DNA of 64,000 nucleotides from Bacteroidota bacterium (GTDB taxonomy: Bacteria > Bacteroidota > Bacteroidia > CAILMK01 > JACPUW01). Within the stretch, counting starts at the first letter, position 1. Each line of letters begins with the position of its first letter. Position numbers and translations under genes: made by a program. Shown piece by piece: positions 1-64,000 of the stretch. The DNA is taken from positions 1-64,000 of the forward strand of contig JACPUW010000033.1 in NCBI GenBank assembly GCA_016192035.1, written 5' to 3'. Under the pieces are notes generated by a model, which was not told the origin of the DNA, did not search any database, and worked only from the letters and a program-made list of their open reading frames with translations.

Positions 1-567
1 CACCGAAACCACCGTGTATATTGATGGCGTTTTTGAGCACAAATACAGCGGCACAAACTCCCAAAGTATAATAAAAGTAGGCGGAGTAGCCACCGTGCTC
101 ACCGGCTATGCCTTTGACGGCCTGAGCGGTACAAGCTATGAGCTGAGCAACCACCTAGGCTCCGTGAGCATACGTCTTGACGACACAGGTGGCGTGATAG
201 ACAGGGAGGAGTACTACCCCTTTGGCGACAGCTCAGTGCGCACCTGGAGCGGCACCGAGCACCGCTACGTGGGCAAGGAAAAGGACCAAGAAAGCGGCTT
301 ATACTATTATGGCGCAAGGTATTACAGCGCCTGGACCTGTGGGCCAACCCCGCCCAGACCGGAACTGGCGGAAACCCAGCCCCATCATCCATGCAGGCCT
401 ATACCCGCACCAACGCCTACGACAAAATGGGCAACATCCTGCAACTGAAACAGACCGCCGGCAACACCTTTACCCGCAATTTCCAATACAATAATCTGAA
501 CGCCAACAACCTGCTCCACTCCATAAAAAAGCCCGACAACACCACCAACTACGCCACATTTACCTAG
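1..567 (+). pseudogene. 3' end of an Rhs-family gene, rearranged
   Basis: The frame is open to the left edge, so the gene begins outside the window. It carries the Rhs core signature: EYYPFGDSS, then RYVGKEKDQESGLYYYGARY. In this family the core is normally followed by a conserved stretch of the RFVSVDPL kind and a variable tip. Here similarity ends after YYSAWTC (about base 340) and the frame stops at 446-448. From about base 343 another frame carries an internal Rhs segment (AYTRTNAYDKMGNILQLKQ) that ends at a stop at 565-567. YD-type segments of this kind lie upstream of the core in intact Rhs proteins, so a deletion or recombination has joined the core end to an internal piece out of frame. 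Rhs proteins are large secreted or surface YD-repeat shells carrying C-terminal toxins. I infer this copy is not functional. Confidence 0.75.
343..469 (+). repeat. Rhs internal segment, direct repeat copy 1
   Basis: A stretch of about 125 bp beginning gccaaccccgcccagaccgg is found again in the same orientation at 1461-1585. The two copies differ at scattered positions only and share the coding sense AYDKMxNxLQLKQTAGNT. They bracket the toxin-antitoxin pair at 634-1156. Confidence 0.8.
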
Positions 568-633
568 GGCCACCTGAAAAATCCCTTCTGAATTCCTGAA
601 GGGAGCAACAGGCTTGGCTTGGCGTTTTGATTT

Positions 634-930
634 TTATACCCCCGGCCTTTTGTTTGGGCTACGTTTGTTGTGAAAACAAGAAAGTACCCGAACCGTATTT
701 TTATCTTCGTTGAAAGTGAAATACAATGAATGCGGAAACCTATTAATTTTCAAAGCTCGAACATTATTATAACGGACTCTTAATAATGGGTTTATTGCCA
801 ATAACTCATAAGCTTCCTTGATTGATGCGATGAAATTTACAGGTGCATCCACACTATACAAAGCATAGAAATCAATGGCGTTTTCTATTTCTTTTTGAGC
901 CCTAGGTGATACGATGATTTTATAAACCAT
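634..930 (-). CDS. ParE/RelE-superfamily toxin
   Basis: A 98-residue protein starting MVYKIIVSPRAQKEIENAID, the usual opening of ParE-type toxins: a first beta strand, then a helix with an A-Q-K-E-I core. The C-terminal half (VRALKINRFPHSLYFTFNED, then VRVLSCFHNKRSP) matches the family's closing strands, in which an arginine and the F-H-x-x-R region sit near the active face. ParE members poison DNA gyrase and RelE members cut mRNA on the ribosome; the sequence does not separate these well, though the absence of RelE catalytic residues favours ParE. I chose the ATG at 930 rather than an upstream start, because it fits the family length and overlaps the antitoxin end by 11 bases, as expected of a coupled pair. 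It sits between two copies of an Rhs fragment. Confidence 0.82.
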   Translation of the reverse strand: MVYKIIVSPRAQKEIENAIDFYALYSVDAPVNFIASIKEAYELLAINPLLRVRYNNVRALKINRFPHSLYFTFNEDKNTVRVLSCFHNKRSPNKRPGV

Positions 931-1156
931 ACTTCTTATTAAGTTGGTTGATAGACTCTTCAGAAGATAAATAAGTGCTATCGTCTTCCTGCAAGCGTTC
1001 ATTCAAAACAGCTTTCATATCGGCTGTCAATTCAAAAGCGCCGTCGTCCTCTTCCACAATAATAGTGATAGGCTTAGATTTAAAGGTAGCCTTGATTGCG
1101 TCTAAAATATCTGTGTTTATTTCCTGTGCTGATGAAAGATGATATGTCGTGTACAT
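920..1156 (-). CDS. Antitoxin of the ParE-type toxin
   Basis: A 78-residue acidic protein (MYTTYHLSSAQEINTDILDA...) directly upstream of the toxin and overlapping its start by 11 bases. The order antitoxin then toxin, the size, and the acidic middle (VEEDDGAFELTADMKAVLNE) fit a type II antitoxin. The tail DSTYLSSEESINQLNKKYGL resembles the toxin-binding ends of short Bacteroidota antitoxins. An N-terminal strand (PITIIVEED) could be the DNA-binding or dimerisation part. A TTG codon at 1178-1180 in the same frame could also start the protein, but it lies inside a good -7 promoter box, so the ATG at 1156 is preferred. By analogy, the complex would repress its own promoter. The family name cannot be given with certainty. 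Confidence 0.72.
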   Translation of the reverse strand: MYTTYHLSSAQEINTDILDAIKATFKSKPITIIVEEDDGAFELTADMKAVLNERLQEDDSTYLSSEESINQLNKKYGL

Positions 1157-1177
1157 GGTATTTTGATTTTGTATATA

Positions 1178-1185
1178 CAAATATA
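1178..1185 (-). promoter_or_regulatory. -7 box (TATATTTG) of the toxin-antitoxin operon
   Basis: On the minus strand this reads TATATTTG, a full match to the Bacteroidota -7 consensus TAnnTTTG, 21 bases before the antitoxin ATG. No clear -33 element was seen. Confidence 0.55.
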
Positions 1186-1460
1186 GGGGCTTTATTCCAT
1201 CGACTTTGAAAGCGGTTTACATCACTTCCGAATCTGTTTCCCCCAAAACAATGGGACTGGATTGTGAATGCTTTATGGGATAAATATTGGTATAATGCCT
1301 TGATAAATAGTTGGATATAGATGTTTGGCAAATTTTAGGACGAGGAAGAAGCTGGTCTCAAGACCAATTTGATAGCGACTTCCCCAGCCTCATAATGCCC
1401 AAGCCCTAAAACTCCCCTTTGTATTGTTCAAGTTCTTGTACAACAGGATGAAGCCAAGAT

Positions 1461-1620
1461 GCCAACCCCGCCCAGACCGGCACGGGTGGCAACCCAGCCC
1501 CATCATCCATGCAGGCCTATACCCGCGCCTACGCCTACGACAAAATGAGCAACCTCCTGCAACTGAAACAAACAGCGGGCAACACTCCTGTCACATCTAC
1601 CGGCGGGAAATTAAAATGCA
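1461..1620 (+). pseudogene. Rhs internal fragment, repeat copy 2
   Basis: The first 125 bases repeat 343-469 with minor differences and encode QAYTRAYAYDKMSNLLQLKQ in one frame. After 1585 the similarity to copy 1 ends and the frame runs into unrelated sequence to a stop at 1736. There is no start, core or tip, so this is a remnant. Its match to copy 1 suggests either two broken Rhs paralogues or a duplication made during recombination. Confidence 0.7.
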
Positions 1621-1645
1621 TGTCGGTCTATCTCTCTGATTGTGA

Positions 1646-1729
1646 ACCCAAAATGGGTGGCAAGATTGTACCCACGGGCGATGCCCGTGGTGAACGGGCC
1701 ATCAACGTTTCAAAAACCCAGAAATGGGT
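1646..1729. repeat. Cluster of three short hairpins, REP-like
   Basis: Three inverted repeats follow one another: ACCCA-AAA-TGGGT (1646-1658), CCACGGGC-GAT-GCCCGTGG (1672-1690) and ACCCA-GAAA-TGGGT (1716-1729). The outer two are near copies of each other around the central GC-rich hairpin. The arrangement resembles a REP/BIME-type extragenic element. No transposase of the REP-associated family was seen in the window. Confidence 0.45.
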
Positions 1730-1948
1730 GGCATAACCAGTGCACAACCAGCGATTTGCCTAGCGAAGGGCCTAGCCTTGAAAACCATCCGCGTACCTAA
1801 TTGCAAAAAGAGCGACACCATGCCCTAGTGGCAAGGGGAATGTGTTTGAAGAAGATGTGTAGGATGTGGAGCAATGGGCATTCCTACCGCTGAGAAAGGG
1901 TAGGGCCCCGATAGGGATTGTACCCCATACACGTAGAAACGGGGGCTG

Positions 1949-3169
1949 CTATTTGACTACCCGGTGTATGATTTTTTGGGATTCATTTTCAAATACCAAA
2001 AAATACACCCCAGGAGGCAAATGGCCGGTGGGCAGGCTGGCGGTATGGCCATATACCTGTGTATGGGCCAGGCATTTGCCATTCGGATTGGTTAGGCGCA
2101 GGTGGCCACCGGAGGTAAAATTTGGTGGTAGGCCTATGTGAAGCGTATGGGCAAGGGGCACCGGGTAGGCCTGTAGGCTGGCAGGCCCAGCGGGAGCGGC
2201 AGGTAGCTCGGTGGCATCGGAATACTTGATGCGGTACACAGAGCCATACATAGAGCCTTCGTGCTCACCCACTATGACATAGTTGAGCGTAACGGTAATC
2301 ATGCGCAATCCGCCGCCCAAACTGCCATAATTGGTGTAGTTCTTGCCAAAATCGGAGGTGCGCACATGTCCTGAGCTGGATGCTACAAACAGCACGCTGT
2401 CAACCAGCTGCACATCATACACGCTGTGTGCTGAAGGTACTTTTGGCGGGTGGATATTGTCCCAATTCTGCATGTCGGCACTGTGGTAGAGGGTGCCATC
2501 GGTGAGTATGTGGAAAAAATGGGTGCCATAGGCCTTGAGTGCGCGGGTCTTGGATGACTTGAACTGGGTAGGGTAAGCACTTATTAGGCTGAAATCGTTG
2601 CTGTTGATAGAAAATAGACTGTCATTGCCAAAGAGGTAGATCATGGCATTGTACCCGCCCACGGTATGGAATTTTTTAAACCGGTTGGGCACTTCACTCC
2701 AGGTGGCCCCTCGGTCGGTGCTGTAGTAGGCGGTGCTGGATAGGTATGCCTTGGCGAATAGGGTGCCGTCGGTTTCAGATATCGTGAGTAGTTTGCCCGA
2801 TAGCAGGAGGCCAGAAGTCTGCCATGAGTTGCCGCCATTGTCGCTGTATATGAGGGAATGGCCGCTGTTGGTGGACAGAGAGGTAATGATGCGCCCGCCA
2901 CTAGCCACAAAAATGGGGGCAATGGTGGGTTGGGCTCCCGCGATGAGGGCTTTCAGTCCGTCATCGTGCTCAGTCCATGTTTCTCCTTGGTTGTCAGATA
3001 TGTATAGGGTAACCCCCGAACTGGGGTAAAATGCCGTGGCATATACCCGGTTGCCGTCGTAAGAGAGGCTGGAGAGTTTGGTCATAAGACTGTTTTCCCA
3101 TTCCTGGGCGTGGGCTTGGCTGCCTATCATCAAAGTAGCCATAGCCAATAAAGGGATTAAATTCTTCAT
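1949..3169 (-). CDS. Secreted BNR-repeat protein with T9SS sorting domain
   Basis: A 406-residue exported protein. The start chosen is the ATG at 3169, because it opens a textbook signal peptide (MKNLIPLLAMATLMIGSQAHA, cleavage before QEWEN); upstream codons in the frame would cross the promoter box. The body has sialidase/BNR-type repeats with the S-D-N-x-G-x-T-W motif (ISDNQGETWTEHDDG, YSDNGGNSWQTSG, STDRGATWSEV, RTSDFGKNYT), which form a beta-propeller. The last 75 residues (YPVPLAHTLHIGLP through LPPGVYFLVFENESQKIIH) are a type A T9SS C-terminal sorting domain, so the protein should cross the outer membrane through the Por system. BNR propellers bind or process glycans or simply mediate contacts; no catalytic residues can be assigned. 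It lies last in a run of four minus-strand secreted-protein genes. Confidence 0.82.
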   Translation of the reverse strand: MKNLIPLLAMATLMIGSQAHAQEWENSLMTKLSSLSYDGNRVYATAFYPSSGVTLYISDNQGETWTEHDDGLKALIAGAQPTIAPIFVASGGRIITSLSTNSGHSLIYSDNGGNSWQTSGLLLSGKLLTISETDGTLFAKAYLSSTAYYSTDRGATWSEVPNRFKKFHTVGGYNAMIYLFGNDSLFSINSNDFSLISAYPTQFKSSKTRALKAYGTHFFHILTDGTLYHSADMQNWDNIHPPKVPSAHSVYDVQLVDSVLFVASSSGHVRTSDFGKNYTNYGSLGGGLRMITVTLNYVIVGEHEGSMYGSVYRIKYSDATELPAAPAGPASLQAYPVPLAHTLHIGLPPNFTSGGHLRLTNPNGKCLAHTQVYGHTASLPTGHLPPGVYFLVFENESQKIIHRVVK

Positions 3170-3190
3170 GAATATGGATGTTAATTTGGC

Positions 3191-3198
3191 CAAATATA
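3191..3198 (-). promoter_or_regulatory. -7 box (TATATTTG) before the BNR-repeat gene
   Basis: TATATTTG on the minus strand, 21 bases before the ATG at 3169, the same spacing as in the toxin-antitoxin promoter. It supports that start. Confidence 0.5.
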
Positions 3199-3212
3199 GC
3201 GGAAAGTGGATT

Positions 3213-3252
3213 AGGGTGCGGGGCATAGGGTGCGGGGCATAGGGTACGGGGT
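3213..3252. repeat. 14-bp tandem repeat, about 2.8 copies
   Basis: The unit agggtgcggggcat occurs twice exactly (3213-3226, 3227-3240) and then partly with one change (agggtacgggg). It lies just upstream of the -7 box at 3191-3198, where the -33 region would be. Confidence 0.8.
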
Positions 3253-3317
3253 TCTGGGCCTGCCCTGTCCGTACACGGTCCTTGTGCATCTGACAATGGT
3301 ACCCAGTGGTCAATTAA

Positions 3318-3519
3318 CTAGAACATAATCAAAGTAATATCTAGTTCGGTGGCAACAAATGAAGGGTCATTTGAACGTATTTTGCCAACTCCTGGTGCGG
3401 AGTGTTTCCAATGTTTTTCTCCGATATATTTAGTCCCATCTAGCAAAAGGTTTTGGGCAAATGCAAATTGGCAAAAAGAATAAAAAACTACCTAACAACC
3501 ACAAAGGAATGGTTTTCAT
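3318..3519 (-). pseudogene. Frameshifted start of a third tandem secreted-protein gene
   Basis: An ATG at 3519 opens a signal-peptide-like sequence, MKTIPLWLLGSFLFFLP, which closely resembles the MKTIHLLLLGSIVLF start of the neighbouring gene at 4375. Like that gene, it starts inside the end of the preceding sorting-domain gene. After about 17 residues the sense passes to another frame, which reads FAFAQNLLLDGTKYIGEKHW and so on to a stop at 3318-3320; AFAQ would be a normal signal cleavage site. The initiating frame stops at 3430. One inserted or lost base in the T-rich signal-peptide region explains both halves. Only about 65 residues remain, so this is a truncated remnant. Confidence 0.6.
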
Positions 3520-4375
3520 AGTATTGATTTTTAATGTTATGCAAGTGGAGTTGATAGACGCCCACGGGCAGGGCATGGGTCGGTATTTGGTGCTGTTCCC
3601 GGCTTAGGCTGCCCTGCTGGAGCATACGGACGGTGGCATCGGTTATTTGATACACCCAGTGGCCGTCACCCGCCGGCAGGGCCACCGTTAAGCTGCCCGA
3701 CGTGGGGTTGGGGTAGAGGCCGCAATCCATTGATTTTGTAGCTGTAGGTTTTATTCCCAGATAAGTATCCAAATACTCGAAATCGCAACTTGGAGTGGCA
3801 GATTTTGGAAAAACACTATCACGCCAATAAACCAAAGTATCTTGTTTGCAAATAGCTAATACATCATTGGTTCCAATCATGGCATTTAACCAGGGTCTAT
3901 AAAACCAACCTTGCATCTTTTCGCCATAGTTCTTGTGCCAAGTAAGCCAATCCGACTTATGCTTCAGTTGCCATCTCGCTATTTTTTCTCCATTAATACC
4001 TATTATGGTATCGATTGACTTAACGACATAGGTGAATGTCTGGGTAGGAATTAAAAAATCATTTGATATAAATGAATCGCCAACTTGTAAATTATAATCG
4101 TAAAGCAAAACATCATGTATGTAAATCTTATTTTCATAGCTCCACAAGCTGTCTTTTACTCGATTTCCTATTTCATTGTCATGTTCAATTTCCATTAAAA
4201 TGGAATCTCCAACTTCGCTTATGCTTTTAACTTCATCAATTGATGAATAGGTGTTAGGGCCAAATTCTCTTTGAAAAATGTAAATTTTGTGCTTTCCTAT
4301 TTCTTGCGAAAACGAGTAAAATGGAAACAAGAATAGAACAATACTACCGAGCAATAATAAATGAATGGTTTTCAT
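3488..4375 (-). CDS. Secreted T9SS cargo protein of unknown function
   Basis: A 295-residue protein with a signal peptide (MKTIHLLLLGSIVLFLFPFY, cleavage after SFSQ) and a C-terminal sorting domain of about 75 residues starting LYPNPTSGSLTVALPAG and ending ENHSFVVVR. The middle 200 residues contain no motif I recognise; they include HKIYIFQREFGPN and two tryptophan-rich stretches. Its start lies inside the last 32 bases of the upstream gene, and the same bases encode that gene's ENHSFIIAR end and this gene's MKTIHLLLLG. The body is very AT-rich, but the sorting-domain part at about 3541-3727 is GC-rich, so the gene looks mosaic. It is probably translated from the message of the gene upstream. 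Confidence 0.8.
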   Translation of the reverse strand: MKTIHLLLLGSIVLFLFPFYSFSQEIGKHKIYIFQREFGPNTYSSIDEVKSISEVGDSILMEIEHDNEIGNRVKDSLWSYENKIYIHDVLLYDYNLQVGDSFISNDFLIPTQTFTYVVKSIDTIIGINGEKIARWQLKHKSDWLTWHKNYGEKMQGWFYRPWLNAMIGTNDVLAICKQDTLVYWRDSVFPKSATPSCDFEYLDTYLGIKPTATKSMDCGLYPNPTSGSLTVALPAGDGHWVYQITDATVRMLQQGSLSREQHQIPTHALPVGVYQLHLHNIKNQYYENHSFVVVR

Positions 4376-5975
4376 TGTAACTGGTTTTTGGGTTTTGCAA
4401 AATGATTTGATAGATGCCGTTGGGCAGGTTTTGGGTGGAAATGGGGTTTTGCGCTTGGATTAATTGACCGCTTTGAAGCACTTTCCCTCTGTTGTCAGAA
4501 ATTTTGTAGATCCAAGTGCCATTTGTGTGAGGCAAGGTGACGACAAAATTTGAAGTTGTTGGATTGGGATACAGCTCGCATTTTTTTTGCCAGGCTTCAT
4601 TAATATTGTCCGCCTTTTGGCAACCGGGTATTAGGCAACCAAAACTATCAACCTTAACCAAAATGCTTCTTTGCACATCGGTACGGCTAAAATCGCGGTT
4701 TTCACCTGCCAACACAAAACCACCATCGGGTGTTTGCAAAAAGGAGTTTAGCAACATGCCTTCATCGGTTTCGCTGTCGGGAAAAACAAAATAATCACGG
4801 TACCAAATGGGTTTACCACTAAAGTCGGTTTTGAAAAGAAAGGGCATATCTATCCTTAAAGGCAATTTCCTTTGATAAAATGATCGATACCCCGCCCAAA
4901 CTACACCGTCGGCTACTTTTATTGCATCAGTCAGAATAAAGACTTGAACTGTTTCGCTTTTAAGAAAACCACTATTAAGTGTTACATGATTAAACAAGTA
5001 CTTTCTGTAACTTTTTCTTCCGATCACTTTACCCGTTTCATAATCCACTTCGGCAAAATGCAAAGTGCAACTGTCGTTTCTTTGTGCTGTAAGCACGCTC
5101 ATTTCGGGGTGTTTATAGGGTCGGTACTCCCAGTTATTCCAAAGGGCCAATAAGTTGCCATTCTTTTTTTGTACGAACTGACATCCCAGCATATTTAATG
5201 AATCGGTGTAATTGAGTTTAGCCGACCATATAAATTTCCCGTTGGTATCCATTTTCATAATATCAGTTTCATATTGCATGGGCACGCCTCTAAAATCCCA
5301 GGCACGTTCACGGTTGATAAAAAAAGTAGCTTCTGATTGATTATCGTCTTGAATACCTCTTATCATATTCCAAGTACCTCGGTTTTTATTTATGGCTTGA
5401 TAAACCACTCGCATATTTCCCCATTTATCAATAGAAGAAATTTCAAAATTTGGGGTGCGTTTTCCGCTGTGATCGGGGTCTTTCCACTGATTAATCACAA
5501 ATATTTTATCATTTACATTATAAATCCCAACAAAAGCATTGTTAAATGTATCAATATTAATGTCACCGTAAGCTAAAGTGTTTTTATTCAATGAGTAAAC
5601 AGAAGATTTCCATTTTACAGTACTGCCTGCACTATCTAAATAATTGAATCCAATATAATTGTCTTCATTATAACGCACAATAAAATCATTGAAATTGGCA
5701 AATAAAATATTCCAATCGCTTTCCATTTGCAAACGTTCGGGCTTGAAGAATAAAGTATCGCTATTAGTTAGATTTCCAGTGCCAATATTCGCGTAATTTA
5801 TATGGATATAATTATTATTAATATCTCCAGTGTTTCCGGCTGTTATGATCGTATCTCCACTAATTAATATACTATTATTATACATCCCAGGTTGAATTTT
5901 TACCCAAGTACTTTGAGCATAAGCACTAAATTGTAAAGCCCAAAAGTAAAACATTAAATGTAAATATTTCTTCAT
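4344..5975 (-). CDS. Secreted T9SS cargo protein, propeller-like
   Basis: A 543-residue protein. The start at 5975 opens the signal peptide MKKYLHLMFYFWALQFSAYA; an upstream in-frame codon at 6005 would add only ten residues ahead of it. The body has repeated short strands of the kind seen in T9SS-exported propellers (for example PDGGFVLAGENRDFS followed by VKVDSFGCLIPGC). Its C-terminus, ELYPNPTTSNFVVTLP through NLPNGIYQIILQN, is a type A sorting domain related to that of the next gene. No enzymatic motif was seen. It lies 62 bases after the giant gene at 6038-11065 with no -7 box between them, so the two may share a transcript. Confidence 0.8.
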   Translation of the reverse strand: MKKYLHLMFYFWALQFSAYAQSTWVKIQPGMYNNSILISGDTIITAGNTGDINNNYIHINYANIGTGNLTNSDTLFFKPERLQMESDWNILFANFNDFIVRYNEDNYIGFNYLDSAGSTVKWKSSVYSLNKNTLAYGDINIDTFNNAFVGIYNVNDKIFVINQWKDPDHSGKRTPNFEISSIDKWGNMRVVYQAINKNRGTWNMIRGIQDDNQSEATFFINRERAWDFRGVPMQYETDIMKMDTNGKFIWSAKLNYTDSLNMLGCQFVQKKNGNLLALWNNWEYRPYKHPEMSVLTAQRNDSCTLHFAEVDYETGKVIGRKSYRKYLFNHVTLNSGFLKSETVQVFILTDAIKVADGVVWAGYRSFYQRKLPLRIDMPFLFKTDFSGKPIWYRDYFVFPDSETDEGMLLNSFLQTPDGGFVLAGENRDFSRTDVQRSILVKVDSFGCLIPGCQKADNINEAWQKKCELYPNPTTSNFVVTLPHTNGTWIYKISDNRGKVLQSGQLIQAQNPISTQNLPNGIYQIILQNPKTSYNENHSFIIAR

Positions 5976-6037
5976 GGCATTTTTATTTAAAACCGAACCG
6001 ACCACAAGTCAAAAACAGGATCGGGTTGGTTTTTTAT

Positions 6038-9000
6038 CTATTTATTAATTAACAATTTACGTTGATGCGTCTCTCCACTTTGGGTTTCAACATTAATCAA
6101 ATAGTTCCCACTTTCCCAAGCAGATGTATTTATAGTAAGGCTGCTGTTTTTTTGCCAATTTTTTTGCCAAACCAAACGGCCTGTGGCATCATGCACCAAA
6201 ACACGGGCTTGTTTAAACTCCGTTTTCCATTCCAAGGTAAAGGCATCATTTGCAGGGTTGGGAAACAAATTTAAGGCTGAACTTGTGTTTTCAGCTTCAA
6301 GTGCTTCGGCTAGATTTGTGTTTTCGTCAAATGGTTCACTGCCTGTTTCAGGTATAAACACATCATGGTTTAGCACAAAGCTGTCATTTACTGCCATCAT
6401 AGCATAATACACTGGTGGTAAAACATCATAGTTGTTGTCAAAATTGAGCAGGTAGCTATACCTTCCTGTATCGGCATGGTGCAGTACACTATCAGTAGCA
6501 TGCCAATATTGCATTACTGAATGCAATTGGCTATAGTTATCGTGAAAGGCTTGTTGGCGTTCGTCGAGCGCAAAAACTTGTGCAATACTGTCTTTAACCT
6601 GATTGAATTCTGTAAACTTACCTTGTGCAAAATACATATCGGCTAAATGATAATGGTAAGTAGGTTGTGTTGGGTGTTTCATAAAGCTATGCAATTGACC
6701 AACGGTGGTAGTTGAATCAGTCATTTTTCCCGCAAGGTACTCTGTTAAGTAACCATTATACTCATACTCAAGCGCTGCTAATTCAGTTAAAAGGGTATCA
6801 CGATAGGTGTAGGTTTCAATTTCACCTTCAATGCTTGTAAAATAAGCCGATGGGAAATTATCGCTTCTATTATTTAGCAACTGCATAACATAAGTGTTTC
6901 GTGAAGCATGTGGATTAGCTATTAATAAATCACGAATTTGCTCTTGGGTGAATGGACCTTCTTTTTGTGCTAATTCAGACAGCACGCGATTACTCAAGTA
7001 AGGCGATGCGGCATTTAATTCATTAAAAACGGTGTTTTTATTAGTGCTTGTTGCTCCATCAATAATGGTAAGAAAATGGTCGGTATTGCCACCATCGGTC
7101 AATTCGGTTTCATCTTCCTTTTTCTCCACCAAAAGTGGCTTTGCGTTCATCATGCCATTTGTCAAAGGTTCAAAATTGGTTCCATAGGTGCCAATTCTGT
7201 TCGGGCAATATTCTGGATGAGATATACCAAGCCTATAAAATGTCGAATTAGTAACTTGATAAGGGTAAAATGTATTTGTCTGTAAAGCTGGTGGCTCATA
7301 CAGATATTCAATACGACTGACCGTATTTTCTGCATTCAAGTTCAGAATCGGACTGGTGTTACCGAATTCATTGTCAGGATACCAAACACCAGGAACTCCC
7401 TGCCTTTCAGCCATCCCTGCATATAAATACCAAACCATGTTCTCGTGGCGTACATCCAAATCATTATAACCATCTACATAATCGTTGCACCTGAAAATCA
7501 AACCAAGTAGGTCATTATCATCACGATTTAAGCCCTGGGCTTGCGAACCAACACGTATGTCATTAAAGTCAGATCGGTAAAACTCATTGAAGGTTTCCCC
7601 TGCATTGCGTATGACCAAACCTGCCGCACCTTCTAAGGATGTATTGCCCAATCCGTTGAAGTGATTTCCTTCGGTATTGAACTTATCACACACATCAAGG
7701 TAAAGTCCATAGGGGTAAAAGGTGGAGCCACCCAATACGGAGATATGCTTCACGTCAAAATTGTTTTTCCGAACCTGGCTTTGAAAGGTTCCATTCAGAT
7801 ATACTCCCTTATAGCACTTTATTTGGCAGTTTTCTATCTTTATTAATCCTTTAGAGCCATTTCCAAAACTCATTACGGCTTGTTGCAAACCGTCAAACTC
7901 AGTTGGGTCAATGTTCGTGCAAGAAGGGAAATTCAAACATCTTTCGTTTATAGTAAAATTGGCGTTTATGGTGTAAATTCCTACTCGCGCATTACTAGGT
8001 GTCATGGCTGTACGTTCTTCTTTAAAAGTGCAACCAATAAATCTTACACCATTTACATCCCACATGGTAACATGTTCTTTTAAAAGTCCTGTAAAATTTA
8101 TATCATTATTGGTAGTAAATGTACAGTTTTTAAAGTAGGATTTATTGTTTACTTCTTGTCCGTTGCTGGCTTTTGGATGGTAGCTCATAAATTCTACATC
8201 CCTTTGGTTGTTTCTAAAAATAGAATTGTTGGCATTTACAAAACCACCACGTGAGTTCCAATTAATATCGCCATTAGATTTAATACCTATAAGGCTTATG
8301 CCAATATGAGCGTTTTCTATGGTGGCGTTATTATTTAAAATAACAACACCTTGGTTTGGCCATATTTGATTTAATGCCACATTTCCTTCAACCCTTATTC
8401 CAGCAAAGGGGCGGCTGCAAGTACTTGTTATTGTGCCACCTTCAACCACGAGTTTGGCTCCGGGTTCAATGGTTAATGTTCTATCAGGTGCCATTTTAAG
8501 CGTTCCTTTTACGGTCATATTATAACCCGTAGGTACAGTAACATCTGAGTAAAATAAACGTACTTCACCATGCGGAATATTTAACAAATCAGCGGATGTG
8601 AGCACAATATTTTTGCTCGGATTTTCAGCCAAATCGCTTTCCCATAAGCCTCTGCCAAAAGTTGAAGCCAATATTTTGCGGTTGCAGTAGTCAATTTTCA
8701 AGTCAGTTACTATGCAAACTGGTAAATCGCGATTGAAGCACTCCCAAGAACTATTAGGGTCTTTGGGGTTTGGATTGTAATAAACACCTATATCAGTTCC
8801 TAAGTACATGCCACCTGTGGCTTCGTCGAGTACACCAACATTAATAGGAAAACGGTGAGAATTGACCCCGTCTATGAGTAAACCGTCATTAATACCTGTA
8901 TAAGTACTTCCACCATCGGAAGAAAAATAGATTCGGTTTGTTTCGTCAGGCACATCAAAACCCCAACCCATTATTACCCAAAAATGATCAGGATTTTGGG

Positions 9001-11065
9001 GATCAACCACTAGGTCAGAAACGGCGGTTTTGCTAAAAGGAAGCCCAGCTGAGATGTCTGTCCATGTAGGATTGGCATCAAATGCATTGTTTGTTTTGAA
9101 AAGTCTTTCTTTCGCAGGTGCGCTGTATTCTTTAAAGTCAAAACCAACATATAGGGTATTAGAGTCTGTTTTGTTGGTGCCTATTGCTTTAATATTGGCT
9201 CCTATCTCAGTGCCATTTAAGTCATTAAAATTTTGAATAAGTTTAAACCAATTATTTTTAGATTTTCTATAAAGTTTCTTTCCATCTTGGGTATAAAAGA
9301 ATCCAAATCCATCTATTGCTAGATCACGTATTGGCCATTTATTGACACTAATTCTCGACCCGAGTGTATCATACCAATTAGCTCCTTTATCTATTGATAT
9401 AAGTAACTTGGGAGAGCTATTAACACCGTACATTGTTTCAATGAATTCGTAGTGGTTAAATATAATTCTACCTCCATCACCAACACTATAATTATCCCAG
9501 TTGCCATCTATAGTGGTATAATAACCCAAATCCTGACATCCGATTGTAATCCAATCCTTATTAGGATTAAAGTCAATACCGTAAATCTGAGTAATATTCA
9601 AGTTTGTTCCGTTAAGATTTGTCCAATTAGTGCCATTATTATATGAAACATTGAGTCCTCCGTCATTTGCACTATATAAAATGTCATTACCTGCTCCATC
9701 ACCAAAAATTTGAATATCACGGGTGTCAGCATGTACCAATACACCATAATCGTATAATTTTGAAAATTTAGTACCGCCATCAGTCGATTTATATTGCACC
9801 ATATTTCCATAATAAATATTACTTGTATCAAATCTTGATATTTCGATGTCATTCATCCAATATCCTTGGCTCGAAGTCATATAAATTGTCTTTTCAAGAG
9901 TACTTTTTCTGCTATGCCAAAGGACACCTTGATTTTTTGAAGTAGAAAACTCATAACTATAAAATGAACCACCTGCAGCCGCAATAAAATTTTGGTTCGC
10001 GGGTGTCACGGCAAGATCAATCCTTTGTTTTAAGTTTTGAAAATTTAAAGATGATGTGATGTTGGTCCAATTAACCCCGTTGTTAGAGCTTTTAAAAACT
10101 TGTGCACCGCCATTACCTAAATTATTGTCAGTGAAGGAGACAAAAATAGTGGATGGGTCAGCAGGTAAAAATTCTAAATCATTAAAAAAGTACGCATCGA
10201 CGGACGGACTTCCAGTTTGCGTATAATCACTAAGAACTAAGTTGAAGTTATTACCGCCATTTGTCGATTTCCATAATTCATTACGATTAAAGGCAAAAAT
10301 AATGTTAGAGTTTGATGGAGAAATATAAACTCCTTGCGATTGGACGATTTTTGTTGGATTGTTAATGTCGTAGGTTAGCCCGGTAGCGTTCCATGTAGGA
10401 TTTGCGGATGATCCATTGGTAGTTTTTAGCACGCCCATTCCATAAGAGGGAATATCATCCAAACCAAAACCTGTTGCTATATAAATGACGTCTTCATCAT
10501 TCGGGTCTATTGCTATGCCTGAAACTCCCATACCTGGAAATCGGGAATCGGTTAAACAAACCCATTCTGGATTTGAAGCTTTTGCATTTGTCGTTCTCCA
10601 TAATCCGCTATTTGGTGCACCTACATAAATGGTATTTCCTGTTGGATCATGAATCATATCAACATGAACCACTTTTAATACTCCTTGGCCTTTTGATGGA
10701 CCGTCATCTGCCCTAGTGAAATTATGTCCAATAAATGACCATGATTCGTTGTAAGCCCCCCCATTACATATATTTGCCATTGATAAAAGTGATGCAAAGC
10801 TTTGGTAGGAAGGTATTAGGCTGTAAGGATTATTTCCTACTTGGCCGGTTCGTGGAGACCAATATTTGACCCAACGTGCAAATTGTTTATAGCCTGAGCC
10901 TTTTACGGTGTCAAGGTTCAATGAATCGTAATAATGTTGAACTTCATCAGCAATTGCAAAAAAGTTAATCGTTGAATCATGTGAGATTTTCACATAATCC
11001 AGTGCCTGACCAATTAAAGTATTTGTTATAAGGACAAGCATTGAAATTAGAGTAATTTTAAACAT
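6038..11065 (-). CDS. Giant secreted protein: VPS10/BNR propeller, beta-helix, T9SS domain
   Basis: A 1675-residue protein. It has a signal peptide (MFKITLISMLVLITNTLIGQ), then about 700 residues of BNR/sortilin-type repeats with the hallmark S-T-N-G-G or S-S-D-G-G turns (LWKSTNGGNNFNLV, VFKSSNNGVNWTN, YKSTDGGTKFSKL, YFSSDGGSTYTGI). Next comes a region of about 350 residues that starts with a deposited-hairpin motif (TLTIEPGAKLVVEGGTI) and continues as a right-handed beta-helix rich in N-N-x-I steps. A helical tail region follows (TELAALEYEYNGYLTEYLAG), then a type A sorting domain beginning NLFPNPANDAFTLEW and ending HQRKLLINK. Such proteins are exported by the T9SS and attached to the surface or released; roles in adhesion or glycan binding are common guesses, not shown here. 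It is probably the first gene of the secreted-protein run. Confidence 0.85.
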   Translation of the reverse strand: MFKITLISMLVLITNTLIGQALDYVKISHDSTINFFAIADEVQHYYDSLNLDTVKGSGYKQFARWVKYWSPRTGQVGNNPYSLIPSYQSFASLLSMANICNGGAYNESWSFIGHNFTRADDGPSKGQGVLKVVHVDMIHDPTGNTIYVGAPNSGLWRTTNAKASNPEWVCLTDSRFPGMGVSGIAIDPNDEDVIYIATGFGLDDIPSYGMGVLKTTNGSSANPTWNATGLTYDINNPTKIVQSQGVYISPSNSNIIFAFNRNELWKSTNGGNNFNLVLSDYTQTGSPSVDAYFFNDLEFLPADPSTIFVSFTDNNLGNGGAQVFKSSNNGVNWTNITSSLNFQNLKQRIDLAVTPANQNFIAAAGGSFYSYEFSTSKNQGVLWHSRKSTLEKTIYMTSSQGYWMNDIEISRFDTSNIYYGNMVQYKSTDGGTKFSKLYDYGVLVHADTRDIQIFGDGAGNDILYSANDGGLNVSYNNGTNWTNLNGTNLNITQIYGIDFNPNKDWITIGCQDLGYYTTIDGNWDNYSVGDGGRIIFNHYEFIETMYGVNSSPKLLISIDKGANWYDTLGSRISVNKWPIRDLAIDGFGFFYTQDGKKLYRKSKNNWFKLIQNFNDLNGTEIGANIKAIGTNKTDSNTLYVGFDFKEYSAPAKERLFKTNNAFDANPTWTDISAGLPFSKTAVSDLVVDPQNPDHFWVIMGWGFDVPDETNRIYFSSDGGSTYTGINDGLLIDGVNSHRFPINVGVLDEATGGMYLGTDIGVYYNPNPKDPNSSWECFNRDLPVCIVTDLKIDYCNRKILASTFGRGLWESDLAENPSKNIVLTSADLLNIPHGEVRLFYSDVTVPTGYNMTVKGTLKMAPDRTLTIEPGAKLVVEGGTITSTCSRPFAGIRVEGNVALNQIWPNQGVVILNNNATIENAHIGISLIGIKSNGDINWNSRGGFVNANNSIFRNNQRDVEFMSYHPKASNGQEVNNKSYFKNCTFTTNNDINFTGLLKEHVTMWDVNGVRFIGCTFKEERTAMTPSNARVGIYTINANFTINERCLNFPSCTNIDPTEFDGLQQAVMSFGNGSKGLIKIENCQIKCYKGVYLNGTFQSQVRKNNFDVKHISVLGGSTFYPYGLYLDVCDKFNTEGNHFNGLGNTSLEGAAGLVIRNAGETFNEFYRSDFNDIRVGSQAQGLNRDDNDLLGLIFRCNDYVDGYNDLDVRHENMVWYLYAGMAERQGVPGVWYPDNEFGNTSPILNLNAENTVSRIEYLYEPPALQTNTFYPYQVTNSTFYRLGISHPEYCPNRIGTYGTNFEPLTNGMMNAKPLLVEKKEDETELTDGGNTDHFLTIIDGATSTNKNTVFNELNAASPYLSNRVLSELAQKEGPFTQEQIRDLLIANPHASRNTYVMQLLNNRSDNFPSAYFTSIEGEIETYTYRDTLLTELAALEYEYNGYLTEYLAGKMTDSTTTVGQLHSFMKHPTQPTYHYHLADMYFAQGKFTEFNQVKDSIAQVFALDERQQAFHDNYSQLHSVMQYWHATDSVLHHADTGRYSYLLNFDNNYDVLPPVYYAMMAVNDSFVLNHDVFIPETGSEPFDENTNLAEALEAENTSSALNLFPNPANDAFTLEWKTEFKQARVLVHDATGRLVWQKNWQKNSSLTINTSAWESGNYLINVETQSGETHQRKLLINK

Positions 11066-11521
11066 TTCGATTAGTTTTTATAGGTGGTTTAAAAAGTTAT
11101 ACTGGATTAAAATGAATTACAATTCCCATAGTTGTTATCGAAGCGCCCCAAACTCTATTATGGTAATCTCTTGTTCATAGTTTTGTGTTTAATCTATTGG
11201 TTAATTTTTCCTTTCATGTACTAAATTAGCTATTTAAGCACCAAATACCATCATGCAAAAGGCCTTCATTGCGTGTTCATTCCATGAACCCATGTTGTTT
11301 TTTTTTGCACTAGCATTCCAATCGTTGGTTATTTCAAGCTTACTTCCAATTGTAAATGCAATAGTGAAGATATCAGTACTAGAAGATATGTGTCATAATC
11401 TTAAATTTTTATTTGAAAAACAAATATAGAGCGATCAATGGACATTGGTACCCATTCAATGAAATTAATTTTAAAAGAACATGAAAACCACACCCAGGCT
11501 TGCAAAATAACCATTTTTTCC
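11066..11521. other. AT-rich intergenic region
   Basis: There are 456 bases without a supported gene. It holds one full -7 match on the minus strand at 11421-11428 and a long T run near 11299. If that box is used, the giant gene would have a leader of about 350 bases. I see no riboswitch or RNA gene. Confidence 0.5.
11421..11428 (-). promoter_or_regulatory. Possible -7 box (TATATTTG) for the secreted-protein run
   Basis: TATATTTG on the minus strand. It is the only full TAnnTTTG match seen between the methyltransferase gene and the giant secreted-protein gene. It is far (about 355 bases) from the ATG, so the assignment is weak. Confidence 0.3.
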
Positions 11522-12532
11522 TTAACCTATCGCCGCCTTCAACACCCTGGGTGGGTACTGCATGGCCTTTTCGGCTATGGCGGCTATGTGTTCAGGAGTG
11601 GTGCCGCAGCAGCCACCCACCACATTTACCAGTCCCAGCTTTAGGTACTCCTCTATTTGTTCCGCCATGTGCTCCGGGCCCTCGTCATACTGGCCAAACT
11701 CATTGGGCAACCCCGCATTGGGATACGCACTTACGGCAAAAGGAGATTGCCTGTCAAGCACTTGTAGGTAGGGCAACAACTGCCGGGCCCCCAGCGCACA
11801 GTTAAAACCCACGCTCAGCAGCGGCATGTGCATCACCGATATCAAAAATGCCTCCGCCGTTTGGCCTGATAGGGTCCTCCCGCTGGCATCGGTTATCGTG
11901 CCCGACACCATCACCGGCAGCGCCGTTCCCAGCCCGGCCTGCACCTCGTCTATGGCATATAGCGCCGCCTTGGCGTTTAGGGTATCAAAAACCGTTTCCA
12001 CCAGCAGTATATCCACGCCACCCGCTATAAGCCCTTGTACCTGTTCGCTATATGCCATCTTTAGCGCGTCAAACCCTATGGCCCTAAACCCCGGGTTGTT
12101 CACATCGGGCGACATGCTCGCCGTCCGGTTCGTGGGGCCTATTGCACCCGCCACATACAGCGGCCTGCCTATGCCTCCGGCTTCCAGCCCATCGGCCACC
12201 CCACGCGCCAAACGCGCCGACTCCACGTTCAGGTCCATCACAGCCCACTCCAGGCCATAGTCCGCCTGGGCCACCCGTGTGCTGCTAAACGTGTTGGTTT
12301 CCACTATGTCAGCACCTGCCAGGAAGTAAGCCCGGTGTATATCTGCTATTATTTGGGGCTGGGTCAGTGTCAACAGGTCATTGTTGCCTTTCAGCAATTT
12401 TTCGTGCCCGGCAAACCTATCGCCCCTAAAGTCCTGCTCATCAAGCGGGTGGCGCTGTATCATGGTGCCCATGGCCCCGTCCAGCACCACTATCCGCTCG
12501 CGCAGCAGTTGCCGCAGTTGCGCTGTTTTCAT
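11522..12532 (-). CDS. metH: Homocysteine S-methyltransferase module (MetH N-terminal unit)
   Basis: A 336-residue protein matching the first domain of cobalamin-dependent methionine synthase: [18 protein letters not shown] at the start, [20 protein letters not shown], then [20 protein letters not shown]. The zinc ligands for homocysteine are present as the Cys of FNCALGA and the Cys pair of [11 protein letters not shown]. Full MetH proteins have about 1,200 residues with folate, cobalamin and activation domains; this gene ends right after the homocysteine domain. In several Bacteroidota metH is split, with the second part adjacent; here no such gene flanks it, so a partner must lie elsewhere. 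The start is the ATG at 12532 ([14 protein letters not shown]), which fits MetH better than the upstream in-frame codon. It is divergent from the MepA-like gene, and no B12 or SAM riboswitch is visible in the 137-base gap. Confidence 0.87.
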
Positions 12533-12669
12533 GTGGCAAAGAAAGGGCCCAATTTCCCTTGTGGTATTTTGCTCAAACACCACATGCCGGGTTTTGTTGG
12601 AAAATTGTTACATGCGCGCTCCACGGCTTTCCTAAACTTGTGCGGTGTATTGGCGCTAACAGGCATAGC

Positions 12670-13740
12670 ATGAGTAAAAATAAAAAACGGTACCAGCACC
12701 TTGGGTCAAGGTGGCTCGCATCCCCATGGCCTCTCGTTTTGGGTTTGGTCATGATTGCGGTCTATTTCTCCCTGGGCGAAATCATAAAATGGGTTTTGCC
12801 CTACACCAAGTACTACTACATGCCAGGTTTTGTGGCCGAAATGGCGGCCAACCAAATCCGCCCCGATATATCATACCCCGTGTCATCGTGGTTTGATATG
12901 AAAGGTATTGGCCGAATAGTCCTTATTCCATACTACGTGCTCATAGGATACTTGGTGGTACTGGCCCACCTACTAGCCAAGCCTTTCTACAAGTATCTGT
13001 TCGCCACGGCTTTGGCAGCCATTGTTTTCCTAAGGGTATTTCCGGGTACCCTCTTGTTGTTCCAGCCCACCACAGAGAGCGTGGCACTGGGCAAGCCATC
13101 AAAAGGCAGCCTGGAATCAGGAAAGCGCATGGCCTACTCTGGCAAGGGATACATCACCTACAGCTTTGCGGCATTCCTGGCCGGGCGCACCTACGTGCAT
13201 GGGCAAGTGCACAGTGCCCTTGTTCAAGCCTTTGAACAGCTCGGCACCGAATACCATGACTGGCGCTTTGTGCTGGGCGATGCCAGTTTGCGCCACGGAG
13301 GCCCCATGTCTTTTCAAGCCGAAAAACAAAACGGTATGCAGGTGGACATTATGCTGCCCCTCTATCATGAAAACAAACCCTATCGAGGGCTTTGGTGTAC
13401 CAATTTCTGGAACTACGGCCTGGAAATGTCAGATGACGGCACCCTGAACGGCAAGCAAGTGGATTATGCCGTGCTGGGCCGTATGCTGGCCGCCATGTAC
13501 GCGGCGGCCCAAGCAAACGGCCTGGTGGTCCAAAAAATCGAAATGCATCCCGATGTCAAGCGCAATCTATTGGGAAAGAATATCATATCCCTAATAAAAG
13601 ATGTGCTGGGCCATGAGGTAAGGCGCGATTCCAAAGCCCCTCCGGCATACTTCACGGTTACTTTCGCACCATCACCTGCCAAAGGCAGCTTCCTCAACAG
13701 GGTGCTGGGGGGTGAAAAGCGCGAACGAAATGCTCCCTAA
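12670..13740 (+). CDS. MepA-like membrane protein lacking zinc ligands
   Basis: A 356-residue protein. Two or three hydrophobic segments (about residues 20-40, 84-101 and 109-131) precede a domain related to the penicillin-insensitive murein endopeptidase MepA (peptidase M74). Landmarks align in order: a G-D-x-S-x-R-x-G-G-P-M stretch (GDASLRHGGPM, residues 203-213), the NGMQVDI stretch at 221-227 in place of MepA's H-Q-x-G-L-D-x-D-I, and IEMHPDVKRNLL (290-301) in place of IFVHPAIKQ. However, the metal-binding histidines of the first motif are replaced (SFQAEKQ), and the final H-x-H-F-H-V motif is replaced by PPAYFTVTF. A zinc peptidase activity is therefore unlikely; peptidoglycan binding or a structural role is an inference. 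The next gene starts inside its end, so translation is probably coupled. Confidence 0.7.
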   Translation: MSKNKKRYQHLGSRWLASPWPLVLGLVMIAVYFSLGEIIKWVLPYTKYYYMPGFVAEMAANQIRPDISYPVSSWFDMKGIGRIVLIPYYVLIGYLVVLAHLLAKPFYKYLFATALAAIVFLRVFPGTLLLFQPTTESVALGKPSKGSLESGKRMAYSGKGYITYSFAAFLAGRTYVHGQVHSALVQAFEQLGTEYHDWRFVLGDASLRHGGPMSFQAEKQNGMQVDIMLPLYHENKPYRGLWCTNFWNYGLEMSDDGTLNGKQVDYAVLGRMLAAMYAAAQANGLVVQKIEMHPDVKRNLLGKNIISLIKDVLGHEVRRDSKAPPAYFTVTFAPSPAKGSFLNRVLGGEKRERNAP

Positions 13741-15250
13741 ACACGCACTGGCCCTAGCCCTGCTGCTCTTTTTGGGTTTGTTTGCCCAGCTGGGACGCTC
13801 CCCCCTGGGGCATGAAGAACCACGCCGGGCGCTCATTGCCCTGGAAATCCTATATGGTCACCAAGGGCTCCAACCTACCGTGCACGGCGAGCCATACTAT
13901 CGCAAGCCGCCACTTTACAACCTGCTCATAGCCGCATGTTACAAATTCACCGGTAGCACACATGCTTGGGCCACCCGCCTGCCTTCCGTCTTGTCATTTC
14001 TGGCACTGGCCCTGTGCATCTACTTCTTTTGCAGGCATTACCTAGCCACACAAACATCGGCCCTGGCCGCCATACTGTTTCTGTCATGTGCCGATTTGTT
14101 GCTGTATTACAGCAGGCTGGCAGAGATGGACCTTTTTTATGCCCTCATTTCCTTTCCAGTCCTTGTATTGCCCTGGCACTACCTGCAGCAGCAAAAGACC
14201 TGGGCATTCTATCTGGTCCCCGCTTTTTTTGCCGGTCTTGGCTTTATGGCCAAAGGGTTTCCTTCCATTGCACTATACGGCATATCGGTAGCTACCGCCA
14301 TAATGCTCCACCGCCGGCCCCACCTCTTGCTGTCATTCAAGTGGCTGCCCGCCATTGTGTTGTTCTCCATCCCTCTCTGTGTGTATTTCTATCCCCAGTA
14401 TGCCAGTGGCACATTCGCCAATTCACTCCAGGTACTCTTTAGCGAATCGGCCAACAGGACCATCAAAAGTGGCCTTGGGCCCCGGTTATGGCACCTCCTT
14501 TGGTTCCCCCTCGACACGGTCAAGGGGCTGCTGCCCATTTCCCTCGCCCTAATTGGGTTTAGAAAAAAGTTCTTGGGCAACCCTTTGGTCCGTGCAGCCT
14601 TCTGGCTGTTCCTGGCCAACTACCTGTTGTACTTGATATCGCCCGGCGCACGCCTGCGATATGTCTATATGCTCTTTCCCTTGATTTGCATGGCAGCTTC
14701 CTACGTTCTATGGCAGGCCAGGCCCACCCACCTGGTTTGGGCACACCGCGTGCTCAGGCATTTGGCCTGCACCATGGTAGCCTTGCTCGGCGCACTGTTG
14801 GTTTTTTTCGCCCAGCCATATCCTTTTGCCATTGCCGCCATGCCAGTGGCTGCCTTTCTAATTTGGGGTTTGAGGGTTCCCCAGCCCATTTCCATAGCCT
14901 CATTGGCACTGGTTTGTTTGCTCTTGGGCAGGATTGGTTTTGACCATGCCGCTGCCCAGCCCCAAGTGGCCATGCGCGACCGCGCCTACCTAGAGGCCAT
15001 CAGTGCCCGCCAGCTACACCAGCTACTGGGCCACAGGCCATTATATATAAACACCAGGGCGGAACGCTTCTTTACTTTTTCGCATGAATATACCAGGTTG
15101 TCCCATCGTGTTATTCCATATGGGTTTGATTTCCAAGATCCTAATGGGGTATATTTGGTGCCCAAAGGACATGGGCCCAAGGGGTCAAGCCCCCTGGCCA
15201 ATTTTGACATAGGGCCCGAAAAAGGTTTTGAACTAATTGAACTACCATGA
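13730..15250 (+). CDS. GT39/ArnT-like membrane glycosyltransferase
   Basis: A polytopic membrane protein of about 506 residues with some ten or more hydrophobic segments. The first loop has HEEPRRALIALEIL and then GEPYYRKPPLYNLLIA, typical of GT-C fold enzymes of the PMT/ArnT type, where an acidic residue after the first membrane span is catalytic. A later LAEMDLFYALIS loop fits the second acidic site. These enzymes move a sugar from a polyprenyl-phosphate donor to lipid, glycan or protein on the outer face of the inner membrane. The acceptor cannot be told. The ATG at 13730 is preferred to a GTG six codons upstream. It overlaps the MepA-like gene by 11 bases, and the DNA methyltransferase gene overlaps its stop by 4 bases (ATGA), so the three genes look like one operon. 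Confidence 0.8.
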   Translation: MLPKHALALALLLFLGLFAQLGRSPLGHEEPRRALIALEILYGHQGLQPTVHGEPYYRKPPLYNLLIAACYKFTGSTHAWATRLPSVLSFLALALCIYFFCRHYLATQTSALAAILFLSCADLLLYYSRLAEMDLFYALISFPVLVLPWHYLQQQKTWAFYLVPAFFAGLGFMAKGFPSIALYGISVATAIMLHRRPHLLLSFKWLPAIVLFSIPLCVYFYPQYASGTFANSLQVLFSESANRTIKSGLGPRLWHLLWFPLDTVKGLLPISLALIGFRKKFLGNPLVRAAFWLFLANYLLYLISPGARLRYVYMLFPLICMAASYVLWQARPTHLVWAHRVLRHLACTMVALLGALLVFFAQPYPFAIAAMPVAAFLIWGLRVPQPISIASLALVCLLLGRIGFDHAAAQPQVAMRDRAYLEAISARQLHQLLGHRPLYINTRAERFFTFSHEYTRLSHRVIPYGFDFQDPNGVYLVPKGHGPKGSSPLANFDIGPEKGFELIELP

Positions 15251-16596
15251 AAAACAAATTCAACAACATAGGCTCTAAAGAATGGCTTCCTTTTCAGAAA
15301 TCTTGGAGCACATATCAGGGTGATGAAGCCCTTTACCGCGCCAATATCAGGTTCTTTACCCTACTGGGCGAAGGGGCACCTGCGCCCTGGGTGTTTTACC
15401 ATGGCCAGCATCATGCACTTGCCGCGCAGGTAGCCGGCCAGGAGGGGAGGCGCTGCACCACCAAGGTGCTAGATCCCATTCAGTTTGGACTATTGGACCT
15501 CAGGGGCCGTTTTGACGGTGTTCAAGATTATATCCTTCAGAAGGCTGAACTGATAAATATAGCTGCCGAAATTTACAAAGTATTGGATAATAGGCGGTTT
15601 ATATGCATTATCATAGACCATTTTTTGCGCGGCGGCCATGCTCCCCTGGCTTGGGACCTGGCTGCCTCCCTCTCTGGCCTTTATAGCCTCAAGGATGAAA
15701 AAATACTGGCCTATCCCGGACCGGGCCCAACAGAAGGGCCTGGCCATGCCTATGCTTTATACCTGCGCAAGGACGAGTTCAGCGGACAAGGCCTGCGCAT
15801 GGGATACCCAGCCCTGCTCAAAGAGGGCCCGCTGCCATCTGCCGCAGCCTCCACCTGGCAAGTAGTGCGCCCTCCGCGCCGAAATCCAAATGAGGTGCTC
15901 CATCCGGCCAAGTTTCCAGAGCAGCTTGTTGCCCAATTTATTGACCTGTACTGCCCTCCTGGCGGCGCCGTGCTCGACCCCATGTGCGGCACAGGCAGTG
16001 CGCTGGTGGCTGCACAGGGGCTTCATAGACGGGCCTACGGATGTGAGCTAAGTCCGTTTTTTGCCCAGCTGGCGCAGCAGCGGGTGCAGTCATTGCCCCT
16101 GGAGGCCAACCGCGAATGGAAAGTGGCCAATGTGGATGCCCGTGCTTGCGCAAGCCAGGGTTTTCCCAGGGTGGACTACATGGTGACATCCCCGCCCTAC
16201 TGGGATATGCTCAATATGAAAGGCGCCGAATACCAAGCGCGGCGCAAGGAAAAAGGCCTACAACTCAATTATTCAGACAATCCAAATGACTTGGGCAACA
16301 TAGCCGATTACCAACAATTTGTAGATGAATTGGTAGAAATATACTGCGCCGTGGGCCTCTTGGTAAATCAGGGCGGCAAGGCTACCATCATTGTCAAAAA
16401 CATTAAGAAAAAAGGCCGAAACTATCCCTTGGCCTATGACCTGGCCAACCGCATGTGTCAAATGGGCTGGCGCTTACTGCCCGAATTTATTTGGTGTCAA
16501 GACGATATAAACTTGGCCCCATATGGCTATGGCAACACTTGGGTAAGCAATACCTTTCACCAGTACTGCCTTCATTTTGAGAAAATAGGGGAGTAG
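15247..16596 (+). CDS. DNA methyltransferase (N4-cytosine/N6-adenine type)
   Basis: A 449-residue protein. The C-terminal half is a complete amino-methyltransferase: a motif X/I block (LHPAKFPEQLVAQFIDLY, 218-235, then LDPMCGTGSALVA, 243-255, the SAM-binding loop), motif IV TSPPYW (314-319) as in SPPY-type N4C/N6A enzymes, and a motif VI-VIII-like block (GGKATIIVKNIKKKG, 376-390). The N-terminal half opens with SKEWLPFQKSW, seen in some stand-alone restriction methyltransferases, and seems to hold a decayed copy of the second half of the fold: ICIIIDHFLRGGHAPLAWDL at 119-138 lines up with 379-398. The start ATG overlaps the glycosyltransferase stop. One base after its stop ends a convergent probable endonuclease, which points to a type II restriction-modification pair. 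Base specificity and recognition site are unknown. Confidence 0.85.
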   Translation: MKNKFNNIGSKEWLPFQKSWSTYQGDEALYRANIRFFTLLGEGAPAPWVFYHGQHHALAAQVAGQEGRRCTTKVLDPIQFGLLDLRGRFDGVQDYILQKAELINIAAEIYKVLDNRRFICIIIDHFLRGGHAPLAWDLAASLSGLYSLKDEKILAYPGPGPTEGPGHAYALYLRKDEFSGQGLRMGYPALLKEGPLPSAAASTWQVVRPPRRNPNEVLHPAKFPEQLVAQFIDLYCPPGGAVLDPMCGTGSALVAAQGLHRRAYGCELSPFFAQLAQQRVQSLPLEANREWKVANVDARACASQGFPRVDYMVTSPPYWDMLNMKGAEYQARRKEKGLQLNYSDNPNDLGNIADYQQFVDELVEIYCAVGLLVNQGGKATIIVKNIKKKGRNYPLAYDLANRMCQMGWRLLPEFIWCQDDINLAPYGYGNTWVSNTFHQYCLHFEKIGE

Positions 16597-16597
16597 C

Positions 16598-17440
16598 CTA
16601 GCCTTTACCCATATATGTACTAAAGGAAACAAGTTCGTCCACCCGGGCCATCATGTTGGGAATCCGCGTACTCAAGCTGCCCACATCAAATTTTCGGGGG
16701 CCACAGGGCACAAATCGGCCCCAATGAGGTGCATACGCCACCGCCACCAGATATATGGGTGATATATAGCCCCATGTAAACCACGGGGCTTCATGCGGTA
16801 GGCTAATCTCCTGCCATTTGTCCCATAATCTCTGGGTTTCAAACGGCAAGGCTTTGGGGTTGCTTCCTTTATACTTGGCCCATAGCCGCTCTATGAGGGC
16901 CAGTTGGTCCTTGTTTAGTTGTGCCTGTAGCAAATGGCTAATCAAAGGGCCTTGCGCCAAGCGGCCCACCATAAACGTAAAAAGAAATGCCGTTCCCGTG
17001 GCTTGGTTGTGGTGGCGCGTGGAGCGCTGGCCCCATTGGTCGCCCAAAAAACGGTTGGGCACCAGCGCCGGCAACCGGCCCAGTTCTTGGGCGCCTACCC
17101 CTAGGCCTTTTCTCGATAAGAGATTGTTTTTTATATCCCACTCCAATCCATTCCACAGAAAATCCCGCCGGTCTAGTGCGTAAAAAGGGGTGCTGCAACT
17201 GTCAAAATCCGCCTGGACGCCCAGGTGGCCCAGGCAGTCATGCACCAAACCTTCTGCCAGCTTGCCCTTGGCTATATTGGCCAGCCGGGTCGGTATGTCC
17301 TTTATATCCATTCGGTTCACTGTAAATGGCAGGGACAATACAGCATACGCAAATGCCTTTTTTACCAATAGGGCATAGCGCTCTGGTGTAGCCGTATAGC
17401 CTATGTAGGGACCTAATTGTTCCAACCTGCCAGGGTTCAT
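16598..17440 (-). CDS. Probable type II restriction endonuclease (PD-(D/E)XK-like)
   Basis: A 280-residue soluble protein with no family match that I recognise by name. It shows the layout of a PD-(D/E)XK nuclease: a helix with AKGKLAEGLVHDCL (Glu63), a short linker, then ALDRRDFLWNGLEWDIKNN, in which Asp93 and the Asp102-Ile-Lys104 pair (or Glu100) give the D-x(8)-D-x-K pattern. The rest contains several aromatic and basic stretches (RSTRHHNQATG, PWFTWGYISPIY) suited to DNA contact. Its position is the main support: it is convergent to the DNA methyltransferase with one base between the stops, the usual arrangement of restriction-modification pairs. A variant box TTACTTTG on the minus strand at 17471-17478 could be its promoter. 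The alternative is an unrelated DNA-binding protein. Confidence 0.6.
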   Translation of the reverse strand: MNPGRLEQLGPYIGYTATPERYALLVKKAFAYAVLSLPFTVNRMDIKDIPTRLANIAKGKLAEGLVHDCLGHLGVQADFDSCSTPFYALDRRDFLWNGLEWDIKNNLLSRKGLGVGAQELGRLPALVPNRFLGDQWGQRSTRHHNQATGTAFLFTFMVGRLAQGPLISHLLQAQLNKDQLALIERLWAKYKGSNPKALPFETQRLWDKWQEISLPHEAPWFTWGYISPIYLVAVAYAPHWGRFVPCGPRKFDVGSLSTRIPNMMARVDELVSFSTYMGKG

Positions 17441-17495
17441 CGGTTAATATTGTCTTAAAAATGCCTGACGCAAAGTAACACCAACCACCTTAGGA

Positions 17496-17503
17496 TACTT
17501 TTG
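17496..17503 (+). promoter_or_regulatory. -7 box (TACTTTTG) of the thioredoxin-like gene
   Basis: A full TAnnTTTG match. An in-frame TTG at 17501-17503 lies within it, so translation should begin at one of the ATG codons further on. Confidence 0.5.
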
Positions 17504-17512
17504 AACCACCAA

Positions 17513-18043
17513 ATGTCAATGACCAACCACATGTTAAAAGGAATGCGCCTCCTGGCCACCATGGCCCTTTGCTTGTTTCTCACCGCATGGGCCAGCCCCA
17601 CCGAAAACATGGGAACCCTGCCCAGCTATATGCTCAAAACCCTGGACGGCAAGGAAATAGATTTGGCCGACTACGGTAAGGATGGCCGGCCAACCATCGT
17701 TTCGTTCTGGGCTACCTGGTGCAAGCCTTGCCTCAACGAGCTCAATGCCATAGCTGAGTACTACCCCGAATGGCAAGAAACCTACAACGTGGAACTGGTG
17801 GCAATCTCACTTGACAATCAGCGTACCGCCGCCAAGGTGCCCAGCGTGGTAAAAACCCTTGATTGGGAATATGACATACTACTGGATGTGAACGGTGAGT
17901 CCTATCGCAAATTCAACTTTGCTACCCCGCCATATTTGGTATTGGTGGACTCTGCCGGCAACATAGTCTATAAGCACAGCGGCTACCTGCCAGGTTCAGA
18001 ACTGGAAGTGGAGGAAAAACTTAAAGAAATTAGCGGCAAGTAG
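17513..18043 (+). CDS. TlpA-like periplasmic thioredoxin
   Basis: About 176 residues: a hydrophobic signal segment (LLATMALCLFLTAWA), then a thioredoxin fold with the redox motif WATWCKPC and, further on, the cis-proline region FATPPYLVLVD. The order (LPSYMLKTLDGKEIDL, then IVSFWATWCKPC) is that of TlpA/ResA-type proteins, which reduce or oxidise disulfides in secreted proteins or cytochrome c. Several ATG codons (17513, 17519, 17531, 17543) could start it; all keep the signal segment. An upstream TTG is discarded because it falls within the promoter box. It runs divergently from the putative endonuclease and is followed after 58 bases by rpsT, which has its own promoter. Confidence 0.85.
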   Translation: MSMTNHMLKGMRLLATMALCLFLTAWASPTENMGTLPSYMLKTLDGKEIDLADYGKDGRPTIVSFWATWCKPCLNELNAIAEYYPEWQETYNVELVAISLDNQRTAAKVPSVVKTLDWEYDILLDVNGESYRKFNFATPPYLVLVDSAGNIVYKHSGYLPGSELEVEEKLKEISGK

Positions 18044-18065
18044 CGGTCTATATGTCAAAGGATTT

Positions 18066-18073
18066 TACTTTTG
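18066..18073 (+). promoter_or_regulatory. -7 box (TACTTTTG) of rpsT
   Basis: A full TAnnTTTG match, 28 bases before the rpsT ATG. Confidence 0.55.
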
Positions 18074-18101
18074 CACCCTAATTTTTTTCTGAGAGTACAG
18101 A

Positions 18102-18356
18102 ATGGCACACCATAAGTCAGCGCTAAAGCGAATTAGACAAAACGAAACCAGGCGTTTACACAATAAATACTACGCCAAGACCACCCGAAACGCAATCAGG
18201 AAACTGCGCACTACGAGCGACAAATCAGTTGCGGAGGGACTACTAAAGGAAGTGAACACCATGCTCGACCGTTTGGCCAAGAACAATATCATCCATAAAA
18301 ACAAGGCTGCCAACAACAAATCGTCGTTGGCCAAGTACGTGAATTCCTTGTCATAA
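18102..18356 (+). CDS. rpsT: 30S ribosomal protein S20
   Basis: An 84-residue, very basic protein with the S20 opening [20 protein letters not shown] and the closing [21 protein letters not shown]20 binds 16S rRNA early in small-subunit assembly. Length and composition fit the family fully. It has its own -7 box and a leader of about 20 bases, which is short for the autoregulation seen in enterobacteria. Confidence 0.97.
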
Positions 18357-18368
18357 ACCGTTGGGGCG

Positions 18369-19076
18369 TTGAAAGGGGGTGAGGGCGGCAACAAATTGGC
18401 TATCACTTCGTGGTCTGATGATGACCGCCCCAGGGAAAAAATGATGCAAAAAGGCAAGGAGGCCCTCTCCAATGCCGAGTTAATCGCCATTCTCATAGGT
18501 TCTGGTACTGCTGGCTATAGTGCCGTGGACGTGGGCAAGCTCCTACTGCAGGGTGCTGACAACCAATTGAATAAATTGACATCTATGGGCATTAAGGACA
18601 TGTGCGCCGTGCCGGGCATAGGCCCCGCCAAAGCCGTTACCCTAATGGCTGCCATAGAGCTGGGCAAACGGCGACAAGCCGAGAACCAAACCGATCTTCA
18701 AACCTTGACAAGTAGCCGCCAGGTATATGATTACCTGTGTCCGCACCTCACCGACCTAGACCACGAGAGGTTTTTCATTCTCTTGCTTAACCACCGAAAT
18801 GTGCCCATCAAGCTGCACCGGGTGAGCCAGGGAGGGGCCAGTGCTACCGTGGTGGACCTAAAATTGATTTTTAAGGAAATCATCAAGACCGATTTTGTGA
18901 CCGGTATCATCTTGGCGCACAACCACCCTTCGGCCAATGCCAAGCCCAGTGCCCAAGACGTGAGTACCACCAAAAAAATAAGTGAATTGGCCAAAATGTT
19001 TGACATCCGCCTGCTTGACCATATCATAGTGGCCGGAAGTGAGTACTACAGTTTTGCTGACCACGGCACCATTTAA
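18369..19076 (+). CDS. radC: RadC-family JAMM/MPN protein
   Basis: A 235-residue protein. It has the conserved opening WSDDDRPREKMMQKG, a helix-hairpin-helix (AVPGIGPAKAVTLMAAIELG) and the JAMM metal motif HNHPSANAKPSAQD with an upstream glutamate. The final LDHIIVAGSEYYSFADHG is typical. The family is named for a DNA-repair phenotype later traced to recG; its true function is unclear, though nuclease or peptidase activity has been proposed. No ATG precedes the conserved opening, so the start is a TTG, at 18369 or 18396. It follows rpsT by 12 bases and is probably cotranscribed with it. Confidence 0.92.
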   Translation: MKGGEGGNKLAITSWSDDDRPREKMMQKGKEALSNAELIAILIGSGTAGYSAVDVGKLLLQGADNQLNKLTSMGIKDMCAVPGIGPAKAVTLMAAIELGKRRQAENQTDLQTLTSSRQVYDYLCPHLTDLDHERFFILLLNHRNVPIKLHRVSQGGASATVVDLKLIFKEIIKTDFVTGIILAHNHPSANAKPSAQDVSTTKKISELAKMFDIRLLDHIIVAGSEYYSFADHGTI

Positions 19077-19086
19077 AGCCCCGTAA

Positions 19087-20325
19087 GTGACAATACATGA
19101 GGATATTGCAGCACCCGTGCTCATAGTGGGGGCGGGCCCGGGCGGTTGTATGGCATCCTTTGAACTGTCCAGGCTGGGTATCCCGCATGTGCTTATGGAC
19201 AAGGCCCTTTTTCCCCGCGACAAGGTTTGCGGCGATGCGCTGAGCGGCAAGGTGCTTGATGCACTGCAAGCCAGCAGGCCCAGCGTGGTGGATGAATTGA
19301 AGAAGCTCCCCGACCTTTTTCAACCAAGCCCCGGGATTCGTTTTTTTGGCCCCAACGGAAAATATATAGACGTGCCATGTCCGGATAGGAGGGACGGGCT
19401 AACCGCAGGATATGTGGCTGCTCGGCAAGGCTTTGATCATTTGTTGGTGCGCCATTTGGATGCCCATTTGTGCACGTTTTATCAAGGGGCTGGCCACCTG
19501 GCATTTGGCCATGAAAACCAAGTTTCGTTTATGGTAGGCAACCGGCAATATATGGCCAAGCCCCAATTGGTCATTGGGGCTGACGGCGCACTTTCGGCTA
19601 CCGCTGCCCACCGTGGACTCAGGAGGGTCCATAAAGGCCACCACAGCGCTGCCGTTAGGGCTTATTTCCAGGGTGTGGTAGGATTTGAAAAAAATTTCAT
19701 TGAGCTCCACTTTATCAAGGAATTGCTCCCTGGGTATTTCTGGGTATTCCCTTTGCCAAATGGGGGAGCCAACGTGGGACTAGGCATGTTGTCGGCCAAT
19801 ATAGCCAAGCACAAAGTGAACCTACGCGCCCTATTGGAAAAAACCATTGCCCACCACCCCGCACTGAGCCAGCGGTTTGCCCAAGCCCGTTTACTGGGCC
19901 CGGTACGCGGCTGGGGCCTGCCACTCGGTTCTGTTAAGCGCACCATATCAGGTGACGGGCTCCTCCTGGTAGGCGATGCCGCCGGCCTTATTGACCCTTT
20001 TACCGGAGAAGGCATAGGAAACGCATTCCAAAGTGGTCAAATGGCAGCACAATGGGCATTTAAGGCACTCCATGCCAATGATTTTACAGGAAAATTTCTA
20101 CAAGGCTATGATAAACAGGTGTACCAACACCTGTGGCCTGAGCTCAAGTTGAGCCACCGGATACAGAAATTGTCGTCCATACCCTGGCTGTTCAATTTCT
20201 TGCTTAACAAGGCGGCGGGCAACCCAAACTTGCGCAACACCATGACAGCCATGTTTGCCAATGTGGACCTTAGGGCCAAACTCAAAAGCCCATGGTTTTA
20301 TCTAAACCTGGTGCGGGGAAAGTAA
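19087..20325 (+). CDS. Geranylgeranyl reductase-family FAD oxidoreductase
   Basis: A 412-residue flavoprotein. The FAD-binding Rossmann motif is VLIVGAGPGGCMASFELSR, followed by DKALFPRDKVCGDALSG, the P-R-D-K-x-C-G-D block that marks geranylgeranyl reductase and related enzymes. The second FAD motif is DGLLLVGDAAGLIDPFTGEG. Members saturate prenyl chains (of menaquinone or lipids) or act in other reductions and hydroxylations; the substrate cannot be told. The start is a GTG at 19087, the only start in this frame before the Rossmann motif. It lies 10 bases after radC, likely in one operon. Confidence 0.85.
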   Translation: MTIHEDIAAPVLIVGAGPGGCMASFELSRLGIPHVLMDKALFPRDKVCGDALSGKVLDALQASRPSVVDELKKLPDLFQPSPGIRFFGPNGKYIDVPCPDRRDGLTAGYVAARQGFDHLLVRHLDAHLCTFYQGAGHLAFGHENQVSFMVGNRQYMAKPQLVIGADGALSATAAHRGLRRVHKGHHSAAVRAYFQGVVGFEKNFIELHFIKELLPGYFWVFPLPNGGANVGLGMLSANIAKHKVNLRALLEKTIAHHPALSQRFAQARLLGPVRGWGLPLGSVKRTISGDGLLLVGDAAGLIDPFTGEGIGNAFQSGQMAAQWAFKALHANDFTGKFLQGYDKQVYQHLWPELKLSHRIQKLSSIPWLFNFLLNKAAGNPNLRNTMTAMFANVDLRAKLKSPWFYLNLVRGK

Positions 20326-20403
20326 ATAAGTCCCAATCCCGTCACCTTTCTTAACATGACCGTGATGCATGGAATACTTTCGAGGGTTTGAAAGCATGCA
20401 TGT

Positions 20404-22044
20404 ATGAATTCATTGTATTCCATTCTACGCTTTGTTTTATTGATACTGTTGGCCTTGCCGGTAGCTGCCCAGGATGGGCCCGGGCAGCTTAGGGGTGACC
20501 TGATGGTCAATTCTGCCTTTTACATAGATGACCCCAGGTTGGGGCAATTTGGCACCAACACTACCCAGTACAAGACACAGAAATCATCTGCAGAGACTTG
20601 GCTGTTTGTTAATTACAATGTAAAGGGCTGGGATTTCAATGTGCGGTATGATTTGTTTCACAATTCGCCCCTGCTCAACCCGCAGGAGGCTTTTAACGGA
20701 CAGGGCATGCCATTTTTCAACCTCAGCAAAAACGTGTCAGACCTCACGGTAACCGTGGGTTCATTTTATGACCAATTTGGCAGTGGGGTACTGTTTAGGG
20801 CATATGAAGACCGGGTGATAGGCCTTGATTTTGCCATGCAGGGCATAAAGCTGGACTATAAAGTAAACAATAACCTAAGGGTTAAGGCATTCTCGGGCAA
20901 GCAAAAGAACCGATTTGCCTCACATCCGCAAGTAATACAGGGAATCAATGTGGAAGGTGGTATTTTCAAGAAATTTACCCTTACGTACGGTGCCTCTGCC
21001 ATTAAAAGGACCCTTGATTTCACCACAGATATACAGGGCAACTTGGCACCGGCCATCAATGCCATGACCCGTGAAAACCGTTTTGTGCCGCGGGCCAATG
21101 TGTATGGTGGCCAGCTGTACGCCACCTTTGGATATGGCAATTTTTCGTTGGGCATAGACCTGGCCCACAAAACCGCCGAAGCGGTTTTTGATTTTAGGCA
21201 AAAGCTAATAAACCCATCGGGGAGCATTGCCATGGCCACACTCAATTATTCCATTGGCAGGTTTGCGCTATCGGTGCAGGGAAAGTACAGTGAGTACTTT
21301 GCCATGCGCACCAACCCCTACACCGCGCTCAGCCCGGTATTGGTGGGTACCATAGGCTTCCTAACTCCTGTCAACCGACAGAACACCTATAGGTTGCCTG
21401 CCCGTTACAGCCCTGCCGTACAGGAGTTGGGCGAAATGGGGATCCAGGTAGATGCCACCTTTTCGCCCAACCGTAAGAACGTGTTCAATGTGAACTTTTC
21501 ACATATAGAATCGCCTCAAATCACCGAAGAAACCCTATTTAGGGAACTGTTTGCCACCTACCAAAAATCATTCGGCAAGCGTGTGAAATCCACCTTCGGC
21601 TTCCAATCTGTTTTTTACAACCAAAAGGTATATGAAGGAAAGGCACCCACCACACCTAACGTGAAGTCCATGACCCCTTTTGTAGAGCTTCAAGTCAATA
21701 TGAACAACCGTAAGTCCATTCGCACCGAGCTGCAATACCTGCGCACAGACCAAGACTTGGGCGATTTTGCCTTTGCACTCGCCGAACTCACCATTGCGGC
21801 CAAGTATTCCATCACCATATCCGATATGGTGAATACCCAACCCCGCGAAGCTACCCGAAACCCCTTGGTAGCCCCTGGTGAATTGGTACACTATCCCACC
21901 GTATTTTTTGCGTATTCGCACAACCAGTCGCGGTTTACGGCCGGCTACATCAAGCAGGTAGAGGGCATAGTGTGCAATGGCGGGGTATGCCGCTTGGAAC
22001 CTGCTTTTAGCGGGGTGAGATTCGGACTAACCACAAATTTTTAG
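20404..22044 (+). CDS. Outer-membrane-type protein, DUF6029-like
   Basis: A 546-residue protein with a signal peptide (LRFVLLILLALPVAAQ) and many alternating short strands ending in an aromatic residue (SGVRFGLTTNF), as in outer-membrane beta-barrels. The opening QLRGDLMVNSAFYIDDPRLG and the inner SGVLFRAYEDRVIGLDFAM resemble proteins grouped as DUF6029, often beside Omp28-type genes, as here. No substrate is known. A near-consensus -7 box (TACTTTCG at 20375-20382) precedes the ATG by 21 bases. It is followed after 4 bases by the Omp28 gene, so these form an operon. Confidence 0.7.
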   Translation: MNSLYSILRFVLLILLALPVAAQDGPGQLRGDLMVNSAFYIDDPRLGQFGTNTTQYKTQKSSAETWLFVNYNVKGWDFNVRYDLFHNSPLLNPQEAFNGQGMPFFNLSKNVSDLTVTVGSFYDQFGSGVLFRAYEDRVIGLDFAMQGIKLDYKVNNNLRVKAFSGKQKNRFASHPQVIQGINVEGGIFKKFTLTYGASAIKRTLDFTTDIQGNLAPAINAMTRENRFVPRANVYGGQLYATFGYGNFSLGIDLAHKTAEAVFDFRQKLINPSGSIAMATLNYSIGRFALSVQGKYSEYFAMRTNPYTALSPVLVGTIGFLTPVNRQNTYRLPARYSPAVQELGEMGIQVDATFSPNRKNVFNVNFSHIESPQITEETLFRELFATYQKSFGKRVKSTFGFQSVFYNQKVYEGKAPTTPNVKSMTPFVELQVNMNNRKSIRTELQYLRTDQDLGDFAFALAELTIAAKYSITISDMVNTQPREATRNPLVAPGELVHYPTVFFAYSHNQSRFTAGYIKQVEGIVCNGGVCRLEPAFSGVRFGLTTNF

Positions 22045-22048
22045 ATAC

Positions 22049-22987
22049 ATGAAAACCCATTCCATTTTTCTAGGCATCACATTGGGTTCTTTTGTCCTAA
22101 TGCATTCATGCTTTGACGATTCAGCCCGCGAACTTATCAATCTAGTTGGGTTTGATCCCGCATCTGACACTACCTATATAGACCTGGATACGCTGGGCCT
22201 GGCAAGCCCACAGCCAAAAAGGGTATATATAGAAGACTTTACGGGTGTCAAGTGCAGCAATTGCCCCGATGCTGCCAAAAAGATAGAAGCCATCAAGGAA
22301 ACACATCCGGGTAGGGTGGTGGCCATGGCGGTACATGCAGGGGCAGAGACTTTTACCAACCCAAAGACGGGGCACAGTACCTATGATTTTAGGACCCAAG
22401 ACGGCAACAATATCGCATCCATGCTCCACGCCTCTGGAAATTTGCCAGAGGGCGCGGTGGACCGCAAATTTTTTGAAGGTGAAACGGGAATCATAACCAG
22501 CCGATTTGTTTGGGCTGGCAATACCGAGAAACGATTGTTGGAATCCATTCCTATATGTATTGATATCCAAGAAGAAAGATTGGATGCCGATACCCTTGTA
22601 CTGTTGGTAAGGGTGCTCTACAAAGAGGCGGTGGCCACTGGTGAACAACACTTTCTGGCCGTGTACCTGAGCCAAGACTCCCTGGTAGATTACCAATATG
22701 ACATCATGCTGGGCGACATAGAAGACTATGCGTTTAACCATGTGTTTAGGGCATCGCTAACAGCGTATTCGGGAGATTCCCTGGGCGTGGCAAATGCGGG
22801 TGATGTCTATGTGCCGGGCAGGGTATTCCAGAAAAGGTTTGTGGTACCCATAAAAAGGGACGCAGCGGGTGAAGCCTTCAAAACTGGCTGGGACTACCGC
22901 TTTCTAAATGCCGTGGCCCTGGTCCACAAGAAAACAATGGATGATTTTGAAGTTATCCATGTGGTGGAGAAACATTTAAAGCGTTGA
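22049..22987 (+). CDS. Omp28-related lipoprotein
   Basis: A 312-residue protein. The signal peptide ends in VLMHSCFDD, a probable lipobox with Cys as the first mature residue. The mature part has the Omp28 signature VYIEDFTGVKCSNCPDAAKK, a thioredoxin-like strand with a C-x-x-C pair, then VVAMAVHAGAE. Omp28 was described as a surface protein in Porphyromonas; a redox role is suggested by the C-x-x-C pair but not established. It lies between the barrel-like gene and a DUF1684 lipoprotein, with a 4-base overlap to the latter. Confidence 0.83.
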   Translation: MKTHSIFLGITLGSFVLMHSCFDDSARELINLVGFDPASDTTYIDLDTLGLASPQPKRVYIEDFTGVKCSNCPDAAKKIEAIKETHPGRVVAMAVHAGAETFTNPKTGHSTYDFRTQDGNNIASMLHASGNLPEGAVDRKFFEGETGIITSRFVWAGNTEKRLLESIPICIDIQEERLDADTLVLLVRVLYKEAVATGEQHFLAVYLSQDSLVDYQYDIMLGDIEDYAFNHVFRASLTAYSGDSLGVANAGDVYVPGRVFQKRFVVPIKRDAAGEAFKTGWDYRFLNAVALVHKKTMDDFEVIHVVEKHLKR

Positions 22988-23580
22988 ATTTGAATAAGAT
23001 TTTCCTTTTTCTGGTGCTGCTTGGCCTCTGGTCATGTGGCAATAAAGAGCGGGAAGCACACCATGCCGCAGTGGTGGCGCATAGGGCCCATACAAACAAT
23101 CAGTTTGTGCGCGGCGATGGCCCTCTGGAGCCTGCTGATGCGGCGGTTTTTTCAGGGCTCAAGTACTATCCCATTTCTCATGAGTACAATTTGACCGCCA
23201 CATTGGAACCCTTGTTTGAACCAGTGGAAGTGCTATTGCGGCAGGGAGATACTTCCAAACTCATGTGGAAGTTCGGGCATGTAGTGTTCACCTGGCAGGC
23301 AAACACCCATAAACTTTTGGCCTTTACCGACATGATTCCCGGGCCTGGGGATTCCATTGAACTTTTTGTGCCGTTTTTTGACCAAACGAATGGAGTAACT
23401 ACTTATGAGGGGGGTAGATATGTATATCCTGCATTAAACAAGGATGGCACCGTGAACCTGGATTTCAACCTGGCCAGCAATCCCTATTGCGCCTATAACC
23501 ATAAGTACAACTGCGTGGTACCGCCCGCCGACAACGAACTACCCCTAAAGGTGGAGGCAGGAGAAATGCGGTTTAAATAG
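22984..23580 (+). CDS. DUF1684 lipoprotein
   Basis: A 198-residue protein. It has a lipoprotein signal (FLFLVLLGLWSCGNK) and the conserved DUF1684 blocks: FVPFFDQTNGVTTYEGGRY, then DFNLASNPYCAYNHKYNC and PADNELPLKVEAGEM. The role of the domain is unknown; it occurs widely in bacteria. The start is a TTG overlapping the Omp28 stop (TTGA), as no ATG exists near the signal peptide; a second TTG two codons on is equally possible. Confidence 0.85.
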   Translation: MNLNKIFLFLVLLGLWSCGNKEREAHHAAVVAHRAHTNNQFVRGDGPLEPADAAVFSGLKYYPISHEYNLTATLEPLFEPVEVLLRQGDTSKLMWKFGHVVFTWQANTHKLLAFTDMIPGPGDSIELFVPFFDQTNGVTTYEGGRYVYPALNKDGTVNLDFNLASNPYCAYNHKYNCVVPPADNELPLKVEAGEMRFK

Positions 23581-23618
23581 GCTGGGGCATTCACCTTTGC
23601 ACCACTTTACCGCAATAC

Positions 23619-26000
23619 ATGAAATTATCCCTAAAGTGGCTGAATGACCACATAGACCTAAGCGCGTATAGCCCTGAGCAGGTGGCAGAAATGCTTACCG
23701 ATTCAGGTTTGGAAGTGGAAGGTATTGAGACTCAAGGTACAAATTTGAACCCACTGGATAAGGTAGTGGTGGGCAGGGTGTGCCAGGTGTGGCCACACCC
23801 AAATGCTGATAGGCTTAGGCTCACCCTGGTGGATGTGGGGGCTGGAGAGCCCATACAAATAGTTTGTGGGGCCCCAAATGTGGCACAGGGCCAGACCGTG
23901 GCCGTTGCCATGGTGGGCGCCAAGTTGCCAGGCAAAGACGGTAATACCATAGAATTAAAGAAAGGAAAAATCAGGGGCGAACTGTCTATGGGCATGATCT
24001 GCGCGGAGGATGAACTAGGGCTCGGCAATGGCCATGAAGGAATTATGGTACTGGCCGACAACTTGGTACCGGGTTCGCTTTTTTTCGGTTCGCTCCCACG
24101 GAATGAAGACTGGGTATTTGAAATTGGCCTTACGCCAAACCGGGTAGATGCCGCAAGCCACCGTGGGGCCGCAGTAGATCTTTCGGCCAAGACCGGTCTG
24201 CCGCTCAAAGAGAGAGCCCTCATGGCCTGGCCACAAATAGAAGCGGGGAACTGTCCTGCCATTGACATTCAGGTACCTGATGACTGCCACCAATATGCCG
24301 CCTGTACCATCCAAAATGTCACCGTTGGTGATTCGCCAGAATGGTTGGCAAACAGGTTGTTGAGCATTGGCATAGAGCCTATCAACAACATAGTGGACGC
24401 AGCCAATTACGTGATGTTTGACATGGGCCAGCCCCTCCACGCGTTTGACCTGGGGGAGGTGGCCGGCAGGCAAGTAACCGTGAGAAAGGCCGTGCAGGGT
24501 GAAAGGCTGCTGACCCTTGATGGCAAGGCAAGGGAGCTTAAGGGTGGCGAACCCCTTATAGCCGACAGTACCAAGGCATTGGCCTTGGCAGGGGTTATTG
24601 GCGGAAAATCATCTGCCATTGCGCATCATACCACTTCTATTTTACTGGAAAGTGCCTATTTCAACCCTCAATCCATTAGGCTATCGGCCAAATGGCACCA
24701 AATCAGTACAGATGCTTCTTTTAGGTTTGAACGAGGCGCCAATGCAGGTGCAGTGGTCTCTGCCCTGCGCCAAACCGCCGAAATGGTACTTGGGGTAGCG
24801 GGAGGCAATATTTCTGGATATAGGCATGTAGTGGCCTGCCCCTCAGTCACATTGGAAATCGCGCTCACTTCCGCATTTGTGCGGCGGGTGGCCGGGATTG
24901 ACTTGCCTATGGATAAGGTGGGCGAGATACTGAGTAGCTTGGGTTTTGGACTGTTTAGGATAGACAAAGAAACCTGGCAAGTAGCGGTACCGCCATCCAA
25001 ACCAGATGTACTTCGCCCCATAGACCTCATGGAGGAGGTATTGCGCATTTATGGGTACAACAAGATACCATTGCAAGACAAGCTGCACGCCTCCCTGCCT
25101 ACCACACAACCTGACCACGCCCTACGACTGGATGCCAAACTCAGGAAGATACTTAACGGGGAAGGGCTGCTTGAGATTAAAACCAATCCCTTTGATGATG
25201 ATAATGATGCTGATAACTTGCGGATTGCAAACCCGCTCAGTGCCCAGCTTGGGGTACTTAGGGCAAGCCACATCAAATCAGGCCTTTCCTCCCTGGCCTA
25301 CAACCTAAACCGCCAGCAACGCGCGCTTAGGTTTTTTGAAATAGCCAAAGAATATGGCAATCGCAATGGTAAGGCATTGGAAAAAAAGCTATTGACCATA
25401 TGGCTTTGTGGATCGGAATATGCCCATGACAGTTGGCAGGTGGACAATGGAAAAATGGGATTCTATCAAGCCAAGGCATTGGCCAACAAAATAATGCTGG
25501 GATTGGGTTTAGAAATTGGGGCTGCGGCGGCTTTTGATGAACCTGGCAAATGGGCCTATGGCCTGGGCCATGAAGGTGATGTGGTGAAATATGGCCAACT
25601 GGACAAAAAGTGGATAAAATTGGCTGATATAGAAGAAGATGTATTTTGCGTGCAGTTTGAGTATGATAAACTGTTGGCCAAATACGGCGAACTGCGGGTG
25701 CGCTACAAAGAACCAGGCCGTTTTCCCTGGGTTACCCGCGACCTATCATTTGTGGTAGCCGATGGGCTGAAGTACCACCAACTTTTTGATGCGATTAACC
25801 AACTGGCAACCAAATTTTTGACCCACACCACATGCTTTGATGTGTACCGGGGCAAGTCGTTGGGAGAGGGCCTTGTTTCTTATGCCCTTAGATTTGTTTT
25901 TGAAAACCAAGAGAAAACCTTGACCGACCTACAGGTGGAGCACGACATGTCGTTGGTGATACATGCACTGGAAGGTTTGGGTTGTCAAATTAGAAAGTGA
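23619..26000 (+). CDS. pheT: Phenylalanyl-tRNA synthetase beta subunit
   Basis: A 793-residue protein with the full bacterial domain order: MKLSLKWLNDHIDLSAYSPE at the start, a tRNA-binding OB fold (VVGRVCQVWPHPNADRLRLT, then CGAPNV), the B3/B4 editing domain (PINNIVDAANYVMFDMGQPL), the B5 domain, a core catalytic-like domain with NPLSAQLGVLRASHIKSGL, and an FDX-ACB anticodon domain (RFPWVTRDLSFVVADG). With PheS it charges tRNA-Phe. The length is normal. The following gene begins in its stop codon. Confidence 0.97.
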   Translation: MKLSLKWLNDHIDLSAYSPEQVAEMLTDSGLEVEGIETQGTNLNPLDKVVVGRVCQVWPHPNADRLRLTLVDVGAGEPIQIVCGAPNVAQGQTVAVAMVGAKLPGKDGNTIELKKGKIRGELSMGMICAEDELGLGNGHEGIMVLADNLVPGSLFFGSLPRNEDWVFEIGLTPNRVDAASHRGAAVDLSAKTGLPLKERALMAWPQIEAGNCPAIDIQVPDDCHQYAACTIQNVTVGDSPEWLANRLLSIGIEPINNIVDAANYVMFDMGQPLHAFDLGEVAGRQVTVRKAVQGERLLTLDGKARELKGGEPLIADSTKALALAGVIGGKSSAIAHHTTSILLESAYFNPQSIRLSAKWHQISTDASFRFERGANAGAVVSALRQTAEMVLGVAGGNISGYRHVVACPSVTLEIALTSAFVRRVAGIDLPMDKVGEILSSLGFGLFRIDKETWQVAVPPSKPDVLRPIDLMEEVLRIYGYNKIPLQDKLHASLPTTQPDHALRLDAKLRKILNGEGLLEIKTNPFDDDNDADNLRIANPLSAQLGVLRASHIKSGLSSLAYNLNRQQRALRFFEIAKEYGNRNGKALEKKLLTIWLCGSEYAHDSWQVDNGKMGFYQAKALANKIMLGLGLEIGAAAAFDEPGKWAYGLGHEGDVVKYGQLDKKWIKLADIEEDVFCVQFEYDKLLAKYGELRVRYKEPGRFPWVTRDLSFVVADGLKYHQLFDAINQLATKFLTHTTCFDVYRGKSLGEGLVSYALRFVFENQEKTLTDLQVEHDMSLVIHALEGLGCQIRK

Positions 26001-26287
26001 TGGAACCCTACCAAACCCTTACTGAAATAGAGCGCAAGGTGGGCTTGCTCGCGCAGTCTTTTAATCGGCTGAAGAATGACAACAATAGGCTGAGAGCTGA
26101 AATAGAAGTGCTTAGGAATAGGGTAGCCCAGCAGGACACCCTTATTGGCGAGTTAGAAAACAAAAATGTACATTTGCACATCGCCAAAACTGGGGGTCAA
26201 TCCCCTGGTCAAGGCGATGCCATTAAAAAGAAAATAGACCAGTACATCAAGGAAATTGACAAGTGTATTGAGCTGTTGAATAGTTGA
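26000..26287 (+). CDS. Small coiled-coil protein upstream of zapA
   Basis: A 95-residue protein whose first 60 residues form a heptad-rich coiled coil (VGLLAQSFNRLKNDNNRLRA, then VLRNRVAQQDTLIGELENKN), followed by a short linker and a C-terminal helix (IDQYIKEIDKCIELLNS). It starts with ATG overlapping the pheT stop (TGATG). The position just before zapA and the ZapB-like shape suggest a role in divisome assembly; this is an inference, as sequence similarity of coiled coils is weak evidence. Confidence 0.72.
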   Translation: MEPYQTLTEIERKVGLLAQSFNRLKNDNNRLRAEIEVLRNRVAQQDTLIGELENKNVHLHIAKTGGQSPGQGDAIKKKIDQYIKEIDKCIELLNS

Positions 26288-26297
26288 TGGAATTGTG

Positions 26298-26588
26298 ATG
26301 AATGACGATGTCTCGATAAAGGTCAAAATTGTAGATCGGATTTACCCCTTGAGGGTGCCGGTTGCCGAAGAGCAATATGTGCGGCAGGCTGCCATGCATA
26401 TAGACCAACGACTTAAAGACATGAAAGATCAGTACGGTATCCAGGAAAATAAAGACCTATTGGCCATGGTGGCCTTAGAGCTTGCCACAGACAATGCCAA
26501 GCATAAGGCGGGCAATTGGATAGAAGACAATGGACTTACCGAAAAGATTGAGCATATTGATGGCTTGATAGCGGCCATTATTGGATAA
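26298..26588 (+). CDS. zapA: Cell division protein ZapA
   Basis: A 96-residue protein with the ZapA globular domain (VSIKVKIVDRIYPLRVPVAE, then EQYVRQAAMHIDQRLKDMKD) and the C-terminal helix region ALELATDNAKHK. ZapA bundles FtsZ protofilaments at the division site. Bacteroidota ZapA is about this size. It belongs to the pheT to rny run. Confidence 0.88.
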   Translation: MNDDVSIKVKIVDRIYPLRVPVAEEQYVRQAAMHIDQRLKDMKDQYGIQENKDLLAMVALELATDNAKHKAGNWIEDNGLTEKIEHIDGLIAAIIG

Positions 26589-26650
26589 CGGCACATCACA
26601 ATCCCCACAACACCCTATTTATTAACCTATTAATTAAACGTACCTAACGT

Positions 26651-28231
26651 ATGAACGATGGATTGTGGGCGGCATTGGTGGCCGCTGCCTTGGTTGCAGG
26701 GTTTGCCCTGGCCAAATGGTTGTCAAAAAGCACTATCAAAAAGGCTAAAGAAGAGTATGACGAGAAACTGGAAGACGCCAGAAAGCGCGCCGATGAAATT
26801 GTGAAAGAGGCAGAAGCCCAAGCTGAAATCTTGAAAAAGAACAAGATACTTGAGGCAAAGGAGAAATTTTTACAGCTAAAGGGGGAACATGACCAAAAAG
26901 TGCGGGAGCGCAACAACCAAATCAATGATCTGGAAAACAAAGCCAGGCAAAAGGATCAAGCCTTAAAGAAAAAGCTCACTGAACTGTCCGAAAAGGAAGA
27001 GAAAGCCGACGCCATTCTCACAAGCTACAATGAGAAAATAAGCACCCTTGATGCCAAAAAGGTGGAGCTCGATGCCGCCTTGAAGGAACAGGTAATCAAG
27101 CTGGAAAAGATAGCGGGGCTGAGTGCATCTGAAGCCAAGTCACAAATGATGGAAGCGCTCAAGGAAGAGGCCAAGTCGGAATCGCGGCAGTTTGTAAAAG
27201 ACATAGTGGACGAAGCCAAAATGGATGCCCAAAAGCAAGCAAAAAAGGTGGTTATTGAGACCATTCAGCGCGTAGCTACCGAACAGACCATAGACAATGT
27301 GGTGTCTGTGTTCCATATAGAAAACGATGAAATTAAAGGCCGGATCATAGGTAGGGAAGGCCGCAATATCAGGGCACTGGAAGCCGCCACCGGCGTGGAA
27401 ATCATCATTGACGACACGCCCGAAGCCATTGTGCTATCGGCATTTGACCCCATGCGACGGGAGGTGGCCCGTTTGTCGCTCCACCGTTTGGTGGCCGATG
27501 GGCGGATACATCCAGCGCGGATAGAAGAAGTGGTGAAGAAAACCGAAAAACAACTCGAAGAAGAAATCCAAGAAATAGGCGAAAAGACCAGCCTGGACCT
27601 GGGTGTGCATGGACTGCACCCAGAAATAGTGCGCCTTATAGGCAAAATGAGGTACCGGTCATCTTACGGCCAAAACCTGCTCCAACACTCAAGGGAAGTA
27701 TCCAATCTATGTGCCACCATGGCGGCCGAACTGGGGCTCAACGTTAAACTGGCCAAGAGGGCCGGCCTGCTCCATGACCTGGGCAAGGTAATGGACGATC
27801 CAGAAACACCACACGCCCTACTCGGTATGCAACTGGCTGAAAAACATAAGGAACACCCCATAGTGTGCAATGCCATAGGCGCCCACCACGACGAGCTGGA
27901 AATGACCAGCCCCATATCGGTCATTGTGCAGGTTTGCGATGCCATTTCCGGTGCCCGCCCTGGCGCCCGCAGGGAAGTATTTGAATCATATATACAGCGC
28001 CTCAAGGATTTGGAAAGAATTGCCCTTTCATTTGACGGGGTACAGAAATGCTATGCCATACAGGCCGGCAGGGAGCTGAGGGTGATAGTAGAAGCCGAGA
28101 GAGTGAGCGATGACCAAGCCGATGCGCTGTCGTTTGACATCTCATCCAAGATACAGACCGAAATGACCTATCCCGGCCAAATTAAAATTACCGTGATTAG
28201 GGAGAAACGGGCAGTATCATACGCCAAGTAA
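26651..28231 (+). CDS. rny: Ribonuclease Y
   Basis: A 526-residue protein. It has an N-terminal membrane anchor ([17 protein letters not shown]), a long charged coiled coil to about residue 200, a KH RNA-binding domain with the G-R-E-G-R loop ([20 protein letters not shown]), and an HD domain with [16 protein letters not shown] and [10 protein letters not shown] supplying metal ligands. RNase Y starts decay of many mRNAs at the membrane. The length matches the family. A strong terminator follows at 28254-28284. Confidence 0.97.
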
Positions 28232-28253
28232 CAGATTTTAAGGATTACCCATC

Positions 28254-28284
28254 AAACCCTGTGCATTCCACAGGGTTTTTTTTT
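28254..28284 (+). terminator. Rho-independent terminator after rny
   Basis: A 10-bp perfect stem AAACCCTGTG / CACAGGGTTT around a 5-base loop CATTC, followed by a run of nine T. The A run on the left side could let it also end the convergent porT transcript. Confidence 0.93.
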
Positions 28285-28292
28285 ATCCCCCA

Positions 28293-28991
28293 TTATTCAA
28301 AGTGCATGGAAAGGACAATCATCCGGTTGCGGATTTTTGAAAACGAATCGGAATACACCGTTTCATGCGGGTCAAGCAGGTTGTTTAGCCCATTCGCCAC
28401 CCGTATTTCTGGCGAAAATTTGAAATAGGGGAAGTAAAAGTCACACCCCACTCCCCAAGTATAGCTGAAATTGTGCGGTTTAAAGGCCACGTCAGGGTCA
28501 AAATAATCTTTGGACGCACCGGCTTTGGAGGCTATGTCATAGGAATATTCGCCACCAGCTATGGTATAGAGCCTGAAATTGTTGTGCCTTACCGATTTGT
28601 ATTTTATCAATACGGGCAGGTTGGCATATACCGATTCGGTAGTCTTGTTCCTTATGTCGTTTTGGCCAAAAGTGTAGATCAGGTTGCGCTGGGTGAGAAG
28701 CAAGGAAGGTATAATCCTCAGATCCAGTCGTTCCGTTAGGTGAAAATTGCAAATCGCACCAAGGGTAATACCGGGTATCAAGCCCACGTCCACGGTCATT
28801 AGCGTGTCGTTGGGGTAGTAATTATCCTTATAGCTCAACTTCAAGTCTGAGAAATTGGTGCCCAGTGAAAAGCCAAAGTGCAATTTCTTTTCTATGTCAT
28901 AAAAAGGGTGGTGCTGTGTTTGCGCATGAACATATGTCACTGCGCCCCATATACATAGAATGGCAGTAAAACTAATTCGCTTTGTAAGCAT
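28293..28991 (-). CDS. porT: PorT-family outer membrane protein (T9SS)
   Basis: A 232-residue protein with a signal peptide (KRISFTAILCIWGAVTYVHA), then a small beta-barrel: FGFSLGTNFSDLKLSY, PGITLGAICNFHL, RIIPSLLLTQRNLIYTF, YANLPVLIKYKSVR and the final RNRMIVLSMHF. PorT is needed for type IX secretion in Porphyromonas and gliding Bacteroidota. Its start, ATG at 28991, lies inside the last 20 bases of menG, an order common in the phylum. Its presence fits the several T9SS cargo genes in this window. Other PorT-like barrels are not T9SS-related, but the menG link supports the true PorT. Confidence 0.87.
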   Translation of the reverse strand: MLTKRISFTAILCIWGAVTYVHAQTQHHPFYDIEKKLHFGFSLGTNFSDLKLSYKDNYYPNDTLMTVDVGLIPGITLGAICNFHLTERLDLRIIPSLLLTQRNLIYTFGQNDIRNKTTESVYANLPVLIKYKSVRHNNFRLYTIAGGEYSYDIASKAGASKDYFDPDVAFKPHNFSYTWGVGCDFYFPYFKFSPEIRVANGLNNLLDPHETVYSDSFSKIRNRMIVLSMHFE

Positions 28992-29706
28992 GGTATATAG
29001 TGGATACGCCAAACGTGAGTGGACGGAAATGGATACGTTCAAAACCAACTTGCTTCAATTTTTCCACAAAATCTGCCCCTTCGGGAAAGTGCTTGACCGA
29101 CTCCGGCAGATAGGTGTAAGCAGCGGGGTCCTTAGATATGGTTTTGCCAAAAAAAGGAAGTATATAATTGAAATAAAAATTATATAACTGTTTGAATGGA
29201 AATGGTTTGGGTTTTGAAAACTCCAGTACCACCAGTTCGCCGTTGGGTTTTAGCACGCGGTACATTTCGCCCAGGCCCTGCTCCAAGTGTTCAAAATTCC
29301 TCACCCCAAAAGCCACTAAGGCCAGGTCAAAGTGCCCATTGGCGAAGGGTATTTTGGCCGAGTCGGCATGTACCAGCCTTATTCCTTTCAATTTATTGGT
29401 TTCCAGTTTTTTTATGCCAATTTCAAGCATGCCTTTTGAAATATCGATTCCCACCACCTCAGCGCTGGGGTATTTCCTTTTGGCCGCTATGGCAAAATCT
29501 CCCGTTCCGGTGGCCACGTCAAGGATTTGTCCAGGCTGGGCCTGTGCAACCATGCCTAGTGACTTTCGCCTCCAAACCCGGTCTATGCCAAGGGATAGGA
29601 AGTGATTGAGAAAATCGTACTTGCCTGAGATGTTGTCAAACATCATCTCTACCTGTTGGCGCTTGCTGCCGCCTTCTTTACCGTAGGGTACTATGGTTTC
29701 GTTCAT
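28972..29706 (-). CDS. menG: Demethylmenaquinone methyltransferase
   Basis: A 244-residue SAM-dependent methyltransferase of the UbiE/MenG family: MFDNISGKYDFLNHFLSLGI at the start, SAM motif LDVATGTGDFAIAAKRKYP, then ADSAKIPFANGHFDLALVAFGVRNFEHLE and FSKPKPFPFKQLYNFYF. It adds the last methyl group in menaquinone synthesis, used in respiration. A TATCTTTG box at 29754-29761 precedes it. porT overlaps its 3' end and is probably cotranscribed. Confidence 0.95.
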   Translation of the reverse strand: MNETIVPYGKEGGSKRQQVEMMFDNISGKYDFLNHFLSLGIDRVWRRKSLGMVAQAQPGQILDVATGTGDFAIAAKRKYPSAEVVGIDISKGMLEIGIKKLETNKLKGIRLVHADSAKIPFANGHFDLALVAFGVRNFEHLEQGLGEMYRVLKPNGELVVLEFSKPKPFPFKQLYNFYFNYILPFFGKTISKDPAAYTYLPESVKHFPEGADFVEKLKQVGFERIHFRPLTFGVSTIYHAYKAN

Positions 29707-29753
29707 ACTATAAGTCTAGCTAACAATGCAAAAAGGGCAATGTTTGCCAGGCG

Positions 29754-29761
29754 CAAAGATA
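29754..29761 (-). promoter_or_regulatory. -7 box (TATCTTTG) of menG-porT
   Basis: A full TAnnTTTG match on the minus strand, 47 bases before the menG ATG. Confidence 0.45.
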
Positions 29762-29807
29762 GGCCAAGCGCCAAAGGCCAAAAATGGCCATTTGTGGTTA
29801 TTCTACA

Positions 29808-29815
29808 TACTTTTG
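29808..29815 (+). promoter_or_regulatory. -7 box (TACTTTTG) before the small membrane-anchored protein
   Basis: A full TAnnTTTG match, 17 bases before the ATG at 29833. It rules out starts further upstream in that frame. Confidence 0.5.
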
Positions 29816-29832
29816 GCAAAAAGAGAGTACCT

Positions 29833-30354
29833 ATGGGCATTTGCGCGGGCATACATGAATGGGTGGAAACAGGCTTGTTGGTGGGCGCCGGGGCTTGGAG
29901 CTATTATAAGTTCATCGTTCAACGGGAATCCAAACCCTTTGTGCAGTTTGATTTGGAGATGCGCCCTTTAGGTGTATCCGGCCACATGCGCTTGCTGGAA
30001 TTGGAAGCGCGCCTTACCAACAAGGGTGGGGTGAGGCACTACATTCACCAGTTTCAATTCAGCTTGTTCGGATTGAAAAGCAACGATCCTATTGTATTGG
30101 GCGGCCAAAACATCAATTATCAGGTGGCGATGGAGAAACTCATAGAGCACAGGAATTGGGTGCCACTTACAAAAAATGGGATGGATGAAGGGAAATCATG
30201 GGGATATACGTACGTGGATCCAGGCATTGTACAGGCTTATAGGCATGTTACCGCCATTTCTCCTGCATATACCTATCTATTGTTGCAGGCGCGGTTTAGC
30301 TACCGCGATAAGAAGAGCGGCTTCCATACCTGTCAAACGGCCCTAACTGTGTAG
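29833..30354 (+). CDS. Hypothetical membrane-anchored protein
   Basis: A 173-residue protein that I do not recognise. A weak hydrophobic N-terminal segment (WVETGLLVGAGAWSYYKFIV) is followed by a beta-rich domain (PFVQFDLEMRPLGVSGHMRL, LELEARLTNKGGVRHYIHQF) that looks like a single immunoglobulin-like or similar sandwich. The start at 29833 is supported by a promoter box just upstream. It sits alone between menG (divergent) and engB, which has its own promoter. Confidence 0.6.
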   Translation: MGICAGIHEWVETGLLVGAGAWSYYKFIVQRESKPFVQFDLEMRPLGVSGHMRLLELEARLTNKGGVRHYIHQFQFSLFGLKSNDPIVLGGQNINYQVAMEKLIEHRNWVPLTKNGMDEGKSWGYTYVDPGIVQAYRHVTAISPAYTYLLLQARFSYRDKKSGFHTCQTALTV

Positions 30355-30377
30355 CAAACCCACAAAATAGGAAGCCA

Positions 30378-30385
30378 TACCTTTG
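30378..30385 (+). promoter_or_regulatory. -7 box (TACCTTTG) of engB, 4 bases before the ATG
   Basis: A full TAnnTTTG match ending 4 bases before the engB start codon. If the start of transcription follows the usual spacing, the message begins at or next to the ATG. Confidence 0.5.
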
Positions 30386-30389
30386 TATA

Positions 30390-31049
30390 ATGGCTGCACG
30401 CAATCTCCCTATCCACATTGAAGCGGAATTTGTAACAAGTAGCAGCCAGATAAGCCAATGCCCACTTCCCAAAATACCCGAGTTTGCCTTTATTGGCCGG
30501 TCAAACGTGGGCAAATCGAGCCTTATCAACTTTTTGACCAATAGAAAGGAACTGGCCCTGGTATCGGGCACACCGGGAAAAACCCGGACCATAAACCATT
30601 TTTTAATCAATAAAACCTGGTACTTGGTTGACCTGCCAGGGTATGGATATGCCATGACGGGCAAGTCAGAAAGGGAGAAATTTGAAAAGCTAAATTACTC
30701 CTATCTACTTGGCCGCGAAAACCTTGTTTGCACATTTCTATTGATTGATTCCCGCATCCCGCCCCAAAAGATCGACCTGGATTTCATGTCTTGGCTCGGG
30801 GGCAACGGTATTCCATTCGAGTTGGTGTTTACCAAGGCTGATAGGTCAAAGAAAACCGATTTCATCCAGTCGGTGGAACAGTTTGAAAAAGCCGTGTTGG
30901 CCCAATGGGAAGAGATGCCCAAGTACTGGATCACCTCTGTCCAAGACAAGCTGGGAAGGGAAGAGTTATTGGGTCAAATTATTGAATATCATAATACATA
31001 CGCAAAAATTATTCGCCAACAGTATGAGCAACAAGACAATGATGCCTGA
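30390..31049 (+). CDS. engB: Ribosome biogenesis GTPase EngB (YsxC/YihA)
   Basis: A 219-residue GTPase: G1 GRSNVGKSSLIN, G2/G3 PGKTRTINHF and DLPGYGYAM, G4 TKAD, in the usual EngB order and length. The protein takes part in large-subunit assembly and is essential in many bacteria. Its message may be leaderless. The aminotransferase gene overlaps its 3' end. Confidence 0.96.
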   Translation: MAARNLPIHIEAEFVTSSSQISQCPLPKIPEFAFIGRSNVGKSSLINFLTNRKELALVSGTPGKTRTINHFLINKTWYLVDLPGYGYAMTGKSEREKFEKLNYSYLLGRENLVCTFLLIDSRIPPQKIDLDFMSWLGGNGIPFELVFTKADRSKKTDFIQSVEQFEKAVLAQWEEMPKYWITSVQDKLGREELLGQIIEYHNTYAKIIRQQYEQQDNDA

Positions 31050-32328
31050 TACCCTGGATATAAGACCGGCATCAGGTGCACTTATGGAATTGGAGCATAG
31101 GTATGGGGCGCATAACTACCATCCATTGCCCGTGGTATTGGCCCGCGGACAGGGGGTATATGTGTGGGATGTGGAAGGCAAGCGGTACTATGACTTCCTT
31201 TCGGCGTACTCAGCAGTAAACCAAGGGCATGGACATCCGGCGCTCATTGAGGCTTTGACTGCCCAGGCACAAACGCTGGCCCTGACCAGCCGGGCGTTTT
31301 ACAACAATGTGCTGGGTCTATTTGAAGAAAAAATTACCCAGATGTTTGGCTTTGACAAGGTACTGCCCATGAACAGCGGGGCCGAGGCGGTGGAAACGGC
31401 CATAAAGCTGTGCCGCAAGTGGGCTTATGAGCACAAGGGCCTAGCACCCGGCAAGGCCAAAATCGTGGTTTGCGAAGGCAATTTTCACGGCAGGACTTCT
31501 ACAATAGTATCTTTTTCTTCTGACCCCGATGCCCGAAACAATTTTGGGCCCTTTGCCCCAGGCTTCGTTCCTGTGCCCTATAATGATGTGGAGGCCATAA
31601 GGCTAGCACTACAAGATGCCGATGTGGCCGGGGTACTGGTGGAGCCCATACAGGGTGAGGCCGGCGTGATGGTGCCCCATGAGCAGTATATGGCCAGGGT
31701 CAGGGAATTGTGTACCCAGCACGGTGTCTTATTCATGGCCGACGAAGTGCAGACTGGCATAGGGCGCACCGGAAGCCTCCTGGCAGTGTGTGGCAACTGC
31801 ACATGTGCCCAACAATGCGAGAGACAGGCTACCTATGCCAGGCCCGATATACTCATACTTGGCAAGGCACTTTCGGGTGGCATGTATCCGGTATCGGCCG
31901 TGCTGGCCGATGAGGAAATCATGCAGGTAATAAAACCTGGGCAGCATGGCTCCACCTTTGGAGGTAACCCACTGGCATCACGTGTGGCCATGGCAGCGCT
32001 GGATATAGTGTATGATGAACAGTTGATGCAGAACGCCAGGGAGTTAGGGCAACTGTTTAGGGAAAGGATGATTGACTTGGTGGCCAAAAGCCCATTGTTG
32101 GAATTGGTGAGGGGCAAGGGCCTATTGAATGCCTTGGTGATCCGCGATAGCCCAAAGGGCTCAACCGCCTGGGATCTTTGTATAGCCCTTATGCACCACG
32201 GGCTGCTGGCCAAACCCACACATGGAAATATCATTCGGTTTGCGCCGCCGCTTGTTATCACTCGGCAAGAGTTGCTGGCGTGTTGTGATATAATAGAAGA
32301 AACCGTGATGGGTTTTCAACAAGGTTAG
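31024..32328 (+). CDS. rocD: Ornithine aminotransferase with Cys-rich insertion
   Basis: A class III PLP aminotransferase: ELEHRYGAHNYHPLPVVLAR and YDFLSAYSAVNQGHGHP are signatures of ornithine--oxo-acid transaminase, which makes glutamate semialdehyde from ornithine. Others are MNSGAEAVETAIKLCRKWAY, NFHGRTSTIVSFSSDPDARN, DEVQTGIGRTGSL and the PLP lysine in LILGKALSGGMYP. Between GRTGSLLAV and ARPDILILGKAL lies an extra segment with CGNCTCAQQC, not found in the usual enzyme. Three ATG codons (31024, 31039, 31042) all overlap engB by 8-26 bases; the choice is uncertain. Translation is probably coupled to engB. Confidence 0.9.
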   Translation: MSNKTMMPDTLDIRPASGALMELEHRYGAHNYHPLPVVLARGQGVYVWDVEGKRYYDFLSAYSAVNQGHGHPALIEALTAQAQTLALTSRAFYNNVLGLFEEKITQMFGFDKVLPMNSGAEAVETAIKLCRKWAYEHKGLAPGKAKIVVCEGNFHGRTSTIVSFSSDPDARNNFGPFAPGFVPVPYNDVEAIRLALQDADVAGVLVEPIQGEAGVMVPHEQYMARVRELCTQHGVLFMADEVQTGIGRTGSLLAVCGNCTCAQQCERQATYARPDILILGKALSGGMYPVSAVLADEEIMQVIKPGQHGSTFGGNPLASRVAMAALDIVYDEQLMQNARELGQLFRERMIDLVAKSPLLELVRGKGLLNALVIRDSPKGSTAWDLCIALMHHGLLAKPTHGNIIRFAPPLVITRQELLACCDIIEETVMGFQQG

Positions 32329-32416
32329 TACAACTGGGCATGGCTGGTTTTTAATTAATCTTAACGCCGCCCTGGCTAGGTAGGCCTCTTGGTCTAAATA
32401 CTTATTTTCGTTGCCA

Positions 32417-34444
32417 ATGCAAACTTTCATATCAAGAAACAACCGGGCTTTTATCATTGGCCTTTTCCTAACCTTTCTTCATTGCGCGGCCTATTCCCAA
32501 TCCTATTTTGAGGATTTTGACAAAATGGAGGTGGGCAAAGGCATAGCCGCCCAATCATTGTTGTGGTTGGAAACCTTTGGAAATGGAAGGCCAGGCCAGC
32601 GGAGTTCTGATGCCAAAGTGGTTGATTCCAAGTCATTTTCAGGTGACAAGGCCCTGTATTTTGTGAATGAGAACGGCGTGCAGGCAGATGTGCGGTTGAG
32701 CTTTGGGAAATCTTATGATATAGGCTTGGTGGATTTCAGCATGAAAATGTACTTGCCAATGGGCAAAACGGCATATTTTGAAATTAGGGGCAGCCAGAGT
32801 TTGAGCACCGACCTTAGCTTAGTATTTGAAACCAATGGTAGGGGCAGCTATACCGTGGTGGACAACCTAGGAAATGACCTAGCCACCGGGAGCCATCCTG
32901 TAGATGAGTGGTTTGGCCTGAACTTGAAAATGGATTTGACTACAAACTCATGGGGACTGGGCGTGGGCACGAGCAATCCGCAAACCTTTTTCTGCCCCAT
33001 GAATAAAGCCGCTTATATCCGTTTGGTAGGGAGTGATAGGTTTGGAGGCTATCATGTAGATGACGTAAGGTATAAGGTAACCCCCTATGATTATAAGGAT
33101 TTTAATGTGGCCATGTTTGATGCGTCATATGTTGGCGGGCAATTTTCGGGAAGCCCCGTGTCTATCACCGCCACGGTAAGAAACCTGGGCTCATATGAAG
33201 TCAATGTGTTGACCCTTGGTATCATCTACAATGATGTGCTGTATAAGGAAACCATTGAGGGCCTGTCATTTTTTACCGGTAACAGCTTTACCTACCAGTT
33301 TGATACCACGTTTCCGGCCGTAGCCGGCACCCACTATGCCGAAATCTTGGTGCTTGATGTGGAGGGAAAACCTGATGAAGATGAATCGGATAACGTGAAG
33401 GTGATTAAGATAAGGCCCTTAGAGCCCGCCCAGGGAAAGAAAATCTTGGTAGAATCTGGGGTATCAACCTTTTGCGGTGATTGCCCCAGCGCGTATGTTA
33501 TCCATCAAATGCTGGAATCGTCCCTGGAGGGGCTGGTGGTGCCCATACAAATCCATAAAGACGACCCCATGTCGCCAAATGTGTCGTATGCCGACTTTTT
33601 TGGCAACTATACTTTGCCTTATTCCCTGATGCACCGAAACGAGGAGTTGTCAAGTTCCATCACCTCCGCCATAAACCAAATGACCAAAGAGCTGGAGCGC
33701 GAACCCTTGGCCACCATGGAGATAGGAGCTGTTATGAACCAAGACTCATCAACACTAACCGTTTCTGTGGCGTATGCCGTGAAGCAAGTAGTGGAAGGCG
33801 TGGGATGGAAGGTGGCCTGCGCTTGGGTTGAAGACCATGTGACTGGACTGGAATCGGGATATAATCAGCGAAACAACTACTGGAATGGTGCCCTGGGTCC
33901 TATGGGCGGGTATGAACAGTTGCCCCGTATCATACATGGCAGCCAGATGGTATATGAACATGTGCTGCGCAACTACCAACCCTCATTCTTGGGAAGCAAT
34001 GAGTTGCCGGTAGGCAAACAATTGGGGGATTCCACTTTGTTTTCCTTTTCATTTACCAGGGGTTCCACTTGGCAACTTTCAGAAGGGCGGTTGGTGGCCA
34101 TGCTCATACGGCCAGATGGAAGCATGGACAATGTCCAAGATATTCCCATTCGTGAAGCATTGGCACGTGGCGAAATAGTGCTTGGACTGCCTACACCTGC
34201 GCAAAAACCAGCCATGGTCATATACCCCAATCCAGCCAGCGACCATGTAAACATTTGTGCACCACAAATATATGTTGATGCCTATGTGACCATTCGCAAT
34301 GTTTCGGGGCAAATGGTCTATAGTGCACCATGTGCCGGGGGTATTCCATTGGCAATCAAAACCGCCCATTGGGCGCGAGGCATGTATATAGTAGAAATGG
34401 GTAGCCCGGGAATGGTAAACCAAAGCCGCTTGGTACTCCGTTAG
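32417..34444 (+). CDS. Omp28-related protein with T9SS sorting domain
   Basis: A 675-residue protein. It has a signal peptide (AFIIGLFLTFLHCAAYS), a first domain typical of T9SS cargo with a jelly-roll-like YFEDFD opening, a CARDB-like Ig domain (VTPYDYKDFNVAMFDA, then VSITATVRNLGSYEVN), an Omp28-like thioredoxin region (ILVESGVSTFCGDCPSAYVI) with a C-x-x-C pair, and a type A sorting domain (VIYPNPASDHVNICAP to RGMYIVEMG). The start ATG at 32417 is preferred to a TTG just before. It is probably exported to the surface. A near-consensus -7 box TATTTTCG lies at 32403-32410. Function unknown beyond the domains. Confidence 0.8.
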   Translation: MQTFISRNNRAFIIGLFLTFLHCAAYSQSYFEDFDKMEVGKGIAAQSLLWLETFGNGRPGQRSSDAKVVDSKSFSGDKALYFVNENGVQADVRLSFGKSYDIGLVDFSMKMYLPMGKTAYFEIRGSQSLSTDLSLVFETNGRGSYTVVDNLGNDLATGSHPVDEWFGLNLKMDLTTNSWGLGVGTSNPQTFFCPMNKAAYIRLVGSDRFGGYHVDDVRYKVTPYDYKDFNVAMFDASYVGGQFSGSPVSITATVRNLGSYEVNVLTLGIIYNDVLYKETIEGLSFFTGNSFTYQFDTTFPAVAGTHYAEILVLDVEGKPDEDESDNVKVIKIRPLEPAQGKKILVESGVSTFCGDCPSAYVIHQMLESSLEGLVVPIQIHKDDPMSPNVSYADFFGNYTLPYSLMHRNEELSSSITSAINQMTKELEREPLATMEIGAVMNQDSSTLTVSVAYAVKQVVEGVGWKVACAWVEDHVTGLESGYNQRNNYWNGALGPMGGYEQLPRIIHGSQMVYEHVLRNYQPSFLGSNELPVGKQLGDSTLFSFSFTRGSTWQLSEGRLVAMLIRPDGSMDNVQDIPIREALARGEIVLGLPTPAQKPAMVIYPNPASDHVNICAPQIYVDAYVTIRNVSGQMVYSAPCAGGIPLAIKTAHWARGMYIVEMGSPGMVNQSRLVLR

Positions 34445-34472
34445 CAGCGGCCTTAGCCCCATGGGTTCATCT

Positions 34473-34480
34473 TACATTTG
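34473..34480 (+). promoter_or_regulatory. -7 box (TACATTTG) of the hmgA-hppD operon
   Basis: A full TAnnTTTG match. An in-frame TTG at 34478 falls inside it, so the ATG at 34499 is the start. Confidence 0.5.
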
Positions 34481-34498
34481 CCAAAAAGATTACCCCCA

Positions 34499-35656
34499 AT
34501 GCCGTTTTACCACACCCTGGGCAACATCCCTCCAAAACGACATACCACCTTTTTCAAACCCGATGGCAAACTGTACTATGAACAACTGTTTGGTACCGTA
34601 GGATTTGATGGAATGTCGTCTTTGCTTTACCACGTACATCGCCCCACTATGGTCAAAGCGCTGGGCACCTCCATAGACCTGAGCCCCAAGGTAGCCGTGG
34701 AAAAAAACATGAAGTCGGTTAGCCTCAACGGATTCTCCATTAATCCTGCGCAAGACTACCTGGAGAGTAGGGTGCCTGTGCTGGTAAATGCCGATTGCCA
34801 AATTGTGCTGGCATCGCCCACAGGACTTACCCACGAATACTTCTATAAGAATGCCGATAGCGATGAAGTAATATTCATACACCAAGGTAGCGGCAAGTTG
34901 CGCACCTTATTGGGCAATATAGACTTTGCTTACGGGGATTATTTGGTGATTCCCAGAGGCATGATTTATAAAATGGACTTTGCCACAAGCCAAAACCGTT
35001 TGTTTATAGTAGAATCTAAAAGGCCGGTTTATACGCCCAAGCGGTATAGGAACTGGTTTGGCCAATTGCTGGAGCATTCACCCTACTGCGAGCGTGACTT
35101 TAGGCCGCCATATGAATTGGAAACACATGATGAGATGGGCGACTTTGTGGTGAAGGTAAAAAAGGAAGATATGCTGCACCATTATGTATATGCTTCCCAT
35201 CCATTTGACGTAGTTGGCTGGGATGGGTACAATTTTCCATATGCCTTTTCCATTCACAACTTTGAACCCATAACGGGAAGGGTGCATATGCCGCCACCAA
35301 TACACCAAACATTTGAAACAGATGCATTTGTGATATGTTCGTTTGTGCCCAGGCTGTATGACTACCATCCCAATGCCATACCTGCACCCTACAACCACAG
35401 CAATATAGACAGCGATGAGGTGCTATACTATGTGGATGGCGATTTTATGAGCCGAAACAATATTGGCAAGGGCCAAATAACCCTACACCCGGCCGGCATA
35501 CCACATGGGCCACACCCTGGGGCTTATGAGCGCAGTATAGGTCAAAAGGAGACCCTAGAATTGGCCGTGATGGTAGATACCTTTAAGCCACTCCGGCTTA
35601 CCAAACAGGCACTTGAAATTGAAGGTCAAGCATATTGGAATTCGTGGATAGAGTAA
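34499..35656 (+). CDS. hmgA: Homogentisate 1,2-dioxygenase
   Basis: A 385-residue enzyme that opens the ring of homogentisate in tyrosine and phenylalanine breakdown. The start MPFYHTLGNIPPKRHTTF is the usual opening. Iron ligands fall in HSNIDSDEVLYYV and HPAGIPHGPHPGAYE, and VHRPTM and EYFYKNADSDEVIFIHQG are also conserved. Bacteroidota versions are of this shorter kind (about 385 residues). It forms an operon with hppD, 30 bases on, which makes its substrate. Confidence 0.94.
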   Translation: MPFYHTLGNIPPKRHTTFFKPDGKLYYEQLFGTVGFDGMSSLLYHVHRPTMVKALGTSIDLSPKVAVEKNMKSVSLNGFSINPAQDYLESRVPVLVNADCQIVLASPTGLTHEYFYKNADSDEVIFIHQGSGKLRTLLGNIDFAYGDYLVIPRGMIYKMDFATSQNRLFIVESKRPVYTPKRYRNWFGQLLEHSPYCERDFRPPYELETHDEMGDFVVKVKKEDMLHHYVYASHPFDVVGWDGYNFPYAFSIHNFEPITGRVHMPPPIHQTFETDAFVICSFVPRLYDYHPNAIPAPYNHSNIDSDEVLYYVDGDFMSRNNIGKGQITLHPAGIPHGPHPGAYERSIGQKETLELAVMVDTFKPLRLTKQALEIEGQAYWNSWIE

Positions 35657-35686
35657 ACGCATATATCAATAAATCAATATAATATA

Positions 35687-36832
35687 ATGGAAAAAGGAAT
35701 TAAGAACGTGCGGTACGGCACCGATAAGATTTTCAATGAAGCAGAGGATTTTTTGCCGTTGCTGGGTACTGACTATGTAGAGCTGTATGTAGGCAACGCG
35801 AAGCAATCGGCCCATTTTTACAAGACGGCATTTGGATTTAGAAGCCTGGCCTATGCCGGGTTGGAAACCGGGGTAAAGGACCGGACTTCATATGTGCTGG
35901 AGCAAGACAAGATACGCCTGGTACTCACCACTCCGCTTTGCCCAGATGGTGCCATCAATGGTCACCTAAACCGTCATGGCGATGGGGTTAAGGTGATAGC
36001 CCTCTGGGTGGACGACGCGGCCAAAGCTTGGGCGGAAACCACGGCAAGGGGCGCCGAGAGTTTTATGGAACCCACTAGGGAAGAAGACAGTCATGGATAT
36101 GTAATCCGTTCAGGGATACATACATACGGAGAAACTGTCCACATTTTTGTGGAGCGCAAGAACTACGGCGGGGCATTTTTGCCAGGTTTTAGGCCATGGA
36201 ATTCACACTACAACCCAGGTGAGGTAGGCCTCAAATACATAGACCACATGGTGGGCAACGTGGGTTGGGGCGAAATGAATACCTGGGTGGATTTTTACAA
36301 GCGGGTAATGGGTTTTGCACAGATTGTCACTTTTGATGACAAGGATATCTCTACGGATTATACCGCCCTGATGAGTAAGGTAATGAGCAATGGGAATGGA
36401 AGGATCAAATTCCCAATAAACGAACCGGCAGAGGGCAAGCGGAAATCTCAGATAGAGGAATACATAGATTTTTACCACGGTTCTGGTGTACAACACATTG
36501 CGGTGGCTACCGATGATATGGTCAAAACGGTGTCGGCCATGAGGGACCGAGGGGTAGAATTCTTGTATGTTCCTGACAATTACTATGAAACGCTCAAGGA
36601 GCGCGTGGGTGAAATAGATGAGGACATAGCAGTGCTGCGCCAGCATGGCATATTGGTGGACCGAGATGACGAGGGCTACCTCCTACAATTGTTTACCAAA
36701 CCCGTGGTGGATAGGCCAACCCTGTTTTTTGAAATAATTCAGCGCAAAGGAGCCTGGAGTTTTGGTAAAGGGAATTTCAAAGCCCTTTTTGAAGCCATAG
36801 AGAGAGAACAAGAAGTGCGGGGTACCCTATAA
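35687..36832 (+). CDS. hppD: 4-Hydroxyphenylpyruvate dioxygenase
   Basis: A 381-residue enzyme with two VOC domains. The iron ligands are in YIDHMVGNVGWGEM, SGVQHIAVATDDM and PTLFFEIIQRKGAWSFGKGN. It converts 4-hydroxyphenylpyruvate to homogentisate, the substrate of the preceding gene. The length is typical. The stop lies 13 bases from the convergent coaB stop. Confidence 0.96.
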   Translation: MEKGIKNVRYGTDKIFNEAEDFLPLLGTDYVELYVGNAKQSAHFYKTAFGFRSLAYAGLETGVKDRTSYVLEQDKIRLVLTTPLCPDGAINGHLNRHGDGVKVIALWVDDAAKAWAETTARGAESFMEPTREEDSHGYVIRSGIHTYGETVHIFVERKNYGGAFLPGFRPWNSHYNPGEVGLKYIDHMVGNVGWGEMNTWVDFYKRVMGFAQIVTFDDKDISTDYTALMSKVMSNGNGRIKFPINEPAEGKRKSQIEEYIDFYHGSGVQHIAVATDDMVKTVSAMRDRGVEFLYVPDNYYETLKERVGEIDEDIAVLRQHGILVDRDDEGYLLQLFTKPVVDRPTLFFEIIQRKGAWSFGKGNFKALFEAIEREQEVRGTL

Positions 36833-36845
36833 TAGGTTGGGGCAA

Positions 36846-37505
36846 TTACCCAGCTTGTTTTTGCTGCCACAGATCACAGGCCTTATTTGCCAGTATGTTG
36901 GCTATTTCAGTTTTGGCCATTAATGGCAGTTTTTCTGTTGTTCCGTTGGCCAGAAGAATACTCACCACGTTGGTGTCGTGGCCAAATCCAGCTCCTTGGT
37001 CCAGTAAGCTGTTGAGTACAATGGCATCGGCATTTTTGCGGACCAGCTTTTGGCGGGCTGACTCCATGCCCCTATCAGATTCCAAGGCAAATCCTATGAT
37101 TACTTGTGAGGCATGTTTACGTTCACCCAAACTGGCCAGTATGTCCTCGGTTTTTTCCAATTCCAAGTACATGGTTTCGCCCCCGTACAGGGGTTTCTTC
37201 ATTTTTGAGTCCCACACCAATTTGGGCCGGTAATCGGCCACGGCGGCAGCCATCACCGCTATATCATATCCCAAATGGTCCATGGCGGCTAGGTACATTT
37301 CGCGGGCCGACATTACAGAAACCACCTGTATGCGTTTGTCTGGCAAAGGAATATGCACTGGGCCGCTTATCAGCACCACTTCATGTCCCAGTGAAACAAA
37401 AGCATGGGCTAGGGAATACCCCATTTTTCCGCTGCTCTTGTTGGCTATAAACCTTACTGGGTCAATGGCCTCATGGGTAGGGCCCGCCGTGATGAGCACT
37501 TTCAT
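36846..37505 (-). CDS. coaB: Phosphopantothenoylcysteine ligase (CoaB) as a separate protein
   Basis: A 219-residue protein holding only the ligase half of the usual CoaBC: KVLITAGPTHEAIDPVRFIA with the NKSSGKMG loop, VMAAAVADYRP, and ALESDRGMESARQKLVRKNADAI. It joins cysteine to phosphopantothenate for CoA. It begins with an ATGA overlap to coaC, whereas most bacteria carry a fused gene. The cut falls in the natural linker. Confidence 0.92.
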   Translation of the reverse strand: MKVLITAGPTHEAIDPVRFIANKSSGKMGYSLAHAFVSLGHEVVLISGPVHIPLPDKRIQVVSVMSAREMYLAAMDHLGYDIAVMAAAVADYRPKLVWDSKMKKPLYGGETMYLELEKTEDILASLGERKHASQVIIGFALESDRGMESARQKLVRKNADAIVLNSLLDQGAGFGHDTNVVSILLANGTTEKLPLMAKTEIANILANKACDLWQQKQAG

Positions 37506-38056
37506 GCCAACCGCGTTCCGAAGCGAAGGTTGATAGCCGCCACTATCTGTGATGGTTCGGGCAGCCGTCCGTCACCAACCAGTCCGCTGGCCAAGGGGCC
37601 ATGTTCAGGCATCATGATATGTACCCCATCCTGAATTAGGGTACTTAGATTTCTTTTCACTGAATTATGGTGCCACATGTCGTGGTCCATGGCCGGGCAG
37701 GCCATCACGTCCGATTTGGCCGATAGATATACCGCATGAAGCAATTCCGTGCATTGTCCGTTGGCTAGGTTGGCCAGTGTGTTGGCAGTCATGGGGGCTA
37801 TTAGCAGCAGTTGGCACCAGGAGGCCAATTCTATGTGGTTGTTCCAAGTTTGGTTATCGCCCTGAACCATTGACGACAACACTGGTTTGCCAGTGAGAGC
37901 TGAAAAGGAAAGGGGGGTTACAAACTGGGCGGCAGCCTGGGTAAAGACAACCTGTATTTCACAGCCTTGTTTAAGCAATTCACGGGCAACAAACAAGGAC
38001 TTATAGGCACTAATGCTGCCGGTAATTCCCAATACAACCCTGCCGGTAAACTGCAT
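37502..38056 (-). CDS. coaC: Phosphopantothenoylcysteine decarboxylase (CoaC) as a separate protein
   Basis: A 184-residue flavoprotein of the HFCD family, the first half of CoaBC: VVLGITGSISAYKSLFVARE, the active-site His in TWNNHIELASWC, and PAMDHDMWHHN, which corresponds to the PxMNxxMW motif with Asp in place of Asn (a change also seen in other Bacteroidota, as far as I recall). It decarboxylates phosphopantothenoylcysteine. It lies in the bamD-rpoZ-coaC-coaB operon and overlaps coaB by 4 bases. Confidence 0.93.
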   Translation of the reverse strand: MQFTGRVVLGITGSISAYKSLFVARELLKQGCEIQVVFTQAAAQFVTPLSFSALTGKPVLSSMVQGDNQTWNNHIELASWCQLLLIAPMTANTLANLANGQCTELLHAVYLSAKSDVMACPAMDHDMWHHNSVKRNLSTLIQDGVHIMMPEHGPLASGLVGDGRLPEPSQIVAAINLRFGTRLA

Positions 38057-38065
38057 GGGAGCCGA

Positions 38066-38428
38066 TTACTCTACGCTGTCTTCTACCTTTCTGAAATACA
38101 CCTTGCCCTTAAGGTATTCATCTATGGCCCTTAGCGTCACTTTTGGCTTTTTTTCGTAAGAGAGCGAAAGCTCAATCTGTTCGCGGTTTTCAAAGGTTTC
38201 TTCAAGGCTATCAATGGCGGGCGCAAACTCTGACAACCTGCCGCCCAGTTCCTCCTTTTCTTCAGATGCCAATTGATTAGCCCTTTTTGTAAGTATCACT
38301 ATGGTTTCGTAGATGTTGTCCGTGCCTTTTTCCAGGTCTATAAGGTCGCGGGCAATGGCCTCTGATGCGCTTGATTTCTCAAACTTTTGGGTCTTGCTAC
38401 TGGAGTTTTTTAAGTTCGTTTTGGGCAT
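38066..38428 (-). CDS. rpoZ: RNA polymerase omega subunit
   Basis: A 120-residue protein of the Bacteroidota RpoZ type. The omega core is SEAIARDLIDLEKGTDNIYE followed by TIVILTKRANQLA. It helps RNA polymerase assembly. The N-terminal 20 residues are low in complexity and rich in S and K. Its start overlaps the end of bamD by 32 bases, and the gene order bamD-rpoZ-coaBC is a Bacteroidota hallmark. Confidence 0.85.
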   Translation of the reverse strand: MPKTNLKNSSSKTQKFEKSSASEAIARDLIDLEKGTDNIYETIVILTKRANQLASEEKEELGGRLSEFAPAIDSLEETFENREQIELSLSYEKKPKVTLRAIDEYLKGKVYFRKVEDSVE

Positions 38429-39197
38429 TGTCTAAGTATTCTTTTGCTTTTTTGAGTAGTTTGGAACTAGGAAAGGCGTTCTTGAACCCTTTGTAGTATT
38501 CAATAAATTCTATGTATCGCTCCTCTTGTTTTTTCCTCACGCTTACCCTGGCGTATAGGTAGGCCGACTCCAGCACCAGGAACATGGCTTGTTCTTCATA
38601 TATAGAGCCCGGATAATCCCGGTTGAAATTGCCCAGGGCCCATACGGCAGCCTTGTAGTTCTCAATTTTATGGTAAAGGCTGGCAGTCTTAAATGCTTTT
38701 TCTTCTTGCTTGCGCCTCAACTCGTCTATAAGTTTATTGGCTTCCAAGATTTTGTCGCTATCAGGAAACGCCAGGGCAAAACTCTCCAGGGCAGATATGG
38801 TCTTTTGCGCGCTGCTTTGATCCAAACTTTCTTTGGGACTGGTGGTATATAGGCATTTACAGTGCAGAAACAAGGCATCTTCCGCTTGTTTGGCAAAAGG
38901 GTATGAGTCGTAGAATTGTTTGTAGTGATAGGCCGCCAAATAGTACTGTTCTGTTTCAAACTCACACTGCGCCAAGTTGTAAATGATCAATTTCATTTGC
39001 TCTTGGCCCAAGTAAATCCTTTTCAGCTCATCATACAAGGGGAGGGCCTTTCCATATTTGCCATCGGCAAACAACTGGTTGGCCAGTTCAAATTTGCCCG
39101 GGTAGTCCTCACTATTGAGCATTTTTTGATACTCGCTACACGCTGTGCCAGTGAGTGCTGCCACAAAAAACAGGGCCTTGACAAGAAGATGGCGCAT
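38397..39197 (-). CDS. bamD: Outer membrane assembly lipoprotein BamD
   Basis: A 266-residue lipoprotein (KALFFVAALTGTACSEYQ, lipobox Cys) of TPR-like repeats: YPGKFELANQLFADGKYGKA, LAQCEFETEQYYLAAYHYKQ and YPFAKQAEDALFLHCKC. BamD is part of the BAM complex that inserts outer-membrane barrels. The start ATG at 39197 is chosen over upstream starts because it gives a normal signal peptide and follows the promoter box. It heads the rpoZ-coaC-coaB operon. Confidence 0.9.
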   Translation of the reverse strand: MRHLLVKALFFVAALTGTACSEYQKMLNSEDYPGKFELANQLFADGKYGKALPLYDELKRIYLGQEQMKLIIYNLAQCEFETEQYYLAAYHYKQFYDSYPFAKQAEDALFLHCKCLYTTSPKESLDQSSAQKTISALESFALAFPDSDKILEANKLIDELRRKQEEKAFKTASLYHKIENYKAAVWALGNFNRDYPGSIYEEQAMFLVLESAYLYARVSVRKKQEERYIEFIEYYKGFKNAFPSSKLLKKAKEYLDNAQNELKKLQ

Positions 39198-39205
39198 GGG
39201 GGCTG

Positions 39206-39213
39206 CAAAAGTA
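39206..39213 (-). promoter_or_regulatory. -7 box (TACTTTTG) of the bamD operon
   Basis: A full TAnnTTTG match on the minus strand. Only 8 bases separate it from the ATG at 39197, so the leader would be a few bases at most. Confidence 0.5.
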
Positions 39214-39410
39214 CATTTTTCCATCAACAAATTAATATGTACCGTCATAGTGCATTTGTATGTCCAGTGCCGGTGTTTTTGGTGCCGATGAAATAGATTT
39301 GTCCGCCTTGGAGGTTGCCTTTGCCCATACTTTTGCTCACCCGTCCCGCTGGGCGCACAATATGCACAAGCATGTGCCGGGTACCTAATAAGAGTTGTTT
39401 ACACTTGTTT

Positions 39411-39418
39411 TAGATTTG
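39411..39418 (+). promoter_or_regulatory. -7 box (TAGATTTG) of the oxoamine synthase gene
   Basis: A full TAnnTTTG match, 22 bases before the ATG at 39441. Confidence 0.45.
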
Positions 39419-39440
39419 CTCGCTTAAATCGATCAGGTAT

Positions 39441-40685
39441 ATGGATGTTTTTGCCAAGTTCTTAGAAAATAAAGGCCCACTGGGCCAGTATTCGCAACAA
39501 GCGCACAACTATTTCACCTTTCCAAAACTGGAAGGCGATATTAGTAACCGTATGATATTTAGGGGAAAAGAAAAACTAGTTTGGAGTTTGAACAATTACC
39601 TGGGCTTGGCCAACCACCCAGAAGTGCGAAAGGTGGATGCAGAGGCCGCCAAAGAATTTGGCTTGGCCAGCCCTATGGGGGCCAGGATGATGTCAGGCAA
39701 TTCCGTGTACCATGAACAACTGGAGCGTGAATTGGCCGAGTTTATCAGGAAAGACGATGTTTTTCTTCTGAACTATGGCTATCAAGGTGTTATTTCTATC
39801 ATTGATGCCTTGGTGAACCGCCATGACGTGATTGTTTATGACGCTGAGTCACATGCCTGCATCATAGATGGTGTGCGACTGCACCAAGGCAAACGCTTCA
39901 TGTACGTGCACAACGACATGGAAAACCTTGAAAAACAACTAAGAAGGGCTGAGCGATTGGTGAAGGAAAACGGTCGCGGCGGTGTATTGGTAATCACCGA
40001 AGGGGTGTTCGGTATGTCGGGCAACCAGGGCAAGCTCAAAGAAATAGTGGCCCTCAAGGAGAAATACGAGTTTAGGTTTATGGTGGATGATGCCCATGGG
40101 TTTGGTACCATGGGAGATACTGGTGCTGGTACCGGCGAATTGCAGGGTGTGCAAGACGGTATAGATATTTATTTTTCCACTTTTGCCAAGTCTATGGCCA
40201 GCATAGGGGCATTTGTGGGCAGCACAGAGCCTGTCATAGAGTACCTGCGCTACAATATGCGTTCACAGATATTCGCAAAGTCCTTGCCCATGCCCTTGGT
40301 AATCGGCGACTTAAAACGGCTTGAATTGCTTAAGGCCAAGCCTGAATTGCGACACAAACTCTGGGATATAACCAATGAGCTGCAAAACGGACTTCGCAGC
40401 CGGGGATACAACTTGGGCACCACCGCTTCTTGTGTGTCGCCCGTGTTTTTGAGTGGCACCGACATGGAAGCCGCCAACCTAACCATGGACTTGCGAGAGA
40501 ACTACGATATTTTTTGCTCAATGGTAATGTATCCGGTTGTGCCCAAAGGTGTTATCATGCTCAGGTTGATTCCCACTGCCGTGCATACATCAGAAGATGT
40601 GGAAAAAACCCTTGACGCTTTTGATGCCATTTCAATAAAGTTGAAGAACAAACAATACAGTACCGATAAACTTGTGCTCGTTTAA
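39441..40685 (+). CDS. Alpha-oxoamine synthase: serine palmitoyltransferase or cysteate acyltransferase
   Basis: A 414-residue PLP enzyme: WSLNNYLGLANHPEVRKVDA, GARMMSGNSVYHEQLERELA, the substrate-facing DAESHACIIDGVRL, FMVDDAHGFGTMG and the PLP lysine in FSTFAKSMASIGAFVGS. It belongs to the family of serine palmitoyltransferase, KBL and BioF. In Bacteroidota, close relatives make either sphingolipids (from serine) or sulfonolipids (from cysteate); sequence alone does not settle which. The C-terminal extension is slightly longer than usual. It stands alone between bamD and the histone-like gene. Confidence 0.83.
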   Translation: MDVFAKFLENKGPLGQYSQQAHNYFTFPKLEGDISNRMIFRGKEKLVWSLNNYLGLANHPEVRKVDAEAAKEFGLASPMGARMMSGNSVYHEQLERELAEFIRKDDVFLLNYGYQGVISIIDALVNRHDVIVYDAESHACIIDGVRLHQGKRFMYVHNDMENLEKQLRRAERLVKENGRGGVLVITEGVFGMSGNQGKLKEIVALKEKYEFRFMVDDAHGFGTMGDTGAGTGELQGVQDGIDIYFSTFAKSMASIGAFVGSTEPVIEYLRYNMRSQIFAKSLPMPLVIGDLKRLELLKAKPELRHKLWDITNELQNGLRSRGYNLGTTASCVSPVFLSGTDMEAANLTMDLRENYDIFCSMVMYPVVPKGVIMLRLIPTAVHTSEDVEKTLDAFDAISIKLKNKQYSTDKLVLV

Positions 40686-40774
40686 ATTTGAAACCAGCCC
40701 CATGTTTTTTGGGAAAATCATTAATATAGCGCGTCAAACAATCATTCATTAACCAAACTAAAACATCGCAGACT

Positions 40775-40951
40775 ATGAACAGATTTGCAGAAGTTCGTGA
40801 CTTGGTCATGTCGTTAGAAGGTGATTTCAGTAAATTCTACGACAAGAACAACAAAGCAGCTGGAACCCGCATCCGAAAAGGAATGCAAGAGCTTAAGTCG
40901 CTCTCGCAATCCATCAGGCTGGAGGTTCAGAACATGAAGAACAACGGGTAG
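40775..40951 (+). CDS. Histone H1-like protein
   Basis: A 58-residue protein, MNRFAEVRDLVMSLEGDFSK followed by FYDKNNKAAGTRIRKGMQEL, the Bacteroidota histone H1-like (Hc1-related) family. It is a small, partly helical protein, possibly DNA-binding, with a lysine- and arginine-rich middle. It is followed by a strong terminator at 40985-41010. Confidence 0.87.
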   Translation: MNRFAEVRDLVMSLEGDFSKFYDKNNKAAGTRIRKGMQELKSLSQSIRLEVQNMKNNG

Positions 40952-40984
40952 TTAGTAAGATTAAGTTTCTAACTAAAAGGTGAC

Positions 40985-41010
40985 AGGAGCGGCAACGCTC
41001 CTTTTTTTTT
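40985..41010 (+). terminator. Rho-independent terminator after the histone-like gene
   Basis: A perfect stem AGGAGCG / CGCTCCT with GCAA loop, followed by a T run. Confidence 0.93.
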
Positions 41011-41046
41011 GCGGGGGTTATCCCTAACCTAGGCGCGGCTGCACGC

Positions 41047-41064
41047 CATGCCTAGGTAGGCATG
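41047..41064. repeat. Perfect 18-bp palindrome at the dapA stop
   Basis: CATGCCTAGGTAGGCATG has 8-base arms around GG. It contains the dapA stop codon. Together with an upstream CCTAGGC at 41028-41034 it could form alternative hairpins. There is no T run, so a simple terminator is not shown. Confidence 0.6.
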
Positions 41065-41930
41065 TTGGCCTTCAGTTTTTCTACCAAGTCAGAGGAAGCC
41101 TGCACCAATGGCAACCTGACATCACGGCCGCACAGACCCATTAACTCCATTAGTGCCTTTACACCGGCAGGATTGCCTTCAAGGTATATGGCGTTCATAA
41201 TGTCCAATATATGAAAGTGCAGGTCGCGGGCAGCCGATACATTGCCATGGAGCATGGCGCTGACCATAGCCGAAAACTCATGAGGATATGCCTGCCCCAA
41301 AACGGAAATCACCCCTTTGGCCCCTAAGGCCATCAGGGGCAGGGTCAGTGCGTCATCGCCCGACACTATGTAAAAATCATCTGGTTTTTGGGCTTGTATG
41401 GCCATAACCTGGGCTAGGTTTCCAGACGCTTCCTTGATGCACGTTATGTGGTCAAAACGGTAGGCTAGGTCAAGGGTGGTGGCTGGTTCCAGGTTGGATG
41501 AAGTCCTAAAGGGTACGTTGTACAGGATAATGGGCCTATCGGTAGATTGGGCAATGGCGGAAAAATGGGCGTTAAGGCCTGCTTGGCTAGGTTTGTTATA
41601 GTAGGGTGCTACCGAGAGCAGGCCACTATGGGGATAGCGGTCTATTTCGTTGATCCAGTCAATCACTTCAGCCGTATTGTTGCCACCCGCACCAATGGCT
41701 ATGGGCATTTGTCCGCCAACGGAATTGAAAACATGGTCTAGTACGGCCAAGCGCTCTTTTTTTGAGAGGGTAGGGGTTTCGGCGGTAGTGCCCAGGGTAA
41801 CCAAATAGTCAATGCCACCCTGCTCAATGTGGTTTAATATCCTGGTAATGGCTTCAAAATCAATATTGCCATTGAAGTCAAAGGGAGTTATCATGGCCAC
41901 TCCCGTGCCCACAAACCGCTGGTCGCGCAT
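41052..41930 (-). CDS. dapA: 4-Hydroxy-tetrahydrodipicolinate synthase
   Basis: A 292-residue aldolase-family enzyme. It opens GTGVAMITPFDFNGNIDFEA and has the active-site TTAETPTL, the YNVPFRTSSNL tyrosine and the Schiff-base lysine in CIKEASGN. It makes the first committed intermediate of lysine and diaminopimelate synthesis. It follows the MerR-type gene by 9 bases and is likely cotranscribed with it. The length is normal. Confidence 0.96.
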   Translation of the reverse strand: MRDQRFVGTGVAMITPFDFNGNIDFEAITRILNHIEQGGIDYLVTLGTTAETPTLSKKERLAVLDHVFNSVGGQMPIAIGAGGNNTAEVIDWINEIDRYPHSGLLSVAPYYNKPSQAGLNAHFSAIAQSTDRPIILYNVPFRTSSNLEPATTLDLAYRFDHITCIKEASGNLAQVMAIQAQKPDDFYIVSGDDALTLPLMALGAKGVISVLGQAYPHEFSAMVSAMLHGNVSAARDLHFHILDIMNAIYLEGNPAGVKALMELMGLCGRDVRLPLVQASSDLVEKLKANMPT

Positions 41931-41939
41931 AGTACAGTA

Positions 41940-42263
41940 TTAGGAGATCTCTTTTTTTATTTCTACCAAGAAGTCCCTAATCTTTAGCAGCCGCTGCTCT
42001 ATGTCAAGTATCTTTCGGTTGGGATTCTTGTTGTTTTTGAGTACTTTCTTGGCCCCCTCCAGGGTGTGGCCCTGGGATTTTACCAAGTTGTACACCTTTT
42101 TTATTTCTTCAATGTCGCCAATGGTAAAAACCCGGCTTCCCCTCCGGTTTTTTCGCGGCTTTAGGTTTGGAAACTCTTTTTCCCAAAACCGGATCAAGGA
42201 TGCATTTACCCCAAGCATCTCTGATACCTCGCCTATCTTGTAGTACAGTTTAGAATTGTGCAT
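41940..42263 (-). CDS. MerR-family regulator
   Basis: A 107-residue protein with a MerR winged helix at the N-terminus (YYKIGEVSEMLGVNASLIRF, WEKEFPNLKPRKNRRGSRVF) and a short coiled coil (DIEQRLLKIRDFLVEIKKE). There is no ligand domain, as in many short Bacteroidota MerR proteins. Targets are unknown. It lies between the M23 peptidase and dapA in the same direction. Confidence 0.87.
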   Translation of the reverse strand: MHNSKLYYKIGEVSEMLGVNASLIRFWEKEFPNLKPRKNRRGSRVFTIGDIEEIKKVYNLVKSQGHTLEGAKKVLKNNKNPNRKILDIEQRLLKIRDFLVEIKKEIS

Positions 42264-42304
42264 TTCTTGGACTTAATGCGCTATAAATCAATTTAGTCAA
42301 ATTG

Positions 42305-43273
42305 CTAGTCAAAGGATTGGTTGCTCTGCTTGGATAGGTTCAAGATGGTTTCGTATTCATCGGGGTTTAGCTCATAGTTGAAGTAGTGCACCGGATTCAC
42401 TTTCTTGCCATTTTTAATCACTTCATAGTGAAGGTGTGGCGCTGAAGATAAACCGGTATTGCCTACATAGCCAAGTAGTTCTCCCCGTTTTATTTTTTGG
42501 CCCCGGCGTACCGCTATCTTGCTCATATGGCCATAGAGGGTTTGATAACCAAACCCGTGGTTCACTACCACATGGTTGCCATAGCCTTTCACGTATTTGG
42601 CCTTTTCTACCACACCGTCGCCGGTAGCATATATCTCCGTGCCAGTAGGTGCGGCAAAGTCGGCCCCAAAGTGAAATTTCCTGATTTTCAATATGGGGTG
42701 AAAACGGTAGCCATACCCAGATGACAGCCACTTGAGATTTTCATTGTTAACTGGTTGTATGGCAGGTATATGGGTTAAGCGGTCTTCCTTGGTCGTGGCC
42801 AGGCTTGCCAATTCATCATAGCTTTGGCTAAGCCGCGCCAGCTTCACCCTGGTTTCGCGGAGACGGGTATTAATCCTCACCAACAGTTCCTTTTGGGGCA
42901 TGCCTTCAAACTGTGCGTAGTGGTTCACGCCGCCTATTCCGCCTTCCCATAGGCTCTCAGGGTTGGGTTCGGCTTGCAGGATCACCCTGTATAGGTTTTC
43001 GTCGCGCTGTACCAGCTGCCCAAGAACCAATTCTTGCTCTTGGATTTTGGCAGTGGTTGACTTTAACTGGCTTTCCAAAATTTCTACTTGTTTGTTCAGT
43101 GCCTGTTCCTTTGGCGTAGGGAAAAAATAGGAATACACCGTGATATTGACAATGGAAAAGACCAGTGCAATTGCCAAAAAACCAAGGCCTTTGAAAACCC
43201 GGTACCAAGTGGGCACCTTGTACTTTTCAAAAGTTAGCGTTTCAGGATTGTACTTAAATGTGTTCTTTGCCAT
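42305..43273 (-). CDS. M23-family peptidase, membrane-anchored
   Basis: A 322-residue protein: a single transmembrane segment near residues 30-50 (FLAIALVFSIVNITVYSYF), a coiled coil (LNKQVEILESQLKSTTAKIQ), and an M23 domain with the zinc motifs HFGADFAAPTG and HLHYEV. It cuts peptidoglycan cross-links, with a role in growth or division. The promoter box lies 8 bases upstream of the ATG. It may head the MerR-dapA operon. Confidence 0.9.
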   Translation of the reverse strand: MAKNTFKYNPETLTFEKYKVPTWYRVFKGLGFLAIALVFSIVNITVYSYFFPTPKEQALNKQVEILESQLKSTTAKIQEQELVLGQLVQRDENLYRVILQAEPNPESLWEGGIGGVNHYAQFEGMPQKELLVRINTRLRETRVKLARLSQSYDELASLATTKEDRLTHIPAIQPVNNENLKWLSSGYGYRFHPILKIRKFHFGADFAAPTGTEIYATGDGVVEKAKYVKGYGNHVVVNHGFGYQTLYGHMSKIAVRRGQKIKRGELLGYVGNTGLSSAPHLHYEVIKNGKKVNPVHYFNYELNPDEYETILNLSKQSNQSFD

Positions 43274-43281
43274 TCAGCCGC

Positions 43282-43289
43282 CAAAAATA
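43282..43289 (-). promoter_or_regulatory. -7 box (TATTTTTG) of the M23 peptidase gene
   Basis: A full TAnnTTTG match on the minus strand with only 8 bases to the ATG at 43273. Confidence 0.45.
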
Positions 43290-43411
43290 AATCAGACAAA
43301 GCGTAAGAACCCATAGTGACACCATAGGTGGCCGCCAGCAGGCTTATTAACGTCCTTGACCATCAACATTTAGGCAGTATAGTGGTTATTTCGTCCATTC
43401 TAAACCAACCT

Positions 43412-43738
43412 ATGAACGCTTTTGAATCGGTCAACGCCCAAACTTGGAAAAACGCCCTGGAGCAAGAAAGTGGATTGATACTGGATGTGCGCACCAACAT
43501 GGAGTTTGAAGAGGGGCTCATAGAGGGCGCGGTGAACATGGATATTTTCAGCGAAGATTTTATGGATCAACTACATGGATTGGATAAGTTAAAACCGTGG
43601 TTTGTCTATTGCCGTTCGGGGGTGAGGTCTAAACGTGCCATGTGGCTCATGCAAGAAATTGGGTTTGTCCGTGTATGTGAACTGGATGGCGGCATACTGG
43701 AATGGATGTCGGCGGGATATGAAGTATTGCCCATGTAA
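43412..43738 (+). CDS. Rhodanese-like protein
   Basis: A 108-residue single rhodanese domain: LILDVRTNMEFEEGLIEGAV, then the active-site VYCRSGVRSKRAMWLM with catalytic Cys, and DGGILEWMSAGYEV. It may carry persulfide sulfur. The ATG at 43412 is chosen because upstream residues lack similarity. It is divergent from the M23 gene and convergent with the phosphatase. Confidence 0.88.
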   Translation: MNAFESVNAQTWKNALEQESGLILDVRTNMEFEEGLIEGAVNMDIFSEDFMDQLHGLDKLKPWFVYCRSGVRSKRAMWLMQEIGFVRVCELDGGILEWMSAGYEVLPM

Positions 43739-43798
43739 TAAATGGGTTATGGAATTCCTGCCCAATGTAGGTTTTCCCCATGTAGGAATTGGAAGGAG

Positions 43799-44287
43799 CT
43801 AAAGTCCATGCCCGGCTATATGGCGCAGCAAACCTTTGGAAAAACCCAGCACCAAATTATATACATGCTCAAAATCTGATAGTTGGCCATAGTAGGGGTC
43901 AGGCACTTCGGAATAGGGGATCGCCTGATGGCCAAATTCTCCAAATAGCCTGAGCGCCGAAGAGGCATTTTTGGGACGTATTGTTTGTAGGTCTTCAAGA
44001 TTTTGCCTGTCCATGGCTATGACATATCCGAAGGTGTAAAAGTCATCAACTGTTAATTGCCGGGCCCGGGAGTATTGGTGTATGCCTTTGTCCTTCAGCA
44101 CGGCTAGGGTGCGGTAGTCAGGCCATTCACCCACATGGTAGCTGGCCGTGCCCGCTGACTGCGCCACTGCCAGGCCGGGGGCAGTGGTTTGGGCCAGATG
44201 GTTGAACACTGATTCTGCCATGGGCGACCGGCATATGTTGCCCAGGCAAACAAAGAGTATGTTAACAGGTTTTGGTGAATTGTCCAC
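43799..44287 (-). CDS. Low-molecular-weight protein tyrosine phosphatase
   Basis: A 162-residue protein with the P-loop CLGNICRSP and the acid loop PDPYYGQ. It dephosphorylates tyrosine residues or related substrates. Its start overlaps the end of the dehydrogenase gene upstream by 26 bases, so both are probably translated from one message. Confidence 0.93.
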   Translation of the reverse strand: MDNSPKPVNILFVCLGNICRSPMAESVFNHLAQTTAPGLAVAQSAGTASYHVGEWPDYRTLAVLKDKGIHQYSRARQLTVDDFYTFGYVIAMDRQNLEDLQTIRPKNASSALRLFGEFGHQAIPYSEVPDPYYGQLSDFEHVYNLVLGFSKGLLRHIAGHGL

Positions 44288-45158
44288 TTACTATCAGGTC
44301 TTTGGTCCCGTGCAGGTAGTTGTAAAACCCTTCCCCTGACTTAACGCCAAGTTTGCCAGCGGTTACCATATTTACAAGCAAAGGGCATGGCCTGTACTTG
44401 GTGTCGCCAAACCCTTCATGCAGCACCCGTAAAATGGATAGACATACGTCCAATCCGATAAAATCGGCCAATTGAAGTGGTCCCATGGGGTGCGCCATGC
44501 CCAATTTCATCACGGTATCTATTTCATCAACCCCGGCCACGCTTTCATACAGGGTATATATGGCCTCATTGATCATGGGCATAAGAATGCGATTGGCTAC
44601 AAAGCCCGGATAGTCGTTGGCCGGAACGGGTACTTTGCCAATTTTTTTGCTCAGTGCTACTATGGCATCGGTACACTCTGGAGACGTGTTGTACCCATTG
44701 ATGATCTCTACCAGTTTCATTACCGGCACAGGATTCATAAAGTGCATTCCTATAACTAGTTGTGGACGTTTGGTAACGGCGCCTATCTTGGTAATGGATA
44801 TGGATGAGGTATTGGTGGCCAGGATGCAGCCTTCTGGGGCTTTTTCATCTAAGGCCCTAAATATGGCCAATTTGGTTTCAACCTGTTCCGTAGCTGCTTC
44901 TATCACCAAATCGCGGTCACTTACGCCGAATGCCATGTCGGTGGTGGGCTGTATATGGGCTAAAGTGGCGGCTTTGGCGGCTTCGTCCAGTAGGCCTTTG
45001 GTTACTTGGCGGTCCAGGTTTTTGGCTATGGTGGCCAGGGCGCGGTCAAGATTGGCCTGGCTAATGTCCACCAAATTTACCGCAAATCCTTGCTGGGCAA
45101 ACACATGTGCAATACCGTTTCCCATAGTTCCCGATCCAATAACAGCTATTTTGTGCAT
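44262..45158 (-). CDS. 3-Hydroxybutyryl-CoA dehydrogenase
   Basis: A 298-residue enzyme: NAD motif IAVIGSGTMGNGIAHVFAQ, catalytic region IGMHFMNPVPVMKLVEII, and VPANDYPGFVANRILMPMIN. It oxidises or reduces acyl-CoA in fatty-acid or butyrate metabolism. The start at 45158 is chosen because it leaves room for the promoter box TATTTTTG at 45177-45184. It is cotranscribed with the phosphatase. Confidence 0.93.
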   Translation of the reverse strand: MHKIAVIGSGTMGNGIAHVFAQQGFAVNLVDISQANLDRALATIAKNLDRQVTKGLLDEAAKAATLAHIQPTTDMAFGVSDRDLVIEAATEQVETKLAIFRALDEKAPEGCILATNTSSISITKIGAVTKRPQLVIGMHFMNPVPVMKLVEIINGYNTSPECTDAIVALSKKIGKVPVPANDYPGFVANRILMPMINEAIYTLYESVAGVDEIDTVMKLGMAHPMGPLQLADFIGLDVCLSILRVLHEGFGDTKYRPCPLLVNMVTAGKLGVKSGEGFYNYLHGTKDLIVSGQFTKTC

Positions 45159-45176
45159 GTGGGGTTTGATTTTGGG

Positions 45177-45184
45177 CAAAAATA
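45177..45184 (-). promoter_or_regulatory. -7 box (TATTTTTG) of the dehydrogenase gene
   Basis: A full TAnnTTTG match on the minus strand, 18 bases before the ATG. Confidence 0.45.
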
Positions 45185-45269
45185 ACCCCATAACATAGCT
45201 GGTGGCCGGAAAGTGGTTTTATACCATATGCCCATGTAATAGGCTATATGGCTTATTGGCAATTACTTG

Positions 45270-46538
45270 CTAAAAAATGTAGCTGCATGTGGCGTGGACT
45301 CCCTGTGGACTAATGGTACCTAGTGGCAAAAGGCCCCTCAACTGAAGGTTGATGGCCAATTTTTCGCCTTGGTAGCCAGCCCCCATGCCCAGGCCGGTCC
45401 CGCTAAATTCCGCCTTGCACAGGTCAACCCATGCCTGCCAATGTGGTCCAAGGGCATATGCGTACGCTAGGTTAACCACATATTTTTCTGTCAATTGATT
45501 TGCATAGTGGAATCTGGCATGAATGCTTGATTTTGATCCAAGGGCCATGTTGGCCGAGAGGCCCAGCTGTATGGGTAGCCCAAACCGATAACCTTCCTTA
45601 GGCGACGCCTGTGTGAATTGTTCCTTAAAGTGCTGAAATGTATCTATATGCTGGCTGTCACTACCAAAACCGGACAGTGCCGGATATGGGTAGAATATGC
45701 CGTCAAAATCCAAGTAGCCCTTTGGTTTGGCTTGGATAAACCTGTCGTTGCCAAAAGTTAAGAACCCCGCTTGGTCTAAAGTAATGCCCATGCTGTATAA
45801 GCCAGGCTGGAACAGGACCAAGCACGCCCCGGCACCCAGGCCCATGCCGGAAAATGGGCTGCCTTCTTTTTGGATACCATAAGATAAATCATATACCAAT
45901 TCCACGCGATCGCCATAGGGGCCAGTATAGAGGGTGGATGGTCCTATGCTACAGTCTATGAACCGGTTGGATTCTATTAACGAAATATGTGCCTTAGCCA
46001 ATAAGGTGGATTTGCCTACAGCAAACATCTGGGACAGTCCAAGTTTCATTTCCCAAGTACTGAGGCCAAAAAGTCTATCGCCCTGCACCTTAAGGGTGTC
46101 GCCCTTGTACGGCGTGTTGCCATAGGCAATTACTGAAAGAAGATTGTGAGAAAGCTGGGTGAATAGAAGGTCATTTCTTTCTATTCCAATGGTAATGACC
46201 CTACTTCCTGCAAACTTATGCTTGTATTCAAAGGCTATAACATCGTTGTAAGCAATGGAATAACCATCTATTGGGTCATTGGCCAGTTTTTGAAGATCGT
46301 CTTGCAGGAGCACGCCCCGCGAAAAGATTTGGAGCAAGTAACCGGCCTTTACGTTATTGGAGAAATAGTTGGTACCCAGCGAGAGGGAAATGGAGTTGGC
46401 AGTATCGGTGCGAAGGGGATTATAAAGAATAGGCCCTTGCGCCCAGGCGTTTAGGCCCATGGACAGCATAAATACGGCGAGGAAGGACGTGTTAATCAAA
46501 TACCTGGATGTATTCAAGGTCGGCAGTAAGTGTGGCAT
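45270..46538 (-). CDS. DUF5723-like outer membrane protein
   Basis: About 422 residues: a signal peptide (TSFLAVFMLSMGLNAWAQ), then alternating strands with LSLGTNYFSNNVKAGY, KLGLSQMFAVGKSTLL and a last strand ATCSYIF, as in barrel proteins grouped as DUF5723. The ATG at 46538 overlaps the upstream lipoprotein gene by 47 bases. A TTG at 46499 would give a cleaner signal peptide and an 8-base overlap, and is equally plausible. It is paired with the preceding lipoprotein gene; role unknown. Confidence 0.72.
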   Translation of the reverse strand: MPHLLPTLNTSRYLINTSFLAVFMLSMGLNAWAQGPILYNPLRTDTANSISLSLGTNYFSNNVKAGYLLQIFSRGVLLQDDLQKLANDPIDGYSIAYNDVIAFEYKHKFAGSRVITIGIERNDLLFTQLSHNLLSVIAYGNTPYKGDTLKVQGDRLFGLSTWEMKLGLSQMFAVGKSTLLAKAHISLIESNRFIDCSIGPSTLYTGPYGDRVELVYDLSYGIQKEGSPFSGMGLGAGACLVLFQPGLYSMGITLDQAGFLTFGNDRFIQAKPKGYLDFDGIFYPYPALSGFGSDSQHIDTFQHFKEQFTQASPKEGYRFGLPIQLGLSANMALGSKSSIHARFHYANQLTEKYVVNLAYAYALGPHWQAWVDLCKAEFSGTGLGMGAGYQGEKLAINLQLRGLLPLGTISPQGVHATCSYIF

Positions 46539-48549
46539 CTATGGTATATGCGTCGTAAATGGGGTATGATTTGGTAGAGGTGGAAACAAAGCGGGTAGTT
46601 ATAACGGCCCTTTTAATATCGGCAAGCTTTGTAAATTGCTCTTTTTCAATACCTGACCTAAGAACTGTAGTGGTTTTGCCGCCCACCTTGTCGCCAAATT
46701 CTGGCAATAGGCCGGGGCTGGCCAGGGCTTGTTTGGCAAATAGGGTGTCAACCAGGTTATTGTCAGCATCCAAGAAGTGAAAATCCACATCGACGGCAAA
46801 CGGATAACCATTTTCTATGATGAGGTTTAGCCCTATGCGCTTTAGGTTTTCAAGGCCAATAAAAGATTCGAACGACACATCAAAAGTGTCGCGCATGGCA
46901 ATTTCCTCTGGTTTTAGGTTCATGGGTAGGTCAAGCAGGGCAGTGGCCTTTATATACGAGTCGTCAAATACAAAGTCACCATGGTTGTTGGTATTGCCAT
47001 TGGGGTTTACCATCAACTTGAGTCCGTATTCTATGCCTATTGGCAAGTTTTCTACAAAGGCATCTATGTTGGAGTTTGTCTGGTCAAAGGCATAGGCATT
47101 CACTATGGGGTTGTCCCTACTGGGTGCGCGTGGTATGGTCATGGGGCTATTGAGTATGGCACTGGTCAAGTCCACCGTGTTGTTTTTGCTGTTTCGTGAG
47201 GCTATGCGGGTAAAAGTTACCTCGGCCTCTACCCCCGAACTGTTGTGTACTACCAGTTCAAGGTGTATGTCTTTAATGTCAAGTAAACCATCGAGTTTCC
47301 TAAACACACCTATTTCTTCCGAGGCTGGGCCTACTTCTATGGTTTTTTGCCCCAGGTATCCTTTGGCATATGAAGGCACTATGTCAAGCAGGGCTATGTG
47401 CAAGGTGATGGAATCATTTTTGGAGATTTTTTTAAGGATTCCGGTAGAATCTATCCTGGCAATGAGTCGGTTATGAAATGCGTTTACTTCTTTCCAACCT
47501 TCGCCGCGCTTTCCTCTCAGTATCACATCAAATCCTTCCAGGGCTATTTCCTTGCTTTCAGAATAGGGGTTTCCGCTGCTTGCCGGCGGCACTTCAAAAT
47601 ACTGGACCACCGTATCGCCATTGCTTATCAGGGCGGGCACTTCGTAGGTCACATAGATGGTTTCGTCCACATTGCTCACCACCTGCATCCAGAGTTTGCC
47701 AGATTTGATCCTGAGTTCCGTAATCTCTGGCCCACCAAAGTCATAGTCCCAAGCCATGTCAAAGTCAATAAGGTTCTGGGCCGGAAAAATGGCCTTGGCC
47801 TCAAATGCTTTTAAATCCCTCACGCTTACCTCCATTTTTATGGCATCCTTGGCCTTGATGGTTACTTCGCCCACCGAAGCCGCCGTGCCCACATGCACCA
47901 ATTCACCTACCATAAACCCTTCGGCATATACCCCGGTCATATCGGCTGAATCTACTTCGGTTTCGCCGGGCAGAATATTAAAAAATTCCATTTCAGCTAC
48001 TTTGCGCCCATCTACTTTGTTGGTGAGCAAAAAAAACATGTGGGTTATTTCTACAGGAAAACCGTTGTGTACCTTGAGGTACATTTTACCCGACTCCAAC
48101 TGGGCACTTTCAAAAAAGGTGTTGGCATCCACGTCCACCTTGCTGGCGTTATTTAAGTCTAGGGCCGGCACAGCTACTTTTTGTCCATTGAGCAGGGTGG
48201 CAGGCGGATAGGCCTGCTCTAGGGTTACCTCCGTTTGCATGGCGGTGTTTGATAGGCGAATGGTTTCAAGTGACACCTTGTGGTAATCATGCCTGTCAGG
48301 GATACTGAAGTAGCTTATGGGAAACGACTCATATATGTTGAGTTCGTATTTGAGGCGTACCTGTCCATTGTCGTCCACCAAATAGTTCTCAGGGGCGGTA
48401 AAATCCTTGAGCGATAGGGAAGTGGACGCTATGGGAAAGCTAAGGCCCAAGGTTTGTGGGCCAAGTTTTAATTCTTTTCTGCAAGCGGTGGCCAATACCA
48501 ACAGGGCCAGTGCCATAAGTAGAAACCGCTTGTGCTTGGCCATAATCAT
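46492..48549 (-). CDS. Large lipoprotein of unknown function
   Basis: A 685-residue protein with a lipoprotein signal (RFLLMALALLVLATACRKEL). The mature part is beta-rich, with several stretches resembling Ig- or LEA-like sandwiches (YLKVHNGFPVEITHMFFLLT, LNLIIENGYPFAVDVDFHFL, LDIKDIHLELVVHNSSGVEA). I do not recognise the family. The box CATATTTG at 48558-48565 is near the -7 consensus with 8 bases to the ATG. It is followed by, and overlaps, the DUF5723-like barrel gene, so the two probably act together at the outer membrane. Confidence 0.7.
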   Translation of the reverse strand: MIMAKHKRFLLMALALLVLATACRKELKLGPQTLGLSFPIASTSLSLKDFTAPENYLVDDNGQVRLKYELNIYESFPISYFSIPDRHDYHKVSLETIRLSNTAMQTEVTLEQAYPPATLLNGQKVAVPALDLNNASKVDVDANTFFESAQLESGKMYLKVHNGFPVEITHMFFLLTNKVDGRKVAEMEFFNILPGETEVDSADMTGVYAEGFMVGELVHVGTAASVGEVTIKAKDAIKMEVSVRDLKAFEAKAIFPAQNLIDFDMAWDYDFGGPEITELRIKSGKLWMQVVSNVDETIYVTYEVPALISNGDTVVQYFEVPPASSGNPYSESKEIALEGFDVILRGKRGEGWKEVNAFHNRLIARIDSTGILKKISKNDSITLHIALLDIVPSYAKGYLGQKTIEVGPASEEIGVFRKLDGLLDIKDIHLELVVHNSSGVEAEVTFTRIASRNSKNNTVDLTSAILNSPMTIPRAPSRDNPIVNAYAFDQTNSNIDAFVENLPIGIEYGLKLMVNPNGNTNNHGDFVFDDSYIKATALLDLPMNLKPEEIAMRDTFDVSFESFIGLENLKRIGLNLIIENGYPFAVDVDFHFLDADNNLVDTLFAKQALASPGLLPEFGDKVGGKTTTVLRSGIEKEQFTKLADIKRAVITTRFVSTSTKSYPIYDAYTIDATLTADLEYIQVFD

Positions 48550-48572
48550 AAGGGGTTCAAATATGCTAATTA

Positions 48573-51074
48573 TTATGGGTCAACGTCCAGAATGAAATCG
48601 ACCCCCCGGTGCAGGTCAATATTCTTGAGCGTATCTATGGCCCAAGCTATGTATTCCTTGGCTTTTCGCACGGTAGAGGCATCATTGGGTAGCTTAATGA
48701 ATAATCCTTTGTTGTACTTGTTTTTAAGCCTTGGCGAATGTCCATACTCCGGCCCAAATACCATGCGCGAATCAAACCGCTTGGTCAATTCCGTAAAAAA
48801 ACTATCTGCCGTGCGGTTTACCCTTTCCATATCGGGGTGGCGCACCACCATGCGGATAAGCCTAACATAGGGCGGATAACTATACCGCTTGCGCTGCGCC
48901 AACTCTACCTGGTAAAAATTTGTTTGTTCGCCTGTGATTAAAATATTGTACAGATAGTGGTTAGGTTGATATGTTTGGATAAAAACTTCTCCTTGGCTTC
49001 CCTTACGTCCTGACCTACCGGCCACTTGTGTGAGCAATTGAAAGTTCCGTTCAGTAGCCCTAAAGTCAGGGTACTGCATTCCGGAATCGCCTGACAGCAC
49101 CCCCACCAATTTCACCTTGTCAAAGTCGAGTCCCTTGGAAACCATTTGGGTTCCCACGAGTATGTCAATTTCTCCATCTTCTACCTGCTGTATCAGGGTT
49201 TCCATGCTGTTTTTCTTTCGGGTAGTGTCCCAGTCCATTCGGGCTATCCGCCGATTAGGAAACATTTCGGCCAACTCGTCCTCAATGCGTTCGGTGCCCA
49301 TGCCTTTCATTTGCAACCCTGCCGTGCCACAGTGGGGGCATTTCTGTGGCCTGCCCATGCCAAACCCGCAGAAATGACAACTCATCGTGTCGTTGTACTT
49401 ATGGTAGGTGAGGGCTATGTCACAATTCTTGCAAAAAGGCACATGGCCACAAGTGGCACATTCCAGTTGAGGCGCATATCCCCTCCGGTTTTGATATAGG
49501 ATCACTTGGTGGCCCATTGTCAGGTGCCTTTCCATATGTTTCCGCAGCTCCCTGGTTATATTTCCTTGTACCGACTTGGTCTTTTGAGCTTCAGATAAGT
49601 CAATGGTTTTCAATGCCGGAAGTGCTATTTCGCCATGCCTTTGCTGCATGTGCACTAGGTGGTATTTGCCATTGGTAGCGTGTAGGTAGCTCTCTAGTGA
49701 TGGGGTTGCCGATCCTAAGATGATAGGAATGGACATGCTGTGGGCCAGGTATATGGCCACATCACGCGCGTGGTAGCGCGGGGCAGGATCCTGCTGTTTG
49801 AACGAAGCTTCGTGTTCTTCGTCCACTACTATGATTTTCAAATCACTAAATGGAAGAAAAACCGATGACCTTGCGCCCACTACCAGCACATAGCGGCCTT
49901 GCTGTATGCCACACCAGAGTTCATAGCGCTCATTGTTGCTGAGCCTGGAATGGTACACCGCTATGGCTCCCCCAAAATAACTCGCCAAACGTGCCAATAG
50001 CTGGGCCGTAAGCGCTATTTCAGGTACCAAGTATAGGGCCTGGCCCCCCTGGGCTATGGCCGATTTAATCAATTCCAGGTAAACCAATGTTTTGCCGCTC
50101 CCGGTTACCCCGTGTATCAGCACGGGTTTTCCGCCCTTGATTCCTATTGCGGCTTCTGCTACCGCCTTGGTTTGTTGCGGGGTAAGGGCATAAGGCTTGG
50201 TAGGGCTTTTGGGCAACTGCCAACGGTCAATGATGATGTCAATTTCTTCTACTATTTGTTTATCAACCAGTGCCTTGATTTGAGAGTTGCCGACATTGGC
50301 CCGTTCCATTACTTTTTTCTTTGGTACCGACTTACCCAATTTGGTCAAACTCATCATCACCGTGAGCAGGTCTGCCTGCCTAAGGGTGCTTTTCTTTGAT
50401 TCCAATATCTGTAAGGCAGCTTGTATGGTCTCAGGATCCCTAAACCGGGGACTTATTTGTAAGTGCTTTTCGACCTTAGGCTTATAGGGGTCGCACATCT
50501 CCTCCTTGATCATCACTATCCCTTTGAAATACAAATTTCTAACTATAGGCATGGCATTAGATACCTGCAATAGTTGTTGTAAACCGCTTAGGGATACATA
50601 GTGCTCTTTTTCAAGAACCGTCACCAGCAGGCTTTCCTGGTAGTTTAGATCAGCGGTAAATTCTTTATATACAGGATGTAAAGTGATATTGGTTTCGCTT
50701 TTTATTTTCATCACCGATGGAAGTGAGGCATCAAATACTTCACCCAAATGGCACATGTAGTACTGCGAAACCCAGTTCCAAAGGGATAGCTGCCAATGGG
50801 ATACCAAGGGTGTAAGGTCTTGTATCTCTGTGATGTATTTTATGTGGTATTGGCGTTTGGGTGGGGTGGTAGATACGCTTATTATCAGCCCCGTGTACAA
50901 GTGCCGTTTGCCAAAAGGAACTGTTACCCTTTTGCCTACCGAAGCCTGGGTGGCAAGGTTTCGCGGTATCCTGTACGTAAAACTCTGTGGTACAGCTATT
51001 GGTAGAAGTATTTCCGCAAAGGGCGATACATCGCCTGGGCTTTTATCCGTTTCAAGCAATTCGAGTTGCACCAT
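48573..51074 (-). CDS. priA: Primosomal helicase PriA
   Basis: An 833-residue helicase. It has an N-terminal DNA-binding part (EILLPIAVPQSFTYRIPRNL), Walker A in HGVTGSGKTLVYLELI, the DEEHE Walker B, the NRRGYAP motif, the zinc site with Cys pairs (CATCGHVPFCKNC, CHFCGFG, CPHCG), GTQMVSKGLDF and AGRSGRKGSQGEV. PriA restarts stalled replication forks. The length is typical. It stands just downstream (divergent) of rfbD with a 78-base gap. Confidence 0.97.
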   Translation of the reverse strand: MVQLELLETDKSPGDVSPFAEILLPIAVPQSFTYRIPRNLATQASVGKRVTVPFGKRHLYTGLIISVSTTPPKRQYHIKYITEIQDLTPLVSHWQLSLWNWVSQYYMCHLGEVFDASLPSVMKIKSETNITLHPVYKEFTADLNYQESLLVTVLEKEHYVSLSGLQQLLQVSNAMPIVRNLYFKGIVMIKEEMCDPYKPKVEKHLQISPRFRDPETIQAALQILESKKSTLRQADLLTVMMSLTKLGKSVPKKKVMERANVGNSQIKALVDKQIVEEIDIIIDRWQLPKSPTKPYALTPQQTKAVAEAAIGIKGGKPVLIHGVTGSGKTLVYLELIKSAIAQGGQALYLVPEIALTAQLLARLASYFGGAIAVYHSRLSNNERYELWCGIQQGRYVLVVGARSSVFLPFSDLKIIVVDEEHEASFKQQDPAPRYHARDVAIYLAHSMSIPIILGSATPSLESYLHATNGKYHLVHMQQRHGEIALPALKTIDLSEAQKTKSVQGNITRELRKHMERHLTMGHQVILYQNRRGYAPQLECATCGHVPFCKNCDIALTYHKYNDTMSCHFCGFGMGRPQKCPHCGTAGLQMKGMGTERIEDELAEMFPNRRIARMDWDTTRKKNSMETLIQQVEDGEIDILVGTQMVSKGLDFDKVKLVGVLSGDSGMQYPDFRATERNFQLLTQVAGRSGRKGSQGEVFIQTYQPNHYLYNILITGEQTNFYQVELAQRKRYSYPPYVRLIRMVVRHPDMERVNRTADSFFTELTKRFDSRMVFGPEYGHSPRLKNKYNKGLFIKLPNDASTVRKAKEYIAWAIDTLKNIDLHRGVDFILDVDP

Positions 51075-51152
51075 GCAAAGAACGCCAAGCCAAGCCGCAC
51101 CCCAATTAGGCCATTATGGATTATTCTTGCGGCCTGACTATTTAAACAATGT

Positions 51153-52031
51153 ATGACACGTGTACTGGTAACGGGCGCACAGGGCCAACTGGGCAGTGAG
51201 TTCATGGAAATATCGGGGACCAGGGCTATTGGGCATATAGTCAAGGGATATGGGCGTGAAGAACTGGACATAACCGACGCACATGCAGTGGAAACGGCCA
51301 TAGCAGACATGAAACCTCAATATGTAGTGAATTGCGCAGCATATACGGCCGTGGATAGGGCAGAAGAAGAACCAGAAGCAGCCTATGCCATCAACCACTT
51401 GGCCGTAGGTCATCTTGCCGATACCTGCACGCGACATGGGGCGGTCCTTGTCCATCTAAGTACCGACTATGTGTTTGGTGGTGAAAGCGATACGCCATAT
51501 GGCGCCACATCGCCCACCAGTCCGCAAGGGGTGTATGGCATGTCGAAATGGCGCGGGGAACTGGCCATACAAGAGGCCCAAGGTCAAGCCTTGATCATTC
51601 GGGCATCCTGGGTGTTTGGCCCTTATGGGCACAATTTTGTTAAAACCATGATTGCGCTGGGCAGGGAAAAGGAGCATATACGGGTAGTAGCCGATCAAAT
51701 AGGGCGGCCCACCTATACAGGGAGTTTGGCGGATGCCATTTGGCATATAATACATGCTGATTATAAGCCTAATGGTACAGAAATACAGCACTTTGCCAAC
51801 AAAGGGGAGTGTTCTTGGGCGCAATTTGCACAGACCATTATGTCGCTGGCTGGCTTAAACTGCCAGGTAACAGGGATTACTACAGCAGAATATCCCACCA
51901 AAGCCAAACGGCCGGCATACAGTGTGTTGGATACCCGTGCATGGGAACGGCAATTCCCCCAACTAAGGATACCCTCATGGCAAGAAGCCCTCCGGGATTG
52001 CCTCAAGCGGCTCGGTCAGTTAAGTTCATAG
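51153..52031 (+). CDS. rfbD: dTDP-4-dehydrorhamnose reductase
   Basis: A 292-residue SDR: NAD(P) motif VTGAQGQLGSEFM, VNCAAYTAVDRAEEEPEAAY, and the catalytic YGMSKWRGE. It makes dTDP-rhamnose for surface polysaccharides. The other rfb genes are not in the window, so it stands alone here. Its end overlaps a convergent gene by 16 bases. Confidence 0.92.
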   Translation: MTRVLVTGAQGQLGSEFMEISGTRAIGHIVKGYGREELDITDAHAVETAIADMKPQYVVNCAAYTAVDRAEEEPEAAYAINHLAVGHLADTCTRHGAVLVHLSTDYVFGGESDTPYGATSPTSPQGVYGMSKWRGELAIQEAQGQALIIRASWVFGPYGHNFVKTMIALGREKEHIRVVADQIGRPTYTGSLADAIWHIIHADYKPNGTEIQHFANKGECSWAQFAQTIMSLAGLNCQVTGITTAEYPTKAKRPAYSVLDTRAWERQFPQLRIPSWQEALRDCLKRLGQLSS

Positions 52032-52591
52032 GTTTTTCTTTGCCGTGTTACGGTTACCCTAAACTTCAAGATATTTTTCAACAACTCTTCCCGTTCATAT
52101 TGAGAGGGTTCGGCTAGCATGGAATACATCAATTTTGGATCTAGGTTGAGTTCCCTAAACATATCCATGAACGTGAGGTACCGGGGGTCAACCAGGCTTA
52201 CAGCATTGCAACTTTTTTCGAATAGGCCAATAATCTCGCGCTGGGTCACGGCACGATCCAGGTAATTGATCGGCATGACCTGGGCGTAGGGCAGGCCTTC
52301 CCTTTGGCGTTTGCTATACCCAGTTATCCTGAATAATTGGCTGCCAGCCACGTGTAGCCTCATAAAGCCCAGTTTGTGATTGATATGGGTCTTAAGGATC
52401 CTAGAAGCACATCCAAACACATGTGGGGATTCTCCCAGCCAAAAGGGTACCCCAACTTCCTGCTCAAGCAGATGGCACAATTCAATGTGACCAAACTGAT
52501 GATGATCCCTGATAATCACCACCGTTTCTTCACCTGGCAGCAAAAACTTGTTTGCCCTGACTACTTGAATGCTTTGGCTTAACTGATACAT
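52016..52591 (-). CDS. Hypothetical protein
   Basis: A 191-residue protein with no family that I recognise. It starts MYQLSQSIQVVRANKFLLPG, is soluble and contains ETVVIIRDHHQFGHIELCHL, PFWLGESPHVFGCASRIL and a C-terminal helix (EREELLKNILKFRVTVTR). The overlap with rfbD (16 bases, convergent) and the length are normal for a real gene. A four-helix or mixed fold is likely. No function is proposed. Confidence 0.6.
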   Translation of the reverse strand: MYQLSQSIQVVRANKFLLPGEETVVIIRDHHQFGHIELCHLLEQEVGVPFWLGESPHVFGCASRILKTHINHKLGFMRLHVAGSQLFRITGYSKRQREGLPYAQVMPINYLDRAVTQREIIGLFEKSCNAVSLVDPRYLTFMDMFRELNLDPKLMYSMLAEPSQYEREELLKNILKFRVTVTRQRKTYELN

Positions 52592-52728
52592 GGTAGTGCA
52601 CCTCCTTATTGGCCAGCAAAGAAGGCCATGCACCCAAATCTTAAACCAATACTTGGTCGAAATCTCAAAGAATGGCCATGACGGTCGGCTGGGATAGCGT
52701 TGGTGTCATGGCCATGTATTGGATTGGC

Positions 52729-53157
52729 TTATTGCCTCTTAAGCAAGTCCCTTATTTCCGTGAGCAATAACTCTTCCTTGCTTGGGCTGGGTTCGGGCGT
52801 AGGGGCGGCGGGCACTTCTTCCTCCCTTTTCTTCATCTTGTTAATAACCTTTATTACCATGAATATGGCAAAGGCAATGATGAGAAAGTCCACTGTGGCC
52901 TGAATGAAGTTGCCATAATTGAGGCTTACGGCCGCTTGTTCCACTTCACCGGTTGCGCTGAGTACGGCATCTTTTATTACCAGGCCCAGATCCCTAAAAT
53001 TAACCCCACCCAGGACCACGCCCAGCGGCGGCATGATCACATCATTCACCAATGAGGAAACGATTTTGCCAAAGGCGCCACCGATAATGACACCAATGGC
53101 CATGTCCATCACATTGCCACGCATGGCAAAGGCTTTGAATTCTTGAAACACACCCAT
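52729..53157 (-). CDS. mscL: Large-conductance mechanosensitive channel
   Basis: A 142-residue protein: [20 protein letters not shown] starts the first membrane helix, [12 protein letters not shown] follows, and the second helix is [20 protein letters not shown]; the cytoplasmic tail [14 protein letters not shown] forms the end helix. It opens under membrane tension in osmotic downshock. The length is typical. Confidence 0.96.
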
Positions 53158-53284
53158 AAAGACTTATAGTTAAGGTTAGGGGAACAAAAGAAAGCAAAAG
53201 ACATTATATACAATCATGGCCTGACCCATGGTCAGGGGCTTAATTTTGACCCACCATCACGTATTTTACACCAATTAGCGCACA

Positions 53285-54703
53285 ATGGATAAGTACAGAA
53301 CCCCAACCCTTAAGGAAAAAGCCCTATCAATCAACCTGGACGCCAAAATCTACGGTTCGTTTAGTGAGATAGGCGCCGGACAAGAGGTGGCGGCTAATTT
53401 CTTTCAGGCAGGTGGCGCATCAGGTACCATAGCGCACAGCACATCGGCCTATGACATGAAGATTTCCGACTCGCTCTACGGCGAAACCCGGCGGTATGTA
53501 TGCCAGGAGCGATTGGTCACCATGCTGGATATAGAGTTCAAGCACCTGGTGGAGAAATTGCCACATAGGGCTGAGGAGTCCAAGTTCTTCTCATTTGCCG
53601 ATACGGTAGAAACCATCAACTACCACAAGTCCAATCAAGGGCATGGATGGATGGGCATAAAGTTTCAGCTACGCCCCCAAGGGTCTGTGAATGAGGTGGT
53701 GCTACACGTAAAAATGCACGATAACGTAGCGCTCTTGCAGCAGCGTGCATTGGGCCGGCTCGGGGTTAACCTCATCTATGCTGCCTTTCACTACTACCAG
53801 AACCCAGAAAAGTTCTTGGCCTCACTGGTGGACGGAATTGATTCAGGACGTTTGGAAATTGACATGCTGCGTTTTGAGGGGCCAGATTTTGAATACATTG
53901 ACAATAGGTTGATGGCCTTGCAGCTGGTGAGGATGGGTTTTACGGAAGCCACCATTTTTGAACCTGATGGTAACGTGCAACAACCCACTGATGTGCTGTA
54001 CAAAAAAAATGTATTTGTGCAGCGCGGTAGGTTTAGGCCGGTTACACTGGTTAACCTTGACATGTTTAACAAAGGCCTGGAACTATTTAAGGCCGACCCT
54101 GAGGTGAACCCAGACAATATCCTTTGCTTATTTGAACTCACCCTCAAGGATTTGAAAGCCGGAGGCAATATTGATCCAAAGGATTTTCTCGATAGGATAG
54201 ATACCCTTCGCACATTGGGGCATAGGGTGCTTATATCCAATTATGTTAAGTACTACAAACTGGTTCAGTACATTTCTCAGGTAACCAAAGGATGTAAGGT
54301 GGGCGTAGTGCTTGGATATAAAAACATGGAAACCATTTTTGACGAGTCCTTCTATACCAACCTGCCGGGCGGCTTGCTTGAAGCATTCGGGACCGGATTT
54401 GGGGGTAAAGTCAAGCTTATGGTGTATCCTCAAATCAACCACATAAACGGTCAAATGGAAGTTGGCACCAAGATGCGGGTACCTGCCCACTTGGAAGGCC
54501 TGCTTACCTATTTCCTTGACAATAATAAAATTGTGGATATTGAAAATGCCGATGGCGAGGTGCTACATATCTTTTCTGACGACGTGCTCCATATGATCAA
54601 AACGGGCAAGAAGGGTTGGGAGGTGATGGTGCCTGCATCCGTAGCCCAGAGTATCAAGGAAAAGCAACTGTTCAATTATCCCGTAGGCGAAGTGTCAGTT
54701 TAG
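53285..54703 (+). CDS. Conserved Bacteroidota protein of unknown function
   Basis: A 472-residue protein starting MDKYRTPTLKEKALSINLDA and containing GAGQEVAANFFQAGGASGTI and YAAFHYYQNPEKFLASLVDG. It has no signal peptide, membrane segment or cofactor motif visible to me. Close relatives are, as far as I recall, often labelled TonB-dependent receptor or nicotinate-nucleotide adenylyltransferase; neither fits what is seen here, as there is no plug or barrel and no nucleotidyltransferase HxGH motif. I would leave it without a function. It is followed 14 bases on by the convergent hflX gene. Confidence 0.78.
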   Translation: MDKYRTPTLKEKALSINLDAKIYGSFSEIGAGQEVAANFFQAGGASGTIAHSTSAYDMKISDSLYGETRRYVCQERLVTMLDIEFKHLVEKLPHRAEESKFFSFADTVETINYHKSNQGHGWMGIKFQLRPQGSVNEVVLHVKMHDNVALLQQRALGRLGVNLIYAAFHYYQNPEKFLASLVDGIDSGRLEIDMLRFEGPDFEYIDNRLMALQLVRMGFTEATIFEPDGNVQQPTDVLYKKNVFVQRGRFRPVTLVNLDMFNKGLELFKADPEVNPDNILCLFELTLKDLKAGGNIDPKDFLDRIDTLRTLGHRVLISNYVKYYKLVQYISQVTKGCKVGVVLGYKNMETIFDESFYTNLPGGLLEAFGTGFGGKVKLMVYPQINHINGQMEVGTKMRVPAHLEGLLTYFLDNNKIVDIENADGEVLHIFSDDVLHMIKTGKKGWEVMVPASVAQSIKEKQLFNYPVGEVSV

Positions 54704-54717
54704 GGGCTTTTTTTGCC

Positions 54718-55860
54718 TTAGTAGGGATTTGCCCTATAAGGATACATCAGCTTGTACGCCTGTTTTATTTCTATGATTAGGGCCTTTTTTAGTTCATCCA
54801 TATGCTCTTTTTGGGCAGCTGATACAAACACCACCCTGGCGGCCTTGGGACCTAGGTACTGCTTTTTTATCCCCTTTACCATAGGGCCATACGCTACGGT
54901 ACCATCCTTGGCAAGTTTTTCCCTTAGCAGATCTATTTTGTTAAAAACCAATATGGTAGGTTTTCCCACAGCGCCTAGTTCGGCCAGTATGGAGTCAACC
55001 ACCAGGATATGTGCCTCCCAGGCATCATGTGCCATGTCAACCACGTGGACCAGTATATCGGCCTCGCGCACCTCATCAAGGGTAGATTTGAAAGACTCCA
55101 CCAGGTGGTGCGGCAATTTTCTTATAAATCCCACAGTGTCAGATAACAGAAAAGGAACCGTGTCCAGCACTACTTTTCTAACCGTGGTGTCAAGGGTGGC
55201 AAACAGCTTGTTTTCTGCAAGTATCTCGCTGTCGCTTAGTTGGTTCATTAGGGTTGACTTCCCTACATTGGTATAGCCCACCAGGGCCACACGTATTTTG
55301 TCGCTCCTTGACTTTCTCCTTGTTTCGTTTTGTTGGTCAATCTTTTGTAGCCTTGTTTTTAGCAGGGCTATATTGTTCCTCACTATCCTTCGGTCTGTTT
55401 CTATCTCCCTTTCCCCGGGCCCTCTCATGCCAATACCCCCTTTTTGGCGCGAAAGGTGGGTCCACATTTTGGTTAGCCGGGGAAGGGTGTACTCCAATTG
55501 TGCCAGCTCCACCTGGGCTTTGGCCTGGGCCGTTTGGGCCCTGCCGGCAAATATGTCCAGGATCAAATTGCTCCTGTCCAGTACCTTGATGGATTCCCCA
55601 AAAAACACCCCTAAGTTCTTGACCTGTGATGGGCTTAACTCATCGTCAAACACCAAAAGGTCTATTTCGTTGACAAGTGCAAACGATTGAATTTCTTCGA
55701 GTTTCCCTTTGCCCACGAAAGTTTTTGGGTGGGGTACGTCCAGCCTTTGCGTAAACCGCTTTACCGCTACGGCACCAGCGGTTTCCACCAAAAAAGCCAA
55801 TTCGTCCAGGTATTCACTTGAACGATATTCATTTTGGCTTGGGGTTATTAGCCCTATCAA
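54718..55860 (-). CDS. hflX: GTPase HflX
   Basis: A 380-residue GTPase. It has an N-terminal HflX domain (PHPKTFVGKGKLEEIQ, then LVFDDELSPSQVKNLG), the G-P-G-E linker (GGIGMRGPGEREIETDRR), and the GTPase with GYTNVGKSTLMNQL, DTVGFIRKLP and NKID. HflX splits stalled or heat-damaged 70S ribosomes. The length is normal. It is divergent from rsgA, another ribosome GTPase. Confidence 0.96.
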   Translation of the reverse strand: MIGLITPSQNEYRSSEYLDELAFLVETAGAVAVKRFTQRLDVPHPKTFVGKGKLEEIQSFALVNEIDLLVFDDELSPSQVKNLGVFFGESIKVLDRSNLILDIFAGRAQTAQAKAQVELAQLEYTLPRLTKMWTHLSRQKGGIGMRGPGEREIETDRRIVRNNIALLKTRLQKIDQQNETRRKSRSDKIRVALVGYTNVGKSTLMNQLSDSEILAENKLFATLDTTVRKVVLDTVPFLLSDTVGFIRKLPHHLVESFKSTLDEVREADILVHVVDMAHDAWEAHILVVDSILAELGAVGKPTILVFNKIDLLREKLAKDGTVAYGPMVKGIKKQYLGPKAARVVFVSAAQKEHMDELKKALIIEIKQAYKLMYPYRANPY

Positions 55861-55931
55861 TACGGCTTTTTCCAGGTACTATACTGCTGTTGGCGTGGCG
55901 TAATGTGGCGCAATTTAGCCCCTAATCCCGC

Positions 55932-55939
55932 TACTTTTG
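55932..55939 (+). promoter_or_regulatory. -7 box (TACTTTTG) of rsgA, 4 bases before the GTG
   Basis: A full TAnnTTTG match ending 4 bases before the GTG start at 55944, as in engB. Confidence 0.5.
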
Positions 55940-55943
55940 GGCG

Positions 55944-56891
55944 GTGAACGCGCTTGGCCTTGTCATTAAATCCACGGGTAGTTGGTACTCCGTGCGCCTG
56001 CCCGACGGTAGCCTGCGCGAATGCAGGCTTAAAGGCAGGATCAGGTTAGACGGGATCAAGTCAACCAACCCCGTGGTGGTGGGTGACACAGTGCACATTC
56101 AATTAGACAACAACACAATATCAGGCATTGCCCCGCGCCGGAATTTCCTTGTCCGCCGGTCAAACAACCTCTCTAAATACGCCCATGTCATTGCCGCCAA
56201 CATTGACTTGGCAATGCTTATAGTTTCTGAGAAAAATCCACGTACTTCATTAGGCTTTATTGACCGTTTTCTGCTCACATGCCAAGCCTATGGCATACAG
56301 GCTTGCTTGGTACTCAATAAGCTGGACCAATTGGACCAGGCTGAAATGGCCATAGCCAATGAAAGATTGTCCATTTATGAGCGGTTAGATTACCCCACCC
56401 TGCGGGTTTCGGCACTCACAGGCACCCACTTAGCTGAATTGAAAGGTATTCTAAATGGAAAGGTAAGCCTCATAAGCGGACATTCTGGCGTGGGCAAGAG
56501 CTCTTTGATCAATCGGTTAATCCCGCAGGCGGCACTCAGGGTAGGAGAGGTGTCGAAGGTGAATTACAAGGGCAAGCATACTACCACCTTTGCCGAGATG
56601 CTGTGCCTATCAGATGATAGTTATCTTATTGACACACCTGGAATTAAAGATTTTGGACTGGTGCATATGGATCGCCATGAGGTGTCACACTATTTTAAGG
56701 AGATGGCACCCCTCCTGGCCCAGTGCAAGTTTGGCAATTGCCTCCACTTGGAAGAACCAGGATGCGGCGTACTGCATGCCCTTGACAATGGCTTAATTGA
56801 TCCCCGCCGCTATAAATCGTATGTAGGGATAGTCATGGGCGACGAAGAAATCAACAATCCCGATTATCTCTGGCGCAAAACGCTTGATTGA
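55944..56891 (+). CDS. rsgA: Ribosome small-subunit GTPase RsgA
   Basis: A 315-residue circularly permuted GTPase: OB fold (SWYSVRLPDGSLRECRLKGR), then NKLD (G4) first, GHSGVGKSSLIN (G1), DTPGIKDFG (G3), and the zinc knuckle CKFGNCLHLEEPGCGV. RsgA acts in 30S maturation. The start is a GTG at 55944; its distance from the -7 box suggests a leaderless message. Confidence 0.96.
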   Translation: MNALGLVIKSTGSWYSVRLPDGSLRECRLKGRIRLDGIKSTNPVVVGDTVHIQLDNNTISGIAPRRNFLVRRSNNLSKYAHVIAANIDLAMLIVSEKNPRTSLGFIDRFLLTCQAYGIQACLVLNKLDQLDQAEMAIANERLSIYERLDYPTLRVSALTGTHLAELKGILNGKVSLISGHSGVGKSSLINRLIPQAALRVGEVSKVNYKGKHTTTFAEMLCLSDDSYLIDTPGIKDFGLVHMDRHEVSHYFKEMAPLLAQCKFGNCLHLEEPGCGVLHALDNGLIDPRRYKSYVGIVMGDEEINNPDYLWRKTLD

Positions 56892-56958
56892 GCCCAAACC
56901 AAAGGACGGGCAAAAACAAGGGTGAGGCCATTTCACGTGTGGAATGAATATTTGCCCC

Positions 56959-57411
56959 ATGCGCTGCGTGGTACAAAGGGTGACATGGGCAAAAGTGGAA
57001 GTGGAAGGAAGGGTAACCGGCGAAATAGGGCGCGGGTTATTGGTTTTTGTTGGTTTTGAAGCGCTTGACGGCCTTGACGACCAAACTTGGATGGTGAACA
57101 AGTTGCTCAACTTGCGCATTTTTCCCGATGCGGAAGGGGTGATGAACCTTTCTGTACAGGAAATAGGGGCCGATGTACTGGTGGTAAGCCAGTTTTCACT
57201 TATGGCAAGTACCAAAAAAGGACATAGGCCCTCTTACATCAAGGCCGATAAACCCAATACGGCCATGAAAAAGTACCATGATTTAGTGATAGCACTGGCC
57301 AAACAGAGTGGGAAAATGATAGAAACCGGCGAGTTTGGCGCCATGATGCAAGTAAGCCTGCTCAATGATGGGCCACTCACCATTGTCATTGACAGCAAGT
57401 CAAAAGAATAA
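56959..57411 (+). CDS. dtd: D-aminoacyl-tRNA deacylase
   Basis: A 150-residue protein: MRCVVQRVTWAKVEVEGRVT, VVSQFSLMASTKKGHRPSY and the later GPLTIVIDSKS. It removes D-amino acids from tRNA. The ATG at 56959 is preferred to one 15 bases earlier, because it matches the family start and follows a -7-like AATATTTG at 56947-56954 by 4 bases, the same spacing as engB and rsgA. It ends directly next to the convergent DUF2807 gene. Confidence 0.94.
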   Translation: MRCVVQRVTWAKVEVEGRVTGEIGRGLLVFVGFEALDGLDDQTWMVNKLLNLRIFPDAEGVMNLSVQEIGADVLVVSQFSLMASTKKGHRPSYIKADKPNTAMKKYHDLVIALAKQSGKMIETGEFGAMMQVSLLNDGPLTIVIDSKSKE

Positions 57412-58152
57412 TTATTCCAGCTTTTTAACGCTTCCCTTGCCGTTTATCAAGGTATCCAAATACGGATCTCCCAAGTAAAACACAGTGCCCTCCCCATTCA
57501 CCGTGGCATGGATGGTATCCATTTCGGGCAAATAGACATTTCCTGGGCCATTGAGCCAAATCCAGGCATGGGCGGGCGTGGCAGCACGCGCATCCACATC
57601 GCCCTGTCCGCCATGCCGAAGGATAAACTTGTCCATACTTGCCTCTACCTGTAAGCCCATGGTGCTGTGGTTGGTCATATCAAGTGCTCCAAATTGTCCA
57701 CGTACATGTCCGGTGGTATGCCCTTCCGTGCGGATTTGCAGGTGGCCGCTGGTATAAGTGTCAGAAATATCAAGGATGGATGAATCGGTAACCGATACAT
57801 ATTCAATATTTTCAGCACGGATTGTTATGTCAAAAATGTCATATTTAAAAATGCAATGTTCAAAATCAAGGCTTATGGAATCCATTGATTGATAAGTGCC
57901 TATGCGCGAGAGAAGGTTGCTGGGGCCTTTTACCACAAAAGCTGCTCCATCACCTGACAGGAGCTTAAGAGCTGTCTTGGGGAATAGAATAAACCGTGAT
58001 GGCTTGTCGTAATACGCATCATTGTAGGCAAAAAGCGTGTCACCTACCGGAAGTTTGCCCATGGGGCAGGGATTGTCGGGTTTGCCGTCACAGCTGCCAA
58101 GCCCAACGGCCGCCACAGACAGTACGCACATTACCAAAAGGTTTCTAATCAT
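57412..58152 (-). CDS. DUF2807-type lipoprotein
   Basis: A 246-residue lipoprotein (LLVMCVLSVAAVGLGSCDG). The mature part is a repetitive beta-helix-like domain with SSILDISDTYTSGHLQIRTE and NGPGNVYLPEMDTIHATVNG, as in DUF2807 (GIN) proteins, although the classical G-I-G-N turns are scarce. It is probably at the cell surface; role unknown. Its stop abuts that of dtd. Confidence 0.72.
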   Translation of the reverse strand: MIRNLLVMCVLSVAAVGLGSCDGKPDNPCPMGKLPVGDTLFAYNDAYYDKPSRFILFPKTALKLLSGDGAAFVVKGPSNLLSRIGTYQSMDSISLDFEHCIFKYDIFDITIRAENIEYVSVTDSSILDISDTYTSGHLQIRTEGHTTGHVRGQFGALDMTNHSTMGLQVEASMDKFILRHGGQGDVDARAATPAHAWIWLNGPGNVYLPEMDTIHATVNGEGTVFYLGDPYLDTLINGKGSVKKLE

Positions 58153-58277
58153 TATTGAAATAATAACGGGGCAATGTAGCAAACGGAAAGGCAATGTGCT
58201 GGGGGGAGCATGTGCTTAATTTGAAATGCCAAAGCCAACAAACTGCTACTACTTCGCGGGTACAACCGCACCCTACC

Positions 58278-59777
58278 ATGAGCCAAACCGCCATAGCCAT
58301 AGTCCTCGCCCTTTATTTCGCCATGCTCATAGTAGTGGCGCATGTCACAGGCCGACAAGGTGATAACAATTCCTTTTTTACAGGCAACAAACGTTCACCA
58401 TGGTATTTGGTGGCCTACGGTATGATTGGGGCCTCGCTTTCCGGAGTCACGTTTATTTCCATTCCGGGCGCGGTGGTGAGTGATGGCTTCTCGTACATGC
58501 AAATGGTGCTTGGCTACTTGGCTGGTTATGCAGTCATTGCATTTGTCTTAATCCCATTGTATTATAGGTTAGAGTTGGTGAGCATATACACCTACCTGCA
58601 CCAGCGGTTTGGGGCATTTAGCTACCGCACCGGGGCATCTTTTTTTCTGCTCTCACGGGTCATTGGGGCTAGTTTTAGGCTATATCTCGTGGCCATGGTG
58701 CTCGATTCCTTTGTGTTTGGGCCTTGGGGCATACCGTTTTGGGCTACCGTGGCGGTAACCATAGCGCTTATCTGGGTGTATTCTTTCAAAGGGGGCATCA
58801 AAACCATAGTCTGGACTGACACACTTCAAACCACTTTTATGCTCGCCTCAGTGGTGGTGTCTATTGTCATCATATCAAGGCATATGGACTGGGGTTTGGC
58901 CGAATTACTGTCCACCCTTGACCAAACAGAATATTCCAAACTCTTTGTGTGGGAATGGCAGAAGGCCAACCATTTTGCCAAGCATTTCTTGGCAGGTATG
59001 TTTATTACCATCACCATGACCGGGCTTGACCAAGACATGATGCAAAAGAACCTTACTTGCCGCAATGCCAAGGACGCCGCCAAAAATGTACTCTGGACAA
59101 GCATTTCACTGGTTCCGGTCAACCTGCTTTTCTTGAGCTTGGGGGCGGTGGTGTACCTTTTTGCCTTTAAACAAGGCATATTGGTACAAGAGCCCATTGG
59201 AGATTTCCCGCTTCAGGCCCTTGACCCCACCACGGGCAACTTGGTGGGAATTAAAAAAGACCTTGTTTTTCCTTTTCTTTCCATACACTATTTGGGCCCC
59301 GTAGCCGGCATGGTATTCATCATTGGTTTGGTGGCTGCGGCATATTCCAGTGCCGATAGTGCGCTTACAGCCCTTACCACTTCTTTTTGCATAGACTTTT
59401 TGGGCATGAAACCCAGCGATACCGAAACCGCTCGGCGAACCTGGGCCCACTTGGGGTTTTCAACTATTCTTTTCATTGTAATTGTGGTATTTAGGTCGCT
59501 ACACAACGATTCATTGATCAACTTACTTTTTGTAGCGGCAGGTTATACCTATGGGCCTTTGCTGGGCCTTTTTGCCGTGGGATTACTTACCAAAGCGAAA
59601 CCTTTTGACCGATGGGTCCCAGTTTTTGGAATCGCATCAGCGGTAGTGTCATTCTTTATAAATAATTGGTTGATAGAGAAATATGGATTTAAGCTAGGTT
59701 TTATGGTTCTATTGCTGAATGGTGGGATTATGGCCTGTTTGCTTATAGCATCATCTTTCATCCCCAAACGGGCTTAG
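58278..59777 (+). CDS. Sodium:solute symporter family protein
   Basis: A 499-residue membrane protein with about 13 hydrophobic segments. SSS motifs are visible: SGVTFISIPGAVVSDGFSYM near the first unwound helix, GLDQDMMQKNL and AAAYSSADSALTALTTSFC (a sodium-site motif). It takes up a sugar, sialic acid or other solute with sodium; the substrate is unknown. The start at 58278 (MSQTAIAIVLALYF) is chosen, as the upstream codons add a non-membrane tail. Confidence 0.92.
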   Translation: MSQTAIAIVLALYFAMLIVVAHVTGRQGDNNSFFTGNKRSPWYLVAYGMIGASLSGVTFISIPGAVVSDGFSYMQMVLGYLAGYAVIAFVLIPLYYRLELVSIYTYLHQRFGAFSYRTGASFFLLSRVIGASFRLYLVAMVLDSFVFGPWGIPFWATVAVTIALIWVYSFKGGIKTIVWTDTLQTTFMLASVVVSIVIISRHMDWGLAELLSTLDQTEYSKLFVWEWQKANHFAKHFLAGMFITITMTGLDQDMMQKNLTCRNAKDAAKNVLWTSISLVPVNLLFLSLGAVVYLFAFKQGILVQEPIGDFPLQALDPTTGNLVGIKKDLVFPFLSIHYLGPVAGMVFIIGLVAAAYSSADSALTALTTSFCIDFLGMKPSDTETARRTWAHLGFSTILFIVIVVFRSLHNDSLINLLFVAAGYTYGPLLGLFAVGLLTKAKPFDRWVPVFGIASAVVSFFINNWLIEKYGFKLGFMVLLLNGGIMACLLIASSFIPKRA

Positions 59778-59779
59778 CA

Positions 59780-59819
59780 CACGCCATGTCACGCCATGTC
59801 ACGCCATGTCACGCCATGT
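59780..59819. repeat. 10-bp tandem repeat, four exact copies
   Basis: The unit CACGCCATGT occurs four times in a row just after the symporter stop and 72 bases before the start of the T9SS gene. The unit length is not a multiple of three. Confidence 0.97.
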
Positions 59820-59891
59820 TGGCCCTGGGGCACTGTGTATTTTATTAGGTTAAGGAATGTTTACTTTGTGGGCAAACAAATTACTCCCACC

Positions 59892-62600
59892 ATGTACCGT
59901 TATTTCTATGTCATTGTCTTTGTGTTGTTTGGCTTTTCCATGCTTCGGGCACAAACTGCCTACCAGCGCACGGCAGGCACCGTGTCAGGTGAGCGCAACT
60001 ACCACCTGGCCGTCACCAATGGAGGAAATTTGATAGCTACTGGCTATACCAATGCAGTGAGTGGCAACGGGGACGATGGTTTTTTGGTGAAATTCAATAA
60101 AATGGGGCGGGTACAATGGGCTTTTACCTATGGCGATGTGGGAGACGATTATTCATGGGACGTGGTGGTTACGCGCAACAACGATATTTTGGCAAGTGGC
60201 TACACTTCAAGTTTTTCCACTCCAAAGAATGCAGCCACCCTTTCGTTGTTGGATTCCAGTGGTGGCCTTACTTGGCTATCGGCCTTATATCACAACAGCG
60301 TTAGCATAGAGTTTTACCGTACGCTGCAAACAAGCACTGGGCATTTCTTGGCTACCGGGCTTATGGGCTCCAGTAGCCAAAGCGATGAAATGGTCTTGGC
60401 TAAGTTTGGGCCCAAAGGCCGTCTTATTTGGATAAAGACCTATGGCTCTGCGGGTTCTGATGAGGTAATGGGCTTAATGGAAACCACCTCAGGTCATTAC
60501 GTATTGGCCGGTTTGGCCAATGATGCCAATGGCTATGGCAGCTCTGATTTTGCGGTGATAAAAACGGATACCGCAGGCCGCATGGTTTGGGGCCAGGTAT
60601 ATGGAGGTACGGATAGTGAAAGGCTAAATACCTGTTTAGAGCTCAATGGCAGCTATTTCTTCGCGGGCTGGTCAAAGGGTGTGGGCGCGGGCGAAAACGA
60701 CGTGGTGCTCTTAAAAACAGATTCGGCCGGTAAGGTAACTTGGGTAAACGCCTATGGATCGGCGCGTTCCGAATTGGTTTTTAACATGCTGGCCGACCCA
60801 CTTGATGGCAATTTAATCTTGGGTGGCTATACCGAAAAATTCAGCAAGACCGGACAAACGGACAACAGGAATACCATCTTGCTAAAAATAGAACCGCTTG
60901 ATGGGGTTTTAATTTGGTCGGAGGCCTATGGTGGTTCACTGCGCGACGGACACTGGCCCACGGGTTTGGCCATAAGCCCCCATGACCAGGGGTACTACGC
61001 CCTGGCATCAACAAATTCTTTTGCCAAGGGTGATTATGACTTATATCTAATAAAAGCCGATACGGCAGGCATGGGTGGATGTAACCAGCGCAAGGCCAAC
61101 TTTAAGCGCAATAAGGTGAACGGATGGTCGGCAAAGGGGTTTGGTAAGGTGGACAACCCCGCCGTAGTTTGGGTGCAGACCAGCCTGAACGGGGCCAAGT
61201 GGTCACTTGACCAGGGTACCGAATGCTGTGAACTATATGCCCAGGCAGGTAAGGGCGATACCCTCTGTCCTCAAGAACGAGTATTTATTGGCACTAAGGG
61301 TATTGCGGGTTATACCTATCAGTGGTACAAATCGGGCAGTGTGGTGGGCAGCAAAGGCCGCCTACAGGTGGGGTATGGCAGTGCCGGAAATTATTCTCTT
61401 GCTGTAAGTTCAAGCTCTCCAGGTTGTTCCACCAAAACATCGGTACTCACCATGTATGACGATAAAGGCCCAAGCCCTAACCGCTATTTTGCCGATACCT
61501 GTGATGGACAGGGTGTTGATTTCGTCCTTGATGGCGACATGGTTTCCAATACCTGGTATTCCATTAACGGACAAAAAGAATTGGGCAAAGGAAACAGTAT
61601 CCGCATCGACACCACGGATTCATTCATTTACCAAGCCATCACCCGGGCTGGTTGCACCTATGTGGACACCTTGGCGTTTGAGTCACTGGCTATTCCTGCC
61701 ATTTCATTGCCCGATTCCATTACATTCTGTTTGGGCGATTCGGCATTTGCTGCCCCAATAGTATCTCATTCCTATTCATGGACAGGCACATCGGTAACAG
61801 ATACGGGGCTATGGCTTAGCCATGGCGGGTACTATACTGTGGTTGCCCAGAATGGTGAATGTGCTGCCATAGATAGTATCCGGGCTGTAGCCCATGCACT
61901 GCCCATCCCAGATTTGGGCCCTGATTTCGATACCTGTTTCAATGCAGCGGTGTGCTTCTCATTGGGCGGAAAGTACCCATATAGCTACTGGAATGGCATG
62001 CGCACCAGCATGGACACGTTTTGCACTGTTCCGGGTATGGTGTATGTCATGGCCGTTGATGCCAATGGATGCAGTGGTACCGATAGCCTACAGATGGGCA
62101 GTTTGGGCCATGCGGTTGATATATTTGATAATGACAGCGTTCTATTATACAAGTCACCCTATCTTATCGATGCGGGCACATGGTCAGCTTACTCCTGGTG
62201 GGGAGACAATATAATAGGTCAGGACAGTTTGCAAACCGTTGAGATACTGATTCCTGGCTGGGTAGGGGTTTGGGTTGCCGACAGTTTTGGCTGCACCCAA
62301 TCCGATTCGGTTTTTGTTGACATGGCAGATGGGATATTTACTCCCGTACCGCCGCACTTGGACATTGCGCTATTTCCCAACCCTGCCTTAGGTCAAGTAA
62401 ATATTGTAATGCCCTATACGCCAGGTGAGTGCCATGTGGTGCTATACCACGCATCGGGAAAAGTGGTAAGCACACTCCCCGGGCACAACCCACTGTCAAA
62501 TCCCGCCATACTTGATGTTTCTACCCTGGCACCAGGTCTTTATTTAGTGGTTGTAGAATGTGGCGATCTCGCCTACCATGCGCGGTTTTCCAAAGAATAG
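59892..62600 (+). CDS. Large T9SS cargo protein with propeller and Ig-like domains
   Basis: A 902-residue protein. It has a signal peptide (YFYVIVFVLFGFSMLRAQ), about 390 residues of a repeat of the kind GDDGFLVKFNKMGRVQWAF, LAKFGPKGRLIWIKTYG and AVIKTDTAGRMVWGQVYGG (a beta-propeller often seen in T9SS proteins), then Ig/PKD-like regions with many conserved aromatic turns and several Cys pairs, and a type A sorting domain (ALFPNPALGQVNIVMP to APGLYLVVVE). The start at 59892 avoids the repeat-bearing region upstream. The variant box TTACTTTG at 59861-59868 precedes it. Function unknown; probably surface-exposed. Confidence 0.82.
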   Translation: MYRYFYVIVFVLFGFSMLRAQTAYQRTAGTVSGERNYHLAVTNGGNLIATGYTNAVSGNGDDGFLVKFNKMGRVQWAFTYGDVGDDYSWDVVVTRNNDILASGYTSSFSTPKNAATLSLLDSSGGLTWLSALYHNSVSIEFYRTLQTSTGHFLATGLMGSSSQSDEMVLAKFGPKGRLIWIKTYGSAGSDEVMGLMETTSGHYVLAGLANDANGYGSSDFAVIKTDTAGRMVWGQVYGGTDSERLNTCLELNGSYFFAGWSKGVGAGENDVVLLKTDSAGKVTWVNAYGSARSELVFNMLADPLDGNLILGGYTEKFSKTGQTDNRNTILLKIEPLDGVLIWSEAYGGSLRDGHWPTGLAISPHDQGYYALASTNSFAKGDYDLYLIKADTAGMGGCNQRKANFKRNKVNGWSAKGFGKVDNPAVVWVQTSLNGAKWSLDQGTECCELYAQAGKGDTLCPQERVFIGTKGIAGYTYQWYKSGSVVGSKGRLQVGYGSAGNYSLAVSSSSPGCSTKTSVLTMYDDKGPSPNRYFADTCDGQGVDFVLDGDMVSNTWYSINGQKELGKGNSIRIDTTDSFIYQAITRAGCTYVDTLAFESLAIPAISLPDSITFCLGDSAFAAPIVSHSYSWTGTSVTDTGLWLSHGGYYTVVAQNGECAAIDSIRAVAHALPIPDLGPDFDTCFNAAVCFSLGGKYPYSYWNGMRTSMDTFCTVPGMVYVMAVDANGCSGTDSLQMGSLGHAVDIFDNDSVLLYKSPYLIDAGTWSAYSWWGDNIIGQDSLQTVEILIPGWVGVWVADSFGCTQSDSVFVDMADGIFTPVPPHLDIALFPNPALGQVNIVMPYTPGECHVVLYHASGKVVSTLPGHNPLSNPAILDVSTLAPGLYLVVVECGDLAYHARFSKE

Positions 62601-62609
62601 CACTCCTGG

Positions 62610-63314
62610 TTAGGCCTTTCGGGGTTTTGGATCCAGTGGTCTGAAAACTAGCGTGTTGGTAAGGAAATTGTCGCTGCTTTCAAGTACAAACACCATGTTT
62701 CGGGCCACCTCATCTGGGCTCATCATGCGGTCGTGTGCCTGTATGCTTTCCACATTGTCAAAGAAATTGGTCTGTGTGGAGCCCGGATGTATGCAAGTCA
62801 CCTTTATGCCGTATTCACGCAACTCCTTGTAAAGCGATTCGCTGAAACCGGTAACCGCAAACTTGGTAGCACAGTACACCGAAACCTGCGGGTAAGCTTC
62901 AAGTCCGGCTATGGACGATATATTCATAATGTGGCCTTTGCCGGCTTTCTTCATAGTTGGCAGCAGCGCCCTGGTGGAATAAATCGTACCCAGTAAGTTG
63001 GTGAATACCATAGCATCTATAACTTCCAAATCCATATTTTCCAGTTGACCAAAATAGCCTAAACCGGCATTGTTGACCAATACGTCCACTCTGCCCAGGC
63101 CCCATTCCAAGGTTTTTTCAGCAGCAGCCCGTACTTGTGGCTCTTGCCGTATGTCACAAGGGATAAATTGAAACCCAGGGCCCAGGTCATCTTTTGGCGC
63201 GGTGCGCCCCCAACCATATACCGTGGCTCCTTTTTCCAGGAGCTGTTTGGCCAACGAAAGTCCCATTCCTTTGCTAACGCCGGTAATAACTACTTGTGAT
63301 CCTTTTATATCCAT
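62610..63314 (-). CDS. Short-chain dehydrogenase/reductase
   Basis: A 234-residue classical SDR: NAD(P) motif VVITGVSKGMGLSLAKQLL, LVNNAGLGYFG, MNISSIAGLEAYPQVSVYCA with the catalytic Y-C-A-T-K, and CIHPGSTQTNF. The substrate is unknown. It lies 1 base after prmC in the same direction and is probably cotranscribed with it. Confidence 0.9.
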   Translation of the reverse strand: MDIKGSQVVITGVSKGMGLSLAKQLLEKGATVYGWGRTAPKDDLGPGFQFIPCDIRQEPQVRAAAEKTLEWGLGRVDVLVNNAGLGYFGQLENMDLEVIDAMVFTNLLGTIYSTRALLPTMKKAGKGHIMNISSIAGLEAYPQVSVYCATKFAVTGFSESLYKELREYGIKVTCIHPGSTQTNFFDNVESIQAHDRMMSPDEVARNMVFVLESSDNFLTNTLVFRPLDPKPRKA

Positions 63315-63315
63315 A

Positions 63316-64000
63316 TTATTGTATTTGTGGCAGCGGCAAAGTTGCCCTTTTACTTTCGCACATCAAGAAACGCTCCTTGCCTTGAAGGTCATATTCTACG
63401 TCCACTGTAAAAAAGTCATTTTCAAATAGTTTAGCCGTGGCGTTTGCGTGGTATTCGCTCAATTCCAAATACATGCGGCCACCTGTTGCCAAATGTTTTT
63501 GGCAAATGCAGGCAATGGCTTTATAGCAAGCCAGTGGGTCAGCGCTGGGGCTAAACAAGGCTAGGTGGGGTTCGTAGCCCAGTACATTTTTGTCAAGGCT
63601 ATTATATTCATCCTTACCCAGGTAGGGTGGATTGGAGAGGATTACATCGTACTCCTTGTCCAGGGCTTTAGGCAATGAGGCAAACATATCGGCCACCTGC
63701 ACATCCACTTCGAGATTATTGGCTTTGGTGTTGTGCCGGGCTATTTGCACAGCGGCAGCTGACACATCCATGGCCGCCACCTCTGACAAGGGGAAAAACC
63801 TTTTGCAAGCCAGTGCCAAACAGCCGCTTCCGGTACCAATATCCAGTATGCGGCCCTTAAATCCACTGCCAAGCCTATGTTGTACCCTATGGGCAAGTTC
63901 CTCGGTCTCTGGCCTGGGAATGAGAACCCTGGCATCTACCCTAAGCTCAAGCCCTGCAAATGGCACCCGGCCTATTAAGTGTTGTATGGGTTTGCCCTGG
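63316..64000 (-). CDS. prmC: Peptide chain release factor methyltransferase PrmC, partial
   Basis: The frame runs off the right edge, so the N-terminal part is missing. The part seen starts with QGKPIQHLIGRVPFAGLELR and has VLIPRPETEELAHRV, the SAM motif LDIGTGSGCLALACKRFFP and the catalytic NPPY in VILSNPPYLGKDEY. It methylates the GGQ glutamine of release factors. The GTG at 63966 is only an internal codon. Confidence 0.95.
   Translation of the reverse strand, partial: QGKPIQHLIGRVPFAGLELRVDARVLIPRPETEELAHRVQHRLGSGFKGRILDIGTGSGCLALACKRFFPLSEVAAMDVSAAAVQIARHNTKANNLEVDVQVADMFASLPKALDKEYDVILSNPPYLGKDEYNSLDKNVLGYEPHLALFSPSADPLACYKAIACICQKHLATGGRMYLELSEYHANATAKLFENDFFTVDVEYDLQGKERFLMCESKRATLPLPQIQ

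Follow-up and report, generated by a model that had tools for sequence, protein, structure and literature searches.

EcoRV, which recognizes GATATC, is a restriction enzyme that carries a D-I-K motif (PD...D-I-K). The AccI restriction-modification system, whose nuclease of 366 residues belongs to the family RE_AccI (PF09545), is specific for GTMKAC, that is, GTATAC, GTAGAC/GTCTAC and GTCGAC. Endonuclease and methyltransferase genes may also lie far apart in one genome, as in the separated systems surveyed by Ershova et al. (2012; PMC3488263), where all known functional examples were of Type I and the 19 Type II cases were predictions. Orthodox Type II systems of long residence are marked by avoidance of their recognition site in the host genome (PMC4687349).

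The DNA analyzed here (the window) is a stretch of 64,000 nucleotides from a Bacteroidota genome (contig JACPUW010000033.1; host genome G000). It contains a complete SPPY-type methyltransferase gene and, convergent with it, a gene for a protein of 280 amino acids; their stop codons are separated by a single base (16597). This arrangement, like the completeness of both reading frames, agrees with the preliminary description, which proposed a Type II restriction-modification pair with an endonuclease of an undescribed group. The restriction-modification reading of the pair can be held with high confidence. In the fuller form favored here, the pair is probably an orthodox Type II system whose endonuclease represents a new family; its specificity is probably AccI-like, and its two genes are in some cases separated in the genome. 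Its features are as follows.

15247..16596, forward strand: DNA amino-methyltransferase, 449 aa; complete ORF; PF01555, E 4e-20; PADLOC Type II methyltransferase, E 8.6e-30
15511..15774, forward strand: degenerate N-terminal repeat of the methyltransferase C-terminal half, residues about 89-176; hhalign 98.4%, E 4.5e-15
15976..15996, forward strand: methyltransferase motif I, DPMCGTG, residues 244-250; D244, P245, M246, G248 and T249 invariant in 13 methyltransferases, G250 nearly so
16186..16203, forward strand: methyltransferase motif IV, TSPPYW, residues 314-319; invariant in 13 methyltransferases
16598..17440, reverse strand: putative restriction endonuclease of a new family, 280 aa; complete ORF, convergent with the methyltransferase
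17129..17137, reverse strand: D102-I-K104, putative catalytic D-x-K; invariant in 21 aligned relatives; predicted strand 99-110
17162..17164, reverse strand: D93, putative first catalytic aspartate; invariant in 21 aligned relatives
17252..17254, reverse strand: E63, putative helix glutamate of the active site; invariant in 21 aligned relatives; in predicted helix 49-72

The 280-aa protein has no match in Pfam, NCBIfam or PADLOC and none at a meaningful score among PDB sequences, and plain phmmer also found nothing; as a single query it retrieved no relatives from genome contigs, and plasmids, phages and viral contigs yielded none either. Relatives are present in the kin of the window, with the pair in a genome of the same genus (G001) and the nuclease in a genome of the same family (G002). 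A three-sequence nuclease profile recovered 20 loci in GTDB genomes, G001 and G002 included. Together with the window and one genome from a later search (G634), these make up a family of 22 loci, distributed among Bacteroidota, Calditrichota, KSB1 and Neomarinimicrobiota. In 395 Bacteroidota, another profile search (A1) turned up nothing beyond weak matches within an aminopeptidase-like and a trigger-factor-like protein, which were rejected. The family profile and its members likewise match no known family, apart from one member that hit the PADLOC DRT model PDLC03806 (E 1.4e-5), a match absent in ten members rescanned. Measured against Pfam, NCBIfam, PADLOC and PDB sequences, the preliminary claim of an undescribed group is therefore supported, and the family may already bear putative labels in REBASE.

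The residues E63, D93 and D102-I-K104, pointed out in the preliminary description, are present and conserved in the relatives. In an alignment of 21 sequences, with relatives about 28-44% identical to the window protein, the invariant positions are E63, D90, D93, E100, W101, D102, I103 and K104, so the E63/D93/D102/K104 pattern is not a product of chance. These four residues are kept in all 22 members, the 22nd (G634) having D-L-K instead of D-I-K.

The catalytic half of the methyltransferase (residues about 206-449) contains HPAKxPE, which resembles motif X, as well as motif I followed by TSPPYW; the SPPY motif suggests N4-cytosine methylation. The methyltransferase is predicted to adopt a SAM-dependent methyltransferase fold, its model having matches to methyltransferase folds, and the orthologue in the same-genus genome is 53% identical. 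The N-terminal repeat, detected by hhalign of family sub-alignments, lacks an SPPY motif. Partly duplicated DNA methyltransferase intermediates are already documented, according to PMC3320104 (citing Jeltsch, 1999), and on that account the internal repeat is a further example of such intermediates rather than a new principle. The closest shorter relatives of the catalytic half are proteins of about 290 aa found at 22 loci (L053-L074) in as many genomes of two families of the phylum Bacteroidota. They differ from the window enzyme by the absence of the N-terminal insertion of about 180 residues and of a nuclease neighbor. In the loci inspected, where this neighbor is lacking, their genes lie directly upstream of xseA/xseB (exonuclease VII), and the protein is a conserved orphan methyltransferase beside this enzyme.

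The same full-length methyltransferase adjoins the nuclease in 12 of the 22 loci, which are spread over Bacteroidota, Calditrichota, KSB1 and Neomarinimicrobiota. In 11 of these, the window included, the genes are convergent and lie within about 70 bases of each other or overlap; in the twelfth (L018) they are divergent, with a 33-base gap. The preliminary expectation that homologues stand beside the same type of methyltransferase holds in part: no adjacent one is found in 8 to 10 of the 22 loci, but the genomes concerned, with one exception, carry the same methyltransferase elsewhere. Thus, nine of the ten non-adjacent loci have it in the same genome or nearby: 1.5 kb away in L022, elsewhere in the genome in L016, L019, L029, L030, L031 and L033, separated in G634, and in L023 with both the nuclease locus and its methyltransferase cut by contig ends. 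The sole genome without it is G002/G482 (L003/L015), where the nuclease gene is also broken by an in-frame TGA, past which homology resumes. The gene has the look of a decayed copy, or else the TGA is an error due to low coverage; since the draft is about 88% complete and the contig has 2.3x coverage, the missing methyltransferase and the TGA could both be artefacts.

Dependence between the two genes is also evident in the absence of linkage. Among 150 Saprospiraceae genomes, the nuclease and the full-length methyltransferase occur in exactly the same five, in four of them on different contigs; if genomes are treated as independent, ignoring kinship, the probability of this by chance is about 2e-9. 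The tree distances of the two proteins are correlated (Mantel r 0.66, permutation p 5e-5), and the pairing recurs in independent lineages. The likeness to the separated systems of Ershova et al. (2012) lies in the distance between the two genes in one genome; the differences are that this nuclease family occurs in both adjacent and separated states and that site avoidance offers additional support. The neighbors of the nuclease gene (window 17501-19076; L002, L003, L014, L015), encoding TlpA-like thioredoxin, ribosomal protein S20-like and RadC-like proteins, are common to three genomes of the family, which indicates vertical inheritance of the locus there.

A Type II pair of long residence would be expected to leave few copies of its site in the DNA of its host (PMC4687349). 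GTATAC, the initial candidate, is absent from 386 kb of the host genome versus 72.5 copies expected, and the whole 2.98-Mb genome contains six copies versus 938 of the pattern read backwards. This sequence alone was abandoned as the site, as single-base variants showed that the depletion spans exactly GTMKAC: GTATAC, GTAGAC/GTCTAC and GTCGAC are depleted, while GTGTAC, GTTTAC, ATATAC and other neighbors are normal. GTMKAC occurs once in the 386 kb versus 167 expected, and not at all in the window versus 24.4 expected. When 1960 degenerate palindromes were scanned without bias in ten pair-bearing genomes combined, it came first by both measures. Taken genome by genome among about 800 degenerate palindromes, it is the most depleted in G000, G001, G485, G487, G488 and G490, second in G483 and fifth in G489; in the remaining two of the ten, G484 and G634, it is not clearly depleted. 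G004, which lacks the pair and was the only control genome of the Markov analysis, shows mild depletion (26 against 57). A further palindrome, CATATG (cut by NdeI), is depleted in several pair-bearing genomes, at ratios of 0.05-0.34, as seen in samples of G001, G487, G488, G489, G485 and G483, but hardly in G000.

The strongest competitor to GTMKAC as the site of the pair is a Type II pair with a different specificity, the depletion being caused in the same genomes by another system or left as the trace of a lost one. This is consistent with the two pair-bearing genomes without depletion and with depletion in Saprospiraceae that lack the pair. For whole-genome counts, GTCTAC was used in place of GTMKAC, with the pattern read backwards as the control. 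Among Saprospiraceae with neither the pair nor detected RE_AccI, 12 genomes (ratio <=0.05) to 21 (<=0.11) are depleted, so GTMKAC is also lost from this family for another reason, which may act in pair-bearing genomes as well. In G535, G540, G549, G555, G561, G569, G572, G580, G585, G620, G621 and G505, GTCTAC stands at 0.4-4% of the backwards control. Carriage of a diverged copy of the pair by such genomes was considered and set aside, as the methyltransferase profile found no close methyltransferase in most of them; they probably carry another system whose site overlaps with GTMKAC.

The known AccI family served as a reference. A search for RE_AccI (PF09545) in 54 genomes found it in four and in none of the pair-bearing ones, so AccI does not explain the depletion in the latter, and the two nuclease families were not found together in one genome. 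All four carriers are depleted in GTCTAC, which indicates that the signal responds to the family named for the GTMKAC enzyme, although the 54 genomes were picked partly for low GTCTAC and the four cases are indicative rather than a blind test. The window pair resembles the AccI system in its predicted recognition site and in the depletion of the same site in its hosts. Homology between the nucleases was rejected, as none of 21 members matches Pfam RE_AccI and the hhalign probability is 0.9%; the proteins differ in length as well (280 versus 366 residues).

A site other than GTMKAC is nevertheless unlikely for the pair. In most pair-bearing genomes, which come from separate groups, GTMKAC is the single most depleted motif; RE_AccI is missing from all those searched; and pair-bearing Saprospiraceae are lower in GTCTAC than the remaining Saprospiraceae (Mann-Whitney p 0.0026). 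GTMKAC is accordingly considered the probable site of the pair, an assignment that is strong but, owing to the other depleted Saprospiraceae, not airtight.

Less probable still is a domesticated pair, retained vertically for a long time and unlinked in several lineages, whose site has nearly vanished from the host. It would be no mobile selfish cassette but would act in permanent host-integrated DNA surveillance or in a methyl-directed role. A pair without a defensive role, its nuclease being a methylation-guided host enzyme that serves repair or replication in a MutH/Dam-like manner, would accord with vertical inheritance in Saprospiraceae, where the genes are unlinked yet co-retained, and with the synteny that each gene keeps in related genomes. 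Such a function is very improbable: repair could not do without its sites, whereas the almost complete disappearance of a candidate site from hosts is the product of self-toxic Type II systems (PMC4687349), and the pair is found only patchily, in 5 of 150 Saprospiraceae.

The fold of the 280-aa protein is likely of the PD-(D/E)XK type, as judged from the motif, its placing in a predicted helix (49-72) and strands (94-96 and 99-110), with E63, D93 and D102-x-K104 invariant, and the best fold matches. The AF2 model has a pLDDT of 92.6 and a pTM of 0.91. Its PDB fold matches at ranks 1-12 are all EcoRV, with NaeI and PspGI lower down. The best EcoRV match is non-significant (E 0.05, probability 0.2, TM about 0.25) and there is no sequence match between EcoRV and the 280-aa protein, making this similarity only a lead. 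Viral models match more strongly; the single one with E<=0.001 has no known function, and named PD-(D/E)XK matches among viral models are weaker than this. The nuclease fold anticipated in the preliminary description thus met with no contrary fold, but the non-significance of the EcoRV matches leaves it a prediction. That the protein is no nuclease at all, its D-x-K having arisen by chance in an unrelated conserved neighbor, would accord with the lack of a sequence family and of a significant PDB fold match but is scarcely credible, given an active-site pattern that does not vary although identities are about 30-40%, the strict dependence of the protein on the methyltransferase and best PDB fold matches that are all restriction enzymes.

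The Type II restriction-modification reading put forward in the preliminary description is borne out by the pairing across phyla, the unlinked co-occurrence, the conserved catalytic residues, the tree correlation and the GTMKAC depletion. The methyltransferase carries SAM and catalytic motifs (PF01555, motif I, TSPPYW), and a separate endonuclease gene is paired with it. In the proposed mechanism, the 280-aa protein would be a sequence-specific endonuclease, probably of the PD-(D/E)XK type, using D93, D102 and K104 with Mg2+ to cut unmethylated DNA. The SPPY methyltransferase would protect the host by marking the same site in its DNA. The shared site would likely be GTMKAC, the AccI specificity, reached by an endonuclease without detectable relationship to AccI, and the pair would be the cause of the depletion in its hosts.

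Where several genomes have an uncharacterized nuclease in common, a candidate site can be sought by ranking the palindromes depleted in them, an approach that could be reused for other such enzymes. Here it supplies a concrete and cheaply testable recognition sequence for a restriction endonuclease group outside Pfam, NCBIfam and PADLOC, present in several phyla. With this nuclease, two unrelated proteins would recognize the AccI site. The pair further offers a good candidate for a Type II system that functions with separated genes, of which the 2012 survey had no proven example (PMC3488263).
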